A DNA stretch of 64,000 nt from Natranaerobius thermophilus JW/NM-WN-LF. Its GTDB lineage: Bacteria > Bacillota > Natranaerobiia > Natranaerobiales > Natranaerobiaceae. The DNA lies in the NCBI RefSeq assembly GCF_000020005.1, contig NC_010718.1, forward strand, positions 2,934,001 through 2,998,000. Reading direction: 5' to 3'. Position 1 is the first letter of the stretch, and each line of letters opens with the position of its first letter. The notes under the pieces are model-generated. The model saw only the letters and a program-made list of their open reading frames with translations, was not told where the DNA came from and made no database searches. The translations under genes were made by a program, and so were the position numbers. Below are positions 1 to 64,000 of the stretch, one piece after another.

Positions 1-498
1 GCCTTTGGTACAATAAAAGCAATAGTAAGTTTCATCGTAATACCCTATATATTTGAAAGTAAAGGTTTCTGGTTTCATATTCAAAGCCTGTTCAACTTTT
101 CTGATATCCCTGGTTTTTTGAAAATAATGGTAGCCAAAAGTCTTGCGCATTGTTTCCTGGTCAAAATCTATCACTCCGTGGGTAACAGCTCTGTCTTTCA
201 CAGCTTGAAATTCCTTATGGGAAAATAGTTCTTGATTTTCAGGCTGTGATTGCAAGAAATCATTGATTTCCCGGGGGAAACTTGGAGATAAGTAGAGCTT
301 GACTTCATCTGATGTTAAATCTTTAACTCGTAATTTTAGTAGCTGTTCAAGCGTTAGTGGTGTAGATGTCCCCAGCTTAAATAACAAATAAGCCTTAAAC
401 TCTCCCTTTTGGAGTAGATCATTTTTAATTGACCGCACGATATTTAGATCAAAAATGGGTTCAGATCCTTGACATTCATGTCTGTTAGAGGCACGCAT
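1..498 (-). CDS. Tyrosine recombinase-like protein, partial (3' end outside window)
   Basis: Translating the minus strand from ATG at 498 (SD GGAGGTG just upstream) gives 166 residues without a stop before the window edge. Residues around 117-140 (TMRKTFGYHYFQKTRDIRKV) resemble the HxLRKTFGYH...TGDI region of tyrosine recombinases, followed by FKYIGYYDE near the place of the catalytic Tyr segment. The N-terminal GTSTPLTLEQLLKLRVKDL looks like the GLRISELLxLKxxDI box, but the first catalytic Arg is replaced (PLTLEQ), so classic strand-transfer activity is doubtful. The start lies 22 bases from the 3' of nothing on the same strand; it is upstream-adjacent to sppA's stop. It could be a degenerate phage or plasmid integrase domain reused for DNA binding. 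Fold assignment is inference from motif resemblance. Confidence 0.55.
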   Translation of the reverse strand, partial: MRASNRHECQGSEPIFDLNIVRSIKNDLLQKGEFKAYLLFKLGTSTPLTLEQLLKLRVKDLTSDEVKLYLSPSFPREINDFLQSQPENQELFSHKEFQAVKDRAVTHGVIDFDQETMRKTFGYHYFQKTRDIRKVEQALNMKPETFTFKYIGYYDETYYCFYCTKG

Positions 499-521
499 TT
501 TAACACCTCCATAGAAGAGGA

Positions 522-1499
522 TTAAAAATTACTTTGATAGCGAAATTCCACAGACGGAAGGTTTCTAGCCTTATCGATTTGCTCAGTTTCTTCCGAAAGG
601 GAATCTAATTCTAATAAGTCACTTTCCTGAACCATGGGGAAAAACAGCTGATCAAACAAGCCTTCGGGTTCTAACCATCTGGTATTAGGGTCTTCAATGC
701 CTGCCAGTTCACCAGCTTTGTCTACTGCCCTGTCTATACCGCCTAAACCATCAACAAGTCCCTGTTCATAAGCCGCTGTTCCAGTCATTATTTCGCCAGT
801 AGCCACCTCATAAACATCTTCTTTATCCATATCTCTGTAATCCGAAACTTCTGCTACAAAGTGTTCATACATTTCATCAGATAGGTCTTGAATTATTTGA
901 CGTTCCTCTTCTGTCATGGTTTCAAAACCCATATCTTTGTATTCACCTGTTTTTATTACCTCAACTTCAATTCCCAAATTGTCATATAATTCCTGGAAAT
1001 TATACATAACACTAATCACACCAATTGAACCGGTGGTGCTAGTATCCTGGGCTTTTATCCTGTCAGCTGCGGCAGAGATATAATAACCACCTGAAGTAGC
1101 CGAATCGGCCATAGATACTACTGTGGGCAGTTCAAAATCATCAATGATTGAAGCTATTTCCTGGGATGCTGCTACCGTTCCGCCGGGGGAATTAACTCTC
1201 AACACTACTGCTTCAGCGTTATCAGCTTTGGCTTTATCCAGACTTTCCTGGACAATTCTAGGAGAAATACCTAAACCTCCTGGACCGGGCCCTGCTGCTT
1301 CGGAAATTTCGCCTTCCAAATCAATCACATAAACCAGGTCATCTTCTTCCACAGGGTCAGCATCCAGCAGTGAAATAAAAGCTCCTCCCAAGAGAAAAAA
1401 AGACGAGAGAGCTATTATAAAAAAAGCTGCTATACCACCCACAACTATTAGAGCTTTCAACACAAATAACTTTAAAGAACTTTTCTCAGCTTCATTCAA
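522..1499 (-). CDS. sppA: Signal peptide peptidase SppA (S49 serine protease)
   Basis: 325 aa, the usual length for the short Gram-positive SppA. One N-terminal membrane anchor (about residues 10-40) is followed by an extracytoplasmic S49 protease domain. The nucleophile is Ser136 in ATSGGYY and the general base is Lys188 in GEYKDM; their spacing of 52 residues is that of the Bacillus enzyme Ser/Lys dyad. The family degrades remnant signal peptides in the membrane. The start is TTG at 1499, placed 7-8 bases after AAGGAGG; no ATG is better placed. The soluble part is very acidic, as expected in a halophile. It is transcribed alone, followed closely by the recombinase-like gene on the same strand. 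Confidence 0.93.
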   Translation of the reverse strand: MNEAEKSSLKLFVLKALIVVGGIAAFFIIALSSFFLLGGAFISLLDADPVEEDDLVYVIDLEGEISEAAGPGPGGLGISPRIVQESLDKAKADNAEAVVLRVNSPGGTVAASQEIASIIDDFELPTVVSMADSATSGGYYISAAADRIKAQDTSTTGSIGVISVMYNFQELYDNLGIEVEVIKTGEYKDMGFETMTEEERQIIQDLSDEMYEHFVAEVSDYRDMDKEDVYEVATGEIMTGTAAYEQGLVDGLGGIDRAVDKAGELAGIEDPNTRWLEPEGLFDQLFFPMVQESDLLELDSLSEETEQIDKARNLPSVEFRYQSNF

Positions 1500-1756
1500 T
1501 TCAAATACCTCCTTACCTTTAACAAATAGATTGATTTTTAAATGTTACTATAGAGAACAATTATAATCTCTATCATAAATTGTAACCCAACTAAATATTT
1601 ATATCAAAATTTATACAAATTAAGTGACATATTCCCAAAGCTAAAGCAGTGAACTTTCTGCTTATATTTATCGTAAAATTTGTTTTAAATTACCTAAAAG
1701 GTGTTAACTAATTTTTAAAGATTTGAGATAATTTTATGTGAGAGTGAGGTGAGATT

Positions 1757-2649
1757 ATGAAGCATTTACACATAACAATTAAAATAACAGCGATTATTAT
1801 AGTTTTGATTTTACTTCTTAATACAATTCAAATTATTAAAGGTAGTTATTATCCAGTTCCCATGCCTGAAGATAATTTTTTTGGCCAGGTAGAACAACCT
1901 GTCAATGTCGCTCACAGGGGTGCCTCCGGAAAAGCTCCTGAAAATACAATAATTGCCTTTGAAAAAGCTACCAAAAAAGGGGCTGATGCTTTAGAACTTG
2001 ATGTTTGGCTAACAAAGGACGATATACCAGTAGCAATTCATGATGAAACTGTAGACAGAACTACTGACGGTGAAGGAAAAGTTCGAAGCTTTACTTTAGA
2101 AGAATTACAAGAATGGGATGCAGGTTATGGAATAAAATCCAATGGTAAGTACCCTTTTAAAGATCAAGGAGTTATTATACCTACTTTGGATGAAGTATTG
2201 TCAGAATTTCCAAACAAACCCATAGTTGTGGAGCTAAAAAAAGAAGGTGAGAAATCGGCACAAGCAGTTGCCGAAGTTATCTCGGACCACAATGCCCAAG
2301 AGAGAGTACTAGTCGCTTCCATGAATACAAATACCGTTAAGGAACTAAGGAATCATTTGCCAAACACCCGTCTGTGGCTAGCATTGGAGAGGTCTTACAA
2401 TTTTATCTTTTCGCTCATTTAGGAATAGCAAGTTTACCAGATTGGGACTTTGATGCCTTGTTTGTCCCACCAGACTATGGTGGTCTTCCAGTTTTAACTT
2501 ATCCTTTTAAAGTAGCCGCTCAAGCTACTGGTAAACCAATCTACATCTGGACAATCAACGATCCAGAACAAATGAACAAGCTGTTGGAAAAGCACATTCA
2601 AGGAATTTTATCAGATTATCCTAAAACATTAGACAATCAAATAGATTAA
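1757..2649 (+). pseudogene. Glycerophosphodiester phosphodiesterase, frameshifted
   Basis: Two overlapping frames together make one GDPD protein of about 290 aa. The first frame (1757-2422) has an N-terminal membrane helix, then HRGASGKAPENT (His-Arg...Glu-Asn) and ELDVWLTKDDIPVAIHDETV (metal-binding Glu/Asp and second His), i.e. the catalytic half of the TIM barrel that hydrolyses glycerophosphodiesters. The second frame resumes near 2374 (ASIGEVLQFYLFAHLGIAS) and ends with IYIWTINDPEQM, the conserved C-terminal W-T-x-N strand. Family continuity requires a shift of one base near 2370-2400. RBS GAGGTGAG precedes ATG 1757. It may be a real broken gene or a base-calling error; the next gene downstream is broken too. 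Confidence 0.85.
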
Positions 2650-2699
2650 CAATCTGATTAAACAATTAAGTAAAACTAAAGCTTTTGGAGTGATCCTTA

Positions 2700-3480
2700 A
2701 TGAAAGTGGTGAAAAAATTTAAGCCGATAGCACTAGCAATATCTGGAGCCTTCATTGGAATCGCTAATTTGGTACCAGGAATTAGTGGTGGTACAGTTGC
2801 CATAGTCTTTGGAATTTATGACGATTTAATTGGATCTTTTAAAGGAATTGCCAGTCAGGACGGTCAGCGAAAACAACACCTGGCTTTTTTGATACCCTTT
2901 TTAACTGGTCTCTTAACAGCTTTATTTCTGTTTGCGCGCACTATCGAAAAGATCATGGTAGCATATCCTGTCCCGCTGAAATTGTTTTTTATCGGCTTGA
3001 TTCTGGGAGCTGTACCTTTTATTTATCAAAAAATGGAGCTATCTAAATTCCGAATTTCTTATTTATTGACAGCGATATTGTTTTTTAGTTTACCTGTGCT
3101 GTTACTCCTTTATCAACCAGGAGATCGTCCTCTGATAACTGATCCTGAATTGATTGACTATGGTATTAATGGTAATAGACATGTATCCCACATACATAGC
3201 AGCCTTGAGCAACTTACACGGTATGGTACTCCTGGTACTTGGTATTGGTAAATTACTTGGTGTACTAGCTGTAGCCCGTTTAATACACTTTTTATTAAAA
3301 CAATTCTATTGCTTGACATATTTTGCTATTATAGGTTTATTATTAGGGTCAGTAATTAACATATGGCCGGGGATTTCACCAGGCCCGAGTTTTTTGATAA
3401 ATTGTTTTATATTACTGGGAGGTTTTTTAATGGCTTATCTTTTTCAAGTTAAGCCATTAAAGTATTTAAATAGAAAATAA
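2700..3480 (+). pseudogene. DUF368 (PopT-type undecaprenyl phosphate translocase) membrane protein, broken
   Basis: The first frame (2700-3251) opens with AISGAFIGIANLVPGISGGT, the signature of DUF368, a polytopic family shown to recycle undecaprenyl phosphate across the membrane (PopT). The reading continues in another frame from about 3154 (MYPTYIAALSNL...LLGSVINIWPG). The two frames meet between residues LIDYG and MYPTYI. In intact members that stretch should carry a second PGISGS repeat of about 20-30 residues, but I see none. This suggests a small deletion as well as a frameshift. A hairpin with GGAGGG/CCCTCC arms follows the stop. It sits 50 bases after the broken GDPD gene, in the same direction, and was probably co-transcribed. 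Confidence 0.8.
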
Positions 3481-3499
3481 GGAGGGTGTTACCCCTCCC
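3481..3499. terminator. Short GC-rich hairpin after the DUF368 remnant
   Basis: GGAGGG (3481-3486) pairs with CCCTCC (3493-3498) and is followed by a T-rich stretch on the plus strand. It lies between the plus-strand DUF368 remnant and the convergent small lipoprotein gene, so it could end either transcript. The stem is only 6 bp and the loop 6 nt. Confidence 0.5.
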
Positions 3500-3562
3500 A
3501 TTTATCTTTGTATTATAAGAGTCTTAGTAGTTAATCTTACTTGCTAATTGTGTTGGTTTCTA

Positions 3563-3700
3563 TTAAAGTACTTCTACCTCTGCTGGACGACTTTCGTCAA
3601 AGTCCTCTTCTTTCTCTAACTCATCTACATCGCCACAACCGATAAGAGCTGTCAAGCTTAGCACTACTACCGCACCTAAAATCAATACTTTTTTAAACAT
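3563..3700 (-). CDS. Very small predicted lipoprotein (45 aa)
   Basis: An ATG at 3700 preceded by AAGGAGGAATAACC opens a 45-codon frame. The first 20 residues are a lipoprotein signal (MFKK, then a hydrophobic run) ending in the lipobox LIGC, so Cys22 would be lipidated. The mature part is only 24 residues and highly acidic (GDVDELEKEEDFDESRPA). I do not recognise a family. It is a stand-alone gene between the DUF368 remnant and fbp. A signal peptide, lipobox and perfect SD in such a short frame argue that it is real; small entericidin-like or halophile cell-surface lipoproteins are possible parallels, but no function can be assigned. Confidence 0.65.
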   Translation of the reverse strand: MFKKVLILGAVVVLSLTALIGCGDVDELEKEEDFDESRPAEVEVL

Positions 3701-3793
3701 GGTTATTCCTCCTTAATTATTATGTTGATTACATCATACACGGAAGATTAAAAGCCAGTATCAATAAAATTAAAACAATTTGTAAATCCTGAA

Positions 3794-4891
3794 TTAACGA
3801 AAATCAAATCTTTTTTCTAACTCTTCCATCTTATGGGTGATGCCACCGTATTCTAATTCAGAATATGGCAACATGGCAGGTCCTGAAAAACCTTGTTCCC
3901 GTAAGTCCAAGGATTTTCTAGAGACTTTATCCCGGATATGATCCCAGAAAGGCTGATCAAAACAATCTACTGGTTCTGTAAGTTTACCTTCACTGACACA
4001 AAAAGCCAGGGCATTGACCATGGGTGGCCCATCAAAATAAGATACAGTTGTATTTTTCTTGACAGGCATGAGAGGGCCGTGATGGCTTCCCCTCATAAAA
4101 CCGGCGACATAATGTCCAATGCTGTAAGGAGACAGAATCTCTCCCACTGCAGGGAAATGACTCTGCACTCTGACAAGCAATACTGGATCATCTTTTCCCA
4201 CGTACTTCCCTGCAATATGATGAAGTCTAGTAGTACTTGCTGCTGCAGCTTGTTCTTGAGATTTTCTTGAATGAATTGATTCTACTACAAATCTTTCATT
4301 ATCTCTCAATAGAGCAGCCAAATTATAAATATCTTCTGGAGTATTTAGTTGAATTATTCTATCTTGTTCCGTGTGAGACACATCCATAACTGTAAAAGTA
4401 AAACCGTCACCTATTTTAGGTGATAACAGTAAACCGGGGTTGTGCATGGGATCGCAAAAACTTAGATACAAAGGTAAATTATAAGCTCCAGGATCTGTCT
4501 TATCGGCAGTGAATACTAAAAAGGGTTCATTTTCACGTTCCTCAATTTCCATTTCAGCCACAGCAGGGCCTAAACCTTTAATGTTTCCGGAAAAGGAATC
4601 GGACAGTAGATCTTGTCCCGCACCATAAAGTCTTTGTTTTTTAGCCGTGGCAGTTCCTACCATAAAAGTATCCCAGGCCAGTTGATGAATTTGTCGATTA
4701 TTTATTCCTTTCCTATGAGTAAGAAGTATGAAAACATCGTCACCAGTATAGCCAAGATAGAAATCAATAAACTGATCATTACCGTAACTGTTTAAGTGTT
4801 CTTCAATTGTATTCAATAATTTATCACTTGGTTGTAAGTGTCCACCAATACTACCAATGTCGGCCTTTATGATACTTAATGTGATTTTCAT
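3794..4891 (-). CDS. fbp: Fructose-1,6-bisphosphate aldolase/phosphatase (archaeal-type, bifunctional)
   Basis: 365 aa, full length for FBPA/P (class V FBPase). This gluconeogenic enzyme condenses dihydroxyacetone phosphate with glyceraldehyde-3-phosphate and then dephosphorylates the product in one active site. The family residues are in place: N-terminal TLSIIKADIGSIGGH, the metal ligands around GYTGDDVFILLTH, and the aldolase Tyr230/Lys233 pair in KYVGKDDP, where Lys forms the Schiff base. Found in archaea and deep-branching, often thermophilic bacteria; its presence points to unidirectional gluconeogenesis from fermentation products. Start ATG 4891 has AGGAGG upstream. Transcribed alone; a 28-bp palindrome lies about 100 bases upstream. 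Confidence 0.93.
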   Translation of the reverse strand: MKITLSIIKADIGSIGGHLQPSDKLLNTIEEHLNSYGNDQFIDFYLGYTGDDVFILLTHRKGINNRQIHQLAWDTFMVGTATAKKQRLYGAGQDLLSDSFSGNIKGLGPAVAEMEIEERENEPFLVFTADKTDPGAYNLPLYLSFCDPMHNPGLLLSPKIGDGFTFTVMDVSHTEQDRIIQLNTPEDIYNLAALLRDNERFVVESIHSRKSQEQAAAASTTRLHHIAGKYVGKDDPVLLVRVQSHFPAVGEILSPYSIGHYVAGFMRGSHHGPLMPVKKNTTVSYFDGPPMVNALAFCVSEGKLTEPVDCFDQPFWDHIRDKVSRKSLDLREQGFSGPAMLPYSELEYGGITHKMEELEKRFDFR

Positions 4892-4993
4892 AATAAAGAC
4901 CTCCTCGTCAGAAGTTTGCGAATATTATTAATATACTTACCATTTATCTATGCGATTTCTTTTTTTATATGAATTTTCCTTCATAAGCAGGAA

Positions 4994-5021
4994 AAATTTA
5001 ATTTGATATCAAATTAAATTT
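4994..5021. promoter_or_regulatory. Perfect 28-bp AT-rich palindrome between divergent fbp and nhaC
   Basis: The sequence is an exact inverted repeat centred on GATATC (5005-5010), with arms AAATTTAATTTGAT. It lies in the 355-base gap between the divergently transcribed fbp and nhaC genes, 103 bases from the fbp start. A perfect 14-bp half-site without loop is more like a dimeric repressor operator than a terminator. An imperfect AATTTTCCT/AGGAAAAATT hairpin abuts it at 4968-4999. The remainder of the gap is AT-rich and holds no open frame with a good ribosome binding site. Confidence 0.5.
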
Positions 5022-5246
5022 CTTAGCAATAACCTATTTCTTTTGCAAAGATTTTCTTATACAATATGATATGAATAAAATTTTTAATCTAATTTGTTAG
5101 TAGTATCATTTGTTTTACACAAATTTTCTAAATACTCCGCAAATGGGGAGGTGATTAGTAAAATAAATGTAATATGAATAGTCACTTTGGTAAAAATTGT
5201 CTAAAAATTTTAACCAATCTAAAATTTTGGAGAGGGAGGAATACCT

Positions 5247-6665
5247 ATGAATGAAGAAGCTAATTTAAAGCCCACTCTCGGGCAAGCACTAATACCTATT
5301 ATATTTGTAATTATAGCTCTAAGTTACGGTATTATTGTTTGGGAAGTTGACCCTCACATTCCACTATTAATTGCAGGAGCTGTGGCAGCTTTTGTAGCCA
5401 TAGTTATGGTTGGATACAAATGGGATACAATTGAAGACGGAATATTCAAAGGAATTATGCTTGCTATGCAGGCAATTGTCATACTAATGATTGTTGGTAC
5501 TTTAATTGGCAGTTGGATCGAAGGCGGAGTTGTACCTGCCATGATTTATTACGGGTTACAAATCTTATCACCACAGATTTTCTTAGTAGCAGCAGCAATC
5601 ATTTCAACTATAGTTGCCTTATTTGTTGGAAGTTCCTGGTCAACAGCTGGAACAATTGGTATTGCCTTATTGGGAATTGGTGAAGGTTTAGGCGTGCCAG
5701 CAGCAATGACTGCCGGTGCAGTAGTTTCAGGTGCTTATGTTGGGGACAAAATGTCACCATTATCAGATACTACAAACCTGGCACCTGGTACAACAGGTGA
5801 TGTTAACGTATTCGATCACATCCGTCACATGCTGTATGTTACAATTCCAGCATATATTATTTCCCTGATTATTTTTGCTTTACTAGGACTACAGTTCGCA
5901 GGACAATCTATGGAGCAGGGAGATATTGTTCTAATTAGTGAAACTATATCTGAACACTTTACAATTAATCCAATCATGTTAATCCCAGTTCTATTTGTAT
6001 TAGTACTAATTGGACTTAAAGTTCCTCCAATCCCAGGCTTACTTGGAGGCAGTATCTTAGGCGGAATTTTTGCCTTGATATTCCAAGGAGCAGCTCCAGC
6101 TGATGTGATTGGATCAATGCATTACGGTTATGTAATGGATTCAGGAGTGGAAGTTGTGGACGACCTACTTTCCGAAGGTGGACTTGACGGAATGATGTGG
6201 ACCATTTCATTAATTTTCGTTGCCCTTTCCTTTGGAGGAATCTTGGAACGAGCTAACTTCTTAGAAGTCATTCTAGAAAATATCTTAAAAGTTGCTAAAA
6301 CTGTCGGATCACTGTCCTTAGTAACCCATCTAACTTCTATTTTTGTCAACCTGGTAACTGCCGATCAGTACCTAGCAATCGTCTTAAGTGCTAGAATGTA
6401 TAGGGACGCATTTAAAGAAATGGGATCACATCCTAAAAACTTATCAAGGATTGTAGAATCTTCTGGAACAATTACATCACCATTAATTCCTTGGAATACA
6501 TGTGGTGCTTTCATGTACGGTGCTCTAGGTGTTAATCCATTTGCTTATCTACCATACGCTTTCTTTAACTTAATTGCCCTGTTACTTTCAATTATATACG
6601 GCTTCACCGGATTTACCATGGAGAAATGGGAAGGTAACGAAGAACAAACCGCTGACGCCGATTAA
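5247..6665 (+). CDS. nhaC: NhaC-family Na+/H+ antiporter
   Basis: 472 aa with about 11-12 hydrophobic segments, typical for the NhaC/ion-transporter superfamily. GSSWSTAGTIGIALLGIGE and GAYVGDKMSPLSDTTNLAPG (about residues 134-185) are the conserved NhaC core containing the ion-binding Asp and Ser/Thr residues. Exchange of internal Na+ for external H+ would support life at high salt and pH. ATG 5247 follows GAGAGGGAGG with good spacing. The gene is alone and ends in a strong bidirectional terminator. Some NhaC homologues (e.g. MleN) exchange malate/lactate with Na+/H+, so the exact substrate is not certain. Confidence 0.88.
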   Translation: MNEEANLKPTLGQALIPIIFVIIALSYGIIVWEVDPHIPLLIAGAVAAFVAIVMVGYKWDTIEDGIFKGIMLAMQAIVILMIVGTLIGSWIEGGVVPAMIYYGLQILSPQIFLVAAAIISTIVALFVGSSWSTAGTIGIALLGIGEGLGVPAAMTAGAVVSGAYVGDKMSPLSDTTNLAPGTTGDVNVFDHIRHMLYVTIPAYIISLIIFALLGLQFAGQSMEQGDIVLISETISEHFTINPIMLIPVLFVLVLIGLKVPPIPGLLGGSILGGIFALIFQGAAPADVIGSMHYGYVMDSGVEVVDDLLSEGGLDGMMWTISLIFVALSFGGILERANFLEVILENILKVAKTVGSLSLVTHLTSIFVNLVTADQYLAIVLSARMYRDAFKEMGSHPKNLSRIVESSGTITSPLIPWNTCGAFMYGALGVNPFAYLPYAFFNLIALLLSIIYGFTGFTMEKWEGNEEQTADAD

Positions 6666-6715
6666 ATCTATAAAATTAAATATAATACTTGTTAAAGCAT
6701 TATATTAGCTAATTT

Positions 6716-6763
6716 AAAGGGGGATCCCAAAGCTTAGTAAAAGACTTGGGATCCCCCTTTTCT
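6716..6763. terminator. Strong bidirectional terminator
   Basis: A 15-bp perfect stem (arms 6716-6730 and 6746-6760, AAAGGGGGATCCCAA and its complement) with a 15-nt loop, flanked by T runs on both strands. It separates nhaC from the convergent small membrane protein gene. Confidence 0.93.
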
Positions 6764-6775
6764 AATATCTCTTCC

Positions 6776-7000
6776 TTATTCTCCTTCTTTTCCTTCTTCA
6801 TCATCTTCTTTACTAATTTGGCTACTGTTCTGTCCCCTCTGTTGGTTTTCGGCTTCAATAACATAACGGCTTTTAGTAAATCTCAATAATAAAATGGTCA
6901 TAATAGCAAGAGTTATTGCAAGTGAATAATTAGCTCGCACAAAATATGTAATAGCAAAAACCGCAAAAATGCCGCTAACAATGTACAATACTGGTTTCAT
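6776..7000 (-). CDS. Small hypothetical two-helix membrane protein (74 aa)
   Basis: Start chosen at ATG 7000 because AAGGGAAGTGAG lies 5 to 9 bases before it; the longer frame upstream has no RBS. Two hydrophobic segments (residues 3-19 and 24-42) are joined by a short turn, followed by a basic stretch KSRYVIEAEN and a strongly acidic tail (KEDDEEGKEGE). I do not recognise the family. It starts 61 bases downstream of the thioesterase stop, so the two are probably one transcript ending at the terminator at 6716-6763. Confidence 0.7.
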   Translation of the reverse strand: MKPVLYIVSGIFAVFAITYFVRANYSLAITLAIMTILLLRFTKSRYVIEAENQQRGQNSSQISKEDDEEGKEGE

Positions 7001-7061
7001 TGTCTCACTTCCCTTGTAAAAGTATTTGTAATTTTTCTTTAAAATCAGAATACAAATCAAG

Positions 7062-7511
7062 TTATCTCAATGATTTTTGAGACAACTCTTTCTCTGTCAG
7101 TCCTCCCAGATTTTTCATACTTTGTCTTGAGACTGCAACTATGTCATCATCACGGTATAGCTTTCCTTCCGCTACCAAAATACTCTTACCCGTCTTAATA
7201 ATCCAGCCCTTGGCAATTAAAAGGTCACCAATTTCAGTAGGTCGAAAATAGTTAATATTCATTTCAATAGTTGTAGTTTTGACCCCTGTAGTAGTAGCTG
7301 CAGTACCTGAGACAACATCTAAAATCGAAAAACCCACTCCTCCATGAGCGATATTCATGGGATTCATATGCTTTTCTTCTAGTTTGATTTCTGCTTCACA
7401 AAAACCGTTGTCCAGATTGGTAATATTCATGTCCAACAATCGGTGGTAAGGGGTAATTCGATTTTGTTCCATAATAAAATCATATAATTCTCTGGAGATT
7501 TTAGTTTTCAT
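7062..7511 (-). CDS. PaaI-like hotdog-fold acyl-CoA thioesterase
   Basis: 149 aa, normal for a single hotdog-domain protein. NIAHGGVGFSILDVVSGTAA (about residues 53-72) is the PaaI signature, with the HGG turn and downstream Asp that position the water attacking acyl-CoA thioesters. The following TTTIEMNINYFRP and KTGKSILVAEGKLY strands complete the fold. The family releases phenylacetyl- or other acyl-CoA; the substrate here is unknown. ATG 7511 follows a CGGGGGT ribosome binding site. It is followed by the small membrane protein gene. Confidence 0.85.
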   Translation of the reverse strand: MKTKISRELYDFIMEQNRITPYHRLLDMNITNLDNGFCEAEIKLEEKHMNPMNIAHGGVGFSILDVVSGTAATTTGVKTTTIEMNINYFRPTEIGDLLIAKGWIIKTGKSILVAEGKLYRDDDIVAVSRQSMKNLGGLTEKELSQKSLR

Positions 7512-7711
7512 AATAATACCCCCGGGTAAATTTATTTGTTAGGATTGATTAACATAATTTAAGTGGCTAACCCACTCAAGGGCATAATAACTTTAATTTA
7601 TTTTTTTTGCAAGACTCTTTTGATAAACTAAGGGTGGATAGTCGATAGTTTTTTAGTGGATATTTTTATAATTTTTTTATAATTGTCAGATGGTTTTGTG
7701 AGGTGATACTT

Positions 7712-8911
7712 ATGACTAAACATAATTGGCAAACTAAAATTTTTGACCGGGAAATAGGCCCAATTAGGCCACCCAATGAATTCGATAGCTTATTAATTCG
7801 AGTCATCAGAAATTGTCCCTGGAACCGCTGCGCATTTTGTCCCCTTTACGGGCAAGAAAAATTTTCTAAAAGAGAATTGCAAGATATCTTACGAGAAATT
7901 GACGAAATTTCCCGGGCAATAACAAAAATAATAGATATATCAAAAAATTTGGAAACAGAGTCATATCGAAATTTCAAATATAGGGGAAATCCACAATTAG
8001 GTTCTAAAATCAGTCAAGAAACTGTAAGGGAACTTTATTATAAAGATCGAGAATTGAGCAGGATTGCCTTTTGGCTCTACTGGGGAGGAAAAAAAGTGTT
8101 TCTACAAGATGCTGATGCCCTAGTAATCCCTCCGGAAGAATTACAAGTTATTTTGAACCATATAAAATATAAACTTCCTACAGTTACAGAAGTAACTGCC
8201 TATTCCAAGGGCCGAACCCTGGCAAAAAGATCTCTGGATACTTTACAAAAATTAAGAGAAAATGGTCTCAGTAGAATTCACATGGGATTGGAAACTGGAA
8301 GTGACACTGTATTAAACATGGTCAATAAAGGAGTCACTAAAGCAGAACAAAAACAGGGGGCAAAAAAGGCGGTCCAAGCTGGTTTTACATTAACTCAATA
8401 TGTACTACTTGGCCTGGGTGGGCGCGAATACAGTTCTGAACATGCCAAAGAAACTTCTCAAGTCATCAATGCTGCCAGTCCCAGTTTTGTTCGAATGAGA
8501 ACTTTGAGTATTTCACCAAATACTGAATTACATGATTTAGTTCAACAAGGAAAACTAACTCCCTTAAATGATGACGAAATTGTCCAAGAAAAAAGGGAAA
8601 TAATTAAAAATATAGATACAAGTTCTTTTTTAACTTGTGATCATAGATTAAATCTGTTGGAAAATCTCAAAGGGCAGCTACCTGAGGATAAGGAAAAACT
8701 ATTATTAAAAATCGATGCTTATTTAAAACTTAACAAAGAAGAACGTCAAAATTTTCAACTAGGAAGAAGATTAGGTTTTTATAAACAATTCAAAGATATG
8801 GAACGAGATAGTCTCTATGATAAGGTGAAAAGTATTCAAAATAAATTAAAACAAGATGGAATATCCATTGAATCTGTGGTGGAACAACAAAAACAGAAAT
8901 TATTGATGTAA
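7712..8911 (+). CDS. Radical SAM protein with a CX4CX2C cluster motif
   Basis: About 399 aa. The start is ATG 7712 because AGGTG (7701-7705) is its ribosome binding site; a GTG at 7703 lies inside that site. The likely [4Fe-4S] ligands are Cys35, Cys40 and Cys43 in RNCPWNRCAFC, i.e. CX4CX2C rather than the canonical CX3CX2C. Downstream HMGLETGSDTVLNMVNKG and the GLGG segment match the SAM-binding strands of the Elp3/MiaB/NifB-like fold used by HemN- and COG1032-type proteins. The C-terminal 120 residues are charged and probably helical. Substrate unknown. It stands alone, ending at a terminator. Confidence 0.82.
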   Translation: MTKHNWQTKIFDREIGPIRPPNEFDSLLIRVIRNCPWNRCAFCPLYGQEKFSKRELQDILREIDEISRAITKIIDISKNLETESYRNFKYRGNPQLGSKISQETVRELYYKDRELSRIAFWLYWGGKKVFLQDADALVIPPEELQVILNHIKYKLPTVTEVTAYSKGRTLAKRSLDTLQKLRENGLSRIHMGLETGSDTVLNMVNKGVTKAEQKQGAKKAVQAGFTLTQYVLLGLGGREYSSEHAKETSQVINAASPSFVRMRTLSISPNTELHDLVQQGKLTPLNDDEIVQEKREIIKNIDTSSFLTCDHRLNLLENLKGQLPEDKEKLLLKIDAYLKLNKEERQNFQLGRRLGFYKQFKDMERDSLYDKVKSIQNKLKQDGISIESVVEQQKQKLLM

Positions 8912-8918
8912 AGCATAG

Positions 8919-8957
8919 GCAGGTGCGGCAATTTGTTGTGACCTTGACCGCACCTAC
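8919..8957. terminator. Shared terminator between convergent genes
   Basis: AGGTGCGG (8921-8928) pairs with CCGCACCT (8948-8955), extended by GG/CC pairs past one mismatch. The right side is followed by a T-rich run. It separates the radical SAM gene from the serine hydrolase gene. Confidence 0.8.
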
Positions 8958-8975
8958 CTTCAATTTCTTTAATCT

Positions 8976-10442
8976 TTATTCCACCCTCTTAATCATTCTG
9001 CCGCCAAATCCAATAGCCCAAGGTTTACTGTCTTTTCTGTTATGATAAAACCAGATTTCTTTTTCATCGCCTTTAACATTTATAGTACCTACATATCGAG
9101 TTACAGGTTTAATCTGATATACTTTATCTTCTCTAATCATTCTGCATTGAAGAGTATTTTGTTGAACAAATAACTCCAGTTCCATACCTTCACCTGATTT
9201 AAAGACACCTGACCGGGATACAAGTAGCTCACTAGGCCAGTTCCGCTGGTAGTAGCTCACCTTTGAAGTGTCCACGTGCAATCCAAGTAATATATTAACG
9301 ATCCCATGCCAAGCTTTATAAACAGGAAAACCGCGGAGATTACTCAGTACTACCACAGCTAATTCTTCTTCCGGAATAAAGCCGGCATGAGAAGAGACTC
9401 CCGTCAAGCTACCGCCATGTTGAATCAGGGTTCTGCCATAGTAATTTGACTGAATCCAAGAACCCAGGTTATATGTACTGACCAGATCCCAAGGTGAATA
9501 TGTCACAGGATGTAGTAGTTTTTGTATTGAACTTTTTGTTAAAATCCTATTATCAGGTTTTAGCCCCTGCCTTCCACCGAGAGCTAACATCTGAAAAAAC
9601 TTCACTAAGTCCCGGGCAGTTGACCTGAGCCAACCTCCTGCTTGATAAGGAGGTGCTTCCTGCCATCCCTGGGCTTTTTTGACCTCTTCCGTATTTTCAT
9701 CGTAATAATATAAAGAAGTTACATTGTCACTGTGTAAAACTTCATCCAGAGAAAAAGTGCTCCGATTCATATTTAAAGGCTTGAGAAAATTTTCCGATAT
9801 ATAATCTTGATAACTTTTCCCGGAAACTTCTTCAATAATTTTTCCCAACAAAGCATAGCAATCGTTAGAATAACTGGTGTATTCTCCAGGGCTACCTAAC
9901 AAATCGATCCCTTCTCTGGACACATAATCTATCAGATCTTGATAACTGTTAAGCTGTACCTGTTCTTCTTCATTATTGTTTTCTGTTTTATCGCCAAGTT
10001 TTTGGACCAGCTCATCCTCGTGTTCAGAATTCTCTCTAATACTGTAAATCAATGCTTTTAAAGGTGGTAATCCGGTAGTATGAGTTAACATGTTCAAAAT
10101 GGTTGTATCTCTTAGATCTTTTTTCCTACCGAATTGTAATTGAGGAAGAAACGTTTGAACTGAATCATCCAGAGATAGCTTGCCCTGTTCTTGCAGCTTT
10201 AATATTGCCGCAGCAGTAAACGTCTTTGTAATAGAGGCAATCCCCATAATGGTATTTTCATCAATGTAAGCTTTTTCACCTAAATCCCGGTACCCAAATC
10301 CAGAAGCGTATATCAGTTCATCGCCTTTAGTGATAGCTACTGCTAATCCCGGGGAATCATGATCCCTTTGAACATTAGCTAAAAAACTTTCCAAAGACTT
10401 AAGTTCTCTTTGAGATAATTTTGCACCAAAATCCACACACAC
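8976..10442 (-). CDS. Serine hydrolase, beta-lactamase/class C PBP-like
   Basis: 488 aa. The SxxK motif with nucleophile Ser70 is in IASITKTFTAAA, the YxN motif in YTSYSNDCYALLG and the third motif as HGGSLTG, which together define the serine beta-lactamase-like family (esterases, D-aminopeptidases, LACTB types). A C-terminal beta-rich domain (from about residue 390, VSRSGVFKSGEGMELELFV) may shield the active site. No signal peptide is visible, so a cytoplasmic esterase or peptidase is more likely than a cell-wall enzyme. GTG 10442 follows GGGAGTGGGT; a second in-frame GTG lies 6 bases later. It starts 8 bases after the YjbQ gene stop, so they are co-transcribed. Confidence 0.85.
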   Translation of the reverse strand: MCVDFGAKLSQRELKSLESFLANVQRDHDSPGLAVAITKGDELIYASGFGYRDLGEKAYIDENTIMGIASITKTFTAAAILKLQEQGKLSLDDSVQTFLPQLQFGRKKDLRDTTILNMLTHTTGLPPLKALIYSIRENSEHEDELVQKLGDKTENNNEEEQVQLNSYQDLIDYVSREGIDLLGSPGEYTSYSNDCYALLGKIIEEVSGKSYQDYISENFLKPLNMNRSTFSLDEVLHSDNVTSLYYYDENTEEVKKAQGWQEAPPYQAGGWLRSTARDLVKFFQMLALGGRQGLKPDNRILTKSSIQKLLHPVTYSPWDLVSTYNLGSWIQSNYYGRTLIQHGGSLTGVSSHAGFIPEEELAVVVLSNLRGFPVYKAWHGIVNILLGLHVDTSKVSYYQRNWPSELLVSRSGVFKSGEGMELELFVQQNTLQCRMIREDKVYQIKPVTRYVGTINVKGDEKEIWFYHNRKDSKPWAIGFGGRMIKRVE

Positions 10443-10450
10443 CCACTCCC

Positions 10451-10867
10451 TTATTCACCAATGACTTTAACTAAAACCCGCTTCTTACGACGACCATCAA
10501 ATTCACCGTAAAAGATTTGTTCCCATGGACCGAAATCCAACTTACCATCTGTAATTGCCACAACCACTTCACGCCCCATGACCTGACGTTTCATATGAGC
10601 ATCAGCATTATCTTCCACCGTGTTATGAGCGTACTGGGAAACGGGTTCATGAGGGGCCAGTTCCTCCAACCACTTTTCATAATCCTGATGCAAGCCTGAC
10701 TCGTCATCATTAATAAATACACTGGCAGTCAAATGCATAGCATTTACCAAGCAAATTCCTTCCTTAACCCCGCTTTGTTGAACTACCTTTTCAACCTGGG
10801 GAGTAATATTAATAAACTCCCTTCTGTGGTTAGTTTCAAACCACAAGTATTCTGTTTGAGATTTCAT
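10451..10867 (-). CDS. YjbQ/UPF0047 family protein
   Basis: 138 aa from ATG 10867, chosen because GGGAGGTG lies upstream; the frame extends further 5' but without signals. The family signature is clear: [19 protein letters not shown] and [18 protein letters not shown], whose His/Asp/Glu residues line a metal site, and the [23 protein letters not shown] ending is split across the last strand. Members show weak thiamine-phosphate synthase activity, but the physiological role is unsettled. It is the first gene of a pair with the serine hydrolase. Confidence 0.88.
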
Positions 10868-11056
10868 ATTATTGACTTTCACCTCCCAAAGAAAGATTTT
10901 TAATTCATAAGACAAAACAATAAACAATTAAATCGTTTTTAAAAAAATTCTGTAATTCAAGTAAAATATCCTTCAGCTATTATGTCATATTTACATTGAC
11001 ATATTTTTTTCATTAATATAATGTATTATTTAATGCATTTTTTATCATAAAATGCT

Positions 11057-11107
11057 ATACTGTAAAATTTTAATTGAACGGATTATGCGGGTTTGACAGT
11101 ACATCTT
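11057..11107 (+). repeat. Dispersed repeat, part 1 (copy A)
   Basis: ATACTGTAAAATTTTAATTG then AACGGATT...GGGTTTGACAGTACAT matches, in inverted orientation, 58876-58926 over about 50 bases with few changes. It lies in the 433-base gap upstream of the MFS gene, and no gene is visible there. It looks like the remnant of an IS end or MITE rather than a functional site. Confidence 0.6.
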
Positions 11108-11132
11108 AACAAGTGAACAGGAGAATTAGAGC

Positions 11133-11270
11133 CAAATAACAGGATGTTATTTGCTGATCTTATTAAAGATGAATAGTTGATTAGGAATCAGGAGTATTAA
11201 TGTACCAAACCTAAGCATTTTTAATTGAAATAGAAATTTACAGTTTCAACATTCAACTTTAATACAGCCT
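11133..11270 (+). repeat. Dispersed repeat, part 2 (copy A, degenerate)
   Basis: The stretch contains GATGAATAGTTGATTAGGA, GGAGTATTAATGTACC and CAACTTTAATACAGC in the same order and similar spacing as GATGAGTAGTTGATCAGGA, GGAGTTTTTAAGTACC and CAACTCTAATACAAC at 61919-62035. This ordered, gapped similarity is beyond chance but diverged. It ends about 20 bases before the MFS gene's ribosome binding site. Confidence 0.45.
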
Positions 11271-11300
11271 ATCTTAAAATAAATTAAGGGAGCAAGAGCC

Positions 11301-12629
11301 ATGAAAACCAAACTAAACAGTCACACAAGTTCAAATAGTATCCCAGTGCAAACACCCTTCTTTTACGGTTGGGTAATTGTCTTCCTAGGAGCTTTGGCCT
11401 TGTTTTTTTCAGGACCAGGCCAAACTTATTCTGTTTCCATATTTATAAATTACTATGTTGAGGATTTGGGATGGAATAGATCTTTGGTTTCGGGCTTTTA
11501 CTCTGCTGCCACTCTAGTGTCCGGCATGAATTTAGCTTTAATTGGTAAAATTATAGACGGTAAAGGGCATAGAAAGATGGTTTTAATTATTCCCATTTTA
11601 CTTGCTATTACCTGTATTTGGATGAGCTTTGTAACCGTGCCGGTAATGTTAATTGTGGGTTTTCTATTCTTGAGAATGTTTGGTCAGGGATCTATGACTT
11701 TACTCCCTAATACATTAATCCCCCAGTGGTTTGAAAGAAAACGAGGGATAGCTCTGAGCTTTATGGCATTAGGTGGTGGAATAGCCTCAGCAGTATATCC
11801 ACCCGTAAACGAATTTATGATTAACAATCTAGGTGTAGAGATAGCCTGGAGAGCCTGGGCAGGACTGTTGATATTTGTTATGGCACCAATTGGTTGGTTT
11901 TTCGTTCGAAATAAACCGGAGGATATTGGAGAAAAACCTGATGGAAATGGCCATCCCGACAATCAGAATGATATTAATTCAAATTATACTAAACAAAATA
12001 AGCAATCAGAGACCAATGATGTTATTAAAAATAATGAACAAGACCCCTGGACCTTAGCGGAGGCCAAAGGGACCAGAACATTTTGGTTAATGCTTGTAGT
12101 AACTGCAATACCTGCCATGATAAATACTGGTCTAGTTTTCCACATGGTGTCAATCATGGCTGAGAAAGGACATTCTTCAAGTTTTGCCGCTTCGATATTG
12201 AGTATTTTTGCTATTACACAGCTTTGCAGTACTTTTATAGCTGGTTATATTTTAGACAGGGTTCAAGTTAATCTTGTTAAGGCAGCTAATTTCTTTATAT
12301 TTATGATCACCATGACAATAGTTTTGACAGCTGAATCCGCATGGCTGTTAATTCTCTACGCCATTATGCACGGGGCATTTTCTTCTTTTGAACAAGTTAG
12401 TACCAATGTGTTATGGCCAAATTATTTTGGTAGAAAACATCTGGGAAGCATTAGAGGAGTTGCTACTACGGCTATGGTTATCGGATCAGCCCTTGGGCCA
12501 CTTCCCTTCGGAGCTTCTTACGATATATTCGGAGGTTATTTTGAAATCATTATATTGATGATGTTTTTCCCTTTACTGGCAGGTTTCTTTTGTATAATTT
12601 CCCCACCTCCCAGGAAAAACAACATTTAG
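11301..12629 (+). CDS. MFS transporter, oxalate/formate-antiporter-like (OxlT/MCT type)
   Basis: 442 aa with 12 predicted membrane segments in two halves separated by a hydrophilic loop (residues about 210-250) rich in Asn/Gln/Lys. The N-terminal GWVIVFLGALALFFSGPGQTYS and the glycine-rich LGGGIASAVYPPV are typical of the monocarboxylate/oxalate-formate antiporter branch. A small organic acid substrate is likely but cannot be named. ATG 11301 follows AAGGGAGC. Alone, with a shared terminator downstream. Confidence 0.82.
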   Translation: MKTKLNSHTSSNSIPVQTPFFYGWVIVFLGALALFFSGPGQTYSVSIFINYYVEDLGWNRSLVSGFYSAATLVSGMNLALIGKIIDGKGHRKMVLIIPILLAITCIWMSFVTVPVMLIVGFLFLRMFGQGSMTLLPNTLIPQWFERKRGIALSFMALGGGIASAVYPPVNEFMINNLGVEIAWRAWAGLLIFVMAPIGWFFVRNKPEDIGEKPDGNGHPDNQNDINSNYTKQNKQSETNDVIKNNEQDPWTLAEAKGTRTFWLMLVVTAIPAMINTGLVFHMVSIMAEKGHSSSFAASILSIFAITQLCSTFIAGYILDRVQVNLVKAANFFIFMITMTIVLTAESAWLLILYAIMHGAFSSFEQVSTNVLWPNYFGRKHLGSIRGVATTAMVIGSALGPLPFGASYDIFGGYFEIIILMMFFPLLAGFFCIISPPPRKNNI

Positions 12630-12679
12630 AACTTAACACTAAGAGATTGAGATGGGATCATAAAAGGTAACTGATCATT

Positions 12680-12729
12680 AAAAAACAGGGGCTTCAGTTG
12701 AATTATAATACTGAAAACCCCTGTTTTTT
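12680..12729. terminator. Bidirectional terminator between MFS and EamA genes
   Basis: A 12-bp arm AAAAAACAGGGG (12680-12691) pairs with CCCCTGTTTTTT (12718-12729), and inner bases CTTCAGT/ACTGAAA extend the stem. U-tracts occur in both directions. Confidence 0.92.
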
Positions 12730-12742
12730 ATTTTACTTGATT

Positions 12743-13675
12743 TTAGGCTTGCCTTTCCCTATGATATCTATTACTGGACACAACATTGTCTTCGTCTCTT
12801 GCTTTTTGGATAATTAATATTGAGAGCAGTATACAAGAGGCACCTATTAACTGTAATATTGAAAGTTGTTCATTGAATATTAACGCTGCCAAGCATGCAG
12901 AAGATACTGGCTCTAAGGTGCTAATGATAGAAGCTCGTGATGGTCCAATCAAGCTCAGTCCTAAATAAAAGCAAGCAATGGCAATTAATGTAGAAAACAC
13001 TCCTAAGATAACACCATAAAACATGATTTCATCATTGATATTTGCTAGATTATAGCCGTTATTGAAAATCAGTTCCCTTCCAAGGAAAAAACCTGCACAA
13101 GATATAGTTAGTATAGCCGATGCAGGAAACCAATGAACATCTTTCAAAATACGACTGCTTCCTACCACGTACAGTGAATAAAGGAAAGCAGCCAACATAA
13201 CAAAGGTTACACCTTCCCAGTTTACGTCCTCCACTACAGGTCCTAGTACAAAGATTGATCCACAGAGGGATACTGCTAGAGCAAGAATTTTTTGAGAATC
13301 AACCGGTTCTTCACCTAAAAAGTAAGCCAGGATACAAACCATTACCGGGTAAGTAAACAGCAAAAACCCGGCTAATGAAGCCGGAATTAAAGATACCCCG
13401 TGAAAGTACATACTAGAGAAAATTCCGTAACCTGAAGCCCCTAAGGCAATCAAAGTTAACACCTGTTTCCAGCTAAGCTGCCATTTAAGATGATTGGTTA
13501 ATGCCATACATCCGATAATTATTCCAAAAATGAGAGCAGCTACAGTAAATCGAATAGTCAGCAAATCCATTGTATTGGCTCCAGAAGCATAGGCAAGTTG
13601 AGCCAATACTGTCATAGATCCAAAGCCAATTGCAGATACTGCTGTAATAAAGATTCCCGCTTTCTTATACAACAT
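12743..13675 (-). CDS. EamA/DMT-family transporter
   Basis: 310 aa with ten hydrophobic segments arranged as two EamA repeats (residues about 10-145 and 155-290). The second repeat ends with the usual LEPVSSACLAALIFNEQLS, where the Glu-Pro is conserved in this drug/metabolite exporter superfamily. Members export amino acids, nucleosides or other metabolites; the substrate is unknown. ATG 13675 follows AAAGGGGGA. Alone; an 8-bp inverted repeat lies about 115-137 bases upstream. Confidence 0.85.
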   Translation of the reverse strand: MLYKKAGIFITAVSAIGFGSMTVLAQLAYASGANTMDLLTIRFTVAALIFGIIIGCMALTNHLKWQLSWKQVLTLIALGASGYGIFSSMYFHGVSLIPASLAGFLLFTYPVMVCILAYFLGEEPVDSQKILALAVSLCGSIFVLGPVVEDVNWEGVTFVMLAAFLYSLYVVGSSRILKDVHWFPASAILTISCAGFFLGRELIFNNGYNLANINDEIMFYGVILGVFSTLIAIACFYLGLSLIGPSRASIISTLEPVSSACLAALIFNEQLSILQLIGASCILLSILIIQKARDEDNVVSSNRYHRERQA

Positions 13676-13789
13676 CGTATATTCCCCCTTTCTTGGAAAG
13701 TTTTGTTTAAGCTAGTACTCAATAGTTTAATTGCAAAGTTAAATTAAATTATTCAGCTTCTTGTTTGATTCTGTGTTTTAAATTTGATC

Positions 13790-13812
13790 ATATTGAGGGA
13801 ACATCTCAATAT
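13790..13812. promoter_or_regulatory. Inverted repeat upstream of the EamA transporter
   Basis: ATATTGAG (13790-13797) and CTCAATAT (13805-13812) are exact inverse complements around a 7-base spacer. In the 382-base gap 13676-14057 this is the only symmetric site apart from the terminator at its far end. It is a possible operator for the EamA gene. No small gene is seen in the gap. Confidence 0.3.
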
Positions 13813-13991
13813 TGTTTCTCGACATAGATTCGACAACAAACACGGGATTATATTAGAGTATACATCTTTATAACAGAGTATTTGAGATTTATTTGGCTAT
13901 ATTCAGCTGTCAGCCATTTATAAGATATCACAGAGACTATATTTTTGACAAGAACCAAAGAACAATAAAAAATAAATTTAATAAGCAGCTA

Positions 13992-14036
13992 TAAAAAATG
14001 CCGAGCTACCTTAGTTAACTACAAGGCAGCTCGGCT
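13992..14036 (-). terminator. Terminator of the minus-strand KAS III/Liv cluster
   Basis: On the minus strand AGCCGAGCTGCCTT pairs with AAGGTAGCTCGGC (one mismatch in 13) and is followed by ATTTTTTAT. It closes the long cluster that begins near 29.6 kb. Confidence 0.92.
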
Positions 14037-14057
14037 AATAAACGAGTTTTAAATTTA

Positions 14058-15056
14058 TTACCATCTAAATGCAGCACAGGCTACTGCAAATCCCACACCA
14101 GATCCGACGAATAATACTAAATCTCCTGGAGATAGTTTATCTTCGCTTAAAGCTTTGTTAAGGGCAATGGGAATGCAAGAGGAACCGGTATAACCGTATT
14201 CACCCATAATATAAGTGGTTTTTTCTTCGGGAAGATCTATTATTTTCATAACTTCCTGGATTACCATCTTATTTATTTGAGTAAAGAATATATGATCAAT
14301 ATCTTGATAGTTAAGTCCCTGGGATTGTAACACTTCTTCTATTAGAGGAGGCCATATTTTAATATTGCGATCAGGGGGCAAAGGTTTTAAAAATGTCAGT
14401 TGATGTTCTCCTTTTTGCAACCGTTCTTCATTCATAGGGTTTTTAGCGCCTCCCCCATAGATTCCTAGGAAATCATACTGGGTTCCATCAGCGATCATTT
14501 TACCGTTCATAAAACCCCTATCCTGATTTTTGGTGCCTGATAAAACTACGGCTCCGGCACCATCGGCAAAAATAGGTAGAGCACTGGAGTCTGATTTGTC
14601 TACGAATTTAGACATATTATAAACTCCGATTAATAATATGTGTCGATAAGCTCCCGTTTGTATCATCCTTGAAGCCACTTCCAGTCCACTAACAAATCCG
14701 GCACAGGAAGCATTTAAGTCAAAGGTCCCCGCATTAAAAGTCTCTAAACGTCCTTGAACCACCGAGGAAGTAGCCGGTGTGATGTATTCCGGAGTGTCTG
14801 TAGCTATAATCAATAACTGAATATCATCTTTGGATAAACCCGCATTTGCTATGGCTTGTTCTCCGGCTTTCACAGCCATATCAGCAGTGCTTTCATCTTT
14901 TCCAGTAAAATACCGCTGTTTTATCCCAAGTTTTGTCTCAAGGCCATCCTTCAAAGGATGGCCTAATATTTCTGCAATATCATTATTAGTGTACAGATGT
15001 GGAGGAAGATACTTGCCTGTACCTGTAATCACGGCATTTTGTACTAAGCTATTCAT
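14058..15056 (-). CDS. KAS III-like (FabH-fold) protein lacking active-site His and Asn
   Basis: 332 aa, full length for beta-ketoacyl-ACP synthase III. The nucleophilic Cys is present (LNASCAGFVSG, about residue 118). The position of the FabH PHQAN histidine reads FFTQIN (Thr), and the asparagine of GNTSAAS reads YGYTGSS (Tyr). In FabH, His and Asn bind malonyl-ACP and drive its decarboxylation, so ordinary condensation is unlikely; acyl transfer or another thioester reaction is possible. ATG 15056 follows AAGGAGGATTAATCA. It starts 3 bases after the alpha/beta hydrolase stop and is the last gene of the cluster, ending at a strong terminator. A second, different KAS III-like gene is at the head of the cluster (28589-29620). 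Confidence 0.82.
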   Translation of the reverse strand: MNSLVQNAVITGTGKYLPPHLYTNNDIAEILGHPLKDGLETKLGIKQRYFTGKDESTADMAVKAGEQAIANAGLSKDDIQLLIIATDTPEYITPATSSVVQGRLETFNAGTFDLNASCAGFVSGLEVASRMIQTGAYRHILLIGVYNMSKFVDKSDSSALPIFADGAGAVVLSGTKNQDRGFMNGKMIADGTQYDFLGIYGGGAKNPMNEERLQKGEHQLTFLKPLPPDRNIKIWPPLIEEVLQSQGLNYQDIDHIFFTQINKMVIQEVMKIIDLPEEKTTYIMGEYGYTGSSCIPIALNKALSEDKLSPGDLVLFVGSGVGFAVACAAFRW

Positions 15057-15059
15057 TGA

Positions 15060-15875
15060 TTAATCCTCCTTCAAAAACTCCCGAATTAAATTATTAGCTG
15101 TGTCAGGTCTCTCCATAAAAAACAAGTGCCCACCTTCTGATAATAGTTCCAGGCGAGAATGTGGAATTTTATCGTGCAGCAACTGAGCATTTTCCCAGGG
15201 AACTACCCGGTCACCTTTAGCTGCTAATATAAGAGTGGGTGCCTTTATATGGGAAGTTTTTTCTTCACCATTAAAAGCTGCGCCAGCTTCCATTTGTCTC
15301 AGATATGCGTGTTTTGGCTGGGGATTTGTAGATTTCTCGTGTAAAATTTTATCTATTATATCTTGGTTTTCGTCCCATAACCGACGGTCTAGAGCAACAC
15401 CCACGGCATTTCTTAATTCATCCAGGGAAGAGTATTCACCCCCACCTTTTTGCATAACTTCTAAGGTTTCCTGGGGAATCGGAATACTATTGGGCCCACC
15501 AAAGGATGTTGAACAAAGAATCAACTTCTCTACCTTGTCAGGATAGCTATACGCCAGTTCTTGGGCAATGAACCCGCCTAGAGAAACCCCTAAAACATTG
15601 GCTTTGTCAATTTCAAGGGCTTCCATTAGCTGAGCTGCATCCTGGGCCATCAATTCAACGGAATAGGGATCTTGGGGTTTATCTGAACCCCCAACCCCTC
15701 TATTGTCAAATTTGATTAGTTGAAAATTCTGTTGTAATTTCTCCTGTCGATACCACATCCAGGTAGCATAACCCAAGCCTTCTATCAACAAGAGAGGAGT
15801 CCCCTCACCTTTTACTTCATAATATATATTAATACCATTGGCTTTAACTGTAGGAATAATCACCCCTCCTTTCAA
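15060..15875 (-). CDS. Alpha/beta hydrolase
   Basis: About 265-271 aa. The nucleophile elbow is GVSLGG (Ser about 99), the oxyanion region GLGYATWMW, and the catalytic His is in SEGGHLFFMERP near the C-terminus; the acid is probably Asp in AAKGDRVVPW. This is the 3-oxoadipate enol-lactonase/haloalkane dehalogenase-like branch, often esterases or C-C hydrolases in degradation pathways. The start is unclear: a perfect AAAGGAGGGG is followed at the right distance only by ATT codons, while TTG 15875 and GTG 15863 overlap or precede the site. Coupled to the KAS III-like gene; the binding-protein gene lies 61 bases upstream. Confidence 0.83.
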   Translation of the reverse strand: MKGGVIIPTVKANGINIYYEVKGEGTPLLLIEGLGYATWMWYRQEKLQQNFQLIKFDNRGVGGSDKPQDPYSVELMAQDAAQLMEALEIDKANVLGVSLGGFIAQELAYSYPDKVEKLILCSTSFGGPNSIPIPQETLEVMQKGGGEYSSLDELRNAVGVALDRRLWDENQDIIDKILHEKSTNPQPKHAYLRQMEAGAAFNGEEKTSHIKAPTLILAAKGDRVVPWENAQLLHDKIPHSRLELLSEGGHLFFMERPDTANNLIREFLKED

Positions 15876-15936
15876 GGGATAGACTTCTCATATATTTCTC
15901 ATCTACTAATAGTACACTAGCAAGGTAAGTAAAATA

Positions 15937-17160
15937 TTATTCTCCGAATTCTCTGAAATCAGTTACCTGTTCAAATCTATACTCACCATTTTCTTCAACC
16001 ACTTCGCTGACAGACATATGAGTTACACCTTCACGGACTCCGGGCTCATAAGAGATTTCAGGTGCCAGACCTTCTGTAAAGTGAAGCTGATTCATAGCAT
16101 CAATATAACCGTCCCAAGTCAAGTCATCTCCTGCTTCTTCAAGACCTGCCACAAAGGTTTCAGCTGCTACCCAACCGGCCATAGTATAAGCATTAATAGG
16201 TTCGTCAGGGTAATATTCTTCCATTGCGTCATTTAGAGGTTGAAGGGCCTGTTCATCCATCTCTAACCAGCCCAGGGAATAAAGTTCTGTCATTACTTGA
16301 GGAGCTTGAGGGGCTGCCATTTCTAAAAATGAATCATCCGTGTTAGAATATGTGGTCATTATGGGAACCTCGTAAGAGGCGTCCTCAAAATCACCCAATA
16401 TATTAGCCGCATCGTCTGACAGGGCATATAGTAATACCATATCCGGATCCTGATCTCTTGCTAATTGAATTTGACTGGAAAAGTCCGTATCTCCAGGGTT
16501 AAAGGAGATCTCTCTATCTGCATCTAGGGCATCTTCTCGTCCCATTTCCTCAAGACCAGTTTTGATTCCCTGTAGTCCATCTTGGCCCACATCGTCATTT
16601 GCATAAATAACAACCAATTCATCTGCATCAAACTCATCTATAGCGTATTCTGCCATAAGTTTACCTTCATAATCGTAAATAGGTTGAACAGGAAAAAAGT
16701 TTTCACCTGCTTCTCTAAATTCAGAAGCACCTCCTCCAAAGTAAACCGAGGGAATTCCCTCTTCTCTTACCATATCCATAGTTGCCAGGATCCCAGGAGT
16801 TCCAAGCTGACCAACTATAGCAAAGACTTCCTCTTCATAAATTAAAGTCTCCATGCCTGAAATAGCGTTATCTGGTTCAAATTCATCGTCCTGAACTTTT
16901 AGGTTGATTTCTCGTCCATCCACGCCTCCCTCTTCGTTTATTGTCTTGAAATAGGATTCCATACCAGCGTAGTAAGGGCTACCCATAAAAGCAAAGGGCC
17001 CTGATTGTGGACCAACACTGCCCACTAAAATCTCGTCTTCCGTTACTCCTTGAGAAAGTTCTCCATTTCCAACCTCTTCTTCACAACCTGTCATCACAGC
17101 TACCATCAGTATCGCCAAAATAGCGATTGGCAGTACAGCTCTGTTACAAACTGTTAACAT
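15937..17160 (-). CDS. Liv-type ABC transporter substrate-binding lipoprotein
   Basis: 407 aa. A lipoprotein signal (hydrophobic residues 9-23, lipobox VMTGC) places the protein on the outer face of the membrane. The mature part is a type I periplasmic-binding fold of the branched-chain amino acid family (GSVGPQSGPFAFMGSPYYAG at the start, then IVGQLGTPGILATMDMVREE). Homologues bind amino acids, amides, urea or aromatic acids, so the ligand is open. Highly acidic. ATG 17160 follows GAGGGAGGGAC. In an intact operon it would follow livF; an IS1111-like element now lies between them. Confidence 0.88.
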   Translation of the reverse strand: MLTVCNRAVLPIAILAILMVAVMTGCEEEVGNGELSQGVTEDEILVGSVGPQSGPFAFMGSPYYAGMESYFKTINEEGGVDGREINLKVQDDEFEPDNAISGMETLIYEEEVFAIVGQLGTPGILATMDMVREEGIPSVYFGGGASEFREAGENFFPVQPIYDYEGKLMAEYAIDEFDADELVVIYANDDVGQDGLQGIKTGLEEMGREDALDADREISFNPGDTDFSSQIQLARDQDPDMVLLYALSDDAANILGDFEDASYEVPIMTTYSNTDDSFLEMAAPQAPQVMTELYSLGWLEMDEQALQPLNDAMEEYYPDEPINAYTMAGWVAAETFVAGLEEAGDDLTWDGYIDAMNQLHFTEGLAPEISYEPGVREGVTHMSVSEVVEENGEYRFEQVTDFREFGE

Positions 17161-17299
17161 AATGTCCCTCCCTCTATAAATTAATTATTTCTTCAATATA
17201 CTCACTCATTCTCAAGATTTCACTACCATCCATTTTAAGGACTAGGAAGAAAATTTCATATAATGAAATTTTTGTAAAACAGGAGTGCCTTTAAATAAG

Positions 17300-17520
17300 G
17301 GTTGTTCCTGGCAAAATATGGTGGCACATTTAATGGATCTCCACTTGTTCCTTGGTGGTTTTACCTCCCATATCTCACTGGGTCCATTATGGCCCTTATA
17401 AATTCCTTCGTTCTACCTAGCCAAGGGTGGAGGCCAGTTTTGCTCCTTAGCAGGGTCAATGCCCGAATGGATTATTATGACTGGCTTCTCCGTGCTCCTT
17501 TTGTGGATGTAGTATAAATT
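17300..17520 (-). ncRNA. Candidate seekRNA/bridge RNA region of the IS1111-like element
   Basis: This is the GC-richer non-coding stretch 3' of the transposase gene. On the minus strand AATGGA...TCCATT can enclose a large loop (17335-17393). The octamer AAGGAGCA occurs twice here (complement at 17441-17448 and 17493-17500) and once at the element's 5' end (18941-18948). Guide-like matches between the non-coding RNA and element ends are expected in this family. Exact RNA ends cannot be set from sequence. Confidence 0.4.
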
Positions 17521-17542
17521 CTTAAGACTCCAATTTGGCTGC

Positions 17543-18826
17543 TTATGCAGCATCCTGCAATAAATTTAATGAACTGTTCTTTAACATCATCCTGCCATTA
17601 TAAGGTGTCTTTTTGGTACCTAGGGCAAACAAAACTCTGATCAATCTACACGCTAATGCTACAAGCGATTGTTTCTTTTTTAAGGGATTTTCTGGCCTTG
17701 TGGTATAATAATCGTGTAATAACTTAAATTCAGGATTCTTGGCTACTAATGGAATCACGCAGCGATATAAGAGTCCTCTCAAACGAGGTCGACCTCGTTT
17801 GGTTATCTTGGTTTCACCTTTGTGCTTACCTGAACTGTTCTCTTTTAGATTTAAGCCTGCCAGCTTCTTAATTTGATTTGGATGTTGATAATTAGAAAGA
17901 TCACCCACTTCAGCCAAAAATCCTGCCACTGTTACCATCCCTACTCCAGGAATACTCATCATTTCTTCTGCTCCTGGAATTTCTTTTAAAATATTTTCTA
18001 TCTGAACAAGTACTTGTTCTAACTCTTCTATTAAAGCGTCATACTGCGACAATAGGGTTTTCAATTCTTGTCTTGCCATTATTTCGCCTTCTGTTATACC
18101 AGTACTATTCTTGGCTGCTTCTTTCAGCTTTCTTGCTCTTTTTTTACCTACTGCTCGATTCACTTCTCGTTTCCAGCAACTTACTATCTCTTCTTCACTA
18201 TGACCTAATATTTCTTTTGGTAAAGGGAAATTTTTTAGGGTTAATAGTGCTGCTTTTCCATCCCAGTTCTTAAACACTGTGCTGAATTCTGGGAAGTAAC
18301 GATCTAACCAATTGTCTATCCTACCTTTTACACGCCTTAAGTCATCTGTTAGCCGATCTCGCAAATTCATCCCATTCCGTAGTTCTGCATATATTCCTGT
18401 AGGGATATTGGGTACTGAGTAACGGCCATCTTTTACTAACTGTGCTATCACTTTTGCATCTTTAATATCATTTTTAGTTGGTGAGTTGTCGTCTAGTTCT
18501 TTGCTCTTTTTTACGTGATTTGGATTTACTAAAATAGTTTGGATACCTGTTTGCTTTAAAAATTGAGCTAGAGTCAGCCAGTATTGGCCAGTAGGTTCCA
18601 TACCTACTAAGACTTCTTCTTTTGCTTGTTCTTGTTTGATTACCTCTAGCCAACTTAAAAACTTCTTAAAACCTTTCCTGGTGTTTTCAAAGGTGATTGG
18701 TTTCGAAAACTCCACACCCCGAAAATCCTGAGCTCTTGCTACGTGTTCTGCTTTTGCAATGTCTACTCCGATAATCAAACTTGACTCTTTTACTTGATTA
18801 ATTCTCTCATTTTGGGTATACTTCAT
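17543..18826 (-). CDS. IS110-family transposase (IS1111-like)
   Basis: 427 aa, complete. The N-terminal RuvC-like DEDD domain begins IIGVDIAKAEHVA (first Asp), continues with GMEPTGQYW (Glu) and NDIKDAKVIAQL (last Asp pair). The C-terminal transposase-20 domain has IPGVGMVTVAGFLAEVGD (helix-hairpin-helix-like) and the Ser-bearing LAGLNLKENSSGKHKG. These enzymes move by RNA-guided recombination without making large target duplications. ATG 18826 follows GAGGAGG. No frameshift is visible, so the copy may be active. Confidence 0.93.
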   Translation of the reverse strand: MKYTQNERINQVKESSLIIGVDIAKAEHVARAQDFRGVEFSKPITFENTRKGFKKFLSWLEVIKQEQAKEEVLVGMEPTGQYWLTLAQFLKQTGIQTILVNPNHVKKSKELDDNSPTKNDIKDAKVIAQLVKDGRYSVPNIPTGIYAELRNGMNLRDRLTDDLRRVKGRIDNWLDRYFPEFSTVFKNWDGKAALLTLKNFPLPKEILGHSEEEIVSCWKREVNRAVGKKRARKLKEAAKNSTGITEGEIMARQELKTLLSQYDALIEELEQVLVQIENILKEIPGAEEMMSIPGVGMVTVAGFLAEVGDLSNYQHPNQIKKLAGLNLKENSSGKHKGETKITKRGRPRLRGLLYRCVIPLVAKNPEFKLLHDYYTTRPENPLKKKQSLVALACRLIRVLFALGTKKTPYNGRMMLKNSSLNLLQDAA

Positions 18827-18999
18827 GGTAAGTACCTCCTCTGCTTAAATTAAGGGTCGTCATTTCTAGGTGTAGCGACACCTCGTATATTAGCAGGAGG
18901 TACTTTTTTTATCAATCTTCATTTTAATTCATTACAGGAATGCTCCTTATAAATTTTCCCTCGACATCCTCCAGCCTGAAATATTAGTCACACAAAATC

Positions 19000-19384
19000 T
19001 TATGTTCCCAGATAGGCCTCTTTCACCTGGGGATCTTCCCATAACTCTTTACTGCTGCCTGTTAATTTGAGTTTTCCTGTTTCCAAAATATACCCATAGT
19101 GGGCAATTTGCAGAGCTTGATAAGCATTTTGCTCTACCAGAAGCACTGTCACCCCGGCTTCGTTAATTTCCTTAATAATTTTAAAAATAGTATCAACTAT
19201 TTTAGGCGCTAGCCCTAAAGAAGGTTCATCTAACATCAATACCTTTGGATCAGCCATTAAAGCTCTGCCTAGGGCCAGCATTTGCTGTTCCCCCCCGGAT
19301 AACGTTCCTGCCAGTTGAGTTCTTCTGTCAGCGATAGCGGGAAAGTAATGGTACACCTGATTAAATTTATTCTCTAACCCCCCC
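19000..19384 (-). pseudogene. livF: livF, 3' part (severed by an IS110 element)
   Basis: From the element junction the frame reads GGLENKFNQVYHYFPAIADRR, then the ABC signature LSGGEQQML, Walker B VLMLDEPSLGLAP and the H-loop region, ending EAYLGT. That is exactly the C-terminal half of LivF, the second ATPase of the branched-chain amino acid transporter. It has no start codon or RBS of its own in the right place. The matching N-terminal half is at 20899-21247. Confidence 0.9.
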
Positions 19385-19454
19385 TTGTCTGTTATAGTTA
19401 TTTATAGAAGGGCAGGAAAGCCCCTCTTGGATCACGTAATAATAAAGTAAAGGT

Positions 19455-19605
19455 GGCCATCCGGGGAAAGACCAAACACCCCTAGTTAGTACGACTACTT
19501 AAAAAAGAACTGTCTTCCCCGGATACCATAAGTAGCAGTTACGGACTATAGAGAAGTTGTGCCTCGAGCACTGATGCTAGACAAGGCTTACCTCTGCTAC
19601 TAAAT
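19455..19605 (+). ncRNA. Candidate bridge RNA of the IS110 element in livF
   Basis: Stem 1 is 19459-19472 paired with 19512-19524 (ATCCGGGGAA-GAC, one bulged A). Its loop holds AACACCCCTAG (19475-19485), which matches 9 of 11 bases of the left insertion flank AACCCCCCTTG (19377-19387), and TAAAA (19500-19504), which can pair with the right flank TTTTA. Stem 2 is AGTAGCAG (19531-19538) with CTGCTACT (19594-19601) and encloses an inner GTGC/GCAC hairpin. Its left arm has ATAGAG (19548-19553) against the right element end ACAGAG, and its right arm has AGACAA (19579-19584) complementary to the left end TTGTCT. This is the published target-loop/donor-loop architecture of IS110 bridge RNAs. Confidence 0.65.
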
Positions 19606-19630
19606 ACCATCACCTTAAGGAGGTCTTAGA

Positions 19631-20830
19631 ATGTACTTTGTTGGGATTGATTGGGCTGATACAAAACATGATATCCTGGTCATGAGTGGCGATGGTAGAG
19701 AACTAGATAACTTCACTATTCAACATTCTAAAGATGGTTTTGAAACTCTAAAAAACAAGCTATTAAAACATGATGACGATCCTGAAAACTTCTATTGCTT
19801 AATTGAAACTAAACATGGACTTTTAACCCAATATCTTTTAGAAAATAACTTCACTGTTTATTCTGTTAACCCCAAACTAGTTGATGCTAGAAGAAAAGCT
19901 TCTGGGGCTAAAACTGACTTTATTGATGCTAAAATACTAGCTAATATGGGTAGATCAGAGCTCCATGACTTACATAAGCTAGAGCCTGATTCTGAACACA
20001 TTCAAGAACTTAAAGTACTCACCAGAGATCAAGAAGCTCTTATACAAGAAAGTGCTAGGTTAACAAATAGACTGATTTCAACCCTGAAAGAATATTACCC
20101 TGTTGCTCTTGAATTGTTTTCTAAAATAACTCTACCTGTTTCTCTAGCTTTTTTAAGGAAATATCCTACTCCAAAACAGGCTCGAAAAGCTAGTAGAGAT
20201 GAGATCTTTAAGTTTTTAAAAAAGCAAAAACATCCTAACCCTACGTCTAAAGCTAATGAGATCTTCACAAAGCTTCAAAAACCTAATTTAGAAGGAAACA
20301 GAGCCATTTGTTCTGCCAAGTCTAAGTTTTTATTTACTATCCTAGATCAGCTAGAGCCTTTATTAGAACATATTGATGAGTACGACAAGGAAATCGAGAA
20401 ACTTTTTAAGTCCCACTCTGACAGTAAAATTTTCGACAGCATACCAGGTGCCGGTAAGCGAATTGCACCGAGGCTGCTGGCAGAGTGGGGAGACGATCGC
20501 AGCCGTTATGCTGACGCCTCGGTGGTACAGGCCCTTGCGGGAACTTCACCAGTACTCCATCAAAGTGGCAAAATGCGTATTGTAAAAAGGCGACACTCTT
20601 GTATTAAGCCTTTTCGAAACGCTTTACATCAGTTCGCTCTACAAACTACAAGGTGGATCCCCTGGGCCAAAGACTATTACTACAAAAAGCGCAAAGAAGG
20701 TAAACAGCATCATGAAGCTGTAAGGACTCTAGCTAATATTTGGGTTAGGATACTCTTTGCTATGTGGGTAAACAAAGAGCCCTACAACGAAAGCAAGTTC
20801 ATAAAAGCTAGAGAAAAACACGCTGCTTAA
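19631..20830 (+). CDS. IS110-family transposase (RNA-guided recombinase)
   Basis: 399 aa, intact. RuvC-like DEDD domain: Asp in FVGIDWADTKHD, Glu in CLIETKHGLL, Asp residues in TDFIDAKILA. A coiled-coil region (about residues 120-260) links to the C-terminal domain with SIPGAGKRIAPRLLAEWGD and the catalytic-Ser segment LAGTSPVLHQSGK. ATG 19631 follows AAGGAGG. Its non-coding RNA region is 5', placing it in the IS110 rather than IS1111 group. It shares little obvious sequence with the transposase at 17543-18826, so the two arrived independently. Confidence 0.93.
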   Translation: MYFVGIDWADTKHDILVMSGDGRELDNFTIQHSKDGFETLKNKLLKHDDDPENFYCLIETKHGLLTQYLLENNFTVYSVNPKLVDARRKASGAKTDFIDAKILANMGRSELHDLHKLEPDSEHIQELKVLTRDQEALIQESARLTNRLISTLKEYYPVALELFSKITLPVSLAFLRKYPTPKQARKASRDEIFKFLKKQKHPNPTSKANEIFTKLQKPNLEGNRAICSAKSKFLFTILDQLEPLLEHIDEYDKEIEKLFKSHSDSKIFDSIPGAGKRIAPRLLAEWGDDRSRYADASVVQALAGTSPVLHQSGKMRIVKRRHSCIKPFRNALHQFALQTTRWIPWAKDYYYKKRKEGKQHHEAVRTLANIWVRILFAMWVNKEPYNESKFIKAREKHAA

Positions 20831-20898
20831 TTTAGTTTTAAAAGAGCAAAATTTCAAATTTGGATTACTGTATCCTGTGTTTCCAAAATTTTACAGAG

Positions 20899-21247
20899 TT
20901 TTATCCTTTACATAGAGAATCTTTTTATTTGTACTATAAGCCCCTATTATTAGATTCTCTTCAACTGTCATTCTGGGGAAAATCCGTCTACCTTCCGGTA
21001 CTTGTATTATCCCTTTGCTGACTATCGCTTCCGGAGATAGTTTGGTGAGTCTCTTATCCCCTGACAAAACTTCTCCCTGGGTAGGTGTTAATAATCCTGA
21101 AATAACTTTTAAAATAGTAGTTTTACCCGCTCCGTTTGCACCCAAAAGTGCTGTGATCTCCCCCTCCTCTATAGACATGTTAATGTCCTCTAAAGCTTTG
21201 ATATATCCGTAATAAGCTGTTATATCAACTAATTTAAGCACTTGCAT
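20899..21247 (-). pseudogene. livF: livF, 5' part (severed by an IS110 element)
   Basis: ATG 21247 follows AAGGAGAGG and opens MQVLKLVDITAYYGYIKALE with Walker A GANGAGKTT and the Q-loop region IIQVPEGRRIFPRMT. After YSTNKKILYVKDK the frame runs into the element and stops at 20891-20893. The LivF N-terminal half is normal up to this point. The start overlaps the livG stop by 14 bases, showing the original operon coupling. Confidence 0.9.
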
Positions 21248-22013
21248 CCTCTCCTTTACCCAGATAAGCCTCTTGTACCTTAGGGTTCTTTTGGATGTCT
21301 GCGGGATTGCCACAGGCAATTTTTCTGCCAAAGTTCATCACGGTAATTTTATGGCAAATTTCCATTACCAGGCTCATATCATGTTCTACTAGGATAACGG
21401 ATATGCCGAACTCTTCCTGAACTTGTGTAATTAACCCAGCCAAGTTTTGAGTCTCTCTTTCATTCATTCCTCCTGCCGGTTCATCAAGTAACAGCAATTT
21501 AGGCTGGGAGATTAAAGCCCGACCCATCTCAATCTTTTTCTGAATTCCAAGGGGTTGAGAGGTTGCTGGCATTTTCAAAGTATCCTTTATATTTAAAAAT
21601 TCCGCTATGGATTCAGCTCGTTCCCTGGCTTTAGATTCATCACTTAAACTACCAGGTAGGCTTAAACCTTCCAAAAGTAAACCACTTCTCATATTGGAAT
21701 GATAACCTACCATTAAGTTCTCTAGGACAGTTAAATTATCAAAAAGTTCCACATTTTGAAATGTCCTACTAATACCGCATCTTATTACCTGATGTGGTGA
21801 TAAATTTAAAACATTTTGCCCATTATCTAAAAGGATTTTTCCCTTATCCGGTGTATAGAATTTACTGATACAATTAAAAACGGTAGTTTTCCCCGCCCCA
21901 TTGGGTCCAATTAAGCCGTGAATCTCTTGTTGGTTTACATCCATAGATAACTCATTCACCGCAACTAAACCGCCAAAGCTTTTAGTTAAATTTTCAATTG
22001 ATAATAAAGCCAT
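21234..22013 (-). CDS. livG: Branched-chain amino acid-type ABC transporter ATPase LivG
   Basis: 259 aa from ATG 22013 (MALLSIENL), chosen over an upstream ATG at 22040 because CAGGGGGT lies before it. Walker A is GPNGAGKTT, Walker B LLLLDEPAGGMN, and the C-terminal LivG extension with NFGRKIACGNPADIQKNPKVQEAYLG is present. The signature region reads LGIQKKIEMGRAL, a variant of the usual LSYGQQRR. It pairs with LivF to energise LivHM. It starts 7 bases after the livM stop. Confidence 0.92.
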   Translation of the reverse strand: MALLSIENLTKSFGGLVAVNELSMDVNQQEIHGLIGPNGAGKTTVFNCISKFYTPDKGKILLDNGQNVLNLSPHQVIRCGISRTFQNVELFDNLTVLENLMVGYHSNMRSGLLLEGLSLPGSLSDESKARERAESIAEFLNIKDTLKMPATSQPLGIQKKIEMGRALISQPKLLLLDEPAGGMNERETQNLAGLITQVQEEFGISVILVEHDMSLVMEICHKITVMNFGRKIACGNPADIQKNPKVQEAYLGKGEDASA

Positions 22014-22020
22014 AGTAATA

Positions 22021-23103
22021 TCAACCCCCTGGTCCTTCATGTTTAGATTCCGAAGTTTGGTTTTCTTTTGAGCTATTAAAAGAATTGTCAGATTTAGCGC
22101 TTTCTGTACCTGATTGATAGCTCACACCGATAATTGCCAGACCACTTTTACCCCACTTGACAAACTTTCTGTATAGGCCTTCAGGAAAATAAATTATTGT
22201 CAAAATCAACAGTATCCCTGTAATAATAAAGTTAATGCTTCTAATTCCCTCTAAGACCGGTAAATTACGAGCCAAGTTAGGCACAATTTCTAAGAATGCA
22301 GCTCCAACCACACTGCCACCTATTGATGCCAGCCCCCCTATCACTGTCATAGCAACTAAATCAAGGGATGCTTCCAAACCCCAACGGGTTGGTTCAATAA
22401 ATCTGATCAAATGAGCATATAAACCTCCAGCAATACCCACGTAGAAAGTGCTGATAGCAAAGGCGATCATTTTATATTTGAACATGCTGATACCTACGGC
22501 CTGAGCTGCATGACTGCTATCTCTCATGGCCATTAAAGCCCTACCAGTTTTGGAGTTAAGTAAGTTATAAGCAAAGATAGCCAATATAACTAATACTATT
22601 GTGCCTAGTATTAATGAATGCTCACGTTGAATGATTTCAAGCCCAAATATTTCTGCCGGTGGTGCTCTTCTACCTGAAAAACCCTCGGTAAAAGCAGTCC
22701 ACTCAATGAATATGTGCTTAATGGTCATTCCGAGACCTAAAGTAGCGATAGCCAGGTAATGACCTTCTAATCTTAGAGCTATAGCTCCTAAAATTAGACC
22801 TAATAACATGGGAATGATTCCTGCAACTAACAATCCCAAAATAAAGGATAAATCCATAACTTGAGTGATATAAGCGGACAGATACGCTCCCAAGCCCATA
22901 AAAGCTATATGACCTAGGGATACTTGACCCGAATAACCTAACAGAATATTAAACCCAATGGCACCAATGGAATAAATGACGATCATATTCAGAATAGTCA
23001 TTTGTCCCCGGGAGAAGATGGGGAGATAGATATTCACTATCGGGACCAGTATAAATAATAAACCCAGGGTGATATACAGATAAGGCCGTTTGAATACAAT
23101 CAT
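22021..23103 (-). CDS. livM: ABC transporter permease LivM
   Basis: 360 aa with about 9-10 membrane segments and the LivM core IGFNILLGYSGQVSLGHIAFMGLGAYLSAY. The long cytoplasmic loop with LRLEGHYLAIATLGLG and GRALMAMRDSSHAAQAVGI is the coupling region for LivG/F. The last 40 residues form an unusual polar tail rich in Ser, Asn and Lys. ATG 23103 is 2 bases from the livH stop. Confidence 0.92.
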   Translation of the reverse strand: MIVFKRPYLYITLGLLFILVPIVNIYLPIFSRGQMTILNMIVIYSIGAIGFNILLGYSGQVSLGHIAFMGLGAYLSAYITQVMDLSFILGLLVAGIIPMLLGLILGAIALRLEGHYLAIATLGLGMTIKHIFIEWTAFTEGFSGRRAPPAEIFGLEIIQREHSLILGTIVLVILAIFAYNLLNSKTGRALMAMRDSSHAAQAVGISMFKYKMIAFAISTFYVGIAGGLYAHLIRFIEPTRWGLEASLDLVAMTVIGGLASIGGSVVGAAFLEIVPNLARNLPVLEGIRSINFIITGILLILTIIYFPEGLYRKFVKWGKSGLAIIGVSYQSGTESAKSDNSFNSSKENQTSESKHEGPGG

Positions 23104-23105
23104 TT

Positions 23106-23978
23106 TTACACCTTCTTTCCAGGGTTTTTACCTAGTATTCCGTAAGGCTTAATGATGAGAACTATAATAAGCAATCCATAAACAATCACCGTCTGCCAAG
23201 TTAAGGACACATAATAACCGATTAAGTTATCTGCAATTCCTATAATAAAACCACCAACAACAGGTCCGATAAAAGAACCAAAACCACCAAGTACTGCAGC
23301 AATAATTGATTTTAAGTGAACTTCCATCATCATAGTAGTAGAAACATTGGTAGTAGGAGCTACCAGGACTCCGGTGACAGCTCCCAAGGTGGCGGCAATT
23401 ATCCAGGACAACATGTGTATTCTTTGTACGGGAATTCCCATTAATCGAGCCGTTGTTTCATCTTGGGATGTTGCCCTGATTGCCATGCCCCAAAAGGTAT
23501 TGTTAAGAAGATAGAATAACACCAGCATAATGACTATAGTAACCCCTATGATAAACAGGGCATTAGGACGAAGGATAAGATCTCCCACGACTATGTTATC
23601 TGCAGCTACGGCAGGTCTCATATAATGCGAGTCTATCCCGAATATTGCAGCTGCCAAACCATCAATTGCCATTATTAACCCTAAGGTGATAATCATTCTT
23701 CCTATTTTACTAGCTTTATGGGCAGGTCTAATACAAAACCTGTGTACAAAGCCACCTAAAAACACGGCAAAGATAATTGCAGCTAAAAATGCAACAATAT
23801 AGGGTAAATCTCCTCTCCATAAAGTAAAGGCTAAAAAACTTGCAAACATGGCCATCTCGCCTTGGGAAAAGTTAATAATGGTGGCAGTTTGATAGATCAA
23901 AACAATTCCAAGGGCTGCTAGAGCATATAAACTTCCTGTTTCTAAGCCGGAAATTACTATCTGGATAAACACAGACAT
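23106..23978 (-). CDS. livH: ABC transporter permease LivH
   Basis: 290 aa with about 8 membrane segments. GSLYALAALGIVLIYQTATIINFSQGEMAM is the LivH signature (shown here across residues 15-45), and AIRATSQDETTARLMGI is the coupling loop. It forms the membrane channel with LivM. ATG 23978 follows GGAGAGTGGGAGTGG. It starts 24 bases after the alpha/beta hydrolase stop, so transporter and hydrolase are in one transcript. Confidence 0.92.
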   Translation of the reverse strand: MSVFIQIVISGLETGSLYALAALGIVLIYQTATIINFSQGEMAMFASFLAFTLWRGDLPYIVAFLAAIIFAVFLGGFVHRFCIRPAHKASKIGRMIITLGLIMAIDGLAAAIFGIDSHYMRPAVAADNIVVGDLILRPNALFIIGVTIVIMLVLFYLLNNTFWGMAIRATSQDETTARLMGIPVQRIHMLSWIIAATLGAVTGVLVAPTTNVSTTMMMEVHLKSIIAAVLGGFGSFIGPVVGGFIIGIADNLIGYYVSLTWQTVIVYGLLIIVLIIKPYGILGKNPGKKV

Positions 23979-24002
23979 TTATATCCACTCCCACTCTCCT
24001 GG

Positions 24003-24887
24003 TTATTGTAAAAAGCTTTCCAGTTCTTTCACTACCCATGGCAAATCGTCAATCATCAGATTATGCCCACAATGCTCATTAGTCACCAGTGTGGCAGAAA
24101 TTCCAAGGTCAGAGATAGTTTCTCTGATCATTTCCCTGGTGACAACCTGATCTAAATCACCCCAAAGTATTTTAGTAGGAAGTTTAATATCCCTCGCTTC
24201 TCCAGTACCGTAATCGACGCCATTGCTCACTTCACTGATGTTAAACTTGTTTAGGGCATTATAGACATCAATTAAATTGCGCTGAGTTAAAATATCGTCT
24301 AAGTATTCTTCATATTTTTCCGGGGAAGGTTGATTATTGACGTAGATTAGCTGATTCCAAATCTGACGTACAACTTCCCGATCTTTTCTTTGAAATGCCT
24401 TAACTATGGAATCAAATTCCTGGGCTACCTCATCCCTAGTGATAACCCTTTCTAAAGGTTGTTGCTCTTGATCACTTTTATAGATAGGATAACCACGTGT
24501 AGAAATGGGTGCTAATAGAGCTAGTTTATCAGCATATTGAGGATTATCGGCGATCAATTTCATAGCAACAGCACCGCCAGTTGACCAACCAACCAGATAG
24601 AATTTTTCAAGATTTAATTTATCGCAAAATTGGCGCAAAACCAGAGATAGATCTTTTATATCATTAATTGGTTTGTTATAAGTTGAGAGCCCAAAACCCG
24701 GCAAGTCTATGGCATAAATTTGATATTTCTCGGTCAAGTTTTCCATTAACAGATCCCAGTGCTTCGAAGAAGTCATATTTCCATGAACCAAAACCAAAGG
24801 ATAACTAGAGCTAGACCCTTCACGCCAGCGGTAATAAATTGTCTCCCCCCTGGGTATTTCCACAGAATCAATGTTAATCCGAACCAT
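24003..24887 (-). CDS. Alpha/beta hydrolase
   Basis: 294 aa. The HGNMTSSKHW oxyanion segment, nucleophile elbow GWSTGG (Ser about 121), acid in LWGDLDQVV and His in NEHCGHNLMIDD form a complete catalytic set of the alpha/beta hydrolase fold. No signal peptide, so cytoplasmic. It resembles C-C bond or ester hydrolases of degradation pathways; substrate unknown. ATG 24887 follows AAGGAGGG and overlaps the sigma-54 regulator stop by 14 bases. Different from the hydrolase at 15060-15875. Confidence 0.85.
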   Translation of the reverse strand: MVRINIDSVEIPRGETIYYRWREGSSSSYPLVLVHGNMTSSKHWDLLMENLTEKYQIYAIDLPGFGLSTYNKPINDIKDLSLVLRQFCDKLNLEKFYLVGWSTGGAVAMKLIADNPQYADKLALLAPISTRGYPIYKSDQEQQPLERVITRDEVAQEFDSIVKAFQRKDREVVRQIWNQLIYVNNQPSPEKYEEYLDDILTQRNLIDVYNALNKFNISEVSNGVDYGTGEARDIKLPTKILWGDLDQVVTREMIRETISDLGISATLVTNEHCGHNLMIDDLPWVVKELESFLQ

Positions 24888-26289
24888 AAATACCCTCCTT
24901 GAGTCCGTATTTTTTCATTTTTCGATACAGTGTAGACCTGGGTATATTCAATATACTAGCTGCCATGGATTTATTGAAATCATAAAGTTCTAGTGTTTCT
25001 CTGATAACCTTTTTTTCCACCTGTTCTACTATTTCATTTAATCCTTCTTCCGGATAACTTGGAGATTCGCTAATTTGCAATTGTTTTAGAAGTTTTATGG
25101 GTATATCGCTCTTCTCAATTACAGTGGTTTCAGCATTGACTGCCAAGCGCTGAATAATATTTTTCAGTTGCCTGATATTACCCGGCCAATCATATTTTTG
25201 AAGTACCTCAACTGCTTCTTGAGAAATTTGTTTATTCTCTCCCATTTCTTGTTTAGTTTCGTATAGAAAATCTTCTGCCAGTAGTGCTATATCTTCTTTT
25301 CGATCTTTAAGAGGCGGTATATTCAAAGTCAAGACATTTATCCGATAAAACAGGTCCTCTCTAAAATCATCAGTTGCAACTAACTCTTCTAAATTCTTAT
25401 TGGTTGCAGCTATAATCCTGACATCAACTTCCTGTTCTTTTTGGCCTCCCAGTCGCTCTACCTCCCCTTCTTGAATAACTCGCAAGAGCTTGGCCTGCAT
25501 TTTTTTCGGCATATCACCAATTTCATCAAAAAACAGGGTGCCTTTGTCGGCAAGTTCAAATTTACCTGGTTTTCCTTCTTTAGAGGCGCCTGTAAAAGCC
25601 CCACCTTGATAACCAAATAGCTCGGATTCCAGTAAATTTTCTGGTATAGCAGCACAGTTTACTTTGATAAAAGGATGATCAGAACGATGACTTTCATTGT
25701 GAATGGCCTGGGCAAAGATTTCTTTGCCCACTCCACTTTCACCCGTTATAAGTACATTTAAATCAGTTCGCGCTGCTTTTTTAGCATTTTGTTTACATGC
25801 TTCCATTTTAGAGGAACAGGTTTTGATATTATCCCAAGAATACTTAGTACTATAAATTTGGCGCACTCTTTGTTTGTAGTGGTCTAGTTTCTTTTCCAAG
25901 AGCTTATTTTTATCTGCCAAGTCCCTTAACTCTTTCAAATTTTGAAACAGAACCATGCCGAAACCGCCGACAATTTCACCACTGTCATAATCGTAAATTG
26001 GTATTCTGTGAACGACGGCATCTTCTCCTGTTCTTGCGAATTTATGTTTTTTAGCTATATCAAATTCACCGGATTTAAGCACAACGGGCCATTTGCTATT
26101 ATGATCGACCTCCACAGCCGGGCGACCTATGGCCTGCTGTTTTGAAACTTTCAATAGATCAGCAAAGGCTCTGTTTATCATTCGAATAATCCCTTTTTCG
26201 TCCACAAGGATCACTGGCACGGGAATCACATCAAAAATCCTGTCTACTACATCAACTACATTTTCAAAATTTTTGAGTATTGTGCTCAC
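24874..26289 (-). CDS. PAS-domain sigma-54-dependent transcriptional activator
   Basis: 471 aa from GTG 26289, chosen because GGGGGGAGG lies 7 bases upstream. Order: PAS domain (about 15-115, VILVDEKGIIRMINRAFADLL), coiled linker, AAA+ domain with Walker A GESGVGKE, the sigma-54-contacting GAFTGA loop, Walker B LFFDEIGDM and R-finger region, then a Fis-type HTH (FNKSMAASILNIPRSTLYRKM). Such proteins bind an upstream enhancer and open sigma-54 holoenzyme promoters in response to a ligand sensed by the PAS domain. A palindromic box is just before its start and related boxes lie upstream of a sigma-54 promoter at 29671-29687. Confidence 0.94.
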   Translation of the reverse strand: MSTILKNFENVVDVVDRIFDVIPVPVILVDEKGIIRMINRAFADLLKVSKQQAIGRPAVEVDHNSKWPVVLKSGEFDIAKKHKFARTGEDAVVHRIPIYDYDSGEIVGGFGMVLFQNLKELRDLADKNKLLEKKLDHYKQRVRQIYSTKYSWDNIKTCSSKMEACKQNAKKAARTDLNVLITGESGVGKEIFAQAIHNESHRSDHPFIKVNCAAIPENLLESELFGYQGGAFTGASKEGKPGKFELADKGTLFFDEIGDMPKKMQAKLLRVIQEGEVERLGGQKEQEVDVRIIAATNKNLEELVATDDFREDLFYRINVLTLNIPPLKDRKEDIALLAEDFLYETKQEMGENKQISQEAVEVLQKYDWPGNIRQLKNIIQRLAVNAETTVIEKSDIPIKLLKQLQISESPSYPEEGLNEIVEQVEKKVIRETLELYDFNKSMAASILNIPRSTLYRKMKKYGLKEGIYGSD

Positions 26290-26304
26290 AAGCAGACCTC
26301 CCCC

Positions 26305-26336
26305 CACAGATTTGTAGCAATACGCTACATTCTGTG
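26305..26336. promoter_or_regulatory. Palindromic box, likely activator binding site
   Basis: TGTAGC (26313-26318) and GCTACA (26324-26329) are exact inverse complements around 5 bases, extended by CACAG and CTGTG arms (26305-26309, 26332-26336). It begins 16 bases upstream of the regulator GTG, suggesting autoregulation. The same GCTACA half-site recurs at 29891 and 29909. Confidence 0.6.
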
Positions 26337-26426
26337 AGAAAATTTCGACAATAACCAGTTTAATCCTGCACTTGTTTTTTAGTTGTTAATAGATAATTGA
26401 TAATTGTTTACTTGGATTAGTAATCT

Positions 26427-27167
26427 CTACAGTACCACTCCACCGTCTACACCATAAACTGAACCTGTTACAAAAGAGCTGTCATCAGAAGCCAGAAAAC
26501 AATAAATATTAGCAACTTCTTCAGGACTTCCCAATCTATTAAGAGGTGATTTTTCCTGCATCATATTAACCACTTTCTCGGGCATTTCAGAAACCATTTC
26601 AGTTTCAATGAACCCGGGGGCCACTGCATTTACTCGTACATTATTTTTACCCAGTTCTTTAGCCCAAGTTTTGGTCATGCCTATGACTCCCCATTTAGTT
26701 GCTGCATAGTTGGTCTGGCCAAAATTTCCATATAGACCTACTACGGAAGAAGCATTTAGAATAACTCCCTGTTCCTGCTTTTTCATGATTTTGGCTGCTT
26801 TTTGGCCTACTAGGAATACACCTTTTAAATTGACATTAATTACTTTATCAAACTGTTCTTCTGCCATTTTAGTTAAAGTGGCATCAGCAGTCACTCCAGC
26901 ATTATTGACAACTACGTCCAACTTGCCGTAATCATTTACGATTTGATCAATGAGTTGATCTACCTGGGTTTTATTGGTCACATCAGTTACTTTGGCTTCA
27001 ATACTTCCTCCACTTGCACTCAGGGCATTCCTTGTCTCAGACAGTGTCTCTTCCTCTACATCGCAAATGATTACCTTAGCCCCTTCATCTACAAACTTTT
27101 GAGCTGTAACTTTACCAATTCCAGCTGCCCCTCCTGTAATCAATGCCACTTTATCTTGTAATTTCAC
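26427..27167 (-). CDS. SDR oxidoreductase, 3-oxoacyl-ACP/acetoacetyl-CoA reductase-like
   Basis: 246 aa from GTG 27167, which stands 7 bases after GGAGGG (a TTG 6 bases upstream is too close). Rossmann motif TGGAAGIG near the N-terminus, NNAG, and catalytic Ser/Tyr/Lys in NASSVVGLYGNFGQTNYAATK; the C-terminus VTGSVYGVDGGVVL is FabG/PhaB-like. The enzyme would interconvert a 3-oxoacyl thioester (or similar ketone) and its 3-hydroxy form with NAD(P)H. It lies 36 bases after the CoA-transferase stop. FabG in fatty acid synthesis is unlikely because no fab operon surrounds it. Confidence 0.88.
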   Translation of the reverse strand: MKLQDKVALITGGAAGIGKVTAQKFVDEGAKVIICDVEEETLSETRNALSASGGSIEAKVTDVTNKTQVDQLIDQIVNDYGKLDVVVNNAGVTADATLTKMAEEQFDKVINVNLKGVFLVGQKAAKIMKKQEQGVILNASSVVGLYGNFGQTNYAATKWGVIGMTKTWAKELGKNNVRVNAVAPGFIETEMVSEMPEKVVNMMQEKSPLNRLGSPEEVANIYCFLASDDSSFVTGSVYGVDGGVVL

Positions 27168-27203
27168 AATCAATCCCTCCAGTTATATTTAAAATTTAGT
27201 TCT

Positions 27204-28502
27204 CTAAATAATCCCTTTACTTTTTGCCTCAGATTTTAATTCTTCTCTAAAATTCGGGTGAGCTATATTTATTAAATTTTCGACTCGTTCTTTAATTGAG
27301 CGCCCTCTCAGGGCTGCTACACCGTATTCTGTAACTACATAATCTACGTCATTTCTAGGTAAGGTGATTCCTGCTCCTTCATTCAATGCAGGAACTATTG
27401 TCGAGATAGTATCATCTTTGACTGAGGAGTAAAGGGCAATAATTGACTTACCACCCTCTGACTTCTGTGAACCTACAGCTGTATCACATTGGCCGCCGGT
27501 TCCACTGTATATAGAATGACCCAGACTTTCAGAACAAACTTGACCTGTTAAATCTACCTGCAATGCAGTGTTAATGCTAACCATTTTCCAGTTATGACCA
27601 ATAATATATGGGTTATTTACTACTTTACCCCTCTGAAATTCCACTCCCAAATTATTGTCTAGAAAGTCATAGAGCTTTTGAGAACCATAGGCAAAGGTAG
27701 CCAACATTTTATCTTTCCAAAGGGTTTTTTTCCTATTAGTAATAACACCTTTTTCATATAGATCTACCATACCATCTGTCATCATTTCGGTATGAATACC
27801 TAAATCTCGTTTATCTTCCAGGGCTTTTGCTACTGCGTTTGGTATTCCACCTATTCCCAATTGCAAAGTTGACTCGTCTTCAACGAGTTCGGCAATGTAA
27901 CCACCTATCTTATGATCTTTGTCTGTAGGTTCTATTTCTGGCAAAGTAAATAGAGAAGTATTATTTTCAACTAAATAATCAACCTGAGATATATGAACAT
28001 TGATATCTCCATAGGTCCTGGGTAAATTTTCATTAATCTCTAAAATAACTATATTGGCTTGTTCTATAGCCTCTTTCTCGTAGGTAATACCAAGGGACAA
28101 GGAAAAATTCCCGTGTTTGTCCATTGGGGTGGCAGTACCTAGAAAAACATCAGGTTTTCTATATTGGAACCTACGAGTGGCCGATAAATGAAGATGATTG
28201 GGAATATAGCTGACATTGGCACCTTGTTTGGCAGCTTTTCTGACATGAGGGCCATAAAACCAGCTTTCCATGAAAAAACTATCCTCCATACCTTCCTGAC
28301 TGTAAAAACTATACTCTGCCAGAGGTAAACAGGTGATAACCCTGACATCCCTCACATAATCTCTTCTACTTCCCAGCTGGTTCATTAGCCCAGGGGGTTG
28401 TGAAGCAGCCATGGCTGTTACCACCTCATCACCGGATTTAATTTGTGAAACCCCTTCGTCCAAAGAAACTAGTTTTTTACGATATTCCTCTTTGAGACGC
28501 AT
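27204..28502 (-). CDS. Acetyl-CoA hydrolase/CoA-transferase family protein (4-hydroxybutyrate CoA-transferase-like)
   Basis: 432 aa from ATG 28502 (GGGAGGG upstream; a TTG inside the RBS is rejected). The catalytic Glu lies in VCSESLGHSIYSGTGGQ and the oxyanion glycines in GIGGIPNAVA; VTEYGVAALRGRS is the family C-terminal signature. Members move CoA between acetyl- or succinyl-CoA and a free acid, activating the acid for further metabolism. In this cluster it probably activates the imported carboxylate or releases a short acid. It follows the KAS III-like gene by 86 bases. Confidence 0.9.
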   Translation of the reverse strand: MRLKEEYRKKLVSLDEGVSQIKSGDEVVTAMAASQPPGLMNQLGSRRDYVRDVRVITCLPLAEYSFYSQEGMEDSFFMESWFYGPHVRKAAKQGANVSYIPNHLHLSATRRFQYRKPDVFLGTATPMDKHGNFSLSLGITYEKEAIEQANIVILEINENLPRTYGDINVHISQVDYLVENNTSLFTLPEIEPTDKDHKIGGYIAELVEDESTLQLGIGGIPNAVAKALEDKRDLGIHTEMMTDGMVDLYEKGVITNRKKTLWKDKMLATFAYGSQKLYDFLDNNLGVEFQRGKVVNNPYIIGHNWKMVSINTALQVDLTGQVCSESLGHSIYSGTGGQCDTAVGSQKSEGGKSIIALYSSVKDDTISTIVPALNEGAGITLPRNDVDYVVTEYGVAALRGRSIKERVENLINIAHPNFREELKSEAKSKGII

Positions 28503-28588
28503 TTTAGTCCCTCCCAAAAGTTAACTTTGATAAGATTCAATTAAAAAATCTATTAAGCCCAGGCTAGATTAAAGTAACATATCCTTCT

Positions 28589-29620
28589 TTAATTACCCCA
28601 TTTAATAACAGAGGCATTCCAGGCATAACCTATGCCTGCACTTACCCACACCACTAAATCACCATCTGTAATTTTTCCCTGTTCCAGGGCGAGCTCAGTT
28701 GATAAAATTTGATCGAATTGACCTAAATGGCCGTATTCTTCAAGATAAATAGATTGTTTTTCAGAAAGATTCAGTTCTTCCAGAACACCTTTGTGAGCTG
28801 ATTTTTTCATATGAAGAAGGGCTAGATAATCGATATCACTAGTGCTATATCCACTTTTTTCTACAGCGGTTTCAATCACTTTAAAGAAGTTCTTAATTGA
28901 TACTTCATCTAATCGCTCCTTCATACCCTCAGGATCCGTCACATCTAAGTAATTTTCTTTATTCTTGATGGCTTCACTGCTAATTGGTTGTTTAGTACCT
29001 CCTGCCGGTACTATTACATCTTCAGATAGAGAACCATCGGTTATAATTGAGCTTTCGAGCACTTTATTTTTGTTTAATCCTTTTTGCAAAATCATGGCGC
29101 CTCCACCAGATCCTAGATTATACATAAACCGTACTCGTGGATTTTCATAGTCAATAAAATCACAGTTCCTATAACCACCAGCCAACAACACTGTATTAAT
29201 ATCTGGATTAGCCATCATTAAAGACTTAGCTATCTCGATTCCAACTACCCCAGTCCCACAACGTTGACTTATATCAAAAGCCCAGGCATTTTCGGCCCCG
29301 ATTTCATACTGTAGTTTTATCCCGGCAGTCCATAGCAACCATTCTTTATGTTCTTCTCCAATATAGATGACCAGATCAATGTTCTCGGGATCTATTTCTC
29401 CTTTTTCAATTGCCCTATTGGCAGCCTTGATGCCCATTTCACAGGTGTGGTCTTCTTTTCCGGGGATTGGTTTCTGTTTAATTCCCATTTTGTCCTCGAT
29501 TACATCCTGAGGAACGCCGCTTTTATTTGCCAATTCCTGACTAGTCATAAAATTATCGGGTATATACGTAGCCAGGGAAACGATACCTATACTGTTTCTG
29601 TTCATCTGTTGATCTGACAC
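28589..29620 (-). CDS. KAS III-like (FabH-fold) protein with altered triad
   Basis: 343 aa from GTG 29620, which is 8 bases after GGAGG; a GTG at 29629 directly abuts that site. The Cys nucleophile is in ISQRCGTGVVG. The FabH His is kept (ALLHMKKSAH), but the Asn of GNTSAAS is replaced in EYGHLGQFD by His. That Asn helps decarboxylate malonyl-ACP, so a non-decarboxylating condensation, a thiolase-like cleavage or an acyl transfer is more likely. It is the first gene after the sigma-54 promoter at 29671-29687. It is only distantly like the second KAS III-like protein of the cluster. Confidence 0.83.
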   Translation of the reverse strand: MSDQQMNRNSIGIVSLATYIPDNFMTSQELANKSGVPQDVIEDKMGIKQKPIPGKEDHTCEMGIKAANRAIEKGEIDPENIDLVIYIGEEHKEWLLWTAGIKLQYEIGAENAWAFDISQRCGTGVVGIEIAKSLMMANPDINTVLLAGGYRNCDFIDYENPRVRFMYNLGSGGGAMILQKGLNKNKVLESSIITDGSLSEDVIVPAGGTKQPISSEAIKNKENYLDVTDPEGMKERLDEVSIKNFFKVIETAVEKSGYSTSDIDYLALLHMKKSAHKGVLEELNLSEKQSIYLEEYGHLGQFDQILSTELALEQGKITDGDLVVWVSAGIGYAWNASVIKWGN

Positions 29621-29670
29621 TGCAGCCACCTCCGAAATTTATATAACTATAACAATTTATGTTTAAAAAT

Positions 29671-29687
29671 TTGCAATTTTCATGCCA
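29671..29687 (-). promoter_or_regulatory. Sigma-54 (-24/-12) promoter of the cluster
   Basis: On the minus strand TGGCATGAAAATTGCAA has the GG and GC doublets exactly 10 bases apart and matches the sigma-54 consensus TGGCAC-N5-TTGCA at all but one position. It ends about 50 bases before the GTG of the KAS III-like gene. The cluster itself encodes a sigma-54 activator. Confidence 0.85.
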
Positions 29688-29744
29688 TTTTTTATTCTAC
29701 CTATAAGAACAGGCAAAACCCCTTTATAAAGCTCTAAATAAAAA

Positions 29745-29780
29745 ATAACCCTGCCCGTTATCTGCACAGGACAGAGTTAT
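29745..29780 (-). terminator. Hairpin with U-tract upstream of the sigma-54 promoter
   Basis: ATAAC and GTTAT end arms, with CTG/CAG and CC/GG inner pairs and two mismatches, form a hairpin; on the minus strand it is followed by ATTTTTTATTT. No minus-strand gene is seen immediately upstream, so it either insulates the promoter from antisense transcription or ends a short unannotated RNA. Confidence 0.45.
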
Positions 29781-29826
29781 CATCTGTTGTATATTAATAC
29801 AATCTACTTTTGATAGTGTTTTTCTA

Positions 29827-29914
29827 TGTTGCAAACTGGCCTTTCATATCAGACAATACTTGTGTTGCGGACATGCTTTTGTTTTATTTTGCTACAATGT
29901 TTCGTTTTGCTACA
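29827..29914. promoter_or_regulatory. Cluster of activator half-sites (candidate enhancer)
   Basis: GCTACA occurs at 29891-29896 and 29909-29914 (18 bases apart, both in TTTTGCTACA), and the near-match TGTTGC at 29827-29832 and 29863-29868. They lie about 140-240 bases upstream of the sigma-54 promoter, the usual enhancer distance, in the 424-base gap 29621-30044. The half-site is the same as in the palindrome before the regulator gene. No gene is visible in the rest of the gap. Confidence 0.55.
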
Positions 29915-30044
29915 TCTATAACATTTTTGGTGTTAATATTGAAATCAAGTACAAATAATTATAAGATAAATTTAAGAAGATGATCATCTTTGCCATCAGT
30001 TTATCATGTATTTATGAGTTATCTAAAAAGAAAGGAATGACAAC

Positions 30045-30737
30045 ATGATTAATATCAACAAAATCAAAAATATAACCCAACAGAAACCTCTAATGACAAC
30101 TTTGGTTATGTTGTTACTTGTGGCTATTTTGATTTTGACAATATTTTGGGATAATCTACTAACGGCCATTGGAAAATTTCTGGTAGCTGAAGAACCCCTA
30201 GAACGGGATGGCTCTTACATCCTAGTCCTACAAGGCGGTATTCCAGATAGAATTGCCCATGGGGTTGAACTTCATCAAGACAACTACGCTGAGAACATCT
30301 TAATGGTAGAAAGCAAAAGCTTTACCAATTACGAACTCATGGAACAGAAACAGTTAGATCTGCCTTCTAGTGCCGAAATCAATAAGCAAGCCGCTATGCA
30401 AATGGGGATTGACGATGATCAAATTAATATTATCCCTGGAAAAGTAGATAGCACTCAGCAAGAAGCAGGTAAAGTCGCCCAGTATTTATCAAGCAATTAC
30501 CATAGCGAAGAAGACCTTAAGGTAATTTTGGTAACATCTAGATACCATTCTAAGAGGGCTAAATTAATTTTACAAACAGAACTAAAGGAACATGACTTAA
30601 CAAACATAGATATAGTTTCGTCACCCAGTCATTATGACCCTTATTATCCTGATGAGTGGTGGAAGAACAGAAGACAAGCCCGAAATACTTTTATGGAGTA
30701 TTTAAAATTAATTAATTTTTATACCTTTAACTTTTAG
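30045..30737 (+). CDS. DUF218/YdcF-SanA-ElyC family membrane protein
   Basis: 230 aa. One N-terminal membrane helix (about residues 17-37) and an outward DUF218 domain: GSYILVLQGGIPDRIAHGVEL, then the NIIPGKVDSTQQEAGKVAQYL motif and LVTSRYHSKRAKLIL with the conserved Ser-x-x-His. In the family the His/Arg/Glu residues suggest a phosphate or nucleotide-type ligand; SanA and ElyC affect envelope integrity. ATG 30045 follows AAAGGAATG. It overlaps the end of the convergent ATP-grasp gene by 11 bases. Confidence 0.8.
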   Translation: MININKIKNITQQKPLMTTLVMLLLVAILILTIFWDNLLTAIGKFLVAEEPLERDGSYILVLQGGIPDRIAHGVELHQDNYAENILMVESKSFTNYELMEQKQLDLPSSAEINKQAAMQMGIDDDQINIIPGKVDSTQQEAGKVAQYLSSNYHSEEDLKVILVTSRYHSKRAKLILQTELKEHDLTNIDIVSSPSHYDPYYPDEWWKNRRQARNTFMEYLKLINFYTFNF

Positions 30738-31773
30738 TCAGGTAATTTTGGATTAGGTTAAATTGAGGATGAGATTTCAACCCTCCATAACCTATATCAG
30801 CTCCCATCAGGCCCGGTAAGCTGTTTAATTCCAACAATACAGGGCCATGGGGGGCTATACCTATATCCCAACCCAGTAGTACCCCAGGGAATAAGGAAAT
30901 ATTATTCTCAATTAGCTGTCTTGCCTCTCGGTAAAAAGGTATTTTAAAATTTTTAAATCTAAATCCACTATCTGGATGGAACTCTCTTTGATCACCACTA
31001 TAATGCAAGTGAGTATAGCCGTACTTTTTTAATATACCTTTTTCCTGATGAATTGGGACGAACAAACCTCCTTTACTAATATTATCTACCCTTTGACTTT
31101 TTGCACCGAACCTCATTAAAGCTGCCAAAAGCATAAACTCATCTTGTTCTCTATCATAAAAAGTGATAAATCTAATGGTATTCAAACTCTTATCGTATAT
31201 TTGATTAATGCTTTTATGTTGAGACACTTCGGTTTCAAAGATAAAATCAGAGTCTATCATATCAGAAAAGTCTAATCCATCAATATTCTCTTCAGTAATA
31301 CGACCACAACCTGCTCCTCCCATACCTGAAACAGGTTTATAAAAAACTTTCATTCCAGTAGTAATGGTTTTTTTAATCTGTTCTTCAAATTGTTTTGGTG
31401 ACAAAGGAGATATTTCCCCATGATTAAATTTAAAATAATCATCCTGTAAATTCCACCCTATCAAACTAGGTACCGGAACTTCACTTTTTCTGGCATAAAA
31501 ATGAAAAAAGAGTTTATTACTGGCCACTTTATCTATAATATCTGGAGTATCCTGTCGGCTTTTATTCATTATCTCTGTTTCTTGTTTCATACTTAAATAA
31601 TTACCTATCGCAGTTATATGTGGCCTGTACAAAAATTTTAAAAAATAATGATAGGGTAACGACTTATCACTATAAAATAATCTCCATAGATCATATAACA
31701 TGGTCGTTAACGGCTTACGTTTCCTTTCCTGAATCAAATTTCTAAATCTCTGTTTGGCATTGCTTAGATTCAT
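30727..31773 (-). CDS. ATP-grasp protein of the sugar-transfer-associated type
   Basis: 348 aa from ATG 31773 (GGTGGTG upstream; ATG 31803 has no RBS). KVFYKPVSGMGGAGCGRI is the ATP-binding lysine/glycine segment, NTIRFITFYDRE and LLGWDIGIAPHGPVLLELN (Asp, Glu and Asn metal ligands) complete the ATP-grasp core. Related proteins are found in polysaccharide or amino-acid ligation gene sets. No substrate partner is nearby. It ends inside the 3' end of the opposite DUF218 gene. Confidence 0.78.
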   Translation of the reverse strand: MNLSNAKQRFRNLIQERKRKPLTTMLYDLWRLFYSDKSLPYHYFLKFLYRPHITAIGNYLSMKQETEIMNKSRQDTPDIIDKVASNKLFFHFYARKSEVPVPSLIGWNLQDDYFKFNHGEISPLSPKQFEEQIKKTITTGMKVFYKPVSGMGGAGCGRITEENIDGLDFSDMIDSDFIFETEVSQHKSINQIYDKSLNTIRFITFYDREQDEFMLLAALMRFGAKSQRVDNISKGGLFVPIHQEKGILKKYGYTHLHYSGDQREFHPDSGFRFKNFKIPFYREARQLIENNISLFPGVLLGWDIGIAPHGPVLLELNSLPGLMGADIGYGGLKSHPQFNLIQNYLTKS

Positions 31774-31836
31774 ATTATCGACACCACCATAGATAATCTT
31801 CATTATTTATAAGCTGTATTAAATGTGTAAAAAAAG

Positions 31837-31862
31837 GGCGTATCACTATTACGTGATACGCC
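31837..31862 (-). terminator. Terminator of the glycine cleavage operon
   Basis: A perfect 10-bp stem GGCGTATCAC/GTGATACGCC with a 6-base loop, followed on the minus strand by CTTTTTTTAC. It is 92 bases after the lpdA stop. Confidence 0.93.
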
Positions 31863-31953
31863 TATTTTTTCCATAAATGAGTCAATTTATTAAATTGATG
31901 TGTTTTTTACATCACCATCTAATGTAATGTTAGATATTGCTATTGCTATAATT

Positions 31954-33363
31954 TTACTTTTTCTTCTTTTTGGGTAACTGATGAAGGGGCATATCTAAGG
32001 AGTCCAGAGCGGCTTCCCAAAGAGTTTCGCTCAAAGTAGGGTGAGGATGAATCAACTCTCCCAGATCAGCGGTTTTTAGTCCTTCTTTGACTGCTACAGT
32101 TCCTTCTTGTATTAAATCAGAGGCATGAGGACCCATAATATGGACTCCTAAAACCTGATCCGTTTCTTGGTGAGATAATATTTTTACCTGACCATCTATT
32201 TTGCCTTCTGCCAAAGCTTTTCCATTGGCACCAAAGGGAAAGCGTCCTACTTTATAAGGGATTTCTTGTTCTTTAAGAGAAGCTTCATTTTCTCCCACGG
32301 AAGCAACTTCTGTGACTGTAAATACACAATTAGGAACTGCTTTATCATCATAGGTTCTTTCTTCACCCATGGCATTTTCAGCAGCCAAAACGCCTTGATG
32401 ATGTGCTACATGAGCCAACATGGCACCTTGACTTGCTGCATCCCCTATTGCATAAACACCTGGTATATTTGTCTCTAATTTCTCATTTACTTGTATCCCA
32501 TCTTCGCCTATTTCCAAATCCAATGCTTCTAATCCATCTAAATGAGGTTTTCGTCCTCTAGAAATCAATACTTTATCTGCCGGTACCCTTTGTTCCTTAC
32601 CTTTCTTTTCTACTACAACTTCTAAACTCTTCTCACCATCGTGTTCACGAATTTCTTTAACCTGGCTTTGGGTCATCACATTAACTCCAGCCCGCTTCAA
32701 AATGCTAAATAAACGCTTGGCAATATCGTCATCAACAGGTGAAATGTATGGTGTTCTTTTTACCAGTGAAACATTAACCCCAAATTCCGACATTATACCT
32801 GCCAATTCCACACCGGTGACTCCACCACCGATAACCACCAGATCATCAACTAATTCTCTCATTTCTAGTATTTCATCAGTACCAATCACATCTTTGTGAT
32901 CGGATCCAGGAAGATCAGAAGTGGCAGACTCAGAACCTGTAGCTATAATTACAGAGTTGGCCTTTACTTCCATTTTTGAGCCATCATGCAAGTCAACCTC
33001 TGCTTCTTTATCGGCTTTTAATTCACACCTACCAAATACAGTTTGAACTCCGGCTTTTTTCAACAGCTTTTTAACACTATCTTTTAAATTTCCCACAATT
33101 TCTTCTTTTCTATCACTAACTCGCTGATAATCCAAATTAATATTATCTATTTGAAATCCGAATTCATCGGCTTTTTTCATCTCAGTAAATAGTTCTGCAC
33201 TTTTATGAAGAGTTTTAGTAGGAATACATCCCCGATTAAGGCAGGTTCCACCGATTTCATCCTTTTCTACCATCATCACCTGAGCTCCCAGTTGAGCACC
33301 TCTTAAAGCTGCCACATATCCACCTGGGCCACTACCTACTATTAATAAATCGACTTGTTCCAC
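31954..33363 (-). CDS. lpdA: Dihydrolipoyl dehydrogenase (L-protein of glycine cleavage)
   Basis: 469 aa. FAD motif GSGPGGYVAALRGAQLG, redox disulfide GGTCLNRGCIPTK, NAD motif VIGGGVTGVELAG and the C-terminal His-x4-Glu of HPHPTLSETLWEA are all present. It re-oxidises the dihydrolipoyl arm of GcvH with NAD+. The C-terminus carries an extra basic KKKKK. ATG is replaced by a TTG or ATG-like start at 33363 preceded by GGAGGTG. It is the last gene of the operon, 119 bases after gcvPB with a 12-bp hairpin between them. Confidence 0.94.
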   Translation of the reverse strand: MEQVDLLIVGSGPGGYVAALRGAQLGAQVMMVEKDEIGGTCLNRGCIPTKTLHKSAELFTEMKKADEFGFQIDNINLDYQRVSDRKEEIVGNLKDSVKKLLKKAGVQTVFGRCELKADKEAEVDLHDGSKMEVKANSVIIATGSESATSDLPGSDHKDVIGTDEILEMRELVDDLVVIGGGVTGVELAGIMSEFGVNVSLVKRTPYISPVDDDIAKRLFSILKRAGVNVMTQSQVKEIREHDGEKSLEVVVEKKGKEQRVPADKVLISRGRKPHLDGLEALDLEIGEDGIQVNEKLETNIPGVYAIGDAASQGAMLAHVAHHQGVLAAENAMGEERTYDDKAVPNCVFTVTEVASVGENEASLKEQEIPYKVGRFPFGANGKALAEGKIDGQVKILSHQETDQVLGVHIMGPHASDLIQEGTVAVKEGLKTADLGELIHPHPTLSETLWEAALDSLDMPLHQLPKKKKK

Positions 33364-33396
33364 AATAACACCTCCGCAGTTTCAATAATAAGCGTA

Positions 33397-33427
33397 AATT
33401 GTGCCCACATAAACAGTGGGCACAATT
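33397..33427. other. Intercistronic hairpin between gcvPB and lpdA
   Basis: AATTGTGCCCAC (33397-33408) and its exact complement (33416-33427) surround a 7-base loop. There is no clear U-tract, so it may stabilise or partly attenuate the message rather than end it. Confidence 0.6.
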
Positions 33428-33482
33428 ACTTCTAAAAACAACTTATTAAGTTATCTTGTCGTATTTATTCGTGTTATTTCGA

Positions 33483-34949
33483 CTATTCTTCTGCTGGATA
33501 CCACCTAACCACAGGTTTCCTAGCAGCCGTAACCTCATCCAATCTCTTGACAGGTGTAGTATAGGGAGCATTTTGAACTGTTTCAGGATCAGATTCAGCT
33601 TCTTGGGATATTTGTTTCATAACATCGATAAATTCATCTAAGGATTCTTTGGATTCAGTTTCAGTAGGTTCTACCATCATAGCTTCATCCACAATTAGTG
33701 GGAAATATACCATGGAAGGATGAACACCGTAATCTAGATGCCGCTTGGCTATATCCATAGTTGAAACACCGTAGTTTTTCTTCTGTTTATTACCACTGAT
33801 TACGAATTCGTGTTTACATGGTAATTGATCATGGTCAAGTTGATAAATGCCTTTTAATTGTTCCCGCAGATAGTTTGCATTTAATACCGCGTCACTACTT
33901 ACTTGTTTCAGGCCTTCCATTCCCATATAACGCATGTAGCTGTAAGATTTTATAATCACATTTATATTACCGTAATAACCATGAACTTTACCAATAGTGT
34001 TGGGAACATCATAATCCAAGACAAATTTATCACCTTGTTTTTTTATATCCGGTACTGGTAAATATGGTTCTAGTTCTTTTTTAACAGCTATGGGGCCACT
34101 GCCAGGGCCACCGCCACCGTGGGGTGCAGAAAATGTTTTATGCAAATTGAGATGAACCACATCAAAGCCCATATCCCCTGGTCTGGCATAACCCATGATG
34201 GCGTTCAAGTTTGCACCATCGTAATACAAGAGACCTCCGACTTCATGAACCGCTTCTGCTATATCCATAATTTCTTCTTCAAACAATCCCAATGTATTTG
34301 GGTTTGTTAACATTATACCCGCTACATCTTCATCTAAATTGGCCTTCAAGTCATCAAAATCAACTAAACCTTTTTCATTGGATTTGATCTCCACCAGCTT
34401 AAAACCAGCCATGGCTGCACTAGCAGGGTTAGTGCCATGGGCAGAGTCCGGACATAAAATCTTAGTGCGTTGTTCTCCCTTAGCCTCTAGGGCAGCTTTC
34501 ATTACTAGCAGACCAGTTAGCTCGCCATGAGCTCCAGCTGCCGGTTGGAAGGTTACTCTATCCATACCAGTAACTTCATTGATAAACTGTTCGGTATTGT
34601 ACAACATCTCCAGAGTTCCCTGAATATGGTCTTCTCTCTGATAAGGATGTAGCTGAGTAAATCCTGGCATTGATGCAATATCTTCATTAACCTTAGGGTT
34701 GTATTTCATAGTACAAGAACCTAAAGGATAAAACCCTCTATCAACATGATGATTTTTAATAGATAATTCTATAAAATGCCTAATAGCTTCATTTTCAGAA
34801 ATCTCAGGTAGACCAGGGGTCTCTTCCCTTATTTGTTCTTCTGGTAGCAAATCTTTTAGGTCTTGTTCGGGGACATCGCTTTCTGGCAGGGAGAAGCCCT
34901 TCCTCCCACTGCCTCCTAGTTCAAAGATAAGAGCTTTTTGTTTACTCAT
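33483..34949 (-). CDS. gcvPB: Glycine dehydrogenase (decarboxylating) subunit 2
   Basis: 488 aa, the C-terminal half of P-protein, normal for the split enzyme of Firmicutes and archaea. The PLP lysine is in [17 protein letters not shown], and CTMKYNPK and [10 protein letters not shown] are conserved substrate-loop motifs. With GcvPA it decarboxylates glycine and loads aminomethyl onto lipoyl-GcvH. Its ATG at 34949 overlaps the gcvPA stop by 4 bases. Confidence 0.95.
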
Positions 34950-36292
34950 TTAATACCCTCCAATCCAAGAACCAAATTGTCAATTTCTTCTTTGGTTCTT
35001 TTCTCAGTCACACAGATCAACATGTGATTTTCTAAACCAGAATAAAAGCGTCCCAGGTCAAGACCTCCTACTATCTTCCTGTCAAGAAGTTGCTCATTTA
35101 TCTCACTAACAGGTTTGGGTGTTTTAATTACGAATTCTTTGAAAAAGGGTCGGTCAAAGGCCAATTCATAACCATCTAATTCTGTTATTTTCTCTTTGGC
35201 ATAATTAGCTTTTTGTAGGGACAAGTTAGCTACTTGTTTTAAACCCTGGGGGCCCATTAATGTTAAGTAAACACACGCTGCCAGAGCATTCAGGGCTTGG
35301 TTGGAGCAAATGTTAGATGTAGCTTTTTCTCTTCTGATATGCTGTTCTCTAGTTTGTAAGTTTAACACAAACCCCCTATTACCTTCTGTGTCAGTAGTTT
35401 CACCAATTATCCTACCAGGCATTTTGCGAATTAATTTTTTCGTGCTGGCAAAGAATCCTAGTAAAGGTCCTCCCATGTTCATGGGGTTTCCAAGACTTTG
35501 GCCATCACCTACTACAATATCAGCACCGTGTTCTGCAGGGGGCTTGATAAGCCCTAAGGAGATAGGATCAGCACAAACTACAAACATGGCTTTATGCTCT
35601 TTTAACTTATCTTTGATTCCTTCCAATTGCTCTAAATTTCCAAAGAAATTAGGTGTCTGAGCAATATAGCAGGCAACATCTTTCGATAGGGCATTTTCAA
35701 TTTCTGTTTTATTTGTTACGCCACCATCCTGGGGAATTGTTTTTACTTCAAACCCCTGATTTTCTACATAAGTTCTTAATACTTGTCGATAACTAGGGTT
35801 AACGGTTTCTGAAACCAGGACAGTATTGCCTTTTGCAGCTTTTAAGCTCATTAATGCTGCTTCAGCCACAGAAGTTGCACCATCGTACATGGAAGCATTG
35901 GCGACTTCCATACCGGTAAGTTCAGAAATCATAGTTTGATATTCAAATATTGTCTGCAGGGTACCCTGGCTAGCTTCAGCTTGATATGGTGTGTATGCCG
36001 TATAAAATTCACTTCTTTTCAAAATGTGTCCTATGGCACTGGGAATATAATGATCATACACTCCAGCCCCTAAAAAAGGAGTGTATTCTGTTAAGTCTTC
36101 ATTTTTATCGGCCAGGTCCTGCATGTGTTTAATCAACTCTGGCTCAGATAATGAAGGTGGTAAGTCCAGATCTCGGTCCAGTAGGACATCCTTGGGAATA
36201 TCTTTAAAAAGCTCACGGACCGAGTCTACCCCAATAGCCTCTAACATTTCCCTTCGCTCATTGTCAGTATGAGGTAAATAGTTATTATTCAA
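34946..36292 (-). CDS. gcvPA: Glycine dehydrogenase (decarboxylating) subunit 1
   Basis: 448 aa, matching the N-terminal half of P-protein. [33 protein letters not shown] and [15 protein letters not shown] are family motifs. It lacks the PLP lysine, as expected of subunit 1, and forms a heterotetramer with GcvPB. It starts 2 bases after the gcvH stop. Confidence 0.95.
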
Positions 36293-36294
36293 AA

Positions 36295-36696
36295 CTATTC
36301 CTCCTCTTCAATTTCTTGTAAATAATTTTGATATTCTTCAGCGGACAATAACTCTTCTAACTCAGACTCATCAGAAAGTTGAAAGACAGCTATCCAACCA
36401 TCTCCATAAGGATCCTGATTAATTAATTCAGGACTATCTTCTAAGTCTTCATTTATTTCATCAATTGTTCCAGATACCGGAGCATAAGTATCTGCTACGG
36501 CTTTTACAGATTCGATTACCGTAAATGTTTCTTCCTGTTCATATTCATCCTCTTCTTCAGGAAGTTCTACAAAGACAATATCTCCCAATTGATCTTGAGC
36601 ATAGTCAGTTACTCCGACACAAACTTTCCCATCTTCAAGTTTTTTAATCCACTCATGATCCTTTGAATAATAAAATTCTTCTGGTACATTAACCAT
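36295..36696 (-). CDS. gcvH: Glycine cleavage H protein
   Basis: 133 aa. The lipoylated residue is Lys65 in TVIESVKAVADTYAPVSG; the DYAQDQLGDIVFVELPE strand before it is typical. It carries the aminomethyl group between the P, T and L proteins. An acidic insertion EEEDEYEQEE precedes the lipoyl loop. It starts 2 bases after gcvT. Confidence 0.96.
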   Translation of the reverse strand: MVNVPEEFYYSKDHEWIKKLEDGKVCVGVTDYAQDQLGDIVFVELPEEEDEYEQEETFTVIESVKAVADTYAPVSGTIDEINEDLEDSPELINQDPYGDGWIAVFQLSDESELEELLSAEEYQNYLQEIEEEE

Positions 36697-36698
36697 TT

Positions 36699-37796
36699 TT
36701 ATCCCCTCCTATAAAAAGGTGTTTTTACAATTTTTGCTTTTGCAGTTTTCTTTCTTATCTTCACTTCAATTTCATTACCTTCTTGGTCATGCTCAGGCTT
36801 AATGAAGCCAAGCCCTAGGGCTTTATCAAGAGTTGGTGATTGTGATCCCGAACTAACAAAGCCAATCTCCTGTCCGTCTTTCATCAAGATATAATTGGTT
36901 CTTGGAATTCCCCTATCGATCATCTCAAATCCTACAAGAACCCTTTCTAGACCTTGTTCTTTTTGGTTCACTAACACATCTTTGCCTAAAAAGTCTTCTG
37001 TTTTATTCAACTTAACAAAAGGATTCAGTCTGGCTTCTAGGGGGGTAATTTCAGGTGACAATTCATTACCGTATAATGGCAAACAAACTTCAAATCTAAG
37101 TACATCCCTAGCTCCAAGACCAATTGGCTTTAATCCATCATTTTCACCGGCATCTTCAATCTTTTCCCAAAGTTTGGCTGTTTCTTCTGCCTTGATATAA
37201 ATTTCAAAACCATTTTCCCCAGTATAACCAGTGCGGGAAATTAAAGCTTTCACACCATCTAAATCCACATCTTCCTTGAAATTAAAAAATTTAATCTCTT
37301 TAAGAGGAGTATCCGTCAAGCGTTGTAATATTTTTTCGGCCTTGGGACCTTGAATCGCTATCTGACCATATTCATCAGAAAGATTTTTCAATTCAACACC
37401 TTCAGTATTATTTTCCTGAAGCCATTCAAAATCCTTGTCCGTGTTAGCTGCATTAACAATAAGAAGGAATTTATTTTCATCCATTTTATAAATTAAAAAG
37501 TCATCTACAGTTCCACCGTTTTCATAGCACATTGGTGTGTAAAGTATCTTACCCGGTTTTAATCTGGCCACATCATTAGGGACCATTTTTTGAAGATACT
37601 CTAAAGCCTTTGGGCCTTCTACTATTATTTCTCCCATGTGGGAAACATCAAATAGACCGGCCTCTTTTCTAGTTGTCATTACCTCGTCAATAATACCTGT
37701 GAACTGTACCGGCAAGTACCAACCACCGAAGTCAATTATCTTTCCCCCTCGTTCTTTATGGATATCATACAAAGGGGTTTTTTGTGGGTGGGTCAA
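36699..37796 (-). CDS. gcvT: Aminomethyltransferase (glycine cleavage T protein)
   Basis: 365 aa. FDVSHMGEIIVEGPKA with the folate-site Asp and RTGYTGENGFEIYI are T-protein motifs; GLGARDVLRFEVCLPLYGNEL completes the domain. It transfers the C1 unit to tetrahydrofolate and frees ammonia. It heads the gcvT-H-PA-PB-lpdA operon. I looked for a glycine riboswitch in 37797-38048 and saw none. Confidence 0.95.
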   Translation of the reverse strand: MTHPQKTPLYDIHKERGGKIIDFGGWYLPVQFTGIIDEVMTTRKEAGLFDVSHMGEIIVEGPKALEYLQKMVPNDVARLKPGKILYTPMCYENGGTVDDFLIYKMDENKFLLIVNAANTDKDFEWLQENNTEGVELKNLSDEYGQIAIQGPKAEKILQRLTDTPLKEIKFFNFKEDVDLDGVKALISRTGYTGENGFEIYIKAEETAKLWEKIEDAGENDGLKPIGLGARDVLRFEVCLPLYGNELSPEITPLEARLNPFVKLNKTEDFLGKDVLVNQKEQGLERVLVGFEMIDRGIPRTNYILMKDGQEIGFVSSGSQSPTLDKALGLGFIKPEHDQEGNEIEVKIRKKTAKAKIVKTPFYRRG

Positions 37797-38048
37797 AAAA
37801 TCACCTCCATAATCTAATCACCTCTGCAATTAAATATATTATACAAAAAATAAAAAATTCCTCTTGCTCCCAATCTAGTTATTTTGTGAACTTAAACAGG
37901 CGAGTTGTCTGAAAATTTAACTTTTAAACAGCTATGCTATAAATAAAAAGAGAGTCTTTATAAATAACTTTTATACTATCTTCTCTGGATTCCTGCCTTA
38001 ATTCAAAAAGTTACTAAATATCACATAAAACAACAAAAAGTAACTCTC

Positions 38049-38343
38049 ATGGTCTCTGTTAGCAAAATACCTCAAAATAAGACAATGTGTCGAGTTAAGT
38101 GGAGGACAACAACAAGGATAGGTGTTATTAGAGCACTAACAGCAGAACCTCCAATAATTTTAATGGATGAACCCTTTGGTGCCTTGATTTCTATCACCAG
38201 GGAACAATTGCAAGACGAACTTCTAAAATTACTAAAACGATTATTTTCGTAACTCAGAACTGAATTATCGAGTTGATGAAGGAGGAGAACTCCCAAGAGA
38301 TGTAGCCGAGGAATTCTTGAAAGATCAGGGGTTAATTGATTAA
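38049..38343 (+). pseudogene. Remnants of a betaine/choline-type ABC transporter (ATPase and binding-protein fragments)
   Basis: Across two frames the bases near 38092-38115 encode LSGGQQQ and then [23 protein letters not shown], the signature and Walker B of an OpuC/ProV ATPase; [13 protein letters not shown] follows. The D of the DPxTREQ motif is lost. About 40 bases later another frame reads NYRVDEGGELPRDVAEEFLK and ends at 38343, which is the usual C-terminus of OpuCC/OsmF-type binding proteins. So an operon has collapsed by deletion and frameshifts. The 640-base gap between gcvT and the D-aminoacylase holds only these remains and a terminator. Confidence 0.75.
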
Positions 38344-38391
38344 AGATGATTGTTGCTCGGTAGTAGCTGAAATTTAACAATAATTAAAGAC

Positions 38392-38428
38392 AACAAAAGA
38401 AGCGGCTTATTGAGCCGCTTCTTTTGTT
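38392..38428. terminator. Strong bidirectional terminator
   Basis: A perfect 16-bp stem (38392-38407 with 38413-38428, core AGAAGCGGCT) with loop TATTG, and T/A runs on both sides. It ends the D-aminoacylase operon on the minus strand. Confidence 0.95.
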
Positions 38429-38437
38429 ATTACCATT

Positions 38438-40030
38438 CTACTTTAATGCTGACTTAGCTTTTAAAACTTGGCCTGGAAGCGAACCATTATATCGCCCTTT
38501 TTGTAGGACTCGTTGGCCATTGATAAATATTTCATCAATTCCAACTGGATACTGACAAGGATTATCAAAGTTTGCCATGTCCTTGATTTTATCTTGATCA
38601 AATACCACAATATCAGCGTAAAAACCTGGTCTTAATAATCCTCGATTATAAAGTCCTAAACGAGTTGCTGGAAAACCAGTCATCTTCCAAATAGCTTCTT
38701 CTAAGGATAATACCTTCTCGTCCCTGGCGTATTTACCAATTACGCGGGGAAAGGTCCCAAAATTTCTCGGATGTGGTCTACCTTCACTTAAAGGTCCTTT
38801 AGTTGAAAGAGATGAACCATCACTTCCTATCATAACATAAGGACTTTTCATAACTTTTTTAACATCATCTTCACTCATGGAAAATGCAATCATCTGGCAG
38901 TGTAGTTCCTCTTCTACCAAGATATTCATCACAACTTCTTCAGGATCGCGTTTCCAATCACTGGCAATATCCGAAATGGTTCTCCCTTCCAAATCTTTGT
39001 TATGGTTTGTTTTGACCCGGGCAATTAATATATCAGACCATTTGCGATCTTGTTCAAATGATTCTCGCAAATATTTTTTTAATTTTTCTCGCTTTTCTTT
39101 TCTGGTCAATCGTTCCAAACATGCCCTACGACCCCCTTCTAAAATTTCTTGGGGAAGTAATGATACTAATCCTGTACTAGTAGCAGTATAAGGATACTGA
39201 TCCATAGTAATATCTACTCCTGTTTGTCTCGCTTTGTCTACTAAGGCAAGAGTTTTAGATACTTTTCCCCAATTTGATCTTCCTACGGCTTTGTGATGAG
39301 ATATCTGGACTTTAACACCGGCCGATTCAGCTACTTTAATAGTGTTATTAAGGGAGTCGATTAATCTATCTCCTTCATTTTCCATATGAGTCATGTAAAT
39401 CCCATTATAATTTGATACTATAGTAAGTAATTCAATTAACTCGTGATCATCTGCATAGCTCCCAGGGGGATAAATTAGCCCAGAACTCATTCCAAATGCT
39501 CCATCATTTAGGGCAGATGCTAATATTTCTTTCATTCGAGAGAGTTCTTGTTCTGTAGCCTGGCGAGCTTCATAACCCATGACCTGTTTTCTGAGAGTGC
39601 CATGTCCTACAACACCCACTACATTAACTGGCAAGCCTCGTTTTTGAAGTAGATTAAAATACTCGGAAAAAGACTCCCAGCAAGCTTTAATTCCTTCTTT
39701 TTTTAATTCATCCACCACAATGTCCCGATTTGGTCCCTGTAATGGTGCAATAGAATTACCACATTGCCCCATCACTTCTGTGGTAACACCCTGACGAAGT
39801 TTACCTTCCGCCCGAATATCTTTAAGAAATTTGTCATCGGAATGAGAATGAATGTCTATAAAACCAGGAGCTATCACCTTGCCCTGAGCGTCAATAATTT
39901 CACTAGCTTCTTTCTGATGTAGATCACCAATAGCAGCGATTTCATTATCCTTAACAGCTATATCACCGTAAAACCAGGGGCTACCCGTGCCATCAATTAT
40001 CTTGCCATTACAGATGATAATATCAAACAT
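38438..40030 (-). CDS. N-acyl-D-amino-acid deacylase (D-aminoacylase)
   Basis: 530 aa, normal for the family. Amidohydrolase metal motif DIHSHSDDKF near residue 60, CxN-type Cys in GQCGNSIAPL, TMDQYPYTATSTGL and the late MIGSDGSSLSTKGP Asp, then the C-terminal beta-domain ADIVVFDQDKI. It hydrolyses N-acyl-D-amino acids or D-amino-acid-containing dipeptides to free D-amino acids. It is the last gene after dppBCDF (14 bases from dppF), so imported peptides or acyl-amino acids are probably its substrate. Dihydroorotase/hydantoinase is less likely given the length and motifs. Confidence 0.87.
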   Translation of the reverse strand: MFDIIICNGKIIDGTGSPWFYGDIAVKDNEIAAIGDLHQKEASEIIDAQGKVIAPGFIDIHSHSDDKFLKDIRAEGKLRQGVTTEVMGQCGNSIAPLQGPNRDIVVDELKKEGIKACWESFSEYFNLLQKRGLPVNVVGVVGHGTLRKQVMGYEARQATEQELSRMKEILASALNDGAFGMSSGLIYPPGSYADDHELIELLTIVSNYNGIYMTHMENEGDRLIDSLNNTIKVAESAGVKVQISHHKAVGRSNWGKVSKTLALVDKARQTGVDITMDQYPYTATSTGLVSLLPQEILEGGRRACLERLTRKEKREKLKKYLRESFEQDRKWSDILIARVKTNHNKDLEGRTISDIASDWKRDPEEVVMNILVEEELHCQMIAFSMSEDDVKKVMKSPYVMIGSDGSSLSTKGPLSEGRPHPRNFGTFPRVIGKYARDEKVLSLEEAIWKMTGFPATRLGLYNRGLLRPGFYADIVVFDQDKIKDMANFDNPCQYPVGIDEIFINGQRVLQKGRYNGSLPGQVLKAKSALK

Positions 40031-40044
40031 AATAAGACTCCCCT

Positions 40045-41028
40045 TTATTCATATAAATGACAATATACATAATGATCGGCCTTCACTTTATTAAAAGAAG
40101 GTTTTTGTTGGGAACACCTTTCATGGCTTTCAGGACAACGAGTATGAAACACACAACCTGAAGGAGGATTACTGGCACTGGGAACATCACCTTTAACTAC
40201 AGCTCTTACCGTGGTTGCATCGGGATCTGGTGTGGGTATTGCTTCCAACAGTGATCTAGTATAGGGGTGTAAAGGATTGTCAAACAGCTCATCCACACTG
40301 GTTAATTCCATTATTTTACCGAGATACATAACACCTACTCGATCAGAAATATGCTGGACCACTGATAGGTCATGGGCAATGAATAAATATGTCAACTCTA
40401 ATTCCTGCTGAAGCCTTTTTAACAAATTAATAATTTGACTTTGAATCGAAACATCAAGAGCACTAACAGGTTCATCACAGATGATCATTTCCGGTTCCAG
40501 AGATAAAGCCCTGGCAATGCCAATCCTCTGCCTTTGTCCACCACTAAATTCATGAGGATATCTTCCGATATGATAGCTGGACAAACCAACCATTTCCATT
40601 AATTCTATGACTCGACTACGAACTTCAGTACTATCCTTGGCCATACCATGATACTTTAAAATTTCACCCAGCATGTCTTCCACAGTAGCCCTGGGCTGCA
40701 AGGAGGAAAAGGGATCTTGGAATATCATTTGAACTTTTCTACGATAATTTTTCAAGTTTTTTCTCTTAAATTTAAAGACATCCTGGTCTTCAAAATACGC
40801 TTCACCTGCAGTGGGTTCTAACAATCTCATCAACATCTTTCCAGTAGTTGATTTTCCACATCCCGATTCTCCAACTAGACCCAAAGTTTCACCTTTTTTA
40901 ATATTAAAGCTGATATCATCTACGGCTTTAACATGGCCTATAGTTCTGGACAAAATACCGCCTTTTATGGGAAAGTGTTTTTTTAGATTCTTTACTGTCA
41001 TTAAATTGTTGGGACTATTAGTTTCCAC
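40045..41028 (-). CDS. Dipeptide/oligopeptide ABC transporter ATPase (DppF/OppF)
   Basis: 327 aa. Walker [10 protein letters not shown], signature LSGGQRQR as FSGGQRQRIGIARAL, Walker B MIICDEPVSALD, and the C-terminal zinc/FeS-like Cys cluster GCVFHTRCPESHERC. The second ATPase of the importer. It overlaps the dppD stop by one base. Confidence 0.92.
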   Translation of the reverse strand: METNSPNNLMTVKNLKKHFPIKGGILSRTIGHVKAVDDISFNIKKGETLGLVGESGCGKSTTGKMLMRLLEPTAGEAYFEDQDVFKFKRKNLKNYRRKVQMIFQDPFSSLQPRATVEDMLGEILKYHGMAKDSTEVRSRVIELMEMVGLSSYHIGRYPHEFSGGQRQRIGIARALSLEPEMIICDEPVSALDVSIQSQIINLLKRLQQELELTYLFIAHDLSVVQHISDRVGVMYLGKIMELTSVDELFDNPLHPYTRSLLEAIPTPDPDATTVRAVVKGDVPSASNPPSGCVFHTRCPESHERCSQQKPSFNKVKADHYVYCHLYE

Positions 41029-42011
41029 TACAGGTCACCCCCTCCGACATTTCTTGGGTAAAAACATCTGACAAAATGGTTATTTTCCTGTTCTATCAGT
41101 TCTGGTTCTTGTGTTTGGCATTTTTCGGAAGCATAATCACAGCGGTTATGGAATTTACAACCCTGGGGTAATTCTAATGGATTAGGGACAGTTCCCTCTA
41201 TTTCGTATAAAAAATCTGTTTTAGAATGTAATTTAGGTATAGATTTGATCAGACCTTCTGTATAAGGGTGAAAAGGGGTTTTAAACAATTCTCTAATATT
41301 GGCAATTTCAACTACTTTCCCACTGTACATTACGATAACTCGTTCACACATTTCAGCTACAACTGCCAGGTCATGAGTTATCATGATAATAGCAGTCGAT
41401 AATCTTTGCTTTAAATCCTTCATCAGCTCTAAAATTTGAGCCTGGATTGTAACATCTAATGCAGTGGTCGGTTCATCAGCAATTAACAATTGGGGGTTAC
41501 AGGATAAAGCCATGGCAATCATTGCTCTCTGTTGCATACCACCACTTAACTGATGAGGATATTCCCTAGCCCTTTGCTTAGGTGATGGAATGCCAACCAT
41601 ATTTAAATACTCTATTGCTTTATTAAAAGCTTGTTTTTTATCAAGGCCTTGATGCAATCTCAGTGTTTCTGAAATTTGATTACCAATAGTGTAAACTGGG
41701 TTTAATGATGTCATGGGTTCTTGAAAGATCATAGACATTTCATTGCCACGAATTTGTCGCATTTGTGATTCACTTTTTTGCAGTAAATCCTCTCCCCTAA
41801 ATGAAATTTCACCGGATATCTGGGCAGTATCGGGTAAAAGCCTCATTATAGATAAAGAAGTTACACTTTTTCCACAACCCGATTCTCCCACTATCCCCAC
41901 AGTTTCTCCCGTGCTTATCTGAAAGTTGACATCGTCGACAGCAGAGACTGTACCATCTGGGGTATTAAAATGAGTTTTTAAATTTTTTAATTCCAGCAAA
42001 GTGGAGTTCAC
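41028..42011 (-). CDS. Dipeptide/oligopeptide ABC transporter ATPase (DppD/OppD)
   Basis: 327 aa from GTG 42011, which follows GAGGGGTGATTCC; the ATG 42026 falls before that site. Walker A GESGCGKS, signature [15 protein letters not shown], Walker [14 protein letters not shown]-terminal [15 protein letters not shown]. Pairs with DppF. Confidence 0.92.
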
Positions 42012-42084
42012 GGAATCACCCCTCATAAATGTTTCTTAAATTATTGAACTCGAATTCTTCTGCCTAAAGTTGCACCTGTGGACA

Positions 42085-42996
42085 TTATTCTTTTAGCCTG
42101 GGATCTAGCACATCTCTAAGAGCATCACCTAGTAAATTAAACCCTAAAACTATAGTCGCAATTGCTAATCCAGGAAAGGTGACTCCCCACCAGGCGTACC
42201 GCAAGTATTCACGTTCCATTGACATTTGAATTCCCCAGGTGACCTGTTCAGCACCAGCACCTAATCCTAAAAAACTCAAACTTGCTTCGGCTATTATGAC
42301 TACAGCTATAGTCATAGTGGAGTATACTATAATACTGGCCATACAGTTAGGCAATATATGACGGACCATTACCTTTATATCGTGAAACCCGACACCTCTG
42401 GCAGCTTGGATGTACTCTCGTTCACGCAAAGATAATACTTCACTTCGAACCAATCTGGCAAAGGTTGTCCAACCAGTAACTGATAGAGCTAAAATAACAT
42501 TTTCCAAACCCTGCCCTCTCGCAGCCATTATAGCTAAAGCAAGGATAATGCCAGGAAAGGCAATTACTGCATCAACAATTCTCATAAGGATTGATTCAAC
42601 AATACCGCCATAGTACCCAGAAATCAAGCCAATTGGTATACCAATTAACATTCTTATTAGTATCACAGTCACTCCTACAAATACAGAAATTCTAGAACCA
42701 TATATTACTCTACTAAAAACATCCCTTCCCAAAAAGTCATTGCCCATTGGATGTTCTAAACTGGGCGGATCATGGGATTTAGATATATCCTGGTCAAAGG
42801 GATCATGGGGTGTGATATAGGGCCCGAACACAGCTATAAACAGAAATAAGGCTATAATTATCAATCCTATTATACCAGTGGGACTTTGTTTAAATCTTCT
42901 AATGGCATCTGATTTAAAACTTTTATTTTTAGTTTTGGTATTTTCCGTTTTCAATTTGTCAATTTTTTTTAAAGTCTCTTCTTGTGGATTTGACAT
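42085..42996 (-). CDS. Dipeptide/oligopeptide ABC transporter permease (DppC/OppC)
   Basis: 303 aa. A polar N-terminal 30 residues rich in Lys, then six membrane segments. HPMGNDFLGRDVFSRVIYGSR is the DppC signature before the core, and EYIQAARGVGFHDIKVMVRHILPN is the EAA loop contacting the ATPases. It starts 24 bases after dppB. Confidence 0.92.
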   Translation of the reverse strand: MSNPQEETLKKIDKLKTENTKTKNKSFKSDAIRRFKQSPTGIIGLIIIALFLFIAVFGPYITPHDPFDQDISKSHDPPSLEHPMGNDFLGRDVFSRVIYGSRISVFVGVTVILIRMLIGIPIGLISGYYGGIVESILMRIVDAVIAFPGIILALAIMAARGQGLENVILALSVTGWTTFARLVRSEVLSLREREYIQAARGVGFHDIKVMVRHILPNCMASIIVYSTMTIAVVIIAEASLSFLGLGAGAEQVTWGIQMSMEREYLRYAWWGVTFPGLAIATIVLGFNLLGDALRDVLDPRLKE

Positions 42997-43020
42997 AAAA
43001 CCTGTCCCCCCTTATCACAT

Positions 43021-43941
43021 TTAGTCATATCTTATCCTTGGATCTAAAAATCCGTAGCAGATATCAGTTATCAAGTTAATCACTATGAATATTACTGCAA
43101 ATACAAACAGAATCCCCATGATCATAGGCATGTCTCTTGCCATCATGCGTTCAAAAGCAAATCTCCCCATTCCGGGATAGGCGAAAACCGTTTCAACAAT
43201 CACCGAACCACCGAGTCTAGCAGCTAACTGTAAACCAACTATAGTCACAACTGGTAGCATAGCGTTTTTCAAAGCATGTTTATATATAATTGCTTTTTCT
43301 CCCAACCCTTTAGATCTGGCAGTTCTAACATAATCCTGTCTAATAACTTCTAACATACTGGAACGCGTCAATCGGGTAATCAAACCTGCAGAGGCTGTTC
43401 CCAAGGCAATGGCAGGCATAATTAAATGCCAAATCGTCCCACTACCACTGGCTGGTAGCAATTGTAATCTATGTGAAAATATAAACATAAGCATCAATCC
43501 CAGCCAAAAGTTAGGTAAGGAAATTCCCAAAAGAGCAAACACCCGAGCAATGGAATCAATAACTGTATTTTGCTTGACTGCCGACAAAATTCCAATGGGA
43601 ATTCCAATTGAAAAAGATACTACAAAGGATGCCAATACAAGGTGAAGAGTCGCAGGAAGCCTTTGCAGAATCGACGGTAAAACTGGTCGATGATCACGTA
43701 AGGAGGTACCAAGGTCACCCTGTAATACTCCACTCAGCCAGTCCAAGTACTGTTCATGAATTGGCCTGTGAAGACCCATAGCTTCGCGCATTCTTTCCAC
43801 CGTTTCGGGATCAGCATCTTCTCCCGCCATAATTAGCGCTGGATCGCCAGGCATGATGTGTACCAGTGAAAATGTTATTATAGTTACGATAAAAAGTACC
43901 GGAATTGCTTGAAGCAATCTTTTTATTATATAAATGTGCAC
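43021..43941 (-). CDS. Dipeptide/oligopeptide ABC transporter permease (DppB/OppB)
   Basis: 306 aa from GTG 43941 behind AAGGAGGTAGGTTC. Six membrane segments, HIMPGDPALIMAG near the N-terminus and EAA loop DYVRTARSKGLGEKAIIYKHALKN. It forms the pore with DppC. The binding-protein gene lies upstream with a GC hairpin in between. Confidence 0.92.
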   Translation of the reverse strand: MHIYIIKRLLQAIPVLFIVTIITFSLVHIMPGDPALIMAGEDADPETVERMREAMGLHRPIHEQYLDWLSGVLQGDLGTSLRDHRPVLPSILQRLPATLHLVLASFVVSFSIGIPIGILSAVKQNTVIDSIARVFALLGISLPNFWLGLMLMFIFSHRLQLLPASGSGTIWHLIMPAIALGTASAGLITRLTRSSMLEVIRQDYVRTARSKGLGEKAIIYKHALKNAMLPVVTIVGLQLAARLGGSVIVETVFAYPGMGRFAFERMMARDMPMIMGILFVFAVIFIVINLITDICYGFLDPRIRYD

Positions 43942-44013
43942 GAACCTACCTCCTTCCAATATTACAACGAATATTATTTAGGAATATACTTGTATTTGGA
44001 ACTACCATGTATT

Positions 44014-44043
44014 TAGGGGCGGGGGAGTTAAGCCCCGCCCCTA
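44014..44043. other. GC-rich intercistronic hairpin between binding protein and permease genes
   Basis: TAGGGGCGGGG (44014-44024) pairs perfectly with CCCCGCCCCTA (44033-44043). No U-tract follows on the minus strand. Such structures downstream of binding-protein genes often stabilise the 5' message or let only part of transcription through, giving more binding protein than permease. Confidence 0.7.
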
Positions 44044-44119
44044 ATTGGGAACTGGTAATACCTACAAGTTTTATTTTGTATAACTCATTTGTCTTAGATA
44101 TCAGGTCTCATAATTATTC

Positions 44120-45700
44120 TTAATCCCAGTAAGCATCCTTCATATTACGATATCGCTCAATATAGTTGTAGTCCATATTAAAATCAGAATTCCAAACTAC
44201 AAGTATTGTACTATTTCTGATGGGAATATCAACCGCCTCTTCACTAAAAATCTCTTGAATTTCTGAGTACAGTTCTGCTCTTTTTTCTTGATCATCCACG
44301 GTCCTTCTAGCTTCTATAATCAACTCATCCATTTCGGGATTTTCATAATTGGAAGCCCCACCTCCATCTACATATCGCTGCATAAATTCATCAGGATCTG
44401 TCATATTAGTCATCCCAACTGAACTAAGCTGATAATCACCATCAAGAGTACGGTCCAACATGGCACCAAAGTCCATGGTATTGACATCTAAGTCAATGCC
44501 GGCTTCTTCAAATTGTGCACTTAACATTTCACCAAACTCCATATTGGTGTTAGAATCACTCATGATCAATTCTAATTCAATACCCTCTTCGTAACCTGCT
44601 TCTTCTAGTAGTTCTCTAGCTTTCTCTGGGTCATGTTCATAAACTCGAACTGCATCAGGGTCATGGGCCCAAGTCCCTTCTATGATGGGAGTATGAGCCC
44701 TGTATGAAGTAGGGAAAATGTGTTCAACTATTTGATCGTAATCAGCAGCCTTATTTAATGCACGACGCACTTCTAATTGGCTTAATTTATCATGACCGTC
44801 GTAGCCGTGATTGATAAAAATCGGAAAGTAATTTAAGGTTCGTTCCTGTATCAAAGTATAATCGGGATTTTCATCAATATCATCAATTTCTTGGTCAGGC
44901 ACTATCCCTTTATCAATATCACCAGCCATTAAGTCCGCATATATCGCTTCCACTTCTGGTATTTCGCGTCTAATAATCTTCTTCAGTTCAGCCGGGCCTT
45001 CATGATAATCCTCATACCGTTCTAAGGTCAGTGTATCATTAGGTCTCCATTCAACTACTTTAAAAGGACCTGAACCGATAGGTTCATAGGCAAAAACGTC
45101 TTCTCCCTCTTTTTCTTCTTCTACTTCATCCACATCCTCAAAAGGGTTTCTAGGAGCTGCATGTTTTGGAACAATGAATCTATCTAGATCGTGTAAAAAA
45201 GCAGCATGGGGGTCTTCAGTTTCAAATTCAACGGTATAATCATCTATTGCTTCTACCCTCTTAATGTAATCAATTCGCTCTTTATGAGGTGATCCAAATT
45301 CTGGATCTAAAATGGTTTCATAGGTAAACTCCACATCATGAGCAGTTAAAGGTTCTCCGTCATGCCATGTGACATCGTCTCTTAATTCAAAAACATAAGT
45401 GACATCGTCATCCTTGACTTCAATATCAGTTGCCAGATCTTTTTGGATTTCCAAATCACCATCTGGGTAAACCAGTGAATTAAAAACCATTTCAAAAACT
45501 TCTACAGAATATGTAGAAACTGTAGCTCTAGGGTCAAGGGTATCGGCTTCTTCAGTAATTCCCCAAACCAGTTCATCAGTGGATTCAGCAGGACCAGTGT
45601 CGCCCGCTTCTTCATCAGATGAGCAAGCAGTGACAATGGTTAGGGAAAAGATTAGTATACAAGTTAATATTGTCAACAACCTTTTTCTAAACAAATTCAT
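44120..45700 (-). CDS. Family 5 extracellular solute-binding lipoprotein (peptide transporter)
   Basis: About 526 aa. Signal peptide and lipobox IVTAC followed by an acidic linker; then the SBP_bac_5 fold (ELVWGITEEADTLDPR, VTWHDGEPLTAHDVEFT, EPIGSGPFKVVEWRPNDTL). It captures peptides or related ligands for DppBCDF. Start uncertain: ATG 45700 sits very close to GAGGGGGA, while TTG 45694 has better spacing; the frame extends further upstream without signals. Strongly acidic, as in halophiles. Confidence 0.9.
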   Translation of the reverse strand: MNLFRKRLLTILTCILIFSLTIVTACSSDEEAGDTGPAESTDELVWGITEEADTLDPRATVSTYSVEVFEMVFNSLVYPDGDLEIQKDLATDIEVKDDDVTYVFELRDDVTWHDGEPLTAHDVEFTYETILDPEFGSPHKERIDYIKRVEAIDDYTVEFETEDPHAAFLHDLDRFIVPKHAAPRNPFEDVDEVEEEKEGEDVFAYEPIGSGPFKVVEWRPNDTLTLERYEDYHEGPAELKKIIRREIPEVEAIYADLMAGDIDKGIVPDQEIDDIDENPDYTLIQERTLNYFPIFINHGYDGHDKLSQLEVRRALNKAADYDQIVEHIFPTSYRAHTPIIEGTWAHDPDAVRVYEHDPEKARELLEEAGYEEGIELELIMSDSNTNMEFGEMLSAQFEEAGIDLDVNTMDFGAMLDRTLDGDYQLSSVGMTNMTDPDEFMQRYVDGGGASNYENPEMDELIIEARRTVDDQEKRAELYSEIQEIFSEEAVDIPIRNSTILVVWNSDFNMDYNYIERYRNMKDAYWD

Positions 45701-46190
45701 TCCCCCTCGAAAATATTTTATTTGGGTTTTGTATTGCGGATAATTTACTTTATAATAGTACATATTTTTATTGATGGACCACCTCCAGGTCACACAGTCG
45801 TTACCCAGTCGAACTACTTTCTTTATTTCAATTCCACTCTAGCTATTCCCTTTTTTGGACGCTATCTTTTGGAATTCCAATTTTCTGCAATTTTTGATTT
45901 TGTTTCCTTTTGAAACAAGGTTTAACCAAGGGATGATAGTACATTATTTGCTTTCAGACAGTGTTCCCTTTATTTTTCTATAAAAAATTCTTATTTCCTG
46001 TTAGTATTAAAAAATTATTTCACTATGTAACAAAGATGTAAGGTGATACTAAGTATAGATCTTAGAAATTTTGATATCTTTAACAAAATTAACTTTAATA
46101 AAAATTAACAGTTAAAATCTCTAAAGCAGGAATAATCAAGTAGGTCGCGAAATTTATAACTTGTTAAGCTATAATCAAACTAGCACACAA

Positions 46191-46217
46191 ATCCTTGTCC
46201 TAGATTTGGACAAGGAT
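46191..46217. promoter_or_regulatory. Perfect hairpin/inverted repeat in the leader of the agmatinase-like gene
   Basis: ATCCTTGTCC (46191-46200) and GGACAAGGAT (46208-46217) are exact complements around 7 bases; the copy lies 36 bases before the ATG and about 16 bases after a TATAAT-like hexamer (46170-46175). No U-tract follows, so an operator or 5'-UTR hairpin is likelier than a terminator. The rest of the 459-base gap 45794-46252 is AT-rich with no visible gene. Confidence 0.5.
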
Positions 46218-46252
46218 AATACTACAACTATACAAGTAGAGGTGATCAGTAA

Positions 46253-47254
46253 ATGAGTCGAAGAAGTTTGTGGCGAGGTTTATATCGCAAAGACTTTTCT
46301 CCAGGTGAAGCCGATTTTACAATTTTAGGTATTCCCTTTGATAAAGGTTGTAGTTTTAGGGAAGGTACGTGCTCCGGGCCTGAGTACATCCGCTCAAGTT
46401 CAGATCGGAATCCTCCTGTTACAGAAGATGGGGCACAATTAACTGCCAGTGTTTGTGATATGGGAAATATCCCTTTTCAAGATGTCTTCGAAACTCAAAG
46501 AGATTATTTTGAAAAAGTACAAGACCAAGTTGAAGAAATTTTCAAGGCCAAGTATCTCCAAAATGATCACATGTTCCCAATTTTCTTGGGCGGAGATCAC
46601 TCAATAACCATACCTTTGTTAAGAGCTATAGATCAGGTCTATAAAGGTGACGAAGAAGATATCGCCATTATTCACTTTGACACTCATCTCGATATATGTG
46701 ACACATTGGACGAAAATCCCCTTTCCCATGGCAGTACCCATAGGAGGGGCTGGGAGTTAGATGTTTTCAAGCCGGAACACACTTATTTTGTCGGAATCAG
46801 ATGTTCAGAAGCCCAAGAACATAATTTCCTCCATGGAAAACAGACTAATATAGTCACAGCAAAGCAGATCTTTATGGAGGGCCCTCTTAAAATGGCTCAA
46901 CAAATCGCTGATTTAGTTGGAAATCGCAAAACTTATTTAACTTTGGATATCGATGTCTTAGATCCAGCTTTTGCTCCAGGAACGGGCACTCCTGTGGCAG
47001 GAGGGCTAAGCAGCCGGGAACTGTTAATAATGCTAGAAGAATTATCTAAACTAAATTTGATTGGCATGGACTTGGTAGAGGTATCTCCACCTTGGGATAA
47101 TTCTGAAATCACTCTTTACTCGGCTCAAAAAATTATTTTCGAAATGATGGGATACATGGCACCAAAAGATAAAAAGGGTGACTCCATCTTAAATCAGTTT
47201 TCCTTAAAACAAACCGGTTCTTTTAACTATCAATATTACGACTCCCAGGCTTAA
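46253..47254 (+). CDS. Ureohydrolase (agmatinase/arginase family)
   Basis: 333 aa. The binuclear Mn ligands are in GGDHSITIPL, HFDTHLDICD and LDIDVLDPAFAPGTGTP; THRRGWE corresponds to the substrate loop. The enzyme hydrolyses a guanidino compound to urea; agmatinase is the commonest match, but related family members take guanidinobutyrate, guanidine or formiminoglutamate. ATG 46253 follows AGAGGTGATC. Its 3' end overlaps the convergent pyrE by 32 bases. Confidence 0.85.
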   Translation: MSRRSLWRGLYRKDFSPGEADFTILGIPFDKGCSFREGTCSGPEYIRSSSDRNPPVTEDGAQLTASVCDMGNIPFQDVFETQRDYFEKVQDQVEEIFKAKYLQNDHMFPIFLGGDHSITIPLLRAIDQVYKGDEEDIAIIHFDTHLDICDTLDENPLSHGSTHRRGWELDVFKPEHTYFVGIRCSEAQEHNFLHGKQTNIVTAKQIFMEGPLKMAQQIADLVGNRKTYLTLDIDVLDPAFAPGTGTPVAGGLSSRELLIMLEELSKLNLIGMDLVEVSPPWDNSEITLYSAQKIIFEMMGYMAPKDKKGDSILNQFSLKQTGSFNYQYYDSQA

Positions 47255-47819
47255 CAGGTGTGCTCCCCTGTTCACACAGGGGACAATCCTGTTCTTCATA
47301 GGATTTGATATTCATTTCTATTAGGGAAACAAATCCATTTTCAACCCCTGAAAAACTTATATTCCCACCACTTCTATCCACAAGGGCAGCCACATTGCTG
47401 ACTATTGCACCTTTTTCATTAACAAGATCAATAACTTCTTGAACAGAACCTCCAGTTGTAACCACATCCTCGACAACTAAAACTTTTTGTCCGGGAGATA
47501 TTTCAAAGCCCCTACGAAAAGTCATTTTCCCTTTCTGCCGTTCGGAAAATACTGCTTTCACATTGTAGTATCTTGCCATTTCATAGGAGAGAATCACACC
47601 TCCCATGGCTGGTCCTACGATCATATCATAGTCCCCTGGCAACTTTTTACCCAGTTCCTGAACTAACTGTTCAGTATAATACGGATATTGAAGAACCTGG
47701 GCACATTGAACATAACAATCACTGTGTCTGCCTGATGTTAATAAGAAATGTCCATGAGTTATTGCACCTGTTTGTTCAAAAATTTCCATAATACGATTAT
47801 CTTTAGTCATTTTGCTCAC
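47223..47819 (-). CDS. pyrE: Orotate phosphoribosyltransferase
   Basis: 198 aa. PRPP motif VLVVEDVVTTGGSV and GPAMGGVILSYEMAR are conserved. It makes OMP from orotate and PRPP. The C-terminal segment has two Cys (CPLCEQG) not needed for catalysis. Last gene of pyrRBCKDFE; start overlaps pyrF by 17 bases. Confidence 0.94.
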   Translation of the reverse strand: MSKMTKDNRIMEIFEQTGAITHGHFLLTSGRHSDCYVQCAQVLQYPYYTEQLVQELGKKLPGDYDMIVGPAMGGVILSYEMARYYNVKAVFSERQKGKMTFRRGFEISPGQKVLVVEDVVTTGGSVQEVIDLVNEKGAIVSNVAALVDRSGGNISFSGVENGFVSLIEMNIKSYEEQDCPLCEQGSTPVKPGSRNIDS

Positions 47820-48594
47820 TCCTCATACAGTTATATATCTCTTGAACCGCTGTTTTCTTTTGCCCTGGCCCTTCTTTGCCAGTAATTGATCGTCCTACCA
47901 CTATATGGGTAGCACCTTTATTTAAAGCCTTATCTGGAGTCAACACCCGTTTTTGGTCACTTTTATCATCAGAAGCCAACCGAATTCCCGGTGTAACTAT
48001 TAAAAACTCTGCTCCCAACTTTTCTTTGATCTGGGCTGCTTCTTTAGCTGAAGCTACCACTCCATCTAACCCACTATTTCGGGCCATTTGAGCCCATTCG
48101 ACAACTTTATCTTCTATGTGACCATTAAACCCCAATTGATTATTAAATTCATTCTGTCCCAAACTAGTCAATACCGTCACACCAACTATTTTAGGTGGTG
48201 TGATTCCTCTACCACTTGCCTCTGTGTGTACCTCTTCCACAGTTCTAGCCATCATGTCCTTACCGCCCGCTGTATGAACATTTATCATAGATGCGCCTCT
48301 TCGTACTAATTCTTTAGCTGTTCTGGAAACAGTATTGGGAATATCGTGAAGTTTTAAATCCAAAAATACTTTTTTATCTCTATCCACCAATTCAGATATG
48401 ATTTCTGGTCCCTGGGAACAAAATAACTCTAAACCGATTTTATACCACTTAATTTGTTCTCCCAACTCATCAACCAGGGAAAGGGCTTGTGTTCGGTCAG
48501 GCATATCCAGGGCTACAATCAATTTATCCTCTAGGTCAGTTGACTTTTCCCTTGCTGGCTGATCATTTCGATTATTATCTCCTTTATCCTTCAT
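47803..48594 (-). CDS. pyrF: Orotidine 5'-phosphate decarboxylase
   Basis: 263 aa from ATG 48594, preceded by GGAGGGATCTGGTAT; an earlier ATG (48636) overlaps pyrD but has no RBS. The catalytic Asp-Lys-x-x-Asp is VFLDLKLHDIPNTV, and TPGIRLASD and VVGRSIT form the phosphate site. It decarboxylates OMP to UMP. About 15 extra polar residues precede the barrel. Confidence 0.94.
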   Translation of the reverse strand: MKDKGDNNRNDQPAREKSTDLEDKLIVALDMPDRTQALSLVDELGEQIKWYKIGLELFCSQGPEIISELVDRDKKVFLDLKLHDIPNTVSRTAKELVRRGASMINVHTAGGKDMMARTVEEVHTEASGRGITPPKIVGVTVLTSLGQNEFNNQLGFNGHIEDKVVEWAQMARNSGLDGVVASAKEAAQIKEKLGAEFLIVTPGIRLASDDKSDQKRVLTPDKALNKGATHIVVGRSITGKEGPGQKKTAVQEIYNCMRSEQND

Positions 48595-48626
48595 ATACCA
48601 GATCCCTCCAGATTCAGTACTGATTT

Positions 48627-49538
48627 CTATTTCCATGCCAAACCTCTGATATCATTTACTGAAAGATACCCTTCTCGCTCCAAGTAGTTGTCAATCCCCT
48701 GAATTATTGATTTGGCGGCTGTAGGTTCAGCAAAATTAACCGTTCCCAAAGCTACTGAAGTCGCGCCAGCCAGGATAAATTCAATGGCATCCTGGTAATT
48801 ATAAATTCCACCCATGCCCATCACCGGTAAGTCAACTGCTTGGCTCACCTGGTAAACTGCTTTTAAGGCAATAGGTTTAATGGCTGGGCCAGATAGGCCG
48901 GCCGAAATATTATCAAAAACAGGCTCTTTTTGGTCAATGTCAATAGCCATACCTGCAACAGTATTTATGAGAGAAAGGCCGTCGGCACCCGCTCGTTCAC
49001 AAGCTTTGGCTATTTCAGTTATATCTGTGACATTGGGGGATAATTTCACAATAACTGGAAAGGAAGTGGATTGCCGAACTTTAGAAACCAAGCGATATGT
49101 CAGTTCGGGATCTACCCCGTATACCAATCCCCCTTCTCGGATATTAGGACACGAAATATTAACTTCCAAGCCCGCTATCCCTTGGCAATTATTGAGCTTT
49201 TGTGTAATTTCTACATATTCTTCGTCGTTACCACCTGAAATGTTAATTAAGGTAGTAGCATCACATTGACGTAAATCAGGTAATATTTCATTAATAAAGT
49301 TGTCAATGCCGGGATTTTCCAGACCAATGGAATTCAACAAGCCCGAAGCTGTTTCGTGCAGCCTGGTTCCTTGATTACCCCTTTTGGGAGACAAAGTTAA
49401 TCCCTTAACTACTAAAGCACCAAGCTCGTGTGGACTTATGACCGATTGATATTCAAAACCAAATCCAAAAGTTCCCGATGCCGATGCTACAGGATTTTTC
49501 ATTGGTATTCCTGCAAAATTCACCTTAAGATCAGCCAT
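48627..49538 (-). CDS. pyrD: Dihydroorotate dehydrogenase B, catalytic subunit
   Basis: 303 aa, class 1[26 protein letters not shown] with the catalytic Cys, and the FMN-binding [19 protein letters not shown] are present. It oxidises dihydroorotate and passes electrons through PyrK to NAD+. ATG 49538 overlaps pyrK by 8 bases. Confidence 0.95.
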
Positions 49539-50358
49539 TTAGTTTCACCTCATTTCCCCAGAAGACAGGACCATCGATGCATGCATGCTTGTAGGATTGA
49601 TTATCCACAGATTCACAGGTGCAACCAAGACAGGCACCAACTCCACAGGCCATTTTTCGTTCTACAGATAATTTTACAGGTAGATTAGCTCGAGTAGCTA
49701 AATCTACAACTTTTTTCATCATTATTTCTGGCCCACAAGTAACCACCATATCTATTTGTTCCTGATAGCTTGACAAAAAATTTTTCAATAGATCAGTTAC
49801 CTGCCCATGGTAGCCCGCAGACCCGTCATCAGTTGCCAGTTTGATGTTCATATTATTCAATTCATGAAAATCTTGCAGTAACCTGACTTGCTCTTCCCCT
49901 GAAAAACCTGCTAGAAGGTGGGGCTGACAATTATTAGAAGCAAGTTTTTTACTCAGCAGGTATAAGGGTGCAATGCCAATCCCTCCTGAAACTAATGCAA
50001 CTTTCTGCCCTTCATCTAACGAAAAGCCGTTTCCTAAAGGACCCATAACTTTTAGTCTTGTTCCTTCGGCCTGAGATGACAAAATTTGCGTTCCACGGCC
50101 GACAACCTGATACATGATAGATAGTTCCCCCTCTTGGGGACACACATCGTAAACGCTTATGGGCCTTCTGAGCAGGGGATCACTTATAATTGTCGCAAAG
50201 CTGTCTTCCTTCTGATCATAAGCTCCATTGACTTGGATGTTGACAAACTGCCCCGGATGAATACTAGTGCTAATTTTTGGAAGCTTTATCTTCATTAAAA
50301 AAATTTGTGGGGCAATCTTAGTGTGATAGCTTATTTTTCCTAATTCATCATACCACAT
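49531..50358 (-). CDS. pyrK: Dihydroorotate dehydrogenase B, electron transfer subunit
   Basis: 275 aa from ATG 50358, which is 8 bases after GGGAG and overlaps the pyrC stop by 11 bases; the frame continues upstream inside pyrC. FAD motif [12 protein letters not shown]-domain [10 protein letters not shown] and the [2Fe-2S] ligands [11 protein letters not shown] plus a later Cys define the family. Confidence 0.94.
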
Positions 50359-51673
50359 GGTCATCGCTCCCAAATTGTCGATAACTAAATTCCCCTGAAA
50401 CCATTGTAGCGACGATTTTACCTTCCAACTCCCATCCAGCAAAGGGGCTGTTTTTGCCCAGGGAAGCGAAGTCGCCTGGATTTACGGTATATTTTTCATC
50501 TAATGACAAAATGGTCAAATCAGCTGGGGCTTCATGTACTAACTTTCCACTAGGAAGTTTTAACAGCTTAGCAGGATTTGTGGACATTTTTTCAATTAGT
50601 TCTGAAAGTGACAACACACCACTGTCCACTAGAGCTTTTTTGGACACGGAAAAGGCTGTTTCCAAACCAACTAATCCAAAGGGGGCATTGTCAAATTCCA
50701 CATTTTTTTCGTCTGTACTGTGGGGGGCATGGTCAGTGGCTATACAGTCGATCACTCCTTCTTTTATACCCTGGCGTAGGGCCTTAACATCTTCTTCTGT
50801 TCTGAGAGGAGGGTTTACCTTGGCCATTGTATTGTAATTTTGGATTGTTGAATCAGTTAATATTAGATGATGAGGAGTAACTTCTGCGGTTACAGGTACT
50901 CCTCTATCTTTCGCCTTTCTAATTATATCAACGGACTGGGCGGTACTGATATGAGCTATGTGAAGATGAGCACCTGTTAACTCAGAAAGCATCACATCCC
51001 GGGCTACAGCGATACTTTCGGATTCATTGGGAATTCCGCTTAGACCCATTACGGAAGCCAGATAACCTTCATTTACTTGACCAGAATCCGAAAGCCCTTC
51101 GTCTTCACAGTGACTTATGACAGGAACATTGAATAGTTGAGAGTATTCCAAAGCTGTTCTCATGACACCGGAGTCATGTACCCAGCTTCCATCATCAGAA
51201 AAGGCTACTGCACCAGCAGAGTATAGATCATCCATTTCCACAATTTCTTTACCTACCCGATCAACAGTTAGGGCTGCGATGGGATATGTGTGAACTAGTC
51301 CTTGTTCTTTCGCCCTCTGTTTAATAAACTCAATAGTACCACTATTATCAGCAGTTGGTTTAGTATTTGGCATGCAAGCTATGCTGGTAAAACCACCTCT
51401 GGCGGCACTTTTTGTCCCAGTGGCGATAGTTTCCTTATATTCAAAACCAGGTTCTCTTAAATGTACATGCATATCAACTAATCCAGGTACAATAGTTAGT
51501 CCTGAAACATCAATTATTTCAAGCTGCTCGGATTCGGATTTTCCCAGCTCCTCGGGATTAATATTCCTTTGTTGATCCTTAATCATACCATCTTCTATTA
51601 AAATATCCATTTGTGTTCCATCACTAACGGGTTCTCCTGTATAAATAATACCTCCCTTAAGCAATATCCCCAT
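50348..51673 (-). CDS. pyrC: Dihydroorotase
   Basis: 441 aa from ATG 51673 (GGAGGTGAAGATA upstream). Metal ligands: [11 protein letters not shown], His in ISHCEDEG and HIAHIST, Asp in [10 protein letters not shown]. It cyclises carbamoyl aspartate. It overlaps the pyrB stop by 17 bases, confirming tight coupling. Confidence 0.95.
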
Positions 51674-52598
51674 TATCTTCACCTCCAGATAAGTGATAAA
51701 GCAATGCCATTCGGATAGCAACTCCGTTAGTCACCTGTTCTTCAATAACTGATTTTTCGCTGTTCATTAGTTCAGAAGTCAATTCAATACCACGATTAAC
51801 AGGTCCCGGATGAAGTAGCAAGGCATCCTTTTTAGCAAGTTTAAATCTTTCTTGATTAATCCCGTATAATCGGGCATATTCTCTCAAACTTGGTAACAGT
51901 GTTTTTCCCTGTCTTTCTCTTTGGATTCGAAGTGCCATCACAACATCGGCATCAGCCAAAGCATCTTCTACCCTGTAATAACAACTAGCCCCCATCTCTG
52001 TAAACACTCGTTGATCAAGCAAAGTTGGAGGGCCTGCAAGTCTAACATCTGCACCCATTTTAGTAAGTCCCCAGATATTAGACCTGGCAACTCGACTGTG
52101 ATAAATATCACCAATTATAGTTACCTTTAATCCTTTGAGAGAGCCTTTATATTCTTTAATTGTAAACATATCCAAAAGCGCCTGAGTGGGATGTTCATGA
52201 TAACCATCGCCGGCATTAATTATTGAACAAGATAAATTATTTGCCAGTAAACGGGGAGCACCCGCCAGTGGATGTCGCATCACAATTAAGTTTATTCCCA
52301 TGGCTTCCAACGTCTTCCCTGTATCAATTAGGTTTTCTCCTTTAGCAACACTACTAGCAGAAGCACTCATATTTGTCGTATCAGCACCTAAGTACTTACC
52401 CGCCATTTCAAAGGATGATCTGGTCCTGGTGCTAGGTTCATAAAATAAATTCACCATGGAAAAGCCTTTTAATGTTGGAAGTTTTTTATTCTTTCTCTGT
52501 ACTATCTCTTTCATACTTTCCGTTGAATCAAGAATAGATTCTATTTCTGACTTTTCCATATCTTTTAATCCCAGTAGACTTTTTCGCTGTAGACCCAA
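51657..52598 (-). CDS. pyrB: Aspartate carbamoyltransferase catalytic subunit
   Basis: 313 aa. Carbamoyl phosphate motif [13 protein letters not shown] and [12 protein letters not shown] are intact; [10 protein letters not shown] is the aspartate loop. No pyrI regulatory gene follows. First structural gene after the second PyrR attenuator. Confidence 0.95.
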
Positions 52599-52673
52599 TT
52601 TTTAACCCCCTATCATAAGTTAATTGTCAATAAATATCAACAAGCAATACTCTTCAGATGTAAAATTGACCAT

Positions 52674-52800
52674 AAAAAAACTTCCTATGCTTCATTTTGT
52701 GAAGCTAATAGGAAGTTACACTAAGCTAATTGGACATAATTTGACACAATACGCCTAGCATCACCTCCCTTATTAGCCTCACGGGACTAATTTCAAGGGA
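52674..52800 (-). promoter_or_regulatory. PyrR-dependent attenuator before pyrB
   Basis: On the minus strand TTAGTCCCGTGAGGCTAA (52773-52790) is the PyrR binding loop (AGUCCNGNGAGGCU type). Downstream, AACTTCCTAT pairs with ATAGGAAGTT (52679-52717) and is followed by TTTTTTT. UMP-bound PyrR would free the terminator and stop transcription into pyrBCKDFE. Confidence 0.93.
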
Positions 52801-52826
52801 ACTTAATCTTGTAAATTAAAAATCCT

Positions 52827-53570
<744 letters not shown>

Positions 53571-53861
53571 TCTTCTATTTGAGATAAAGTTTATCTGACT
53601 TTATTGTATATGTCAATACTTGCGAATTCGACAGAATTTTCTTGACAGTGGCAATTTTCAAATTTTATTATTAATTTACCATTATCATAATTTTATTTCA
53701 TAATTATTATTATCATAAAAGGAGGTGAAAGTTGGAAGAATACTGAGAAGGATAAAATGGCCTTATTTGGCACAAATCACAAAGAACTGAAGCTGGAATT
53801 ATAAGAATGAGTATTGTAGTCAATGGCTGTGTCACTTCAACATTTTAAGGGAGGGAATTAT

Positions 53862-55214
53862 ATGGAATTTCTTTTAACGATTAATGATGCATTGAATGAA
53901 ATAGTCTGGGGTCCTCCTTTTCTCATCTTATTAGTTGGTACCGGACTGTACTTAACAATTAGGTTGAGATTCTTTCAGTTTACTCATTTTGGGACGTCCT
54001 GGAAGGAAACGATTATTGAAAGGATTAAAAAGACTGAATCAGGTGAAGCAGGGGCTATCACAGGCTTTCAGGCGATTACTTCCGCCATGGCGGCAACGAT
54101 AGGAATTGGAAATATCGCCGGTGTTGCTACTGCCCTTCACCTGGGTGGACCTGGAGCGTTATTTTGGATGTGGATTACAGCCCTTGTAGGTATGGCTACT
54201 AAGTTTGGGGAAGCTGCTTTGGGAGTTAAGTACAGAACTGATGAAGACGGAGAAATTTCCGGTGGAGTCATGTACTATATTCAAAACGGTCTAGGAAAGA
54301 ACTGGATGTGGCTTGCCATTTTATATGCTTTATTCGCCGGTATCGCAGCCTTTGGAATTGGAAATATGGTACAATCCAACACAGTGGCTGAAGCAGTAGC
54401 AGACGATTTTGGAGTTCCTATGTATATCACTGGTTTGGTTGCTGCTGTGCTAGTAGCTCTAGTTATCTTGGGAGGAATTAAGCGTATTGCCCAGGTAGCA
54501 GAGATCCTGGTACCCATCATGACGGTAGTGTATATCTTAGGCGCCCTTGTAATTATCTTAATGCATCTACCCGAAGTTCCAGGGGCATTTAGAGATATCT
54601 TTGTGCATGCCCTTAACCCCGGTGCTGCCGGCGGAGGAGCTGCAGGAGCAGGTATTATGGTCGCCATTCGCTACGGTGTTGCCCGGGGAATCTTCTCAAA
54701 CGAAGCCGGTCTAGGTGCTGCCTCTATCGTACACGCCCAGGCCAGAAATACTCCCGCCAAGCAAGGTATGTGGGGTATTTGGGAAGTCTTTATTGACACT
54801 ATTCTAGTCGGTACTATGACTGCCCTGGCCATTTTAGTAACAGGAGCACTAGAATCAGGTGAAACTGGTGCTGTATTAACATCTGAAGCTTTTAACAGAG
54901 GGTTACCTGGCCCTGGTGGAGTTTTCATTACTATTGCTATTATGGTTTTTGCTTATACTACTATGCTTACCTGGTCTTTCTATGGAGAGAAAAGTTGGGA
55001 ATACATCTTTGGACCAAAAATTCGTATTCCTTATAGGATTATATTCTTAATTTTAATTTTCACCGGTGCAGTAGGAGCCTTGGAAGTTGTTTGGGATTTT
55101 GCAGATACCATGAATGGCTTGATGGCAGCACCAAACTTAATCGCTTTAATAGCCTTAGGTGGAGTGCTAGCTAAAGAGAAAGACAAATACATTAACAATG
55201 AATTAGATAAGTAA
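53862..55214 (+). CDS. Sodium:alanine symporter (AGCS family)
   Basis: 450 aa from ATG 53862 behind AGGGAGGG. GTGLYLTIRLRFFQF, ITSAMAATIGIGNIAGVATAL and NEAGLGAASIVHAQA are AGCS signatures, with about 10-11 membrane segments. It imports alanine or glycine with Na+. The 290-base leader has an earlier AAAGGAGGTG with only a 4-codon frame behind it (53732-53746). It ends at a strong terminator. Confidence 0.93.
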   Translation: MEFLLTINDALNEIVWGPPFLILLVGTGLYLTIRLRFFQFTHFGTSWKETIIERIKKTESGEAGAITGFQAITSAMAATIGIGNIAGVATALHLGGPGALFWMWITALVGMATKFGEAALGVKYRTDEDGEISGGVMYYIQNGLGKNWMWLAILYALFAGIAAFGIGNMVQSNTVAEAVADDFGVPMYITGLVAAVLVALVILGGIKRIAQVAEILVPIMTVVYILGALVIILMHLPEVPGAFRDIFVHALNPGAAGGGAAGAGIMVAIRYGVARGIFSNEAGLGAASIVHAQARNTPAKQGMWGIWEVFIDTILVGTMTALAILVTGALESGETGAVLTSEAFNRGLPGPGGVFITIAIMVFAYTTMLTWSFYGEKSWEYIFGPKIRIPYRIIFLILIFTGAVGALEVVWDFADTMNGLMAAPNLIALIALGGVLAKEKDKYINNELDK

Positions 55215-55257
55215 TAACAAACTCCCAAAAAGCAATTTAAAATTTTATATAATAAAG

Positions 55258-55298
55258 AGGATTCCCTCGAGTTTTTGGTTTTAGAGGGAATCCTTTTT
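55258..55298. terminator. Terminator after the Na+/alanine symporter
   Basis: AGGATTCCCTC (55258-55268) and GAGGGAATCCT (55284-55294) form an 11-bp stem, followed by TTTTATTTT. Confidence 0.93.
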
Positions 55299-55388
55299 AT
55301 TTTCCACATCCGATACAAACTAAATATAGGAGTATTGTGAATCGCACTAAATAAGTAATTTATTATATATTTCATTATATATTTCAAT

Positions 55389-56654
55389 TTAGCTAGAATG
55401 CACGGATTTTTCTTTGAGGAAGTAAGCACAAATTAAAGCTATTAAAGAAAATACAGCGTAAATTAAAAAACCCAATCGATAACCGTAGACTCCTGTATGA
55501 CCCGTAATATCAAGTACTATTCCAATAAAAAAGTTCATCACTGTAGTGCCAATGAATGGAGCGGTATTTATCACACTAACAGCAATTCCTGTATATGAAG
55601 GATCATTACTTTCTTTCCCTACAGCCTGACATAGCATGGCAAAAATAGCAAAAAAGCCTCCCATAAAGTATAGAAACGGAAGGTGAATTGTGGGAGGGGT
55701 GCCCTGCCATAGCACTAACTTATAAAGCCAAAATATTAAAAAAACAGCAGCACTAATTTGTATTAATAATTTTCTATTTCCAAGACGATCGGATAACTTA
55801 CCCATTACTGGAGAACCTACAATAACTCCTAATGTAAACACAAAAATCAAAGAAGCAGCTTGGTCTTTAGCAATTTCATAACTGGATTGCAAGTAAGTTA
55901 CTCCCCAGACACCAGAAAAACTCATCATTGCTCCATGTAAACCCATTAAAATTACAAAGCAAAACCATGTATTAGAGTTTGAAAGTACACTTTTGAAGCC
56001 TTTAGATAGATTAATAGTTTTAAAACTCTGAGTTGAATGGTGTCGGTTTATCGGAGGATAGTCAAGATCCTGGGGATCATCTCTGACAAAGGTCCATATT
56101 AATCCTAAGATTATAAAAGAAAATAGACCGATTAATATAAAAGAGTTTTGCCATCCTAGATTTAGTACCATTACAGCAAAGGGGGTTGTGGCGAAAAGTG
56201 CACCGGAGTTCCCCATTAAAGCAGACCATCCTGTCATAGTTGCAAATTCTTCAGGCCGGTACCACACGGATTGAATTTTAAAGATGCAAATTAACAAACC
56301 AGCCACACCAATTCCTACGAGAAAACGACCTAAATAGAGCAAAGCAATTTCTTGCGAAATTCCCATTAGAACAGACCCGCTCGAGGCCAATAAAAATCCG
56401 ATTGTAGCCACCTTCCGGGGGCCGACTGTATCAGCCAATATACCAGAAGGAATCTGCATAAGAGCATAGCTGTAAAAATAAATAGAAGCAAGATTACTGA
56501 GCGCTGTGCCTGATAATGCCAATTCCTCTCTGAGGGTATCTGCTACAACGCCAAGAGAATAGCGATGGAAAAAGCCCAGTAAATAGGCAAGGGCTAACAC
56601 CCCCCAAACCACCCGGCGATAGTTTTTTAGAGAAAAATTAGCTGTTAATTTCAT
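55389..56654 (-). CDS. MFS transporter (ACS/sugar-phosphate-like branch)
   Basis: 421 aa with 12 membrane segments. FHRYSLGVVADTL and GPRKVATIGFLLASSG are MFS motifs, with SDRLGNRKLL as the second half motif A. Overlaps nagA by 17 bases, so it is translationally coupled and probably moves an amino sugar or its breakdown product. Weak RBS AAGGAAAA before ATG 56654. Confidence 0.85.
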   Translation of the reverse strand: MKLTANFSLKNYRRVVWGVLALAYLLGFFHRYSLGVVADTLREELALSGTALSNLASIYFYSYALMQIPSGILADTVGPRKVATIGFLLASSGSVLMGISQEIALLYLGRFLVGIGVAGLLICIFKIQSVWYRPEEFATMTGWSALMGNSGALFATTPFAVMVLNLGWQNSFILIGLFSFIILGLIWTFVRDDPQDLDYPPINRHHSTQSFKTINLSKGFKSVLSNSNTWFCFVILMGLHGAMMSFSGVWGVTYLQSSYEIAKDQAASLIFVFTLGVIVGSPVMGKLSDRLGNRKLLIQISAAVFLIFWLYKLVLWQGTPPTIHLPFLYFMGGFFAIFAMLCQAVGKESNDPSYTGIAVSVINTAPFIGTTVMNFFIGIVLDITGHTGVYGYRLGFLIYAVFSLIALICAYFLKEKSVHSS

Positions 56655-57861
56655 TATTTATCAATTTTCCTTTTAAAATTGTGTTTTTTACTTCCAGTTT
56701 TTCTGTTAATACTGCTGCATCCGCTCTTTTGCCGGGTAATAAGCTGCCTCTTTCCTGTGACAACCCAAGAATTTTGGCCGGTGTTAAAGATATCATCTTT
56801 ACAGCTTCAGTCAAAGATAGAGAGGTGAATTTCATAATATTTTTCAGGGCCTCTGGTATAGTGAGGGTGCTGCCAGCTAATTGCCCTTCTTGAGTTTTTG
56901 CAGTGTTATTTTTTACAGTAACTATCTGTTTATCTAGTTGAAATTTTCCCTCTTCTAAACCAGTCCCTCGGATGGAGTCAGTAACAAGGACAATTTTATC
57001 TAAGGGTTTCTGCTTAATTACTAAATCAAGGATAGCTGGATGAAGATGTTTCCCATCGACAATTAATTCAATGGTCGCTTCAGGATGTAGGAGCAAGGCT
57101 ATAGCAGCACCAGGAGCTCTATGGTGAATTGCACTCATGCCATTAAATAAATGAGCCCCGTGGGATAATCCTGCACTAAAAGCATTGTTCATCTCTTCAT
57201 AAGTAGCATCTGTGTGGGCAGCTGACATAATTATGTTGTGTCTTCTCCCCCATTTAATCAGTTGAGATGCATTTTTCATTTCAGGAGCCAGAGATATCAT
57301 GTACAAATGCGCCCCAGCAAGTTCCCATAACTCGTTAACACTTTTTAATGAAGGGGGAATGATATTTTTCTCCGTTTGAACTCCCTTTTTTTCTGGATTA
57401 ATAAAAGGGCCTTCTAAATGCATTCCCAGTAAATTAGTGTCAATTTGATTGCTAGCTTTGTTATCTAAATATTTTCTGACAGTCCCTACAGCTTGTTTGA
57501 TTTCCGACCAGGATGATGAGAAAGTAGTAGCTAAAAAACCAGTCACACCCTGTTTTAAATAGAATGCGCTTATTTTTTCTAGTCCTTTTGTATCCGCATC
57601 CATTATATCGAATCCTAGTCCGCCGTGAGTATGTAGATCAATGAAGCCTGGCGCCAAGTATTTTCCCTGTAAGTCAATTTCTTTGCTCTCAATGAGCCCC
57701 AACTCTCCCTGATCAATAGAAGTATCACTAGGAGCCAGAACATTATCATCAACATCTCGACCTAAATCCCAAATATAGCCATCGTTTCCGGCTATTAGAT
57801 AACCCGGAGAAAGAACCCCCTGTTCCGTAATCAATTGTGCATTCCGCAAAATCAGAGCCAT
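56638..57861 (-). CDS. nagA: N-acetylglucosamine-6-phosphate deacetylase
   Basis: 407 aa. Metal motif FIDLHTHGGLGFDI, HLEGPFINPEKKG, AAHTDATYEEM, DGKHLHP and the catalytic Asp in VTDSIRGTG are all present. It makes glucosamine-6-phosphate, which NagB (60437-61177) converts to fructose-6-phosphate. ATG 57861 follows AGGGAGGGC. Confidence 0.93.
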   Translation of the reverse strand: MALILRNAQLITEQGVLSPGYLIAGNDGYIWDLGRDVDDNVLAPSDTSIDQGELGLIESKEIDLQGKYLAPGFIDLHTHGGLGFDIMDADTKGLEKISAFYLKQGVTGFLATTFSSSWSEIKQAVGTVRKYLDNKASNQIDTNLLGMHLEGPFINPEKKGVQTEKNIIPPSLKSVNELWELAGAHLYMISLAPEMKNASQLIKWGRRHNIIMSAAHTDATYEEMNNAFSAGLSHGAHLFNGMSAIHHRAPGAAIALLLHPEATIELIVDGKHLHPAILDLVIKQKPLDKIVLVTDSIRGTGLEEGKFQLDKQIVTVKNNTAKTQEGQLAGSTLTIPEALKNIMKFTSLSLTEAVKMISLTPAKILGLSQERGSLLPGKRADAAVLTEKLEVKNTILKGKLINNEINS

Positions 57862-58147
57862 ATAAAGCCCTCCCTAAAATAATTCTACGTACTACTTAGT
57901 TTTAAGATGTAAAAGATGAATATTGATAACTGTAAAACTTCAATTAAACTTAAAAGTATTCAGGTTTGGCAACAGCTTCTAAATTTAAAATCTTTAGAAT
58001 TCTCCCAATTTCATTATATTGTTAATACATACTTTGAACAACCTCTTTCTGCATGACTGACTTCAGTTTTTGATTAATAGTAATAATTATCTTTTGTTGC
58101 TAGGAGGAATTTGGGTGGTCTTGTAGAACTCGTCTGTCGAAAAGGAG

Positions 58148-58873
58148 GTGAGATTTATAGTTAAAAAGACCATCTCATCAAGGAAAATTCCTTTTTTAAT
58201 AACTATATCATACTTTGCCGCCTTTATAATCATCAGATTAATGGTACAAATAGCCGGTTCTGCTGAAAGCGAGTTTGCCGATGCAGCTAAACAGGGGTTA
58301 ACACCCGAGGTTGATTTTTATATTGGTAGGAATATCATTTTATTCGGTTATCATATTCATCACTTTTATTTCGGTATCTTATTACTCGCCATTGCGGGTT
58401 GGATTGCCATAGTCGGGTCAAAGCATTTCTCTCGTGAACATGCTGCGTTATGTTATGGGGCTGGTTTGGGTTTATTCATGGATGAAATCGGCCTTTTACT
58501 TACATGGGGAGACTACTATTCTAGCCTAACTTATCTTTTAAGCTTATTTTTAGCTGGTATTTTACTAAATATAGTATTTTTCCCGTATTTTTGGAAAGAT
58601 GTTAAAAATAATTTAATTGCCAGTAGACCCGACTCCAGTTTTTGGAATCGAGCCTTTAAAAATCATAAAGTGATTGAGGTGGTTGATAATATGAGTGAAA
58701 AAACAGAGCAAAGCACCAAAGCTAGTTTGGTGTTTTCCGGAATCGTATACATTGCCATGGGAGGACTTATTCTAATTTTCCCGGAATTTGTATATTATTG
58801 GATAGCAGGCGGGTTCTTCCTTCAGGGAATCGCATCTTTTGTGAACGCTTGGCAACAAAAAGAATCTAATTAA
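58148..58873 (+). CDS. Unrecognised membrane protein with HIHH motif
   Basis: About 238 aa, 5-6 membrane segments. The first half has GYHIHHFYFGILLL, a His-rich motif in a helix that could bind metal; GLGLFMDEIGLLLTWGDYY follows. The second half (from about 190) has GIVYIAMGGLILIFPEFVYYWIAGG, resembling DUF308/HdeD repeats. AAAGGAGGTGAG is an excellent RBS, but the codon at the right distance is ATA (58157); GTG 58148 lies within the RBS. Either ATA is used or an ATG was lost. Stands alone, ending at a terminator. Confidence 0.7.
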   Translation: MRFIVKKTISSRKIPFLITISYFAAFIIIRLMVQIAGSAESEFADAAKQGLTPEVDFYIGRNIILFGYHIHHFYFGILLLAIAGWIAIVGSKHFSREHAALCYGAGLGLFMDEIGLLLTWGDYYSSLTYLLSLFLAGILLNIVFFPYFWKDVKNNLIASRPDSSFWNRAFKNHKVIEVVDNMSEKTEQSTKASLVFSGIVYIAMGGLILIFPEFVYYWIAGGFFLQGIASFVNAWQQKESN

Positions 58874-58875
58874 AA

Positions 58876-58950
58876 GGATGTACTGTCAAACCCTCGCTTA
58901 ATCCGTTCAATTAAATTTTACAGTATCAATAACTAAATATAACAGCGCCA
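58876..58950 (-). repeat. Dispersed repeat (copy C)
   Basis: 58876-58926 is the inverted partner of 11057-11107. The next bases (AACAGCGCCA at 58941-58950) match, inverted, ATGGCGCTGTTATA at 61879. So this copy joins pieces seen separately in the other two, suggesting remnants of one mobile element family. Confidence 0.5.
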
Positions 58951-58960
58951 ATTAAAAATA

Positions 58961-58996
58961 GGGCTAGTGGTAAATTTTCTATTACCATAGCCCTTT
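58961..58996 (+). terminator. Terminator after the HIHH membrane protein gene
   Basis: GGGCTA-g-TGGTAA pairs with TTACCA-TAGCCC (one bulged G), followed by TTTCTTGTTTT. Confidence 0.85.
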
Positions 58997-59061
58997 CTTG
59001 TTTTACCGATTCACCAAACAATACCTAGTTTACCGCAAGAAAATGTAGTTAATTTTTGATG

Positions 59062-60303
59062 TTACGACCTTGACAGGACATCTTTGACGATTTTACCTGA
59101 TTTCATTATTAGTTGAATATTTTTTGTATCTGTAATCAAGTTAATTTCTTCAACGGGATTACCATCTATTACAATTAAATCTGCTTCCATACCCTGTTTG
59201 ATTTGTCCTACTTCACCCTCTAAACCGCAGGCTTTAGCCGCTATTTTAGTTCCTGTTTTTAGTGCTTCTTGACTTGACATAATACCATATTCCACCATCA
59301 AAGCCATTTCCCGTGCGTTATTCCCCTGAAAGTTATAGGGGGTACCAGCATCTGAGCCACTAGCAACTTTAATCCCCATTTCAACAGCTTTCCTCAAAGT
59401 TTTAATTCTAGCTTCTTTTTTATGCTTAAGCTTTTCTACCATGAAGGGTGCAACTCCACCTTCTTTGCCGTATTCAGTCATAAAATAATCAGGAGCTAAA
59501 GTGGGAACATAATAAATATTATGTTGTAACATCATTTCTAAGGCTTCTTCGTCAGCGAATGTACCGTGTTCTATGGTATGGACACCGGCTTTAATGGAAT
59601 TCTTGATTCCTTCTGCTCCATGGGCATGGGATGCCACTTTTTTATTAAGTTTATCTCCCTCTTCAACAACAGCTTTTATTTCATCAACATCTGGTTGAAC
59701 AGCGCCAGCCACCCCACCTGGATTCATTATGGCTCCAGTTGCCATAATTTTCAAAACATCTGCACCCAGTTTTAATTGTTCACGGGCTGCTTCCTTGAAG
59801 GCATCGTAACCATTAACTTCTTCATATAAGCCATTAAAATACTCTGATCCGGGAGCAGTAATACATAGGATTTTGCCGCTGGTAAGAATGCGCGGTCCGT
59901 TAATAATCCCCTGTTCAACAGCTGCTTTGACACTTATATCAATTCCATTTACAGAACCCAAGTTCCTAATTGTTGTAAACCCAGCCTGCAGGGTTGTTTC
60001 CATTTCTTTTGCAGCTCTAATAGCTCTCAATTTATCCTCTACTAAATTTTCATCATAGGTATCAGCCATCCCATGTAGGTCTAGATGGGTATGGGCGTCA
60101 ATAAACCCTGGCAGTAATGTCCTGCCTTTTAAGTTATAAACTTGACCTGTAAATTCAGCTTGATCATCTTGTATCGCTTCGTCTTTATCCAAAACATCAG
60201 CTATTAATCCATCTTTAATTACAATGGTAGCATTCTCAATTATCTTTTCCCCATCAAACAACTTGACATTTTCAAAAATTATATTCTTGGTTGTATCTTT
60301 CAT
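59062..60303 (-). CDS. Amidohydrolase, imidazolonepropionase/Xaa-Pro dipeptidase-like
   Basis: 413 aa from ATG 60303 (GGAAAGGGGAT upstream). FIDAHTHLDLHG (metal His pair), VLKIMATGAIMNPGG (carbamylated Lys position), ASHAHGAEGI, HTIEHG and SGSDAGTPYNF (Asp) are the subtype motifs. Such enzymes cleave dipeptides with C-terminal Pro, Arg or Lys, or cyclic amides. It lies between nagA and nagB but its motifs do not suggest an amino-sugar role. Confidence 0.85.
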   Translation of the reverse strand: MKDTTKNIIFENVKLFDGEKIIENATIVIKDGLIADVLDKDEAIQDDQAEFTGQVYNLKGRTLLPGFIDAHTHLDLHGMADTYDENLVEDKLRAIRAAKEMETTLQAGFTTIRNLGSVNGIDISVKAAVEQGIINGPRILTSGKILCITAPGSEYFNGLYEEVNGYDAFKEAAREQLKLGADVLKIMATGAIMNPGGVAGAVQPDVDEIKAVVEEGDKLNKKVASHAHGAEGIKNSIKAGVHTIEHGTFADEEALEMMLQHNIYYVPTLAPDYFMTEYGKEGGVAPFMVEKLKHKKEARIKTLRKAVEMGIKVASGSDAGTPYNFQGNNAREMALMVEYGIMSSQEALKTGTKIAAKACGLEGEVGQIKQGMEADLIVIDGNPVEEINLITDTKNIQLIMKSGKIVKDVLSRS

Positions 60304-60337
60304 TTTACTATCCCCTTTCCAAGCCACTTAAAAATAA

Positions 60338-60364
60338 AACCCTGGCCATCATTGGGCCAGGGCT
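60338..60364 (-). terminator. Terminator after nagB
   Basis: On the minus strand CCCTGGCC and GGCCAGGG (60340-60347, 60355-60362) form an 8-bp GC-rich stem followed by TTTTATTTTTA. Confidence 0.9.
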
Positions 60365-60436
60365 GAGATTTTGTAATCCCATGTTCCCATATGGTCTTGT
60401 AATAATAATTATAGCAGTTATTCCAGAAAAAGCAAG

Positions 60437-61177
60437 TTAATTATATGCCTCTCCATCGACAATTATAGTTACATTAGAATGTAGTTTGACTAAACTAGCT
60501 GGTAATCTAGTAGTTATTTCAGGAGAGAACAATTGCTTGATCACCGGTGCTTTTTCACTACCATTAGCTATTATCAGGAGTTTTTGGGCACTTAAAATTG
60601 TTCCTATTCCCATAGTTATAGCCTTATCTGGAATGGCATAATCATCTTTGGATTCATTACCTAAAGTTTTTTTTAGTAATTTTTTATTGTTTATTATTGT
60701 TTGATCCGATAATTCAGTCACATGAGTGTCTTCTCTGAGGGAGTTTCCAGGTTCATTAAAACCGATATGTCCATTAGTACCTAAACCAAGTATCATAAGA
60801 TCTACAGGATTTTCTTTGACTTTTTGTTCGTAATTTGCTGCTGCTATTATTGGATCTTCTGGATTACTAGGTGGAAGAAAAGTATTCTCTTTATCAATAT
60901 CAATGTGGTCAAAGAAATAATAGTTCATGTAAGAATGATAGCTAATAGGATTGTCTTCAGATATACCTAAAAACTCATCAATATTAAAGGTTGTCACATC
61001 TTTGAAAGTAAGTTGCCCTTGTTGATACCTGGAGATCAGTGACTCATACATACCTAAAGGGGTTCTTCCGGTTGGCAAACCCAAAATTGTATTGGGTTTT
61101 GAAATAATTTGATCTGTTATGATTTCAGCTGCTTTTTGGCTTAATTGGAAATAGTTATCCACTACAGTTAATTTCAT
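60437..61177 (-). CDS. nagB: Glucosamine-6-phosphate deaminase
   Basis: 246 aa. GLPTGRTPLGMY (phosphate), FNIDEFLGI with catalytic Asp/Glu, and LGLGTNGHIGFNEPG (His) are intact. It produces fructose-6-phosphate and ammonia. It starts 57 bases after the EIIA-like gene. The C-terminus is a few residues shorter than in allosteric enterobacterial NagB. Confidence 0.94.
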   Translation of the reverse strand: MKLTVVDNYFQLSQKAAEIITDQIISKPNTILGLPTGRTPLGMYESLISRYQQGQLTFKDVTTFNIDEFLGISEDNPISYHSYMNYYFFDHIDIDKENTFLPPSNPEDPIIAAANYEQKVKENPVDLMILGLGTNGHIGFNEPGNSLREDTHVTELSDQTIINNKKLLKKTLGNESKDDYAIPDKAITMGIGTILSAQKLLIIANGSEKAPVIKQLFSPEITTRLPASLVKLHSNVTIIVDGEAYN

Positions 61178-61234
61178 GTTTACACCTCACAGTTGAGGTA
61201 GTTATAGTCAAATAATACAGATTATATTTCTGTA

Positions 61235-61720
61235 TTATCCTGTGATTTTAGCTTTAAACAATACATCACCCGCTTCTGTTTCATTACCGGAATTATATTC
61301 AACCTCTTCAATCCGGTTAGAATCAGTTATTACGACAGGAGTTACCAGTGATTTACCAGCCTGTTTTATAATTTGATGATCAAATTTTATTAATGGCTGA
61401 GATTCATCTACCTGTTCCCCTTCTTCAACCAAACCTTCAAACCCATAACCTTCTAGTTGTACTGTTTCACTACCAATATTAATCAAAATTTCTAGGCCAT
61501 CTTCAGTGGCTAAACCAATACCATGATTAGTATCAAAGGTTTTCGTTATTTTCCCCTTAACAGGTGACACTAAAATCCCATCAGTTTCTTCCGAGGGCGT
61601 TATAGCAGCTCCTTTCCCTGCTTCGCCCTGTGCAAATTTAGGATCTTCCACTTCATTTAAGTCAACAACTTTACCAGAAAAAGGTGCTTTAATCTCTGTC
61701 CATTTCGAACTAGCTACCAC
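61235..61720 (-). CDS. Glucose-family PTS EIIA-like protein lacking the phosphorylated His
   Basis: 161 aa, the full EIIA-Glc domain (APFSGKVVDLNEV, GILVSPVKGKIT, AGKSLVTPVVI). The first active-site His is present (His66 in TNHGIGLAT). The phosphorylated His, expected in EILIHIG, is Asn81 (EILINIGSETV), so normal phosphotransfer is impossible. No EIIB or EIIC is nearby. It is co-transcribed with nagB and may be a binding or regulatory relative. Confidence 0.85.
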   Translation of the reverse strand: MVASSKWTEIKAPFSGKVVDLNEVEDPKFAQGEAGKGAAITPSEETDGILVSPVKGKITKTFDTNHGIGLATEDGLEILINIGSETVQLEGYGFEGLVEEGEQVDESQPLIKFDHQIIKQAGKSLVTPVVITDSNRIEEVEYNSGNETEAGDVLFKAKITG

Positions 61721-61800
61721 TCTATATCTTCCTCCTTTTATTAATATTATAAACTATTTTTTCTAAGTACAAATTTTAATTTCTTATAGGAGTTGATTAT

Positions 61801-61923
61801 GTGACCCTTAATATTCTTCTTTACATTCAGCTCTTTTTCCTGCTAATCTTTGCTTTTTTCACAAGGCAATCTAAAATAATGGCGCTGTTATACTCCGTTG
61901 TTGATTATCATGTTCAGGGATGA
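61801..61923 (+). CDS. Possible small membrane peptide (40 aa)
   Basis: GTG 61801, 8 bases after AGGAG, opens a 40-codon frame with a strongly hydrophobic segment (LNILLYIQLFFLLIFAFF) and a short polar tail. The frame's 3' part overlaps the repeat 61873-62035, and no family is recognised. Chance or remnant is quite possible. Little else is visible in the 411-base gap 61721-62131 apart from the repeat and a terminator. Confidence 0.25.
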   Translation: MTLNILLYIQLFFLLIFAFFTRQSKIMALLYSVVDYHVQG

Positions 61924-62035
61924 GTAGTTGATCAGGACGTTTTTATTCTACTGCTTGGGAGTTTTTAAGTACCTGCCCGAAATATTGGATGTGAAAATAA
62001 AGAGTTCAACTATTAACATACAACTCTAATACAAC
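61873..62035 (+). repeat. Dispersed repeat (copy B)
   Basis: Begins AAAATAATGGCGCTGTTATA (inverted match to 58941-58950 and beyond) and continues with blocks shared with 11133-11270 in the same order. No transposase is nearby, so it is probably a decayed or non-autonomous element. Confidence 0.45.
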
Positions 62036-62045
62036 TAAAAGAAAA

Positions 62046-62083
62046 AAAGCTGGAAGGTAAAGTACCACTTCCCTTCCAGCTTT
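62046..62083. terminator. Terminator after the HAD phosphatase gene
   Basis: AAAGCTGGAAGG (62046-62057) and CCTTCCAGCTTT (62072-62083) form a 12-bp perfect stem; T/A-rich runs lie on both sides. Confidence 0.92.
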
Positions 62084-62131
62084 AACAAGCCTTTTCTATC
62101 TCTAGGTTAGTTCTTAGACTGCTATTTCAGA

Positions 62132-62821
62132 TCAGTTAAGAAATATGTTAAAGATTTGTCTCTGTACATCATTAAAGTCTTTAAAATTATAAAAAGATAT
62201 CCCATGCTCTCTACAAAATTCAGCTAGGTTGCTACGAGCAAAAACTAAATCAGAAGTTTCTGCACCACATCTATCTGTCAGTCCATCTCCTATAAATATA
62301 ACCTGCTTATGCTGTGCTTGTAAATTCTTTACATGACTGCGTTTACAATTCCCGCAGGGGCCAAAATCTTTAATGCAGTTGACAGAATCATGATAAAAAG
62401 TAATGCTGATATTATTTTTATTGAAGTGTAATTGATTGGCATAAATTCTGGCATAGGAGTTAATCAATGGATCAACACTGTGTAATATTTTCTCGATAAT
62501 ATTTGTAAAACCGCCACTGACCACATATAGGGGAATTTTATGCTTCATACATATTTGGGTAAAACTTTTAAAGCCAGTTCGAACTTCTGTGTTCTGTAAT
62601 AGAAATTCACTGTATTGATTTTCCAAAATTTTAATTTCTTTAAAATGTCTTTTCATGGCCTCCCGGGTGCCAATCTTGCTATTTTGAAAAAGTCGCTCAA
62701 CTTCCTGGTTTGTTTCAGTACCAAAGTTATCAATAATCAGATCATTTGTATCTTGAGAAGTAATTGTGCCATCGAAATCTGTTATAACGGCTAGTTGATT
62801 TAAATCCATATCTTTTGACAT
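62132..62821 (-). CDS. HAD-superfamily phosphatase, MtnX-like
   Basis: 229 aa. DFDGTITSQDT holds the nucleophilic and acid Asp, YVVSGGFTN the Ser, and IFIGDGLTDRCGA the metal Asp pair. CGNCKRSHV in the cap region is typical of the MtnX/phosphoserine phosphatase-like branch. MtnX acts in methionine salvage, but no other mtn gene is here, so the substrate is open. ATG 62821 follows GGGGTGAT. Confidence 0.85.
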   Translation of the reverse strand: MSKDMDLNQLAVITDFDGTITSQDTNDLIIDNFGTETNQEVERLFQNSKIGTREAMKRHFKEIKILENQYSEFLLQNTEVRTGFKSFTQICMKHKIPLYVVSGGFTNIIEKILHSVDPLINSYARIYANQLHFNKNNISITFYHDSVNCIKDFGPCGNCKRSHVKNLQAQHKQVIFIGDGLTDRCGAETSDLVFARSNLAEFCREHGISFYNFKDFNDVQRQIFNIFLN

Positions 62822-62853
62822 TTTTTTATCACCCCAGTAAAGCTACTCCCGAC

Positions 62854-62867
62854 ATTTCCCGGGAAAT
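62854..62867. promoter_or_regulatory. 14-bp perfect palindrome upstream of the HAD phosphatase
   Basis: ATTTCCCGGGAAAT is its own complement and lies 33-46 bases before the ATG. It could be an operator; the match is short. Confidence 0.3.
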
Positions 62868-63007
62868 ATAGACAAAATATCTGTTTATCTGTGTTTATAC
62901 CAACGACTACGATTATTATAACATACTAAAACCTAGTTCCCTATAATCAACCTAAAACCATAATAATATCATTTTCAATTCTGTTCTAGCCAATTTCTAT
63001 GTTCCAG

Positions 63008-63613
63008 CTAAATCACATAATTATACCCGTACTCTAAAGCTTTTTCGTTCTGCTGACTGTATTTTGCTGGTACATTATTTCGCAAAGAGTTCAACCAAGC
63101 TTGCCAGGGAATTTCAAGCTTGGCTGCTAACATTCCTACAAGAAGTGTATTAGCTAATTTTTCAGTACCAAACTTTTTTCCTGTTTCAAAGGCGTTTATT
63201 GTCGTTAAATTACATTTTTCAGATAACTGTTCCTGGTAATTGACTGGATACTCCTCTTGCTCTAATAGTACAGGGGAGGGGTGAATCTCCTTAGTATTGA
63301 CAAAAATATAACCCTTGGGTTCCGGTGACATAATACCAAGCCACCTTAAAGCTTCTAAGGGCTCTGTAGCAATCATGAAATGACCCTCTCCCTCAGGTAT
63401 ATTTGGTGAAAAAATTTGGTCTTGAGAAATTTTGACTGAACCCCATACTTTGCCACCTCTCTGAGCTAACCCAATCACATCAGTTGTTTTAAAGTCATAA
63501 CCTGCATTTAATGCTGCATCTGCTATTACTTTTGTAGTTAGAACAAGTCCTTGTCCCCCAACTCCGCATAGAATTATATTCGTGGACCTTGCTCTATTAG
63601 AATTAACTGTCAT
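63008..63613 (-). CDS. iorB: Indolepyruvate:ferredoxin oxidoreductase, beta subunit
   Basis: 201 aa, normal. NIILCGVGGQGLVLTTKVIA and TDVIGLAQRGGKVWGSVKI are the gamma-domain signatures of 2-oxoacid:ferredoxin oxidoreductases. With IorA it oxidatively decarboxylates aryl pyruvates to aryl acetyl-CoA in amino acid fermentation. Overlaps iorA by 11 bases. Confidence 0.93.
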   Translation of the reverse strand: MTVNSNRARSTNIILCGVGGQGLVLTTKVIADAALNAGYDFKTTDVIGLAQRGGKVWGSVKISQDQIFSPNIPEGEGHFMIATEPLEALRWLGIMSPEPKGYIFVNTKEIHPSPVLLEQEEYPVNYQEQLSEKCNLTTINAFETGKKFGTEKLANTLLVGMLAAKLEIPWQAWLNSLRNNVPAKYSQQNEKALEYGYNYVI

Positions 63614-64000
63614 CTTGGACTCCTCCTCTCACCCGCCGAATTGCTTCTACAGGACAAACTTGGGAACAAACACTGCAGCCTACGCATACATCGGGATCTA
63701 TAAAGGATTTTAATTTATCTTGATTAGGATATTCTGTCATTTTAATGGGGGGGCAGTTTGTTTTAACACAGTTTCGACAACCAATACAGACATTTGGATT
63801 TACATAAAAGTGTGGTTCTTTTATTTTAAATTTAAGGGCACATGGTCTTGATGTAATTACTGCAGATAAACCTTCATAAGAAGTTTCTTGTTCAAAAATG
63901 TCTTTTGTCGTTTGATAGTCAAATTGATCAACTTTTGTAACCCTGTCAAATCCTAGGGATTGCAAAACTTCTTGAATATCTAAATTGCTCTCTGAACTTT
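63603..64000 (-). CDS. iorA: Indolepyruvate:ferredoxin oxidoreductase, alpha subunit (C-terminal part)
   Basis: 132 codons of the 3' end lie in the window and the frame stays open to the edge. SAVITSRPCALKFK is followed by two [4Fe-4S] sites: CIGCRNCVKTNCPP and CVGCSVCSQVCP, as in IorA. The TPP-binding N-terminal part lies outside. Forms an operon with iorB. Confidence 0.93.
   Translation of the reverse strand, partial: SSESNLDIQEVLQSLGFDRVTKVDQFDYQTTKDIFEQETSYEGLSAVITSRPCALKFKIKEPHFYVNPNVCIGCRNCVKTNCPPIKMTEYPNQDKLKSFIDPDVCVGCSVCSQVCPVEAIRRVRGGVQDDS

Follow-up and report, generated by a model that had tools for sequence, protein, structure and literature searches.

A sigma-54 operon control region in Natranaerobius thermophilus with predicted activation by the operon's own PAS/AAA+ regulator

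An uncharacterised operon of Natranaerobius thermophilus JW/NM-WN-LF that begins with a fabH-like gene raises the question of which protein activates it and from which DNA sites. The operon lies in a window of 64,000 nucleotides (NC_010718.1, positions 2,934,001 to 2,998,000), and window coordinates are counted from the first letter of that stretch. The original prediction held that a -24/-12 promoter before the first gene is served by upstream boxes, that a PAS/AAA+ protein encoded in the same cluster binds these boxes and activates the cluster, and that this protein also controls its own gene through a palindrome beside its start. Here, we consider the region, at a probability of about 85% and on the basis of sequence comparison, to be the control region of a sigma-54 operon that would be activated by the operon's own regulator through TGT-N11-ACA sites and that includes a box for self-control. 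This reading provides a testable assignment of a regulator and a box to an operon of fabH-like, CoA-transferase, PHA-depolymerase-like hydrolase, and Liv importer genes in several Bacillota lineages.

The promoter and the genes of the operon

The predicted promoter element TGGCATGAAAATTGCAA occupies 29687-29671 of the minus strand with the GG-N10-GC spacing and is confirmed by its fit to the sigma-54 consensus (Table 1); about 50 bp separate it from the start codon of the fabH-like gene. The consensus TGGCAYR-N4-TTGCW has 22 matches genome-wide and the reversed pattern has 0, so the -24/-12 promoter class is real in the Natranaerobius thermophilus genome, which has one rpoN gene (a single PF04552 match, E 4e-64) and, as candidate sigma-54 activators, 15 PF00158 matches, 13 of them strong. 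On the same strand, a terminator-like hairpin followed by ATTTTTTA lies at 29738-29775, between the third enhancer site and the promoter; it is directed at the operon and could protect the sigma-54 promoter against read-through.

Table 1. Features of the operon and its control region (strand as in the window; a point marks a feature without strand)
Feature	Position	Strand	Details
Enhancer site 1 (putative), TGTAGCAAAACGAAACA	29898-29914	-	TGTAGC-N8-ACA; 227 bp before promoter
Enhancer site 2 (putative), TGTAGCAAAATAAAACA	29880-29896	-	TGTAGC-N8-ACA; 209 bp before promoter; 18 bp from site 1
Enhancer site 3 (probable), TGTATTAATATACAACA	29785-29801	-	TGT-N11-ACA; 114 bp before promoter
-24/-12 (sigma-54) promoter of the fabH-like operon, TGGCATGAAAATTGCA	29672-29687	-	12/12 match to TGGCAYR-N4-TTGCW
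fabH-like thiolase-fold enzyme (NCBIfam PRK06840), first gene	28589-29620	-	NF005308 547 bits, cut-off 315; start GTG after GGAGG, read from sequence
Acetyl-CoA hydrolase/CoA-transferase family protein	27204-28502	-	PF13336, PF02550
FabG-like short-chain dehydrogenase	26427-27173	-	NF004198, just above cut-off
RNA hairpin, palindrome at tip, 3' arm over most of the regulator SD	26299-26342	-	-26.7 kcal/mol, z -4.33, 0/200 shuffles as stable
Palindromic box TGTAGC-N5-GCTACA, proposed autoregulatory operator	26313-26329	.	24-40 bases upstream of regulator start codon
PAS/AAA+ (GAFTGA)/Fis-type HTH sigma-54 activator, recognition helix IPRSTLYRK	24874-26289	-	PF00158, PF25601, PF02954, PF00989; start by SD; placed by tree
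Alpha/beta hydrolase, intracellular short-chain PHA depolymerase family	24003-24887	-	NF050089 375 bits, cut-off 300
LivH, LivM, LivG-type ABC importer genes	21234-23978	-	PF02653 in both permeases; order kept in relatives (BLAST)

From this promoter the sigma-54 operon would run through the fabH-like, CoA-transferase, fabG-like, regulator, PHA-depolymerase-like hydrolase, and Liv importer genes, a cluster whose role would be the processing and import of small organic acids. A 14-bp overlap joins the 3' end of the regulator gene to the hydrolase gene, so that expression of the hydrolase and Liv genes together with the regulator is probable. At the far end, livF is split into an N-terminal part (20891-21331) and a C-terminal part (19000-19356), with an IS110-family transposase gene on the opposite strand between them (19631-20830), and because of this interruption by an insertion element the strain may lack a working importer. 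A second IS110-family transposase gene is located at 17543-18826. Beyond it (window 14058-18826), genes for a Liv-type substrate-binding protein (15937-17160), another alpha/beta hydrolase, and a second fabH-like protein follow on the same strand and are probably the rest of the operon.

Candidate enhancer sites and the regulator predicted to bind them

The original prediction placed enhancer boxes at two GCTACA and two TGTTGC words upstream of the promoter. The GCTACA words (29891-29896 and 29909-29914) are present, but they are only halves of the full TGTAGC-N8-ACA sites 2 and 1, the latter of which agrees in 14 of 17 letters with the box at the regulator gene when this is read as TGTAGCAATACGCTACA. 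The TGTTGC words also exist (29827-29832 and 29863-29868), but as boxes they are unsupported and were dropped, since neither belongs to a TGT-N10/11/12-ACA site; they look incidental, although weak half-sites are possible. Site 3 had been overlooked; as sites, it and the distal halves of both site 1 and site 2 are weak. Together the three belong to the TGT-N10-12-ACA class of enhancers, being inverted TGT/ACA repeats that are present several times about 100-250 bp ahead of the promoter and are kept in orthologous loci.

Chance words in AT-rich intergenic DNA, with the -24/-12 element alone being real, would agree with the incidental look of the TGTTGC words and with the one-mismatch copies of the palindrome, which occur at four further places in the genome, near background. 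Such an explanation is nevertheless highly improbable: two TGTAGC-N8-ACA sites in the 330 bp upstream of the promoter were reached in 0 of 5000 shuffles, three TGT-N11-ACA sites in the same 330 bp were reached in 3 of 5000 (mean 0.17), and the layout is strongly conserved across genomes. When the genome was scanned for TGTAGC-N5-GCTACA, as had been proposed with the original prediction, the only exact copy of this perfect 12-base palindrome in 3.19 Mb proved to be the one at the regulator gene. The looser TGTAGC-N8-ACA occurs at 20 places, exactly three of them in the window and all three in this cluster. Among the 22 listed sigma-54 promoters, the pair of TGTAGC sites stands only before the fabH-like operon, and apart from these two no TGTAGC-N8-ACA lies within 500 bp of any of them; a wider regulon in the same genome was accordingly rejected. 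Two other sigma-54 promoters of this genome, each adjoining its own activator gene, show the enhancer layout of the window with different box letters: L007/L039 (G000:C2:2792842) has three TGT-N12-ACA sites, 18 and 45 bp apart, and L017/L028 (G000:C2:1927850) has a TGT-N11-ACA pair 19 bp apart.

The regulator encoded within the operon combines a sigma-54 activation domain (PF00158, 248 bits, with GAFTGA read in the translation), a Fis-type HTH, and a PAS domain, which places it among the enhancer-binding proteins. In the proposed mechanism, this PAS/AAA+/Fis-HTH protein would bind as dimers to TGT-N11-ACA, of which TGTAGC-N5-GCTACA is the best form, at -227, -209, and -114 from the promoter element. 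Its PAS domain would sense a signal, presumably an intracellular one, upon which the regulator would oligomerise, loop to RNA polymerase-sigma-54 at 29687-29672, and open the promoter with ATP. Activation of the cluster by this protein, as originally proposed, is thus supported by its GAFTGA motif and Fis-type HTH, by the single rpoN gene, and by sites 114-227 bp before the promoter.

The assignment of the boxes to this protein draws on a search for relatives of the regulator in 398 genomes of the phylum, which returned regulators of 48-56% identity, most of them adjoining fabH-like genes. In Thermoanaerobacter, the orthologous PAS/AAA+ regulator is 55% identical. Behind its gene stand, in order, TGTAGCGAAAAGCTACA, one or two further TGT-N11-ACA sites, and the promoter TGGCACTTTTTTTGCT; in L136, L139, and L188, Liv, fabH-like, CoA-transferase, and hydrolase genes come next. 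The exact TGTAGC-N5-GCTACA stands there 205 bp before the -24/-12 promoter (11/12 match) of the matching operon, and it is present in all eight loci of the Thermoanaerobacter group that were inspected, which represent one genus. Thermoanaerobacter wiegelii (NC_015958, L139) shares with the window a 55% identical regulator, an identical box, a -24/-12 promoter, and the same enzyme and transporter families; it differs in that the regulator gene precedes the promoter and has its own sigma-70-like promoter with a site, TGTCCTAAAATGATACA, directly after it, and in that no fabG-like gene was found in the operon by BLAST.

More distant loci (L190-L198) keep the layout with different box letters, often TGTAC. 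Within 210 bp before each promoter, 12 loci together have 30 TGT-N11/12-ACA sites against 1.67 +/- 1.20 in shuffles (maximum 6); 24 of the sites have a spacer of 11 and six a spacer of 12, whereas every other spacer from 5 to 19 gives at most five. Pairs 17-19 bp apart recur in the orthologous loci, typically with a third site. Boxes directly upstream of all fabH-like genes were also sought and were mostly absent, because in the relatives the promoter follows the regulator gene and not fabH. Most of the 80 named loci belong to Bacillaceae and have a fabH-hydrolase-fabG-Liv cluster; these clusters carry neither a strict -24/-12 element nor an adjacent regulator ortholog, so control there is likely of another kind. 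A close ortholog of the regulator occurs in 6 of 37 genomes in the class of G383 (the Thermoanaerobacter group), all of one genus, and G001, the nearest family member of the window, has no regulator match at the close-ortholog level. The distribution of the regulator is patchy, perhaps through gene transfer.

The letters of the box also vary with the recognition helix. A tree of 49 activators places the window regulator within a clade of ten (SH-aLRT 99) with the helix IPRxxLYR, and a sister clade of nine (SH-aLRT 99) has ISRSxLY[DE]K or ISRTNLYSK. Boxes with at most one mismatch from TGTAGC-N5-GCTACA occur in the window, in Thermoanaerobacter, and at L199 and L200; the L204 box, TGTAGCGTTTCGCAACG, has two mismatches, no TGTAGC box is recognisable in L203 of the IPRxxLYR clade, and L175 lacks a nearby promoter. 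The sister clade has the same layout with other letters and 0 boxes at one mismatch or fewer. Counted by lineage, the contrast is 4/6 against 0/9 (Fisher p 0.011, phylogeny ignored), and since one ancestral change could account for the difference between the clades, it is supporting evidence and not proof. In the class of G234, a search for more IPRxxLYR regulators found only that of G234 itself. The pairing of IPRxxLYR with TGTAGC, and of ISRSxLYxK with other letters (often TGTAC), could help to read specificity in Fis-type activators.

A different regulator of the genome might own the boxes, considering that at least 12 other well-scoring PF00158 proteins are encoded and that one of these activators, L006, has the similar helix IPRSTLYYR. 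We regard this as very unlikely: the box accompanies the orthologous regulator and operon in Thermoanaerobacter, the other activators of the genome have different TGT-N11/12-ACA letters at their own promoters, and the sigma-54 promoter nearest L006 has no TGTAGC-N8-ACA nearby. The assignment of the box as the predicted binding site of the PAS/AAA+ protein, in agreement with the original prediction, is well supported: the same box precedes the -24/-12 promoter of the matching operon in Thermoanaerobacter, close to the regulator's ortholog, and other helices go with other boxes in the same positions.

The palindrome at the regulator gene

The palindrome TGTAGCAATACGCTACA is present beside the regulator start, as had been described. 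The GTG at 26289, with the SD GGGGGGAGG ahead of it at 26297-26305, is the most likely start, and it sets the distance of the palindrome from the regulator gene. A TGT-N11-ACA site just before the regulator start, at 24-40 bp in the window and about 31-50 bp in Thermoanaerobacter, lends weight to the earlier proposal of self-control, but such a site is absent in all 11 other loci, and the fabG-regulator gap of the window, where the box lies, showed no recognisable sigma-70 promoter. In Thermoanaerobacter, the site comes immediately after TTGACT-N18-TATAAT, a position that by analogy would suit repression of the kind that PspF exerts on its own gene. Self-control of the regulator is plausible on these grounds, though less certain than binding or activation, and the perfect box 24 bp before the regulator gene would then act as its site, most likely by negative feedback through repression.

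The same palindrome can be drawn at the tip of an RNA hairpin, with a 12-pair lower and a 6-pair upper stem, whose stability is given in Table 1. Its lower stem extends over most of GGGGGGAGG, which makes translational control a live rival or addition. It is possible, though rather unlikely, that the palindrome acts in RNA and not in DNA, hiding the ribosome-binding site of the regulator so that read-through transcripts would yield little regulator; the outer arms of the hairpin, unneeded for a 17-bp protein site, would fit such a role. Against it, the letters of the palindrome match the enhancer sites of this operon, in Thermoanaerobacter the identical 6+6 letters form an enhancer site behind the regulator gene, with no SD involved, and no close relative was found for base-pair covariation of the hairpin. 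A DNA site for self-control is the reading that we prefer.

Hairpins recur among the relatives. Five of 11 orthologous loci each have one TGT-N11/12-ACA enhancer site at the tip of an inverted repeat whose extra arms measure 6-16 bp; these sites are located, in coordinates oriented along the regulator gene, 155 bp before 8058 in L190, 77 bp before 7855 in L196, 172 bp before 7167 in L197, 79 bp before 6609 in L198, and 169 bp before 8125 in L200. The sites of L190 and L197 are terminator-like with a T-run, and none of the 79 other TGT-N11/12-ACA sites of these loci has extra arms of at least 5; L192 (-101) and the L195 pair look similar to the hairpin-tip sites by folding. A tentative and rather unlikely extension is that the regulator family embeds an enhancer box in an RNA hairpin, so that the palindrome would be dual, binding the activator as DNA and ending or limiting activator expression as RNA; the hairpin would hide the ribosome-binding site in the window, and in relatives the site would form the tip of a terminator-like hairpin behind the regulator gene. 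A literature search for enhancer sites within terminators found no paper combining both. If functional, enhancer boxes nested in hairpins would represent an unusual double use of one sequence.

Relation to known sigma-54 regulons

Nie et al. 2019 describe 15 Clostridiales activator groups with TGT-N10-12-ACA sites in several copies 100-250 bp before the promoter (PMC6615313). Its PAS-type regulons (AhcR, PrdR, AdhR, CrbR, and others) resemble the window in the PAS-AAA+-Fis architecture, in multiple TGT/ACA inverted repeats that precede a -24/-12 promoter by 100-250 bp, and in a regulator that adjoins its target operon. Unlike the window regulator, none of the groups in Table 1 of that paper controls a fabH-like/CoA-transferase/Liv operon, and its main text has no mention of Natranaerobius, Thermoanaerobacter, or fabH. 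PrdR (NCBIfam NF041552) is likewise a sigma-54 activator, of clostridial amino-acid metabolism, with upstream sites of the same class; its operon is different, and an identification of the window regulator as PrdR was rejected because this best-scoring family gives 469.5 bits against a cut-off of 795. The sequence comparisons give good support to a regulon that would be new with a mechanism of a well-known kind, and the pairing of this regulator with its DNA box appears to be previously undescribed.

The pspF gene is divergent from its target and shares its sites with it, whereas the gene of the window regulator lies inside the operon and has a box of its own. PspF of Escherichia coli, which is without a regulatory domain (PMC3128695), is the activator of a sigma-54 operon and, from the sites it binds, exerts negative control over its own expression, which is sigma-70-driven (PMC3709507). 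The window regulator would resemble PspF as an enhancer-binding protein with proposed self-control.
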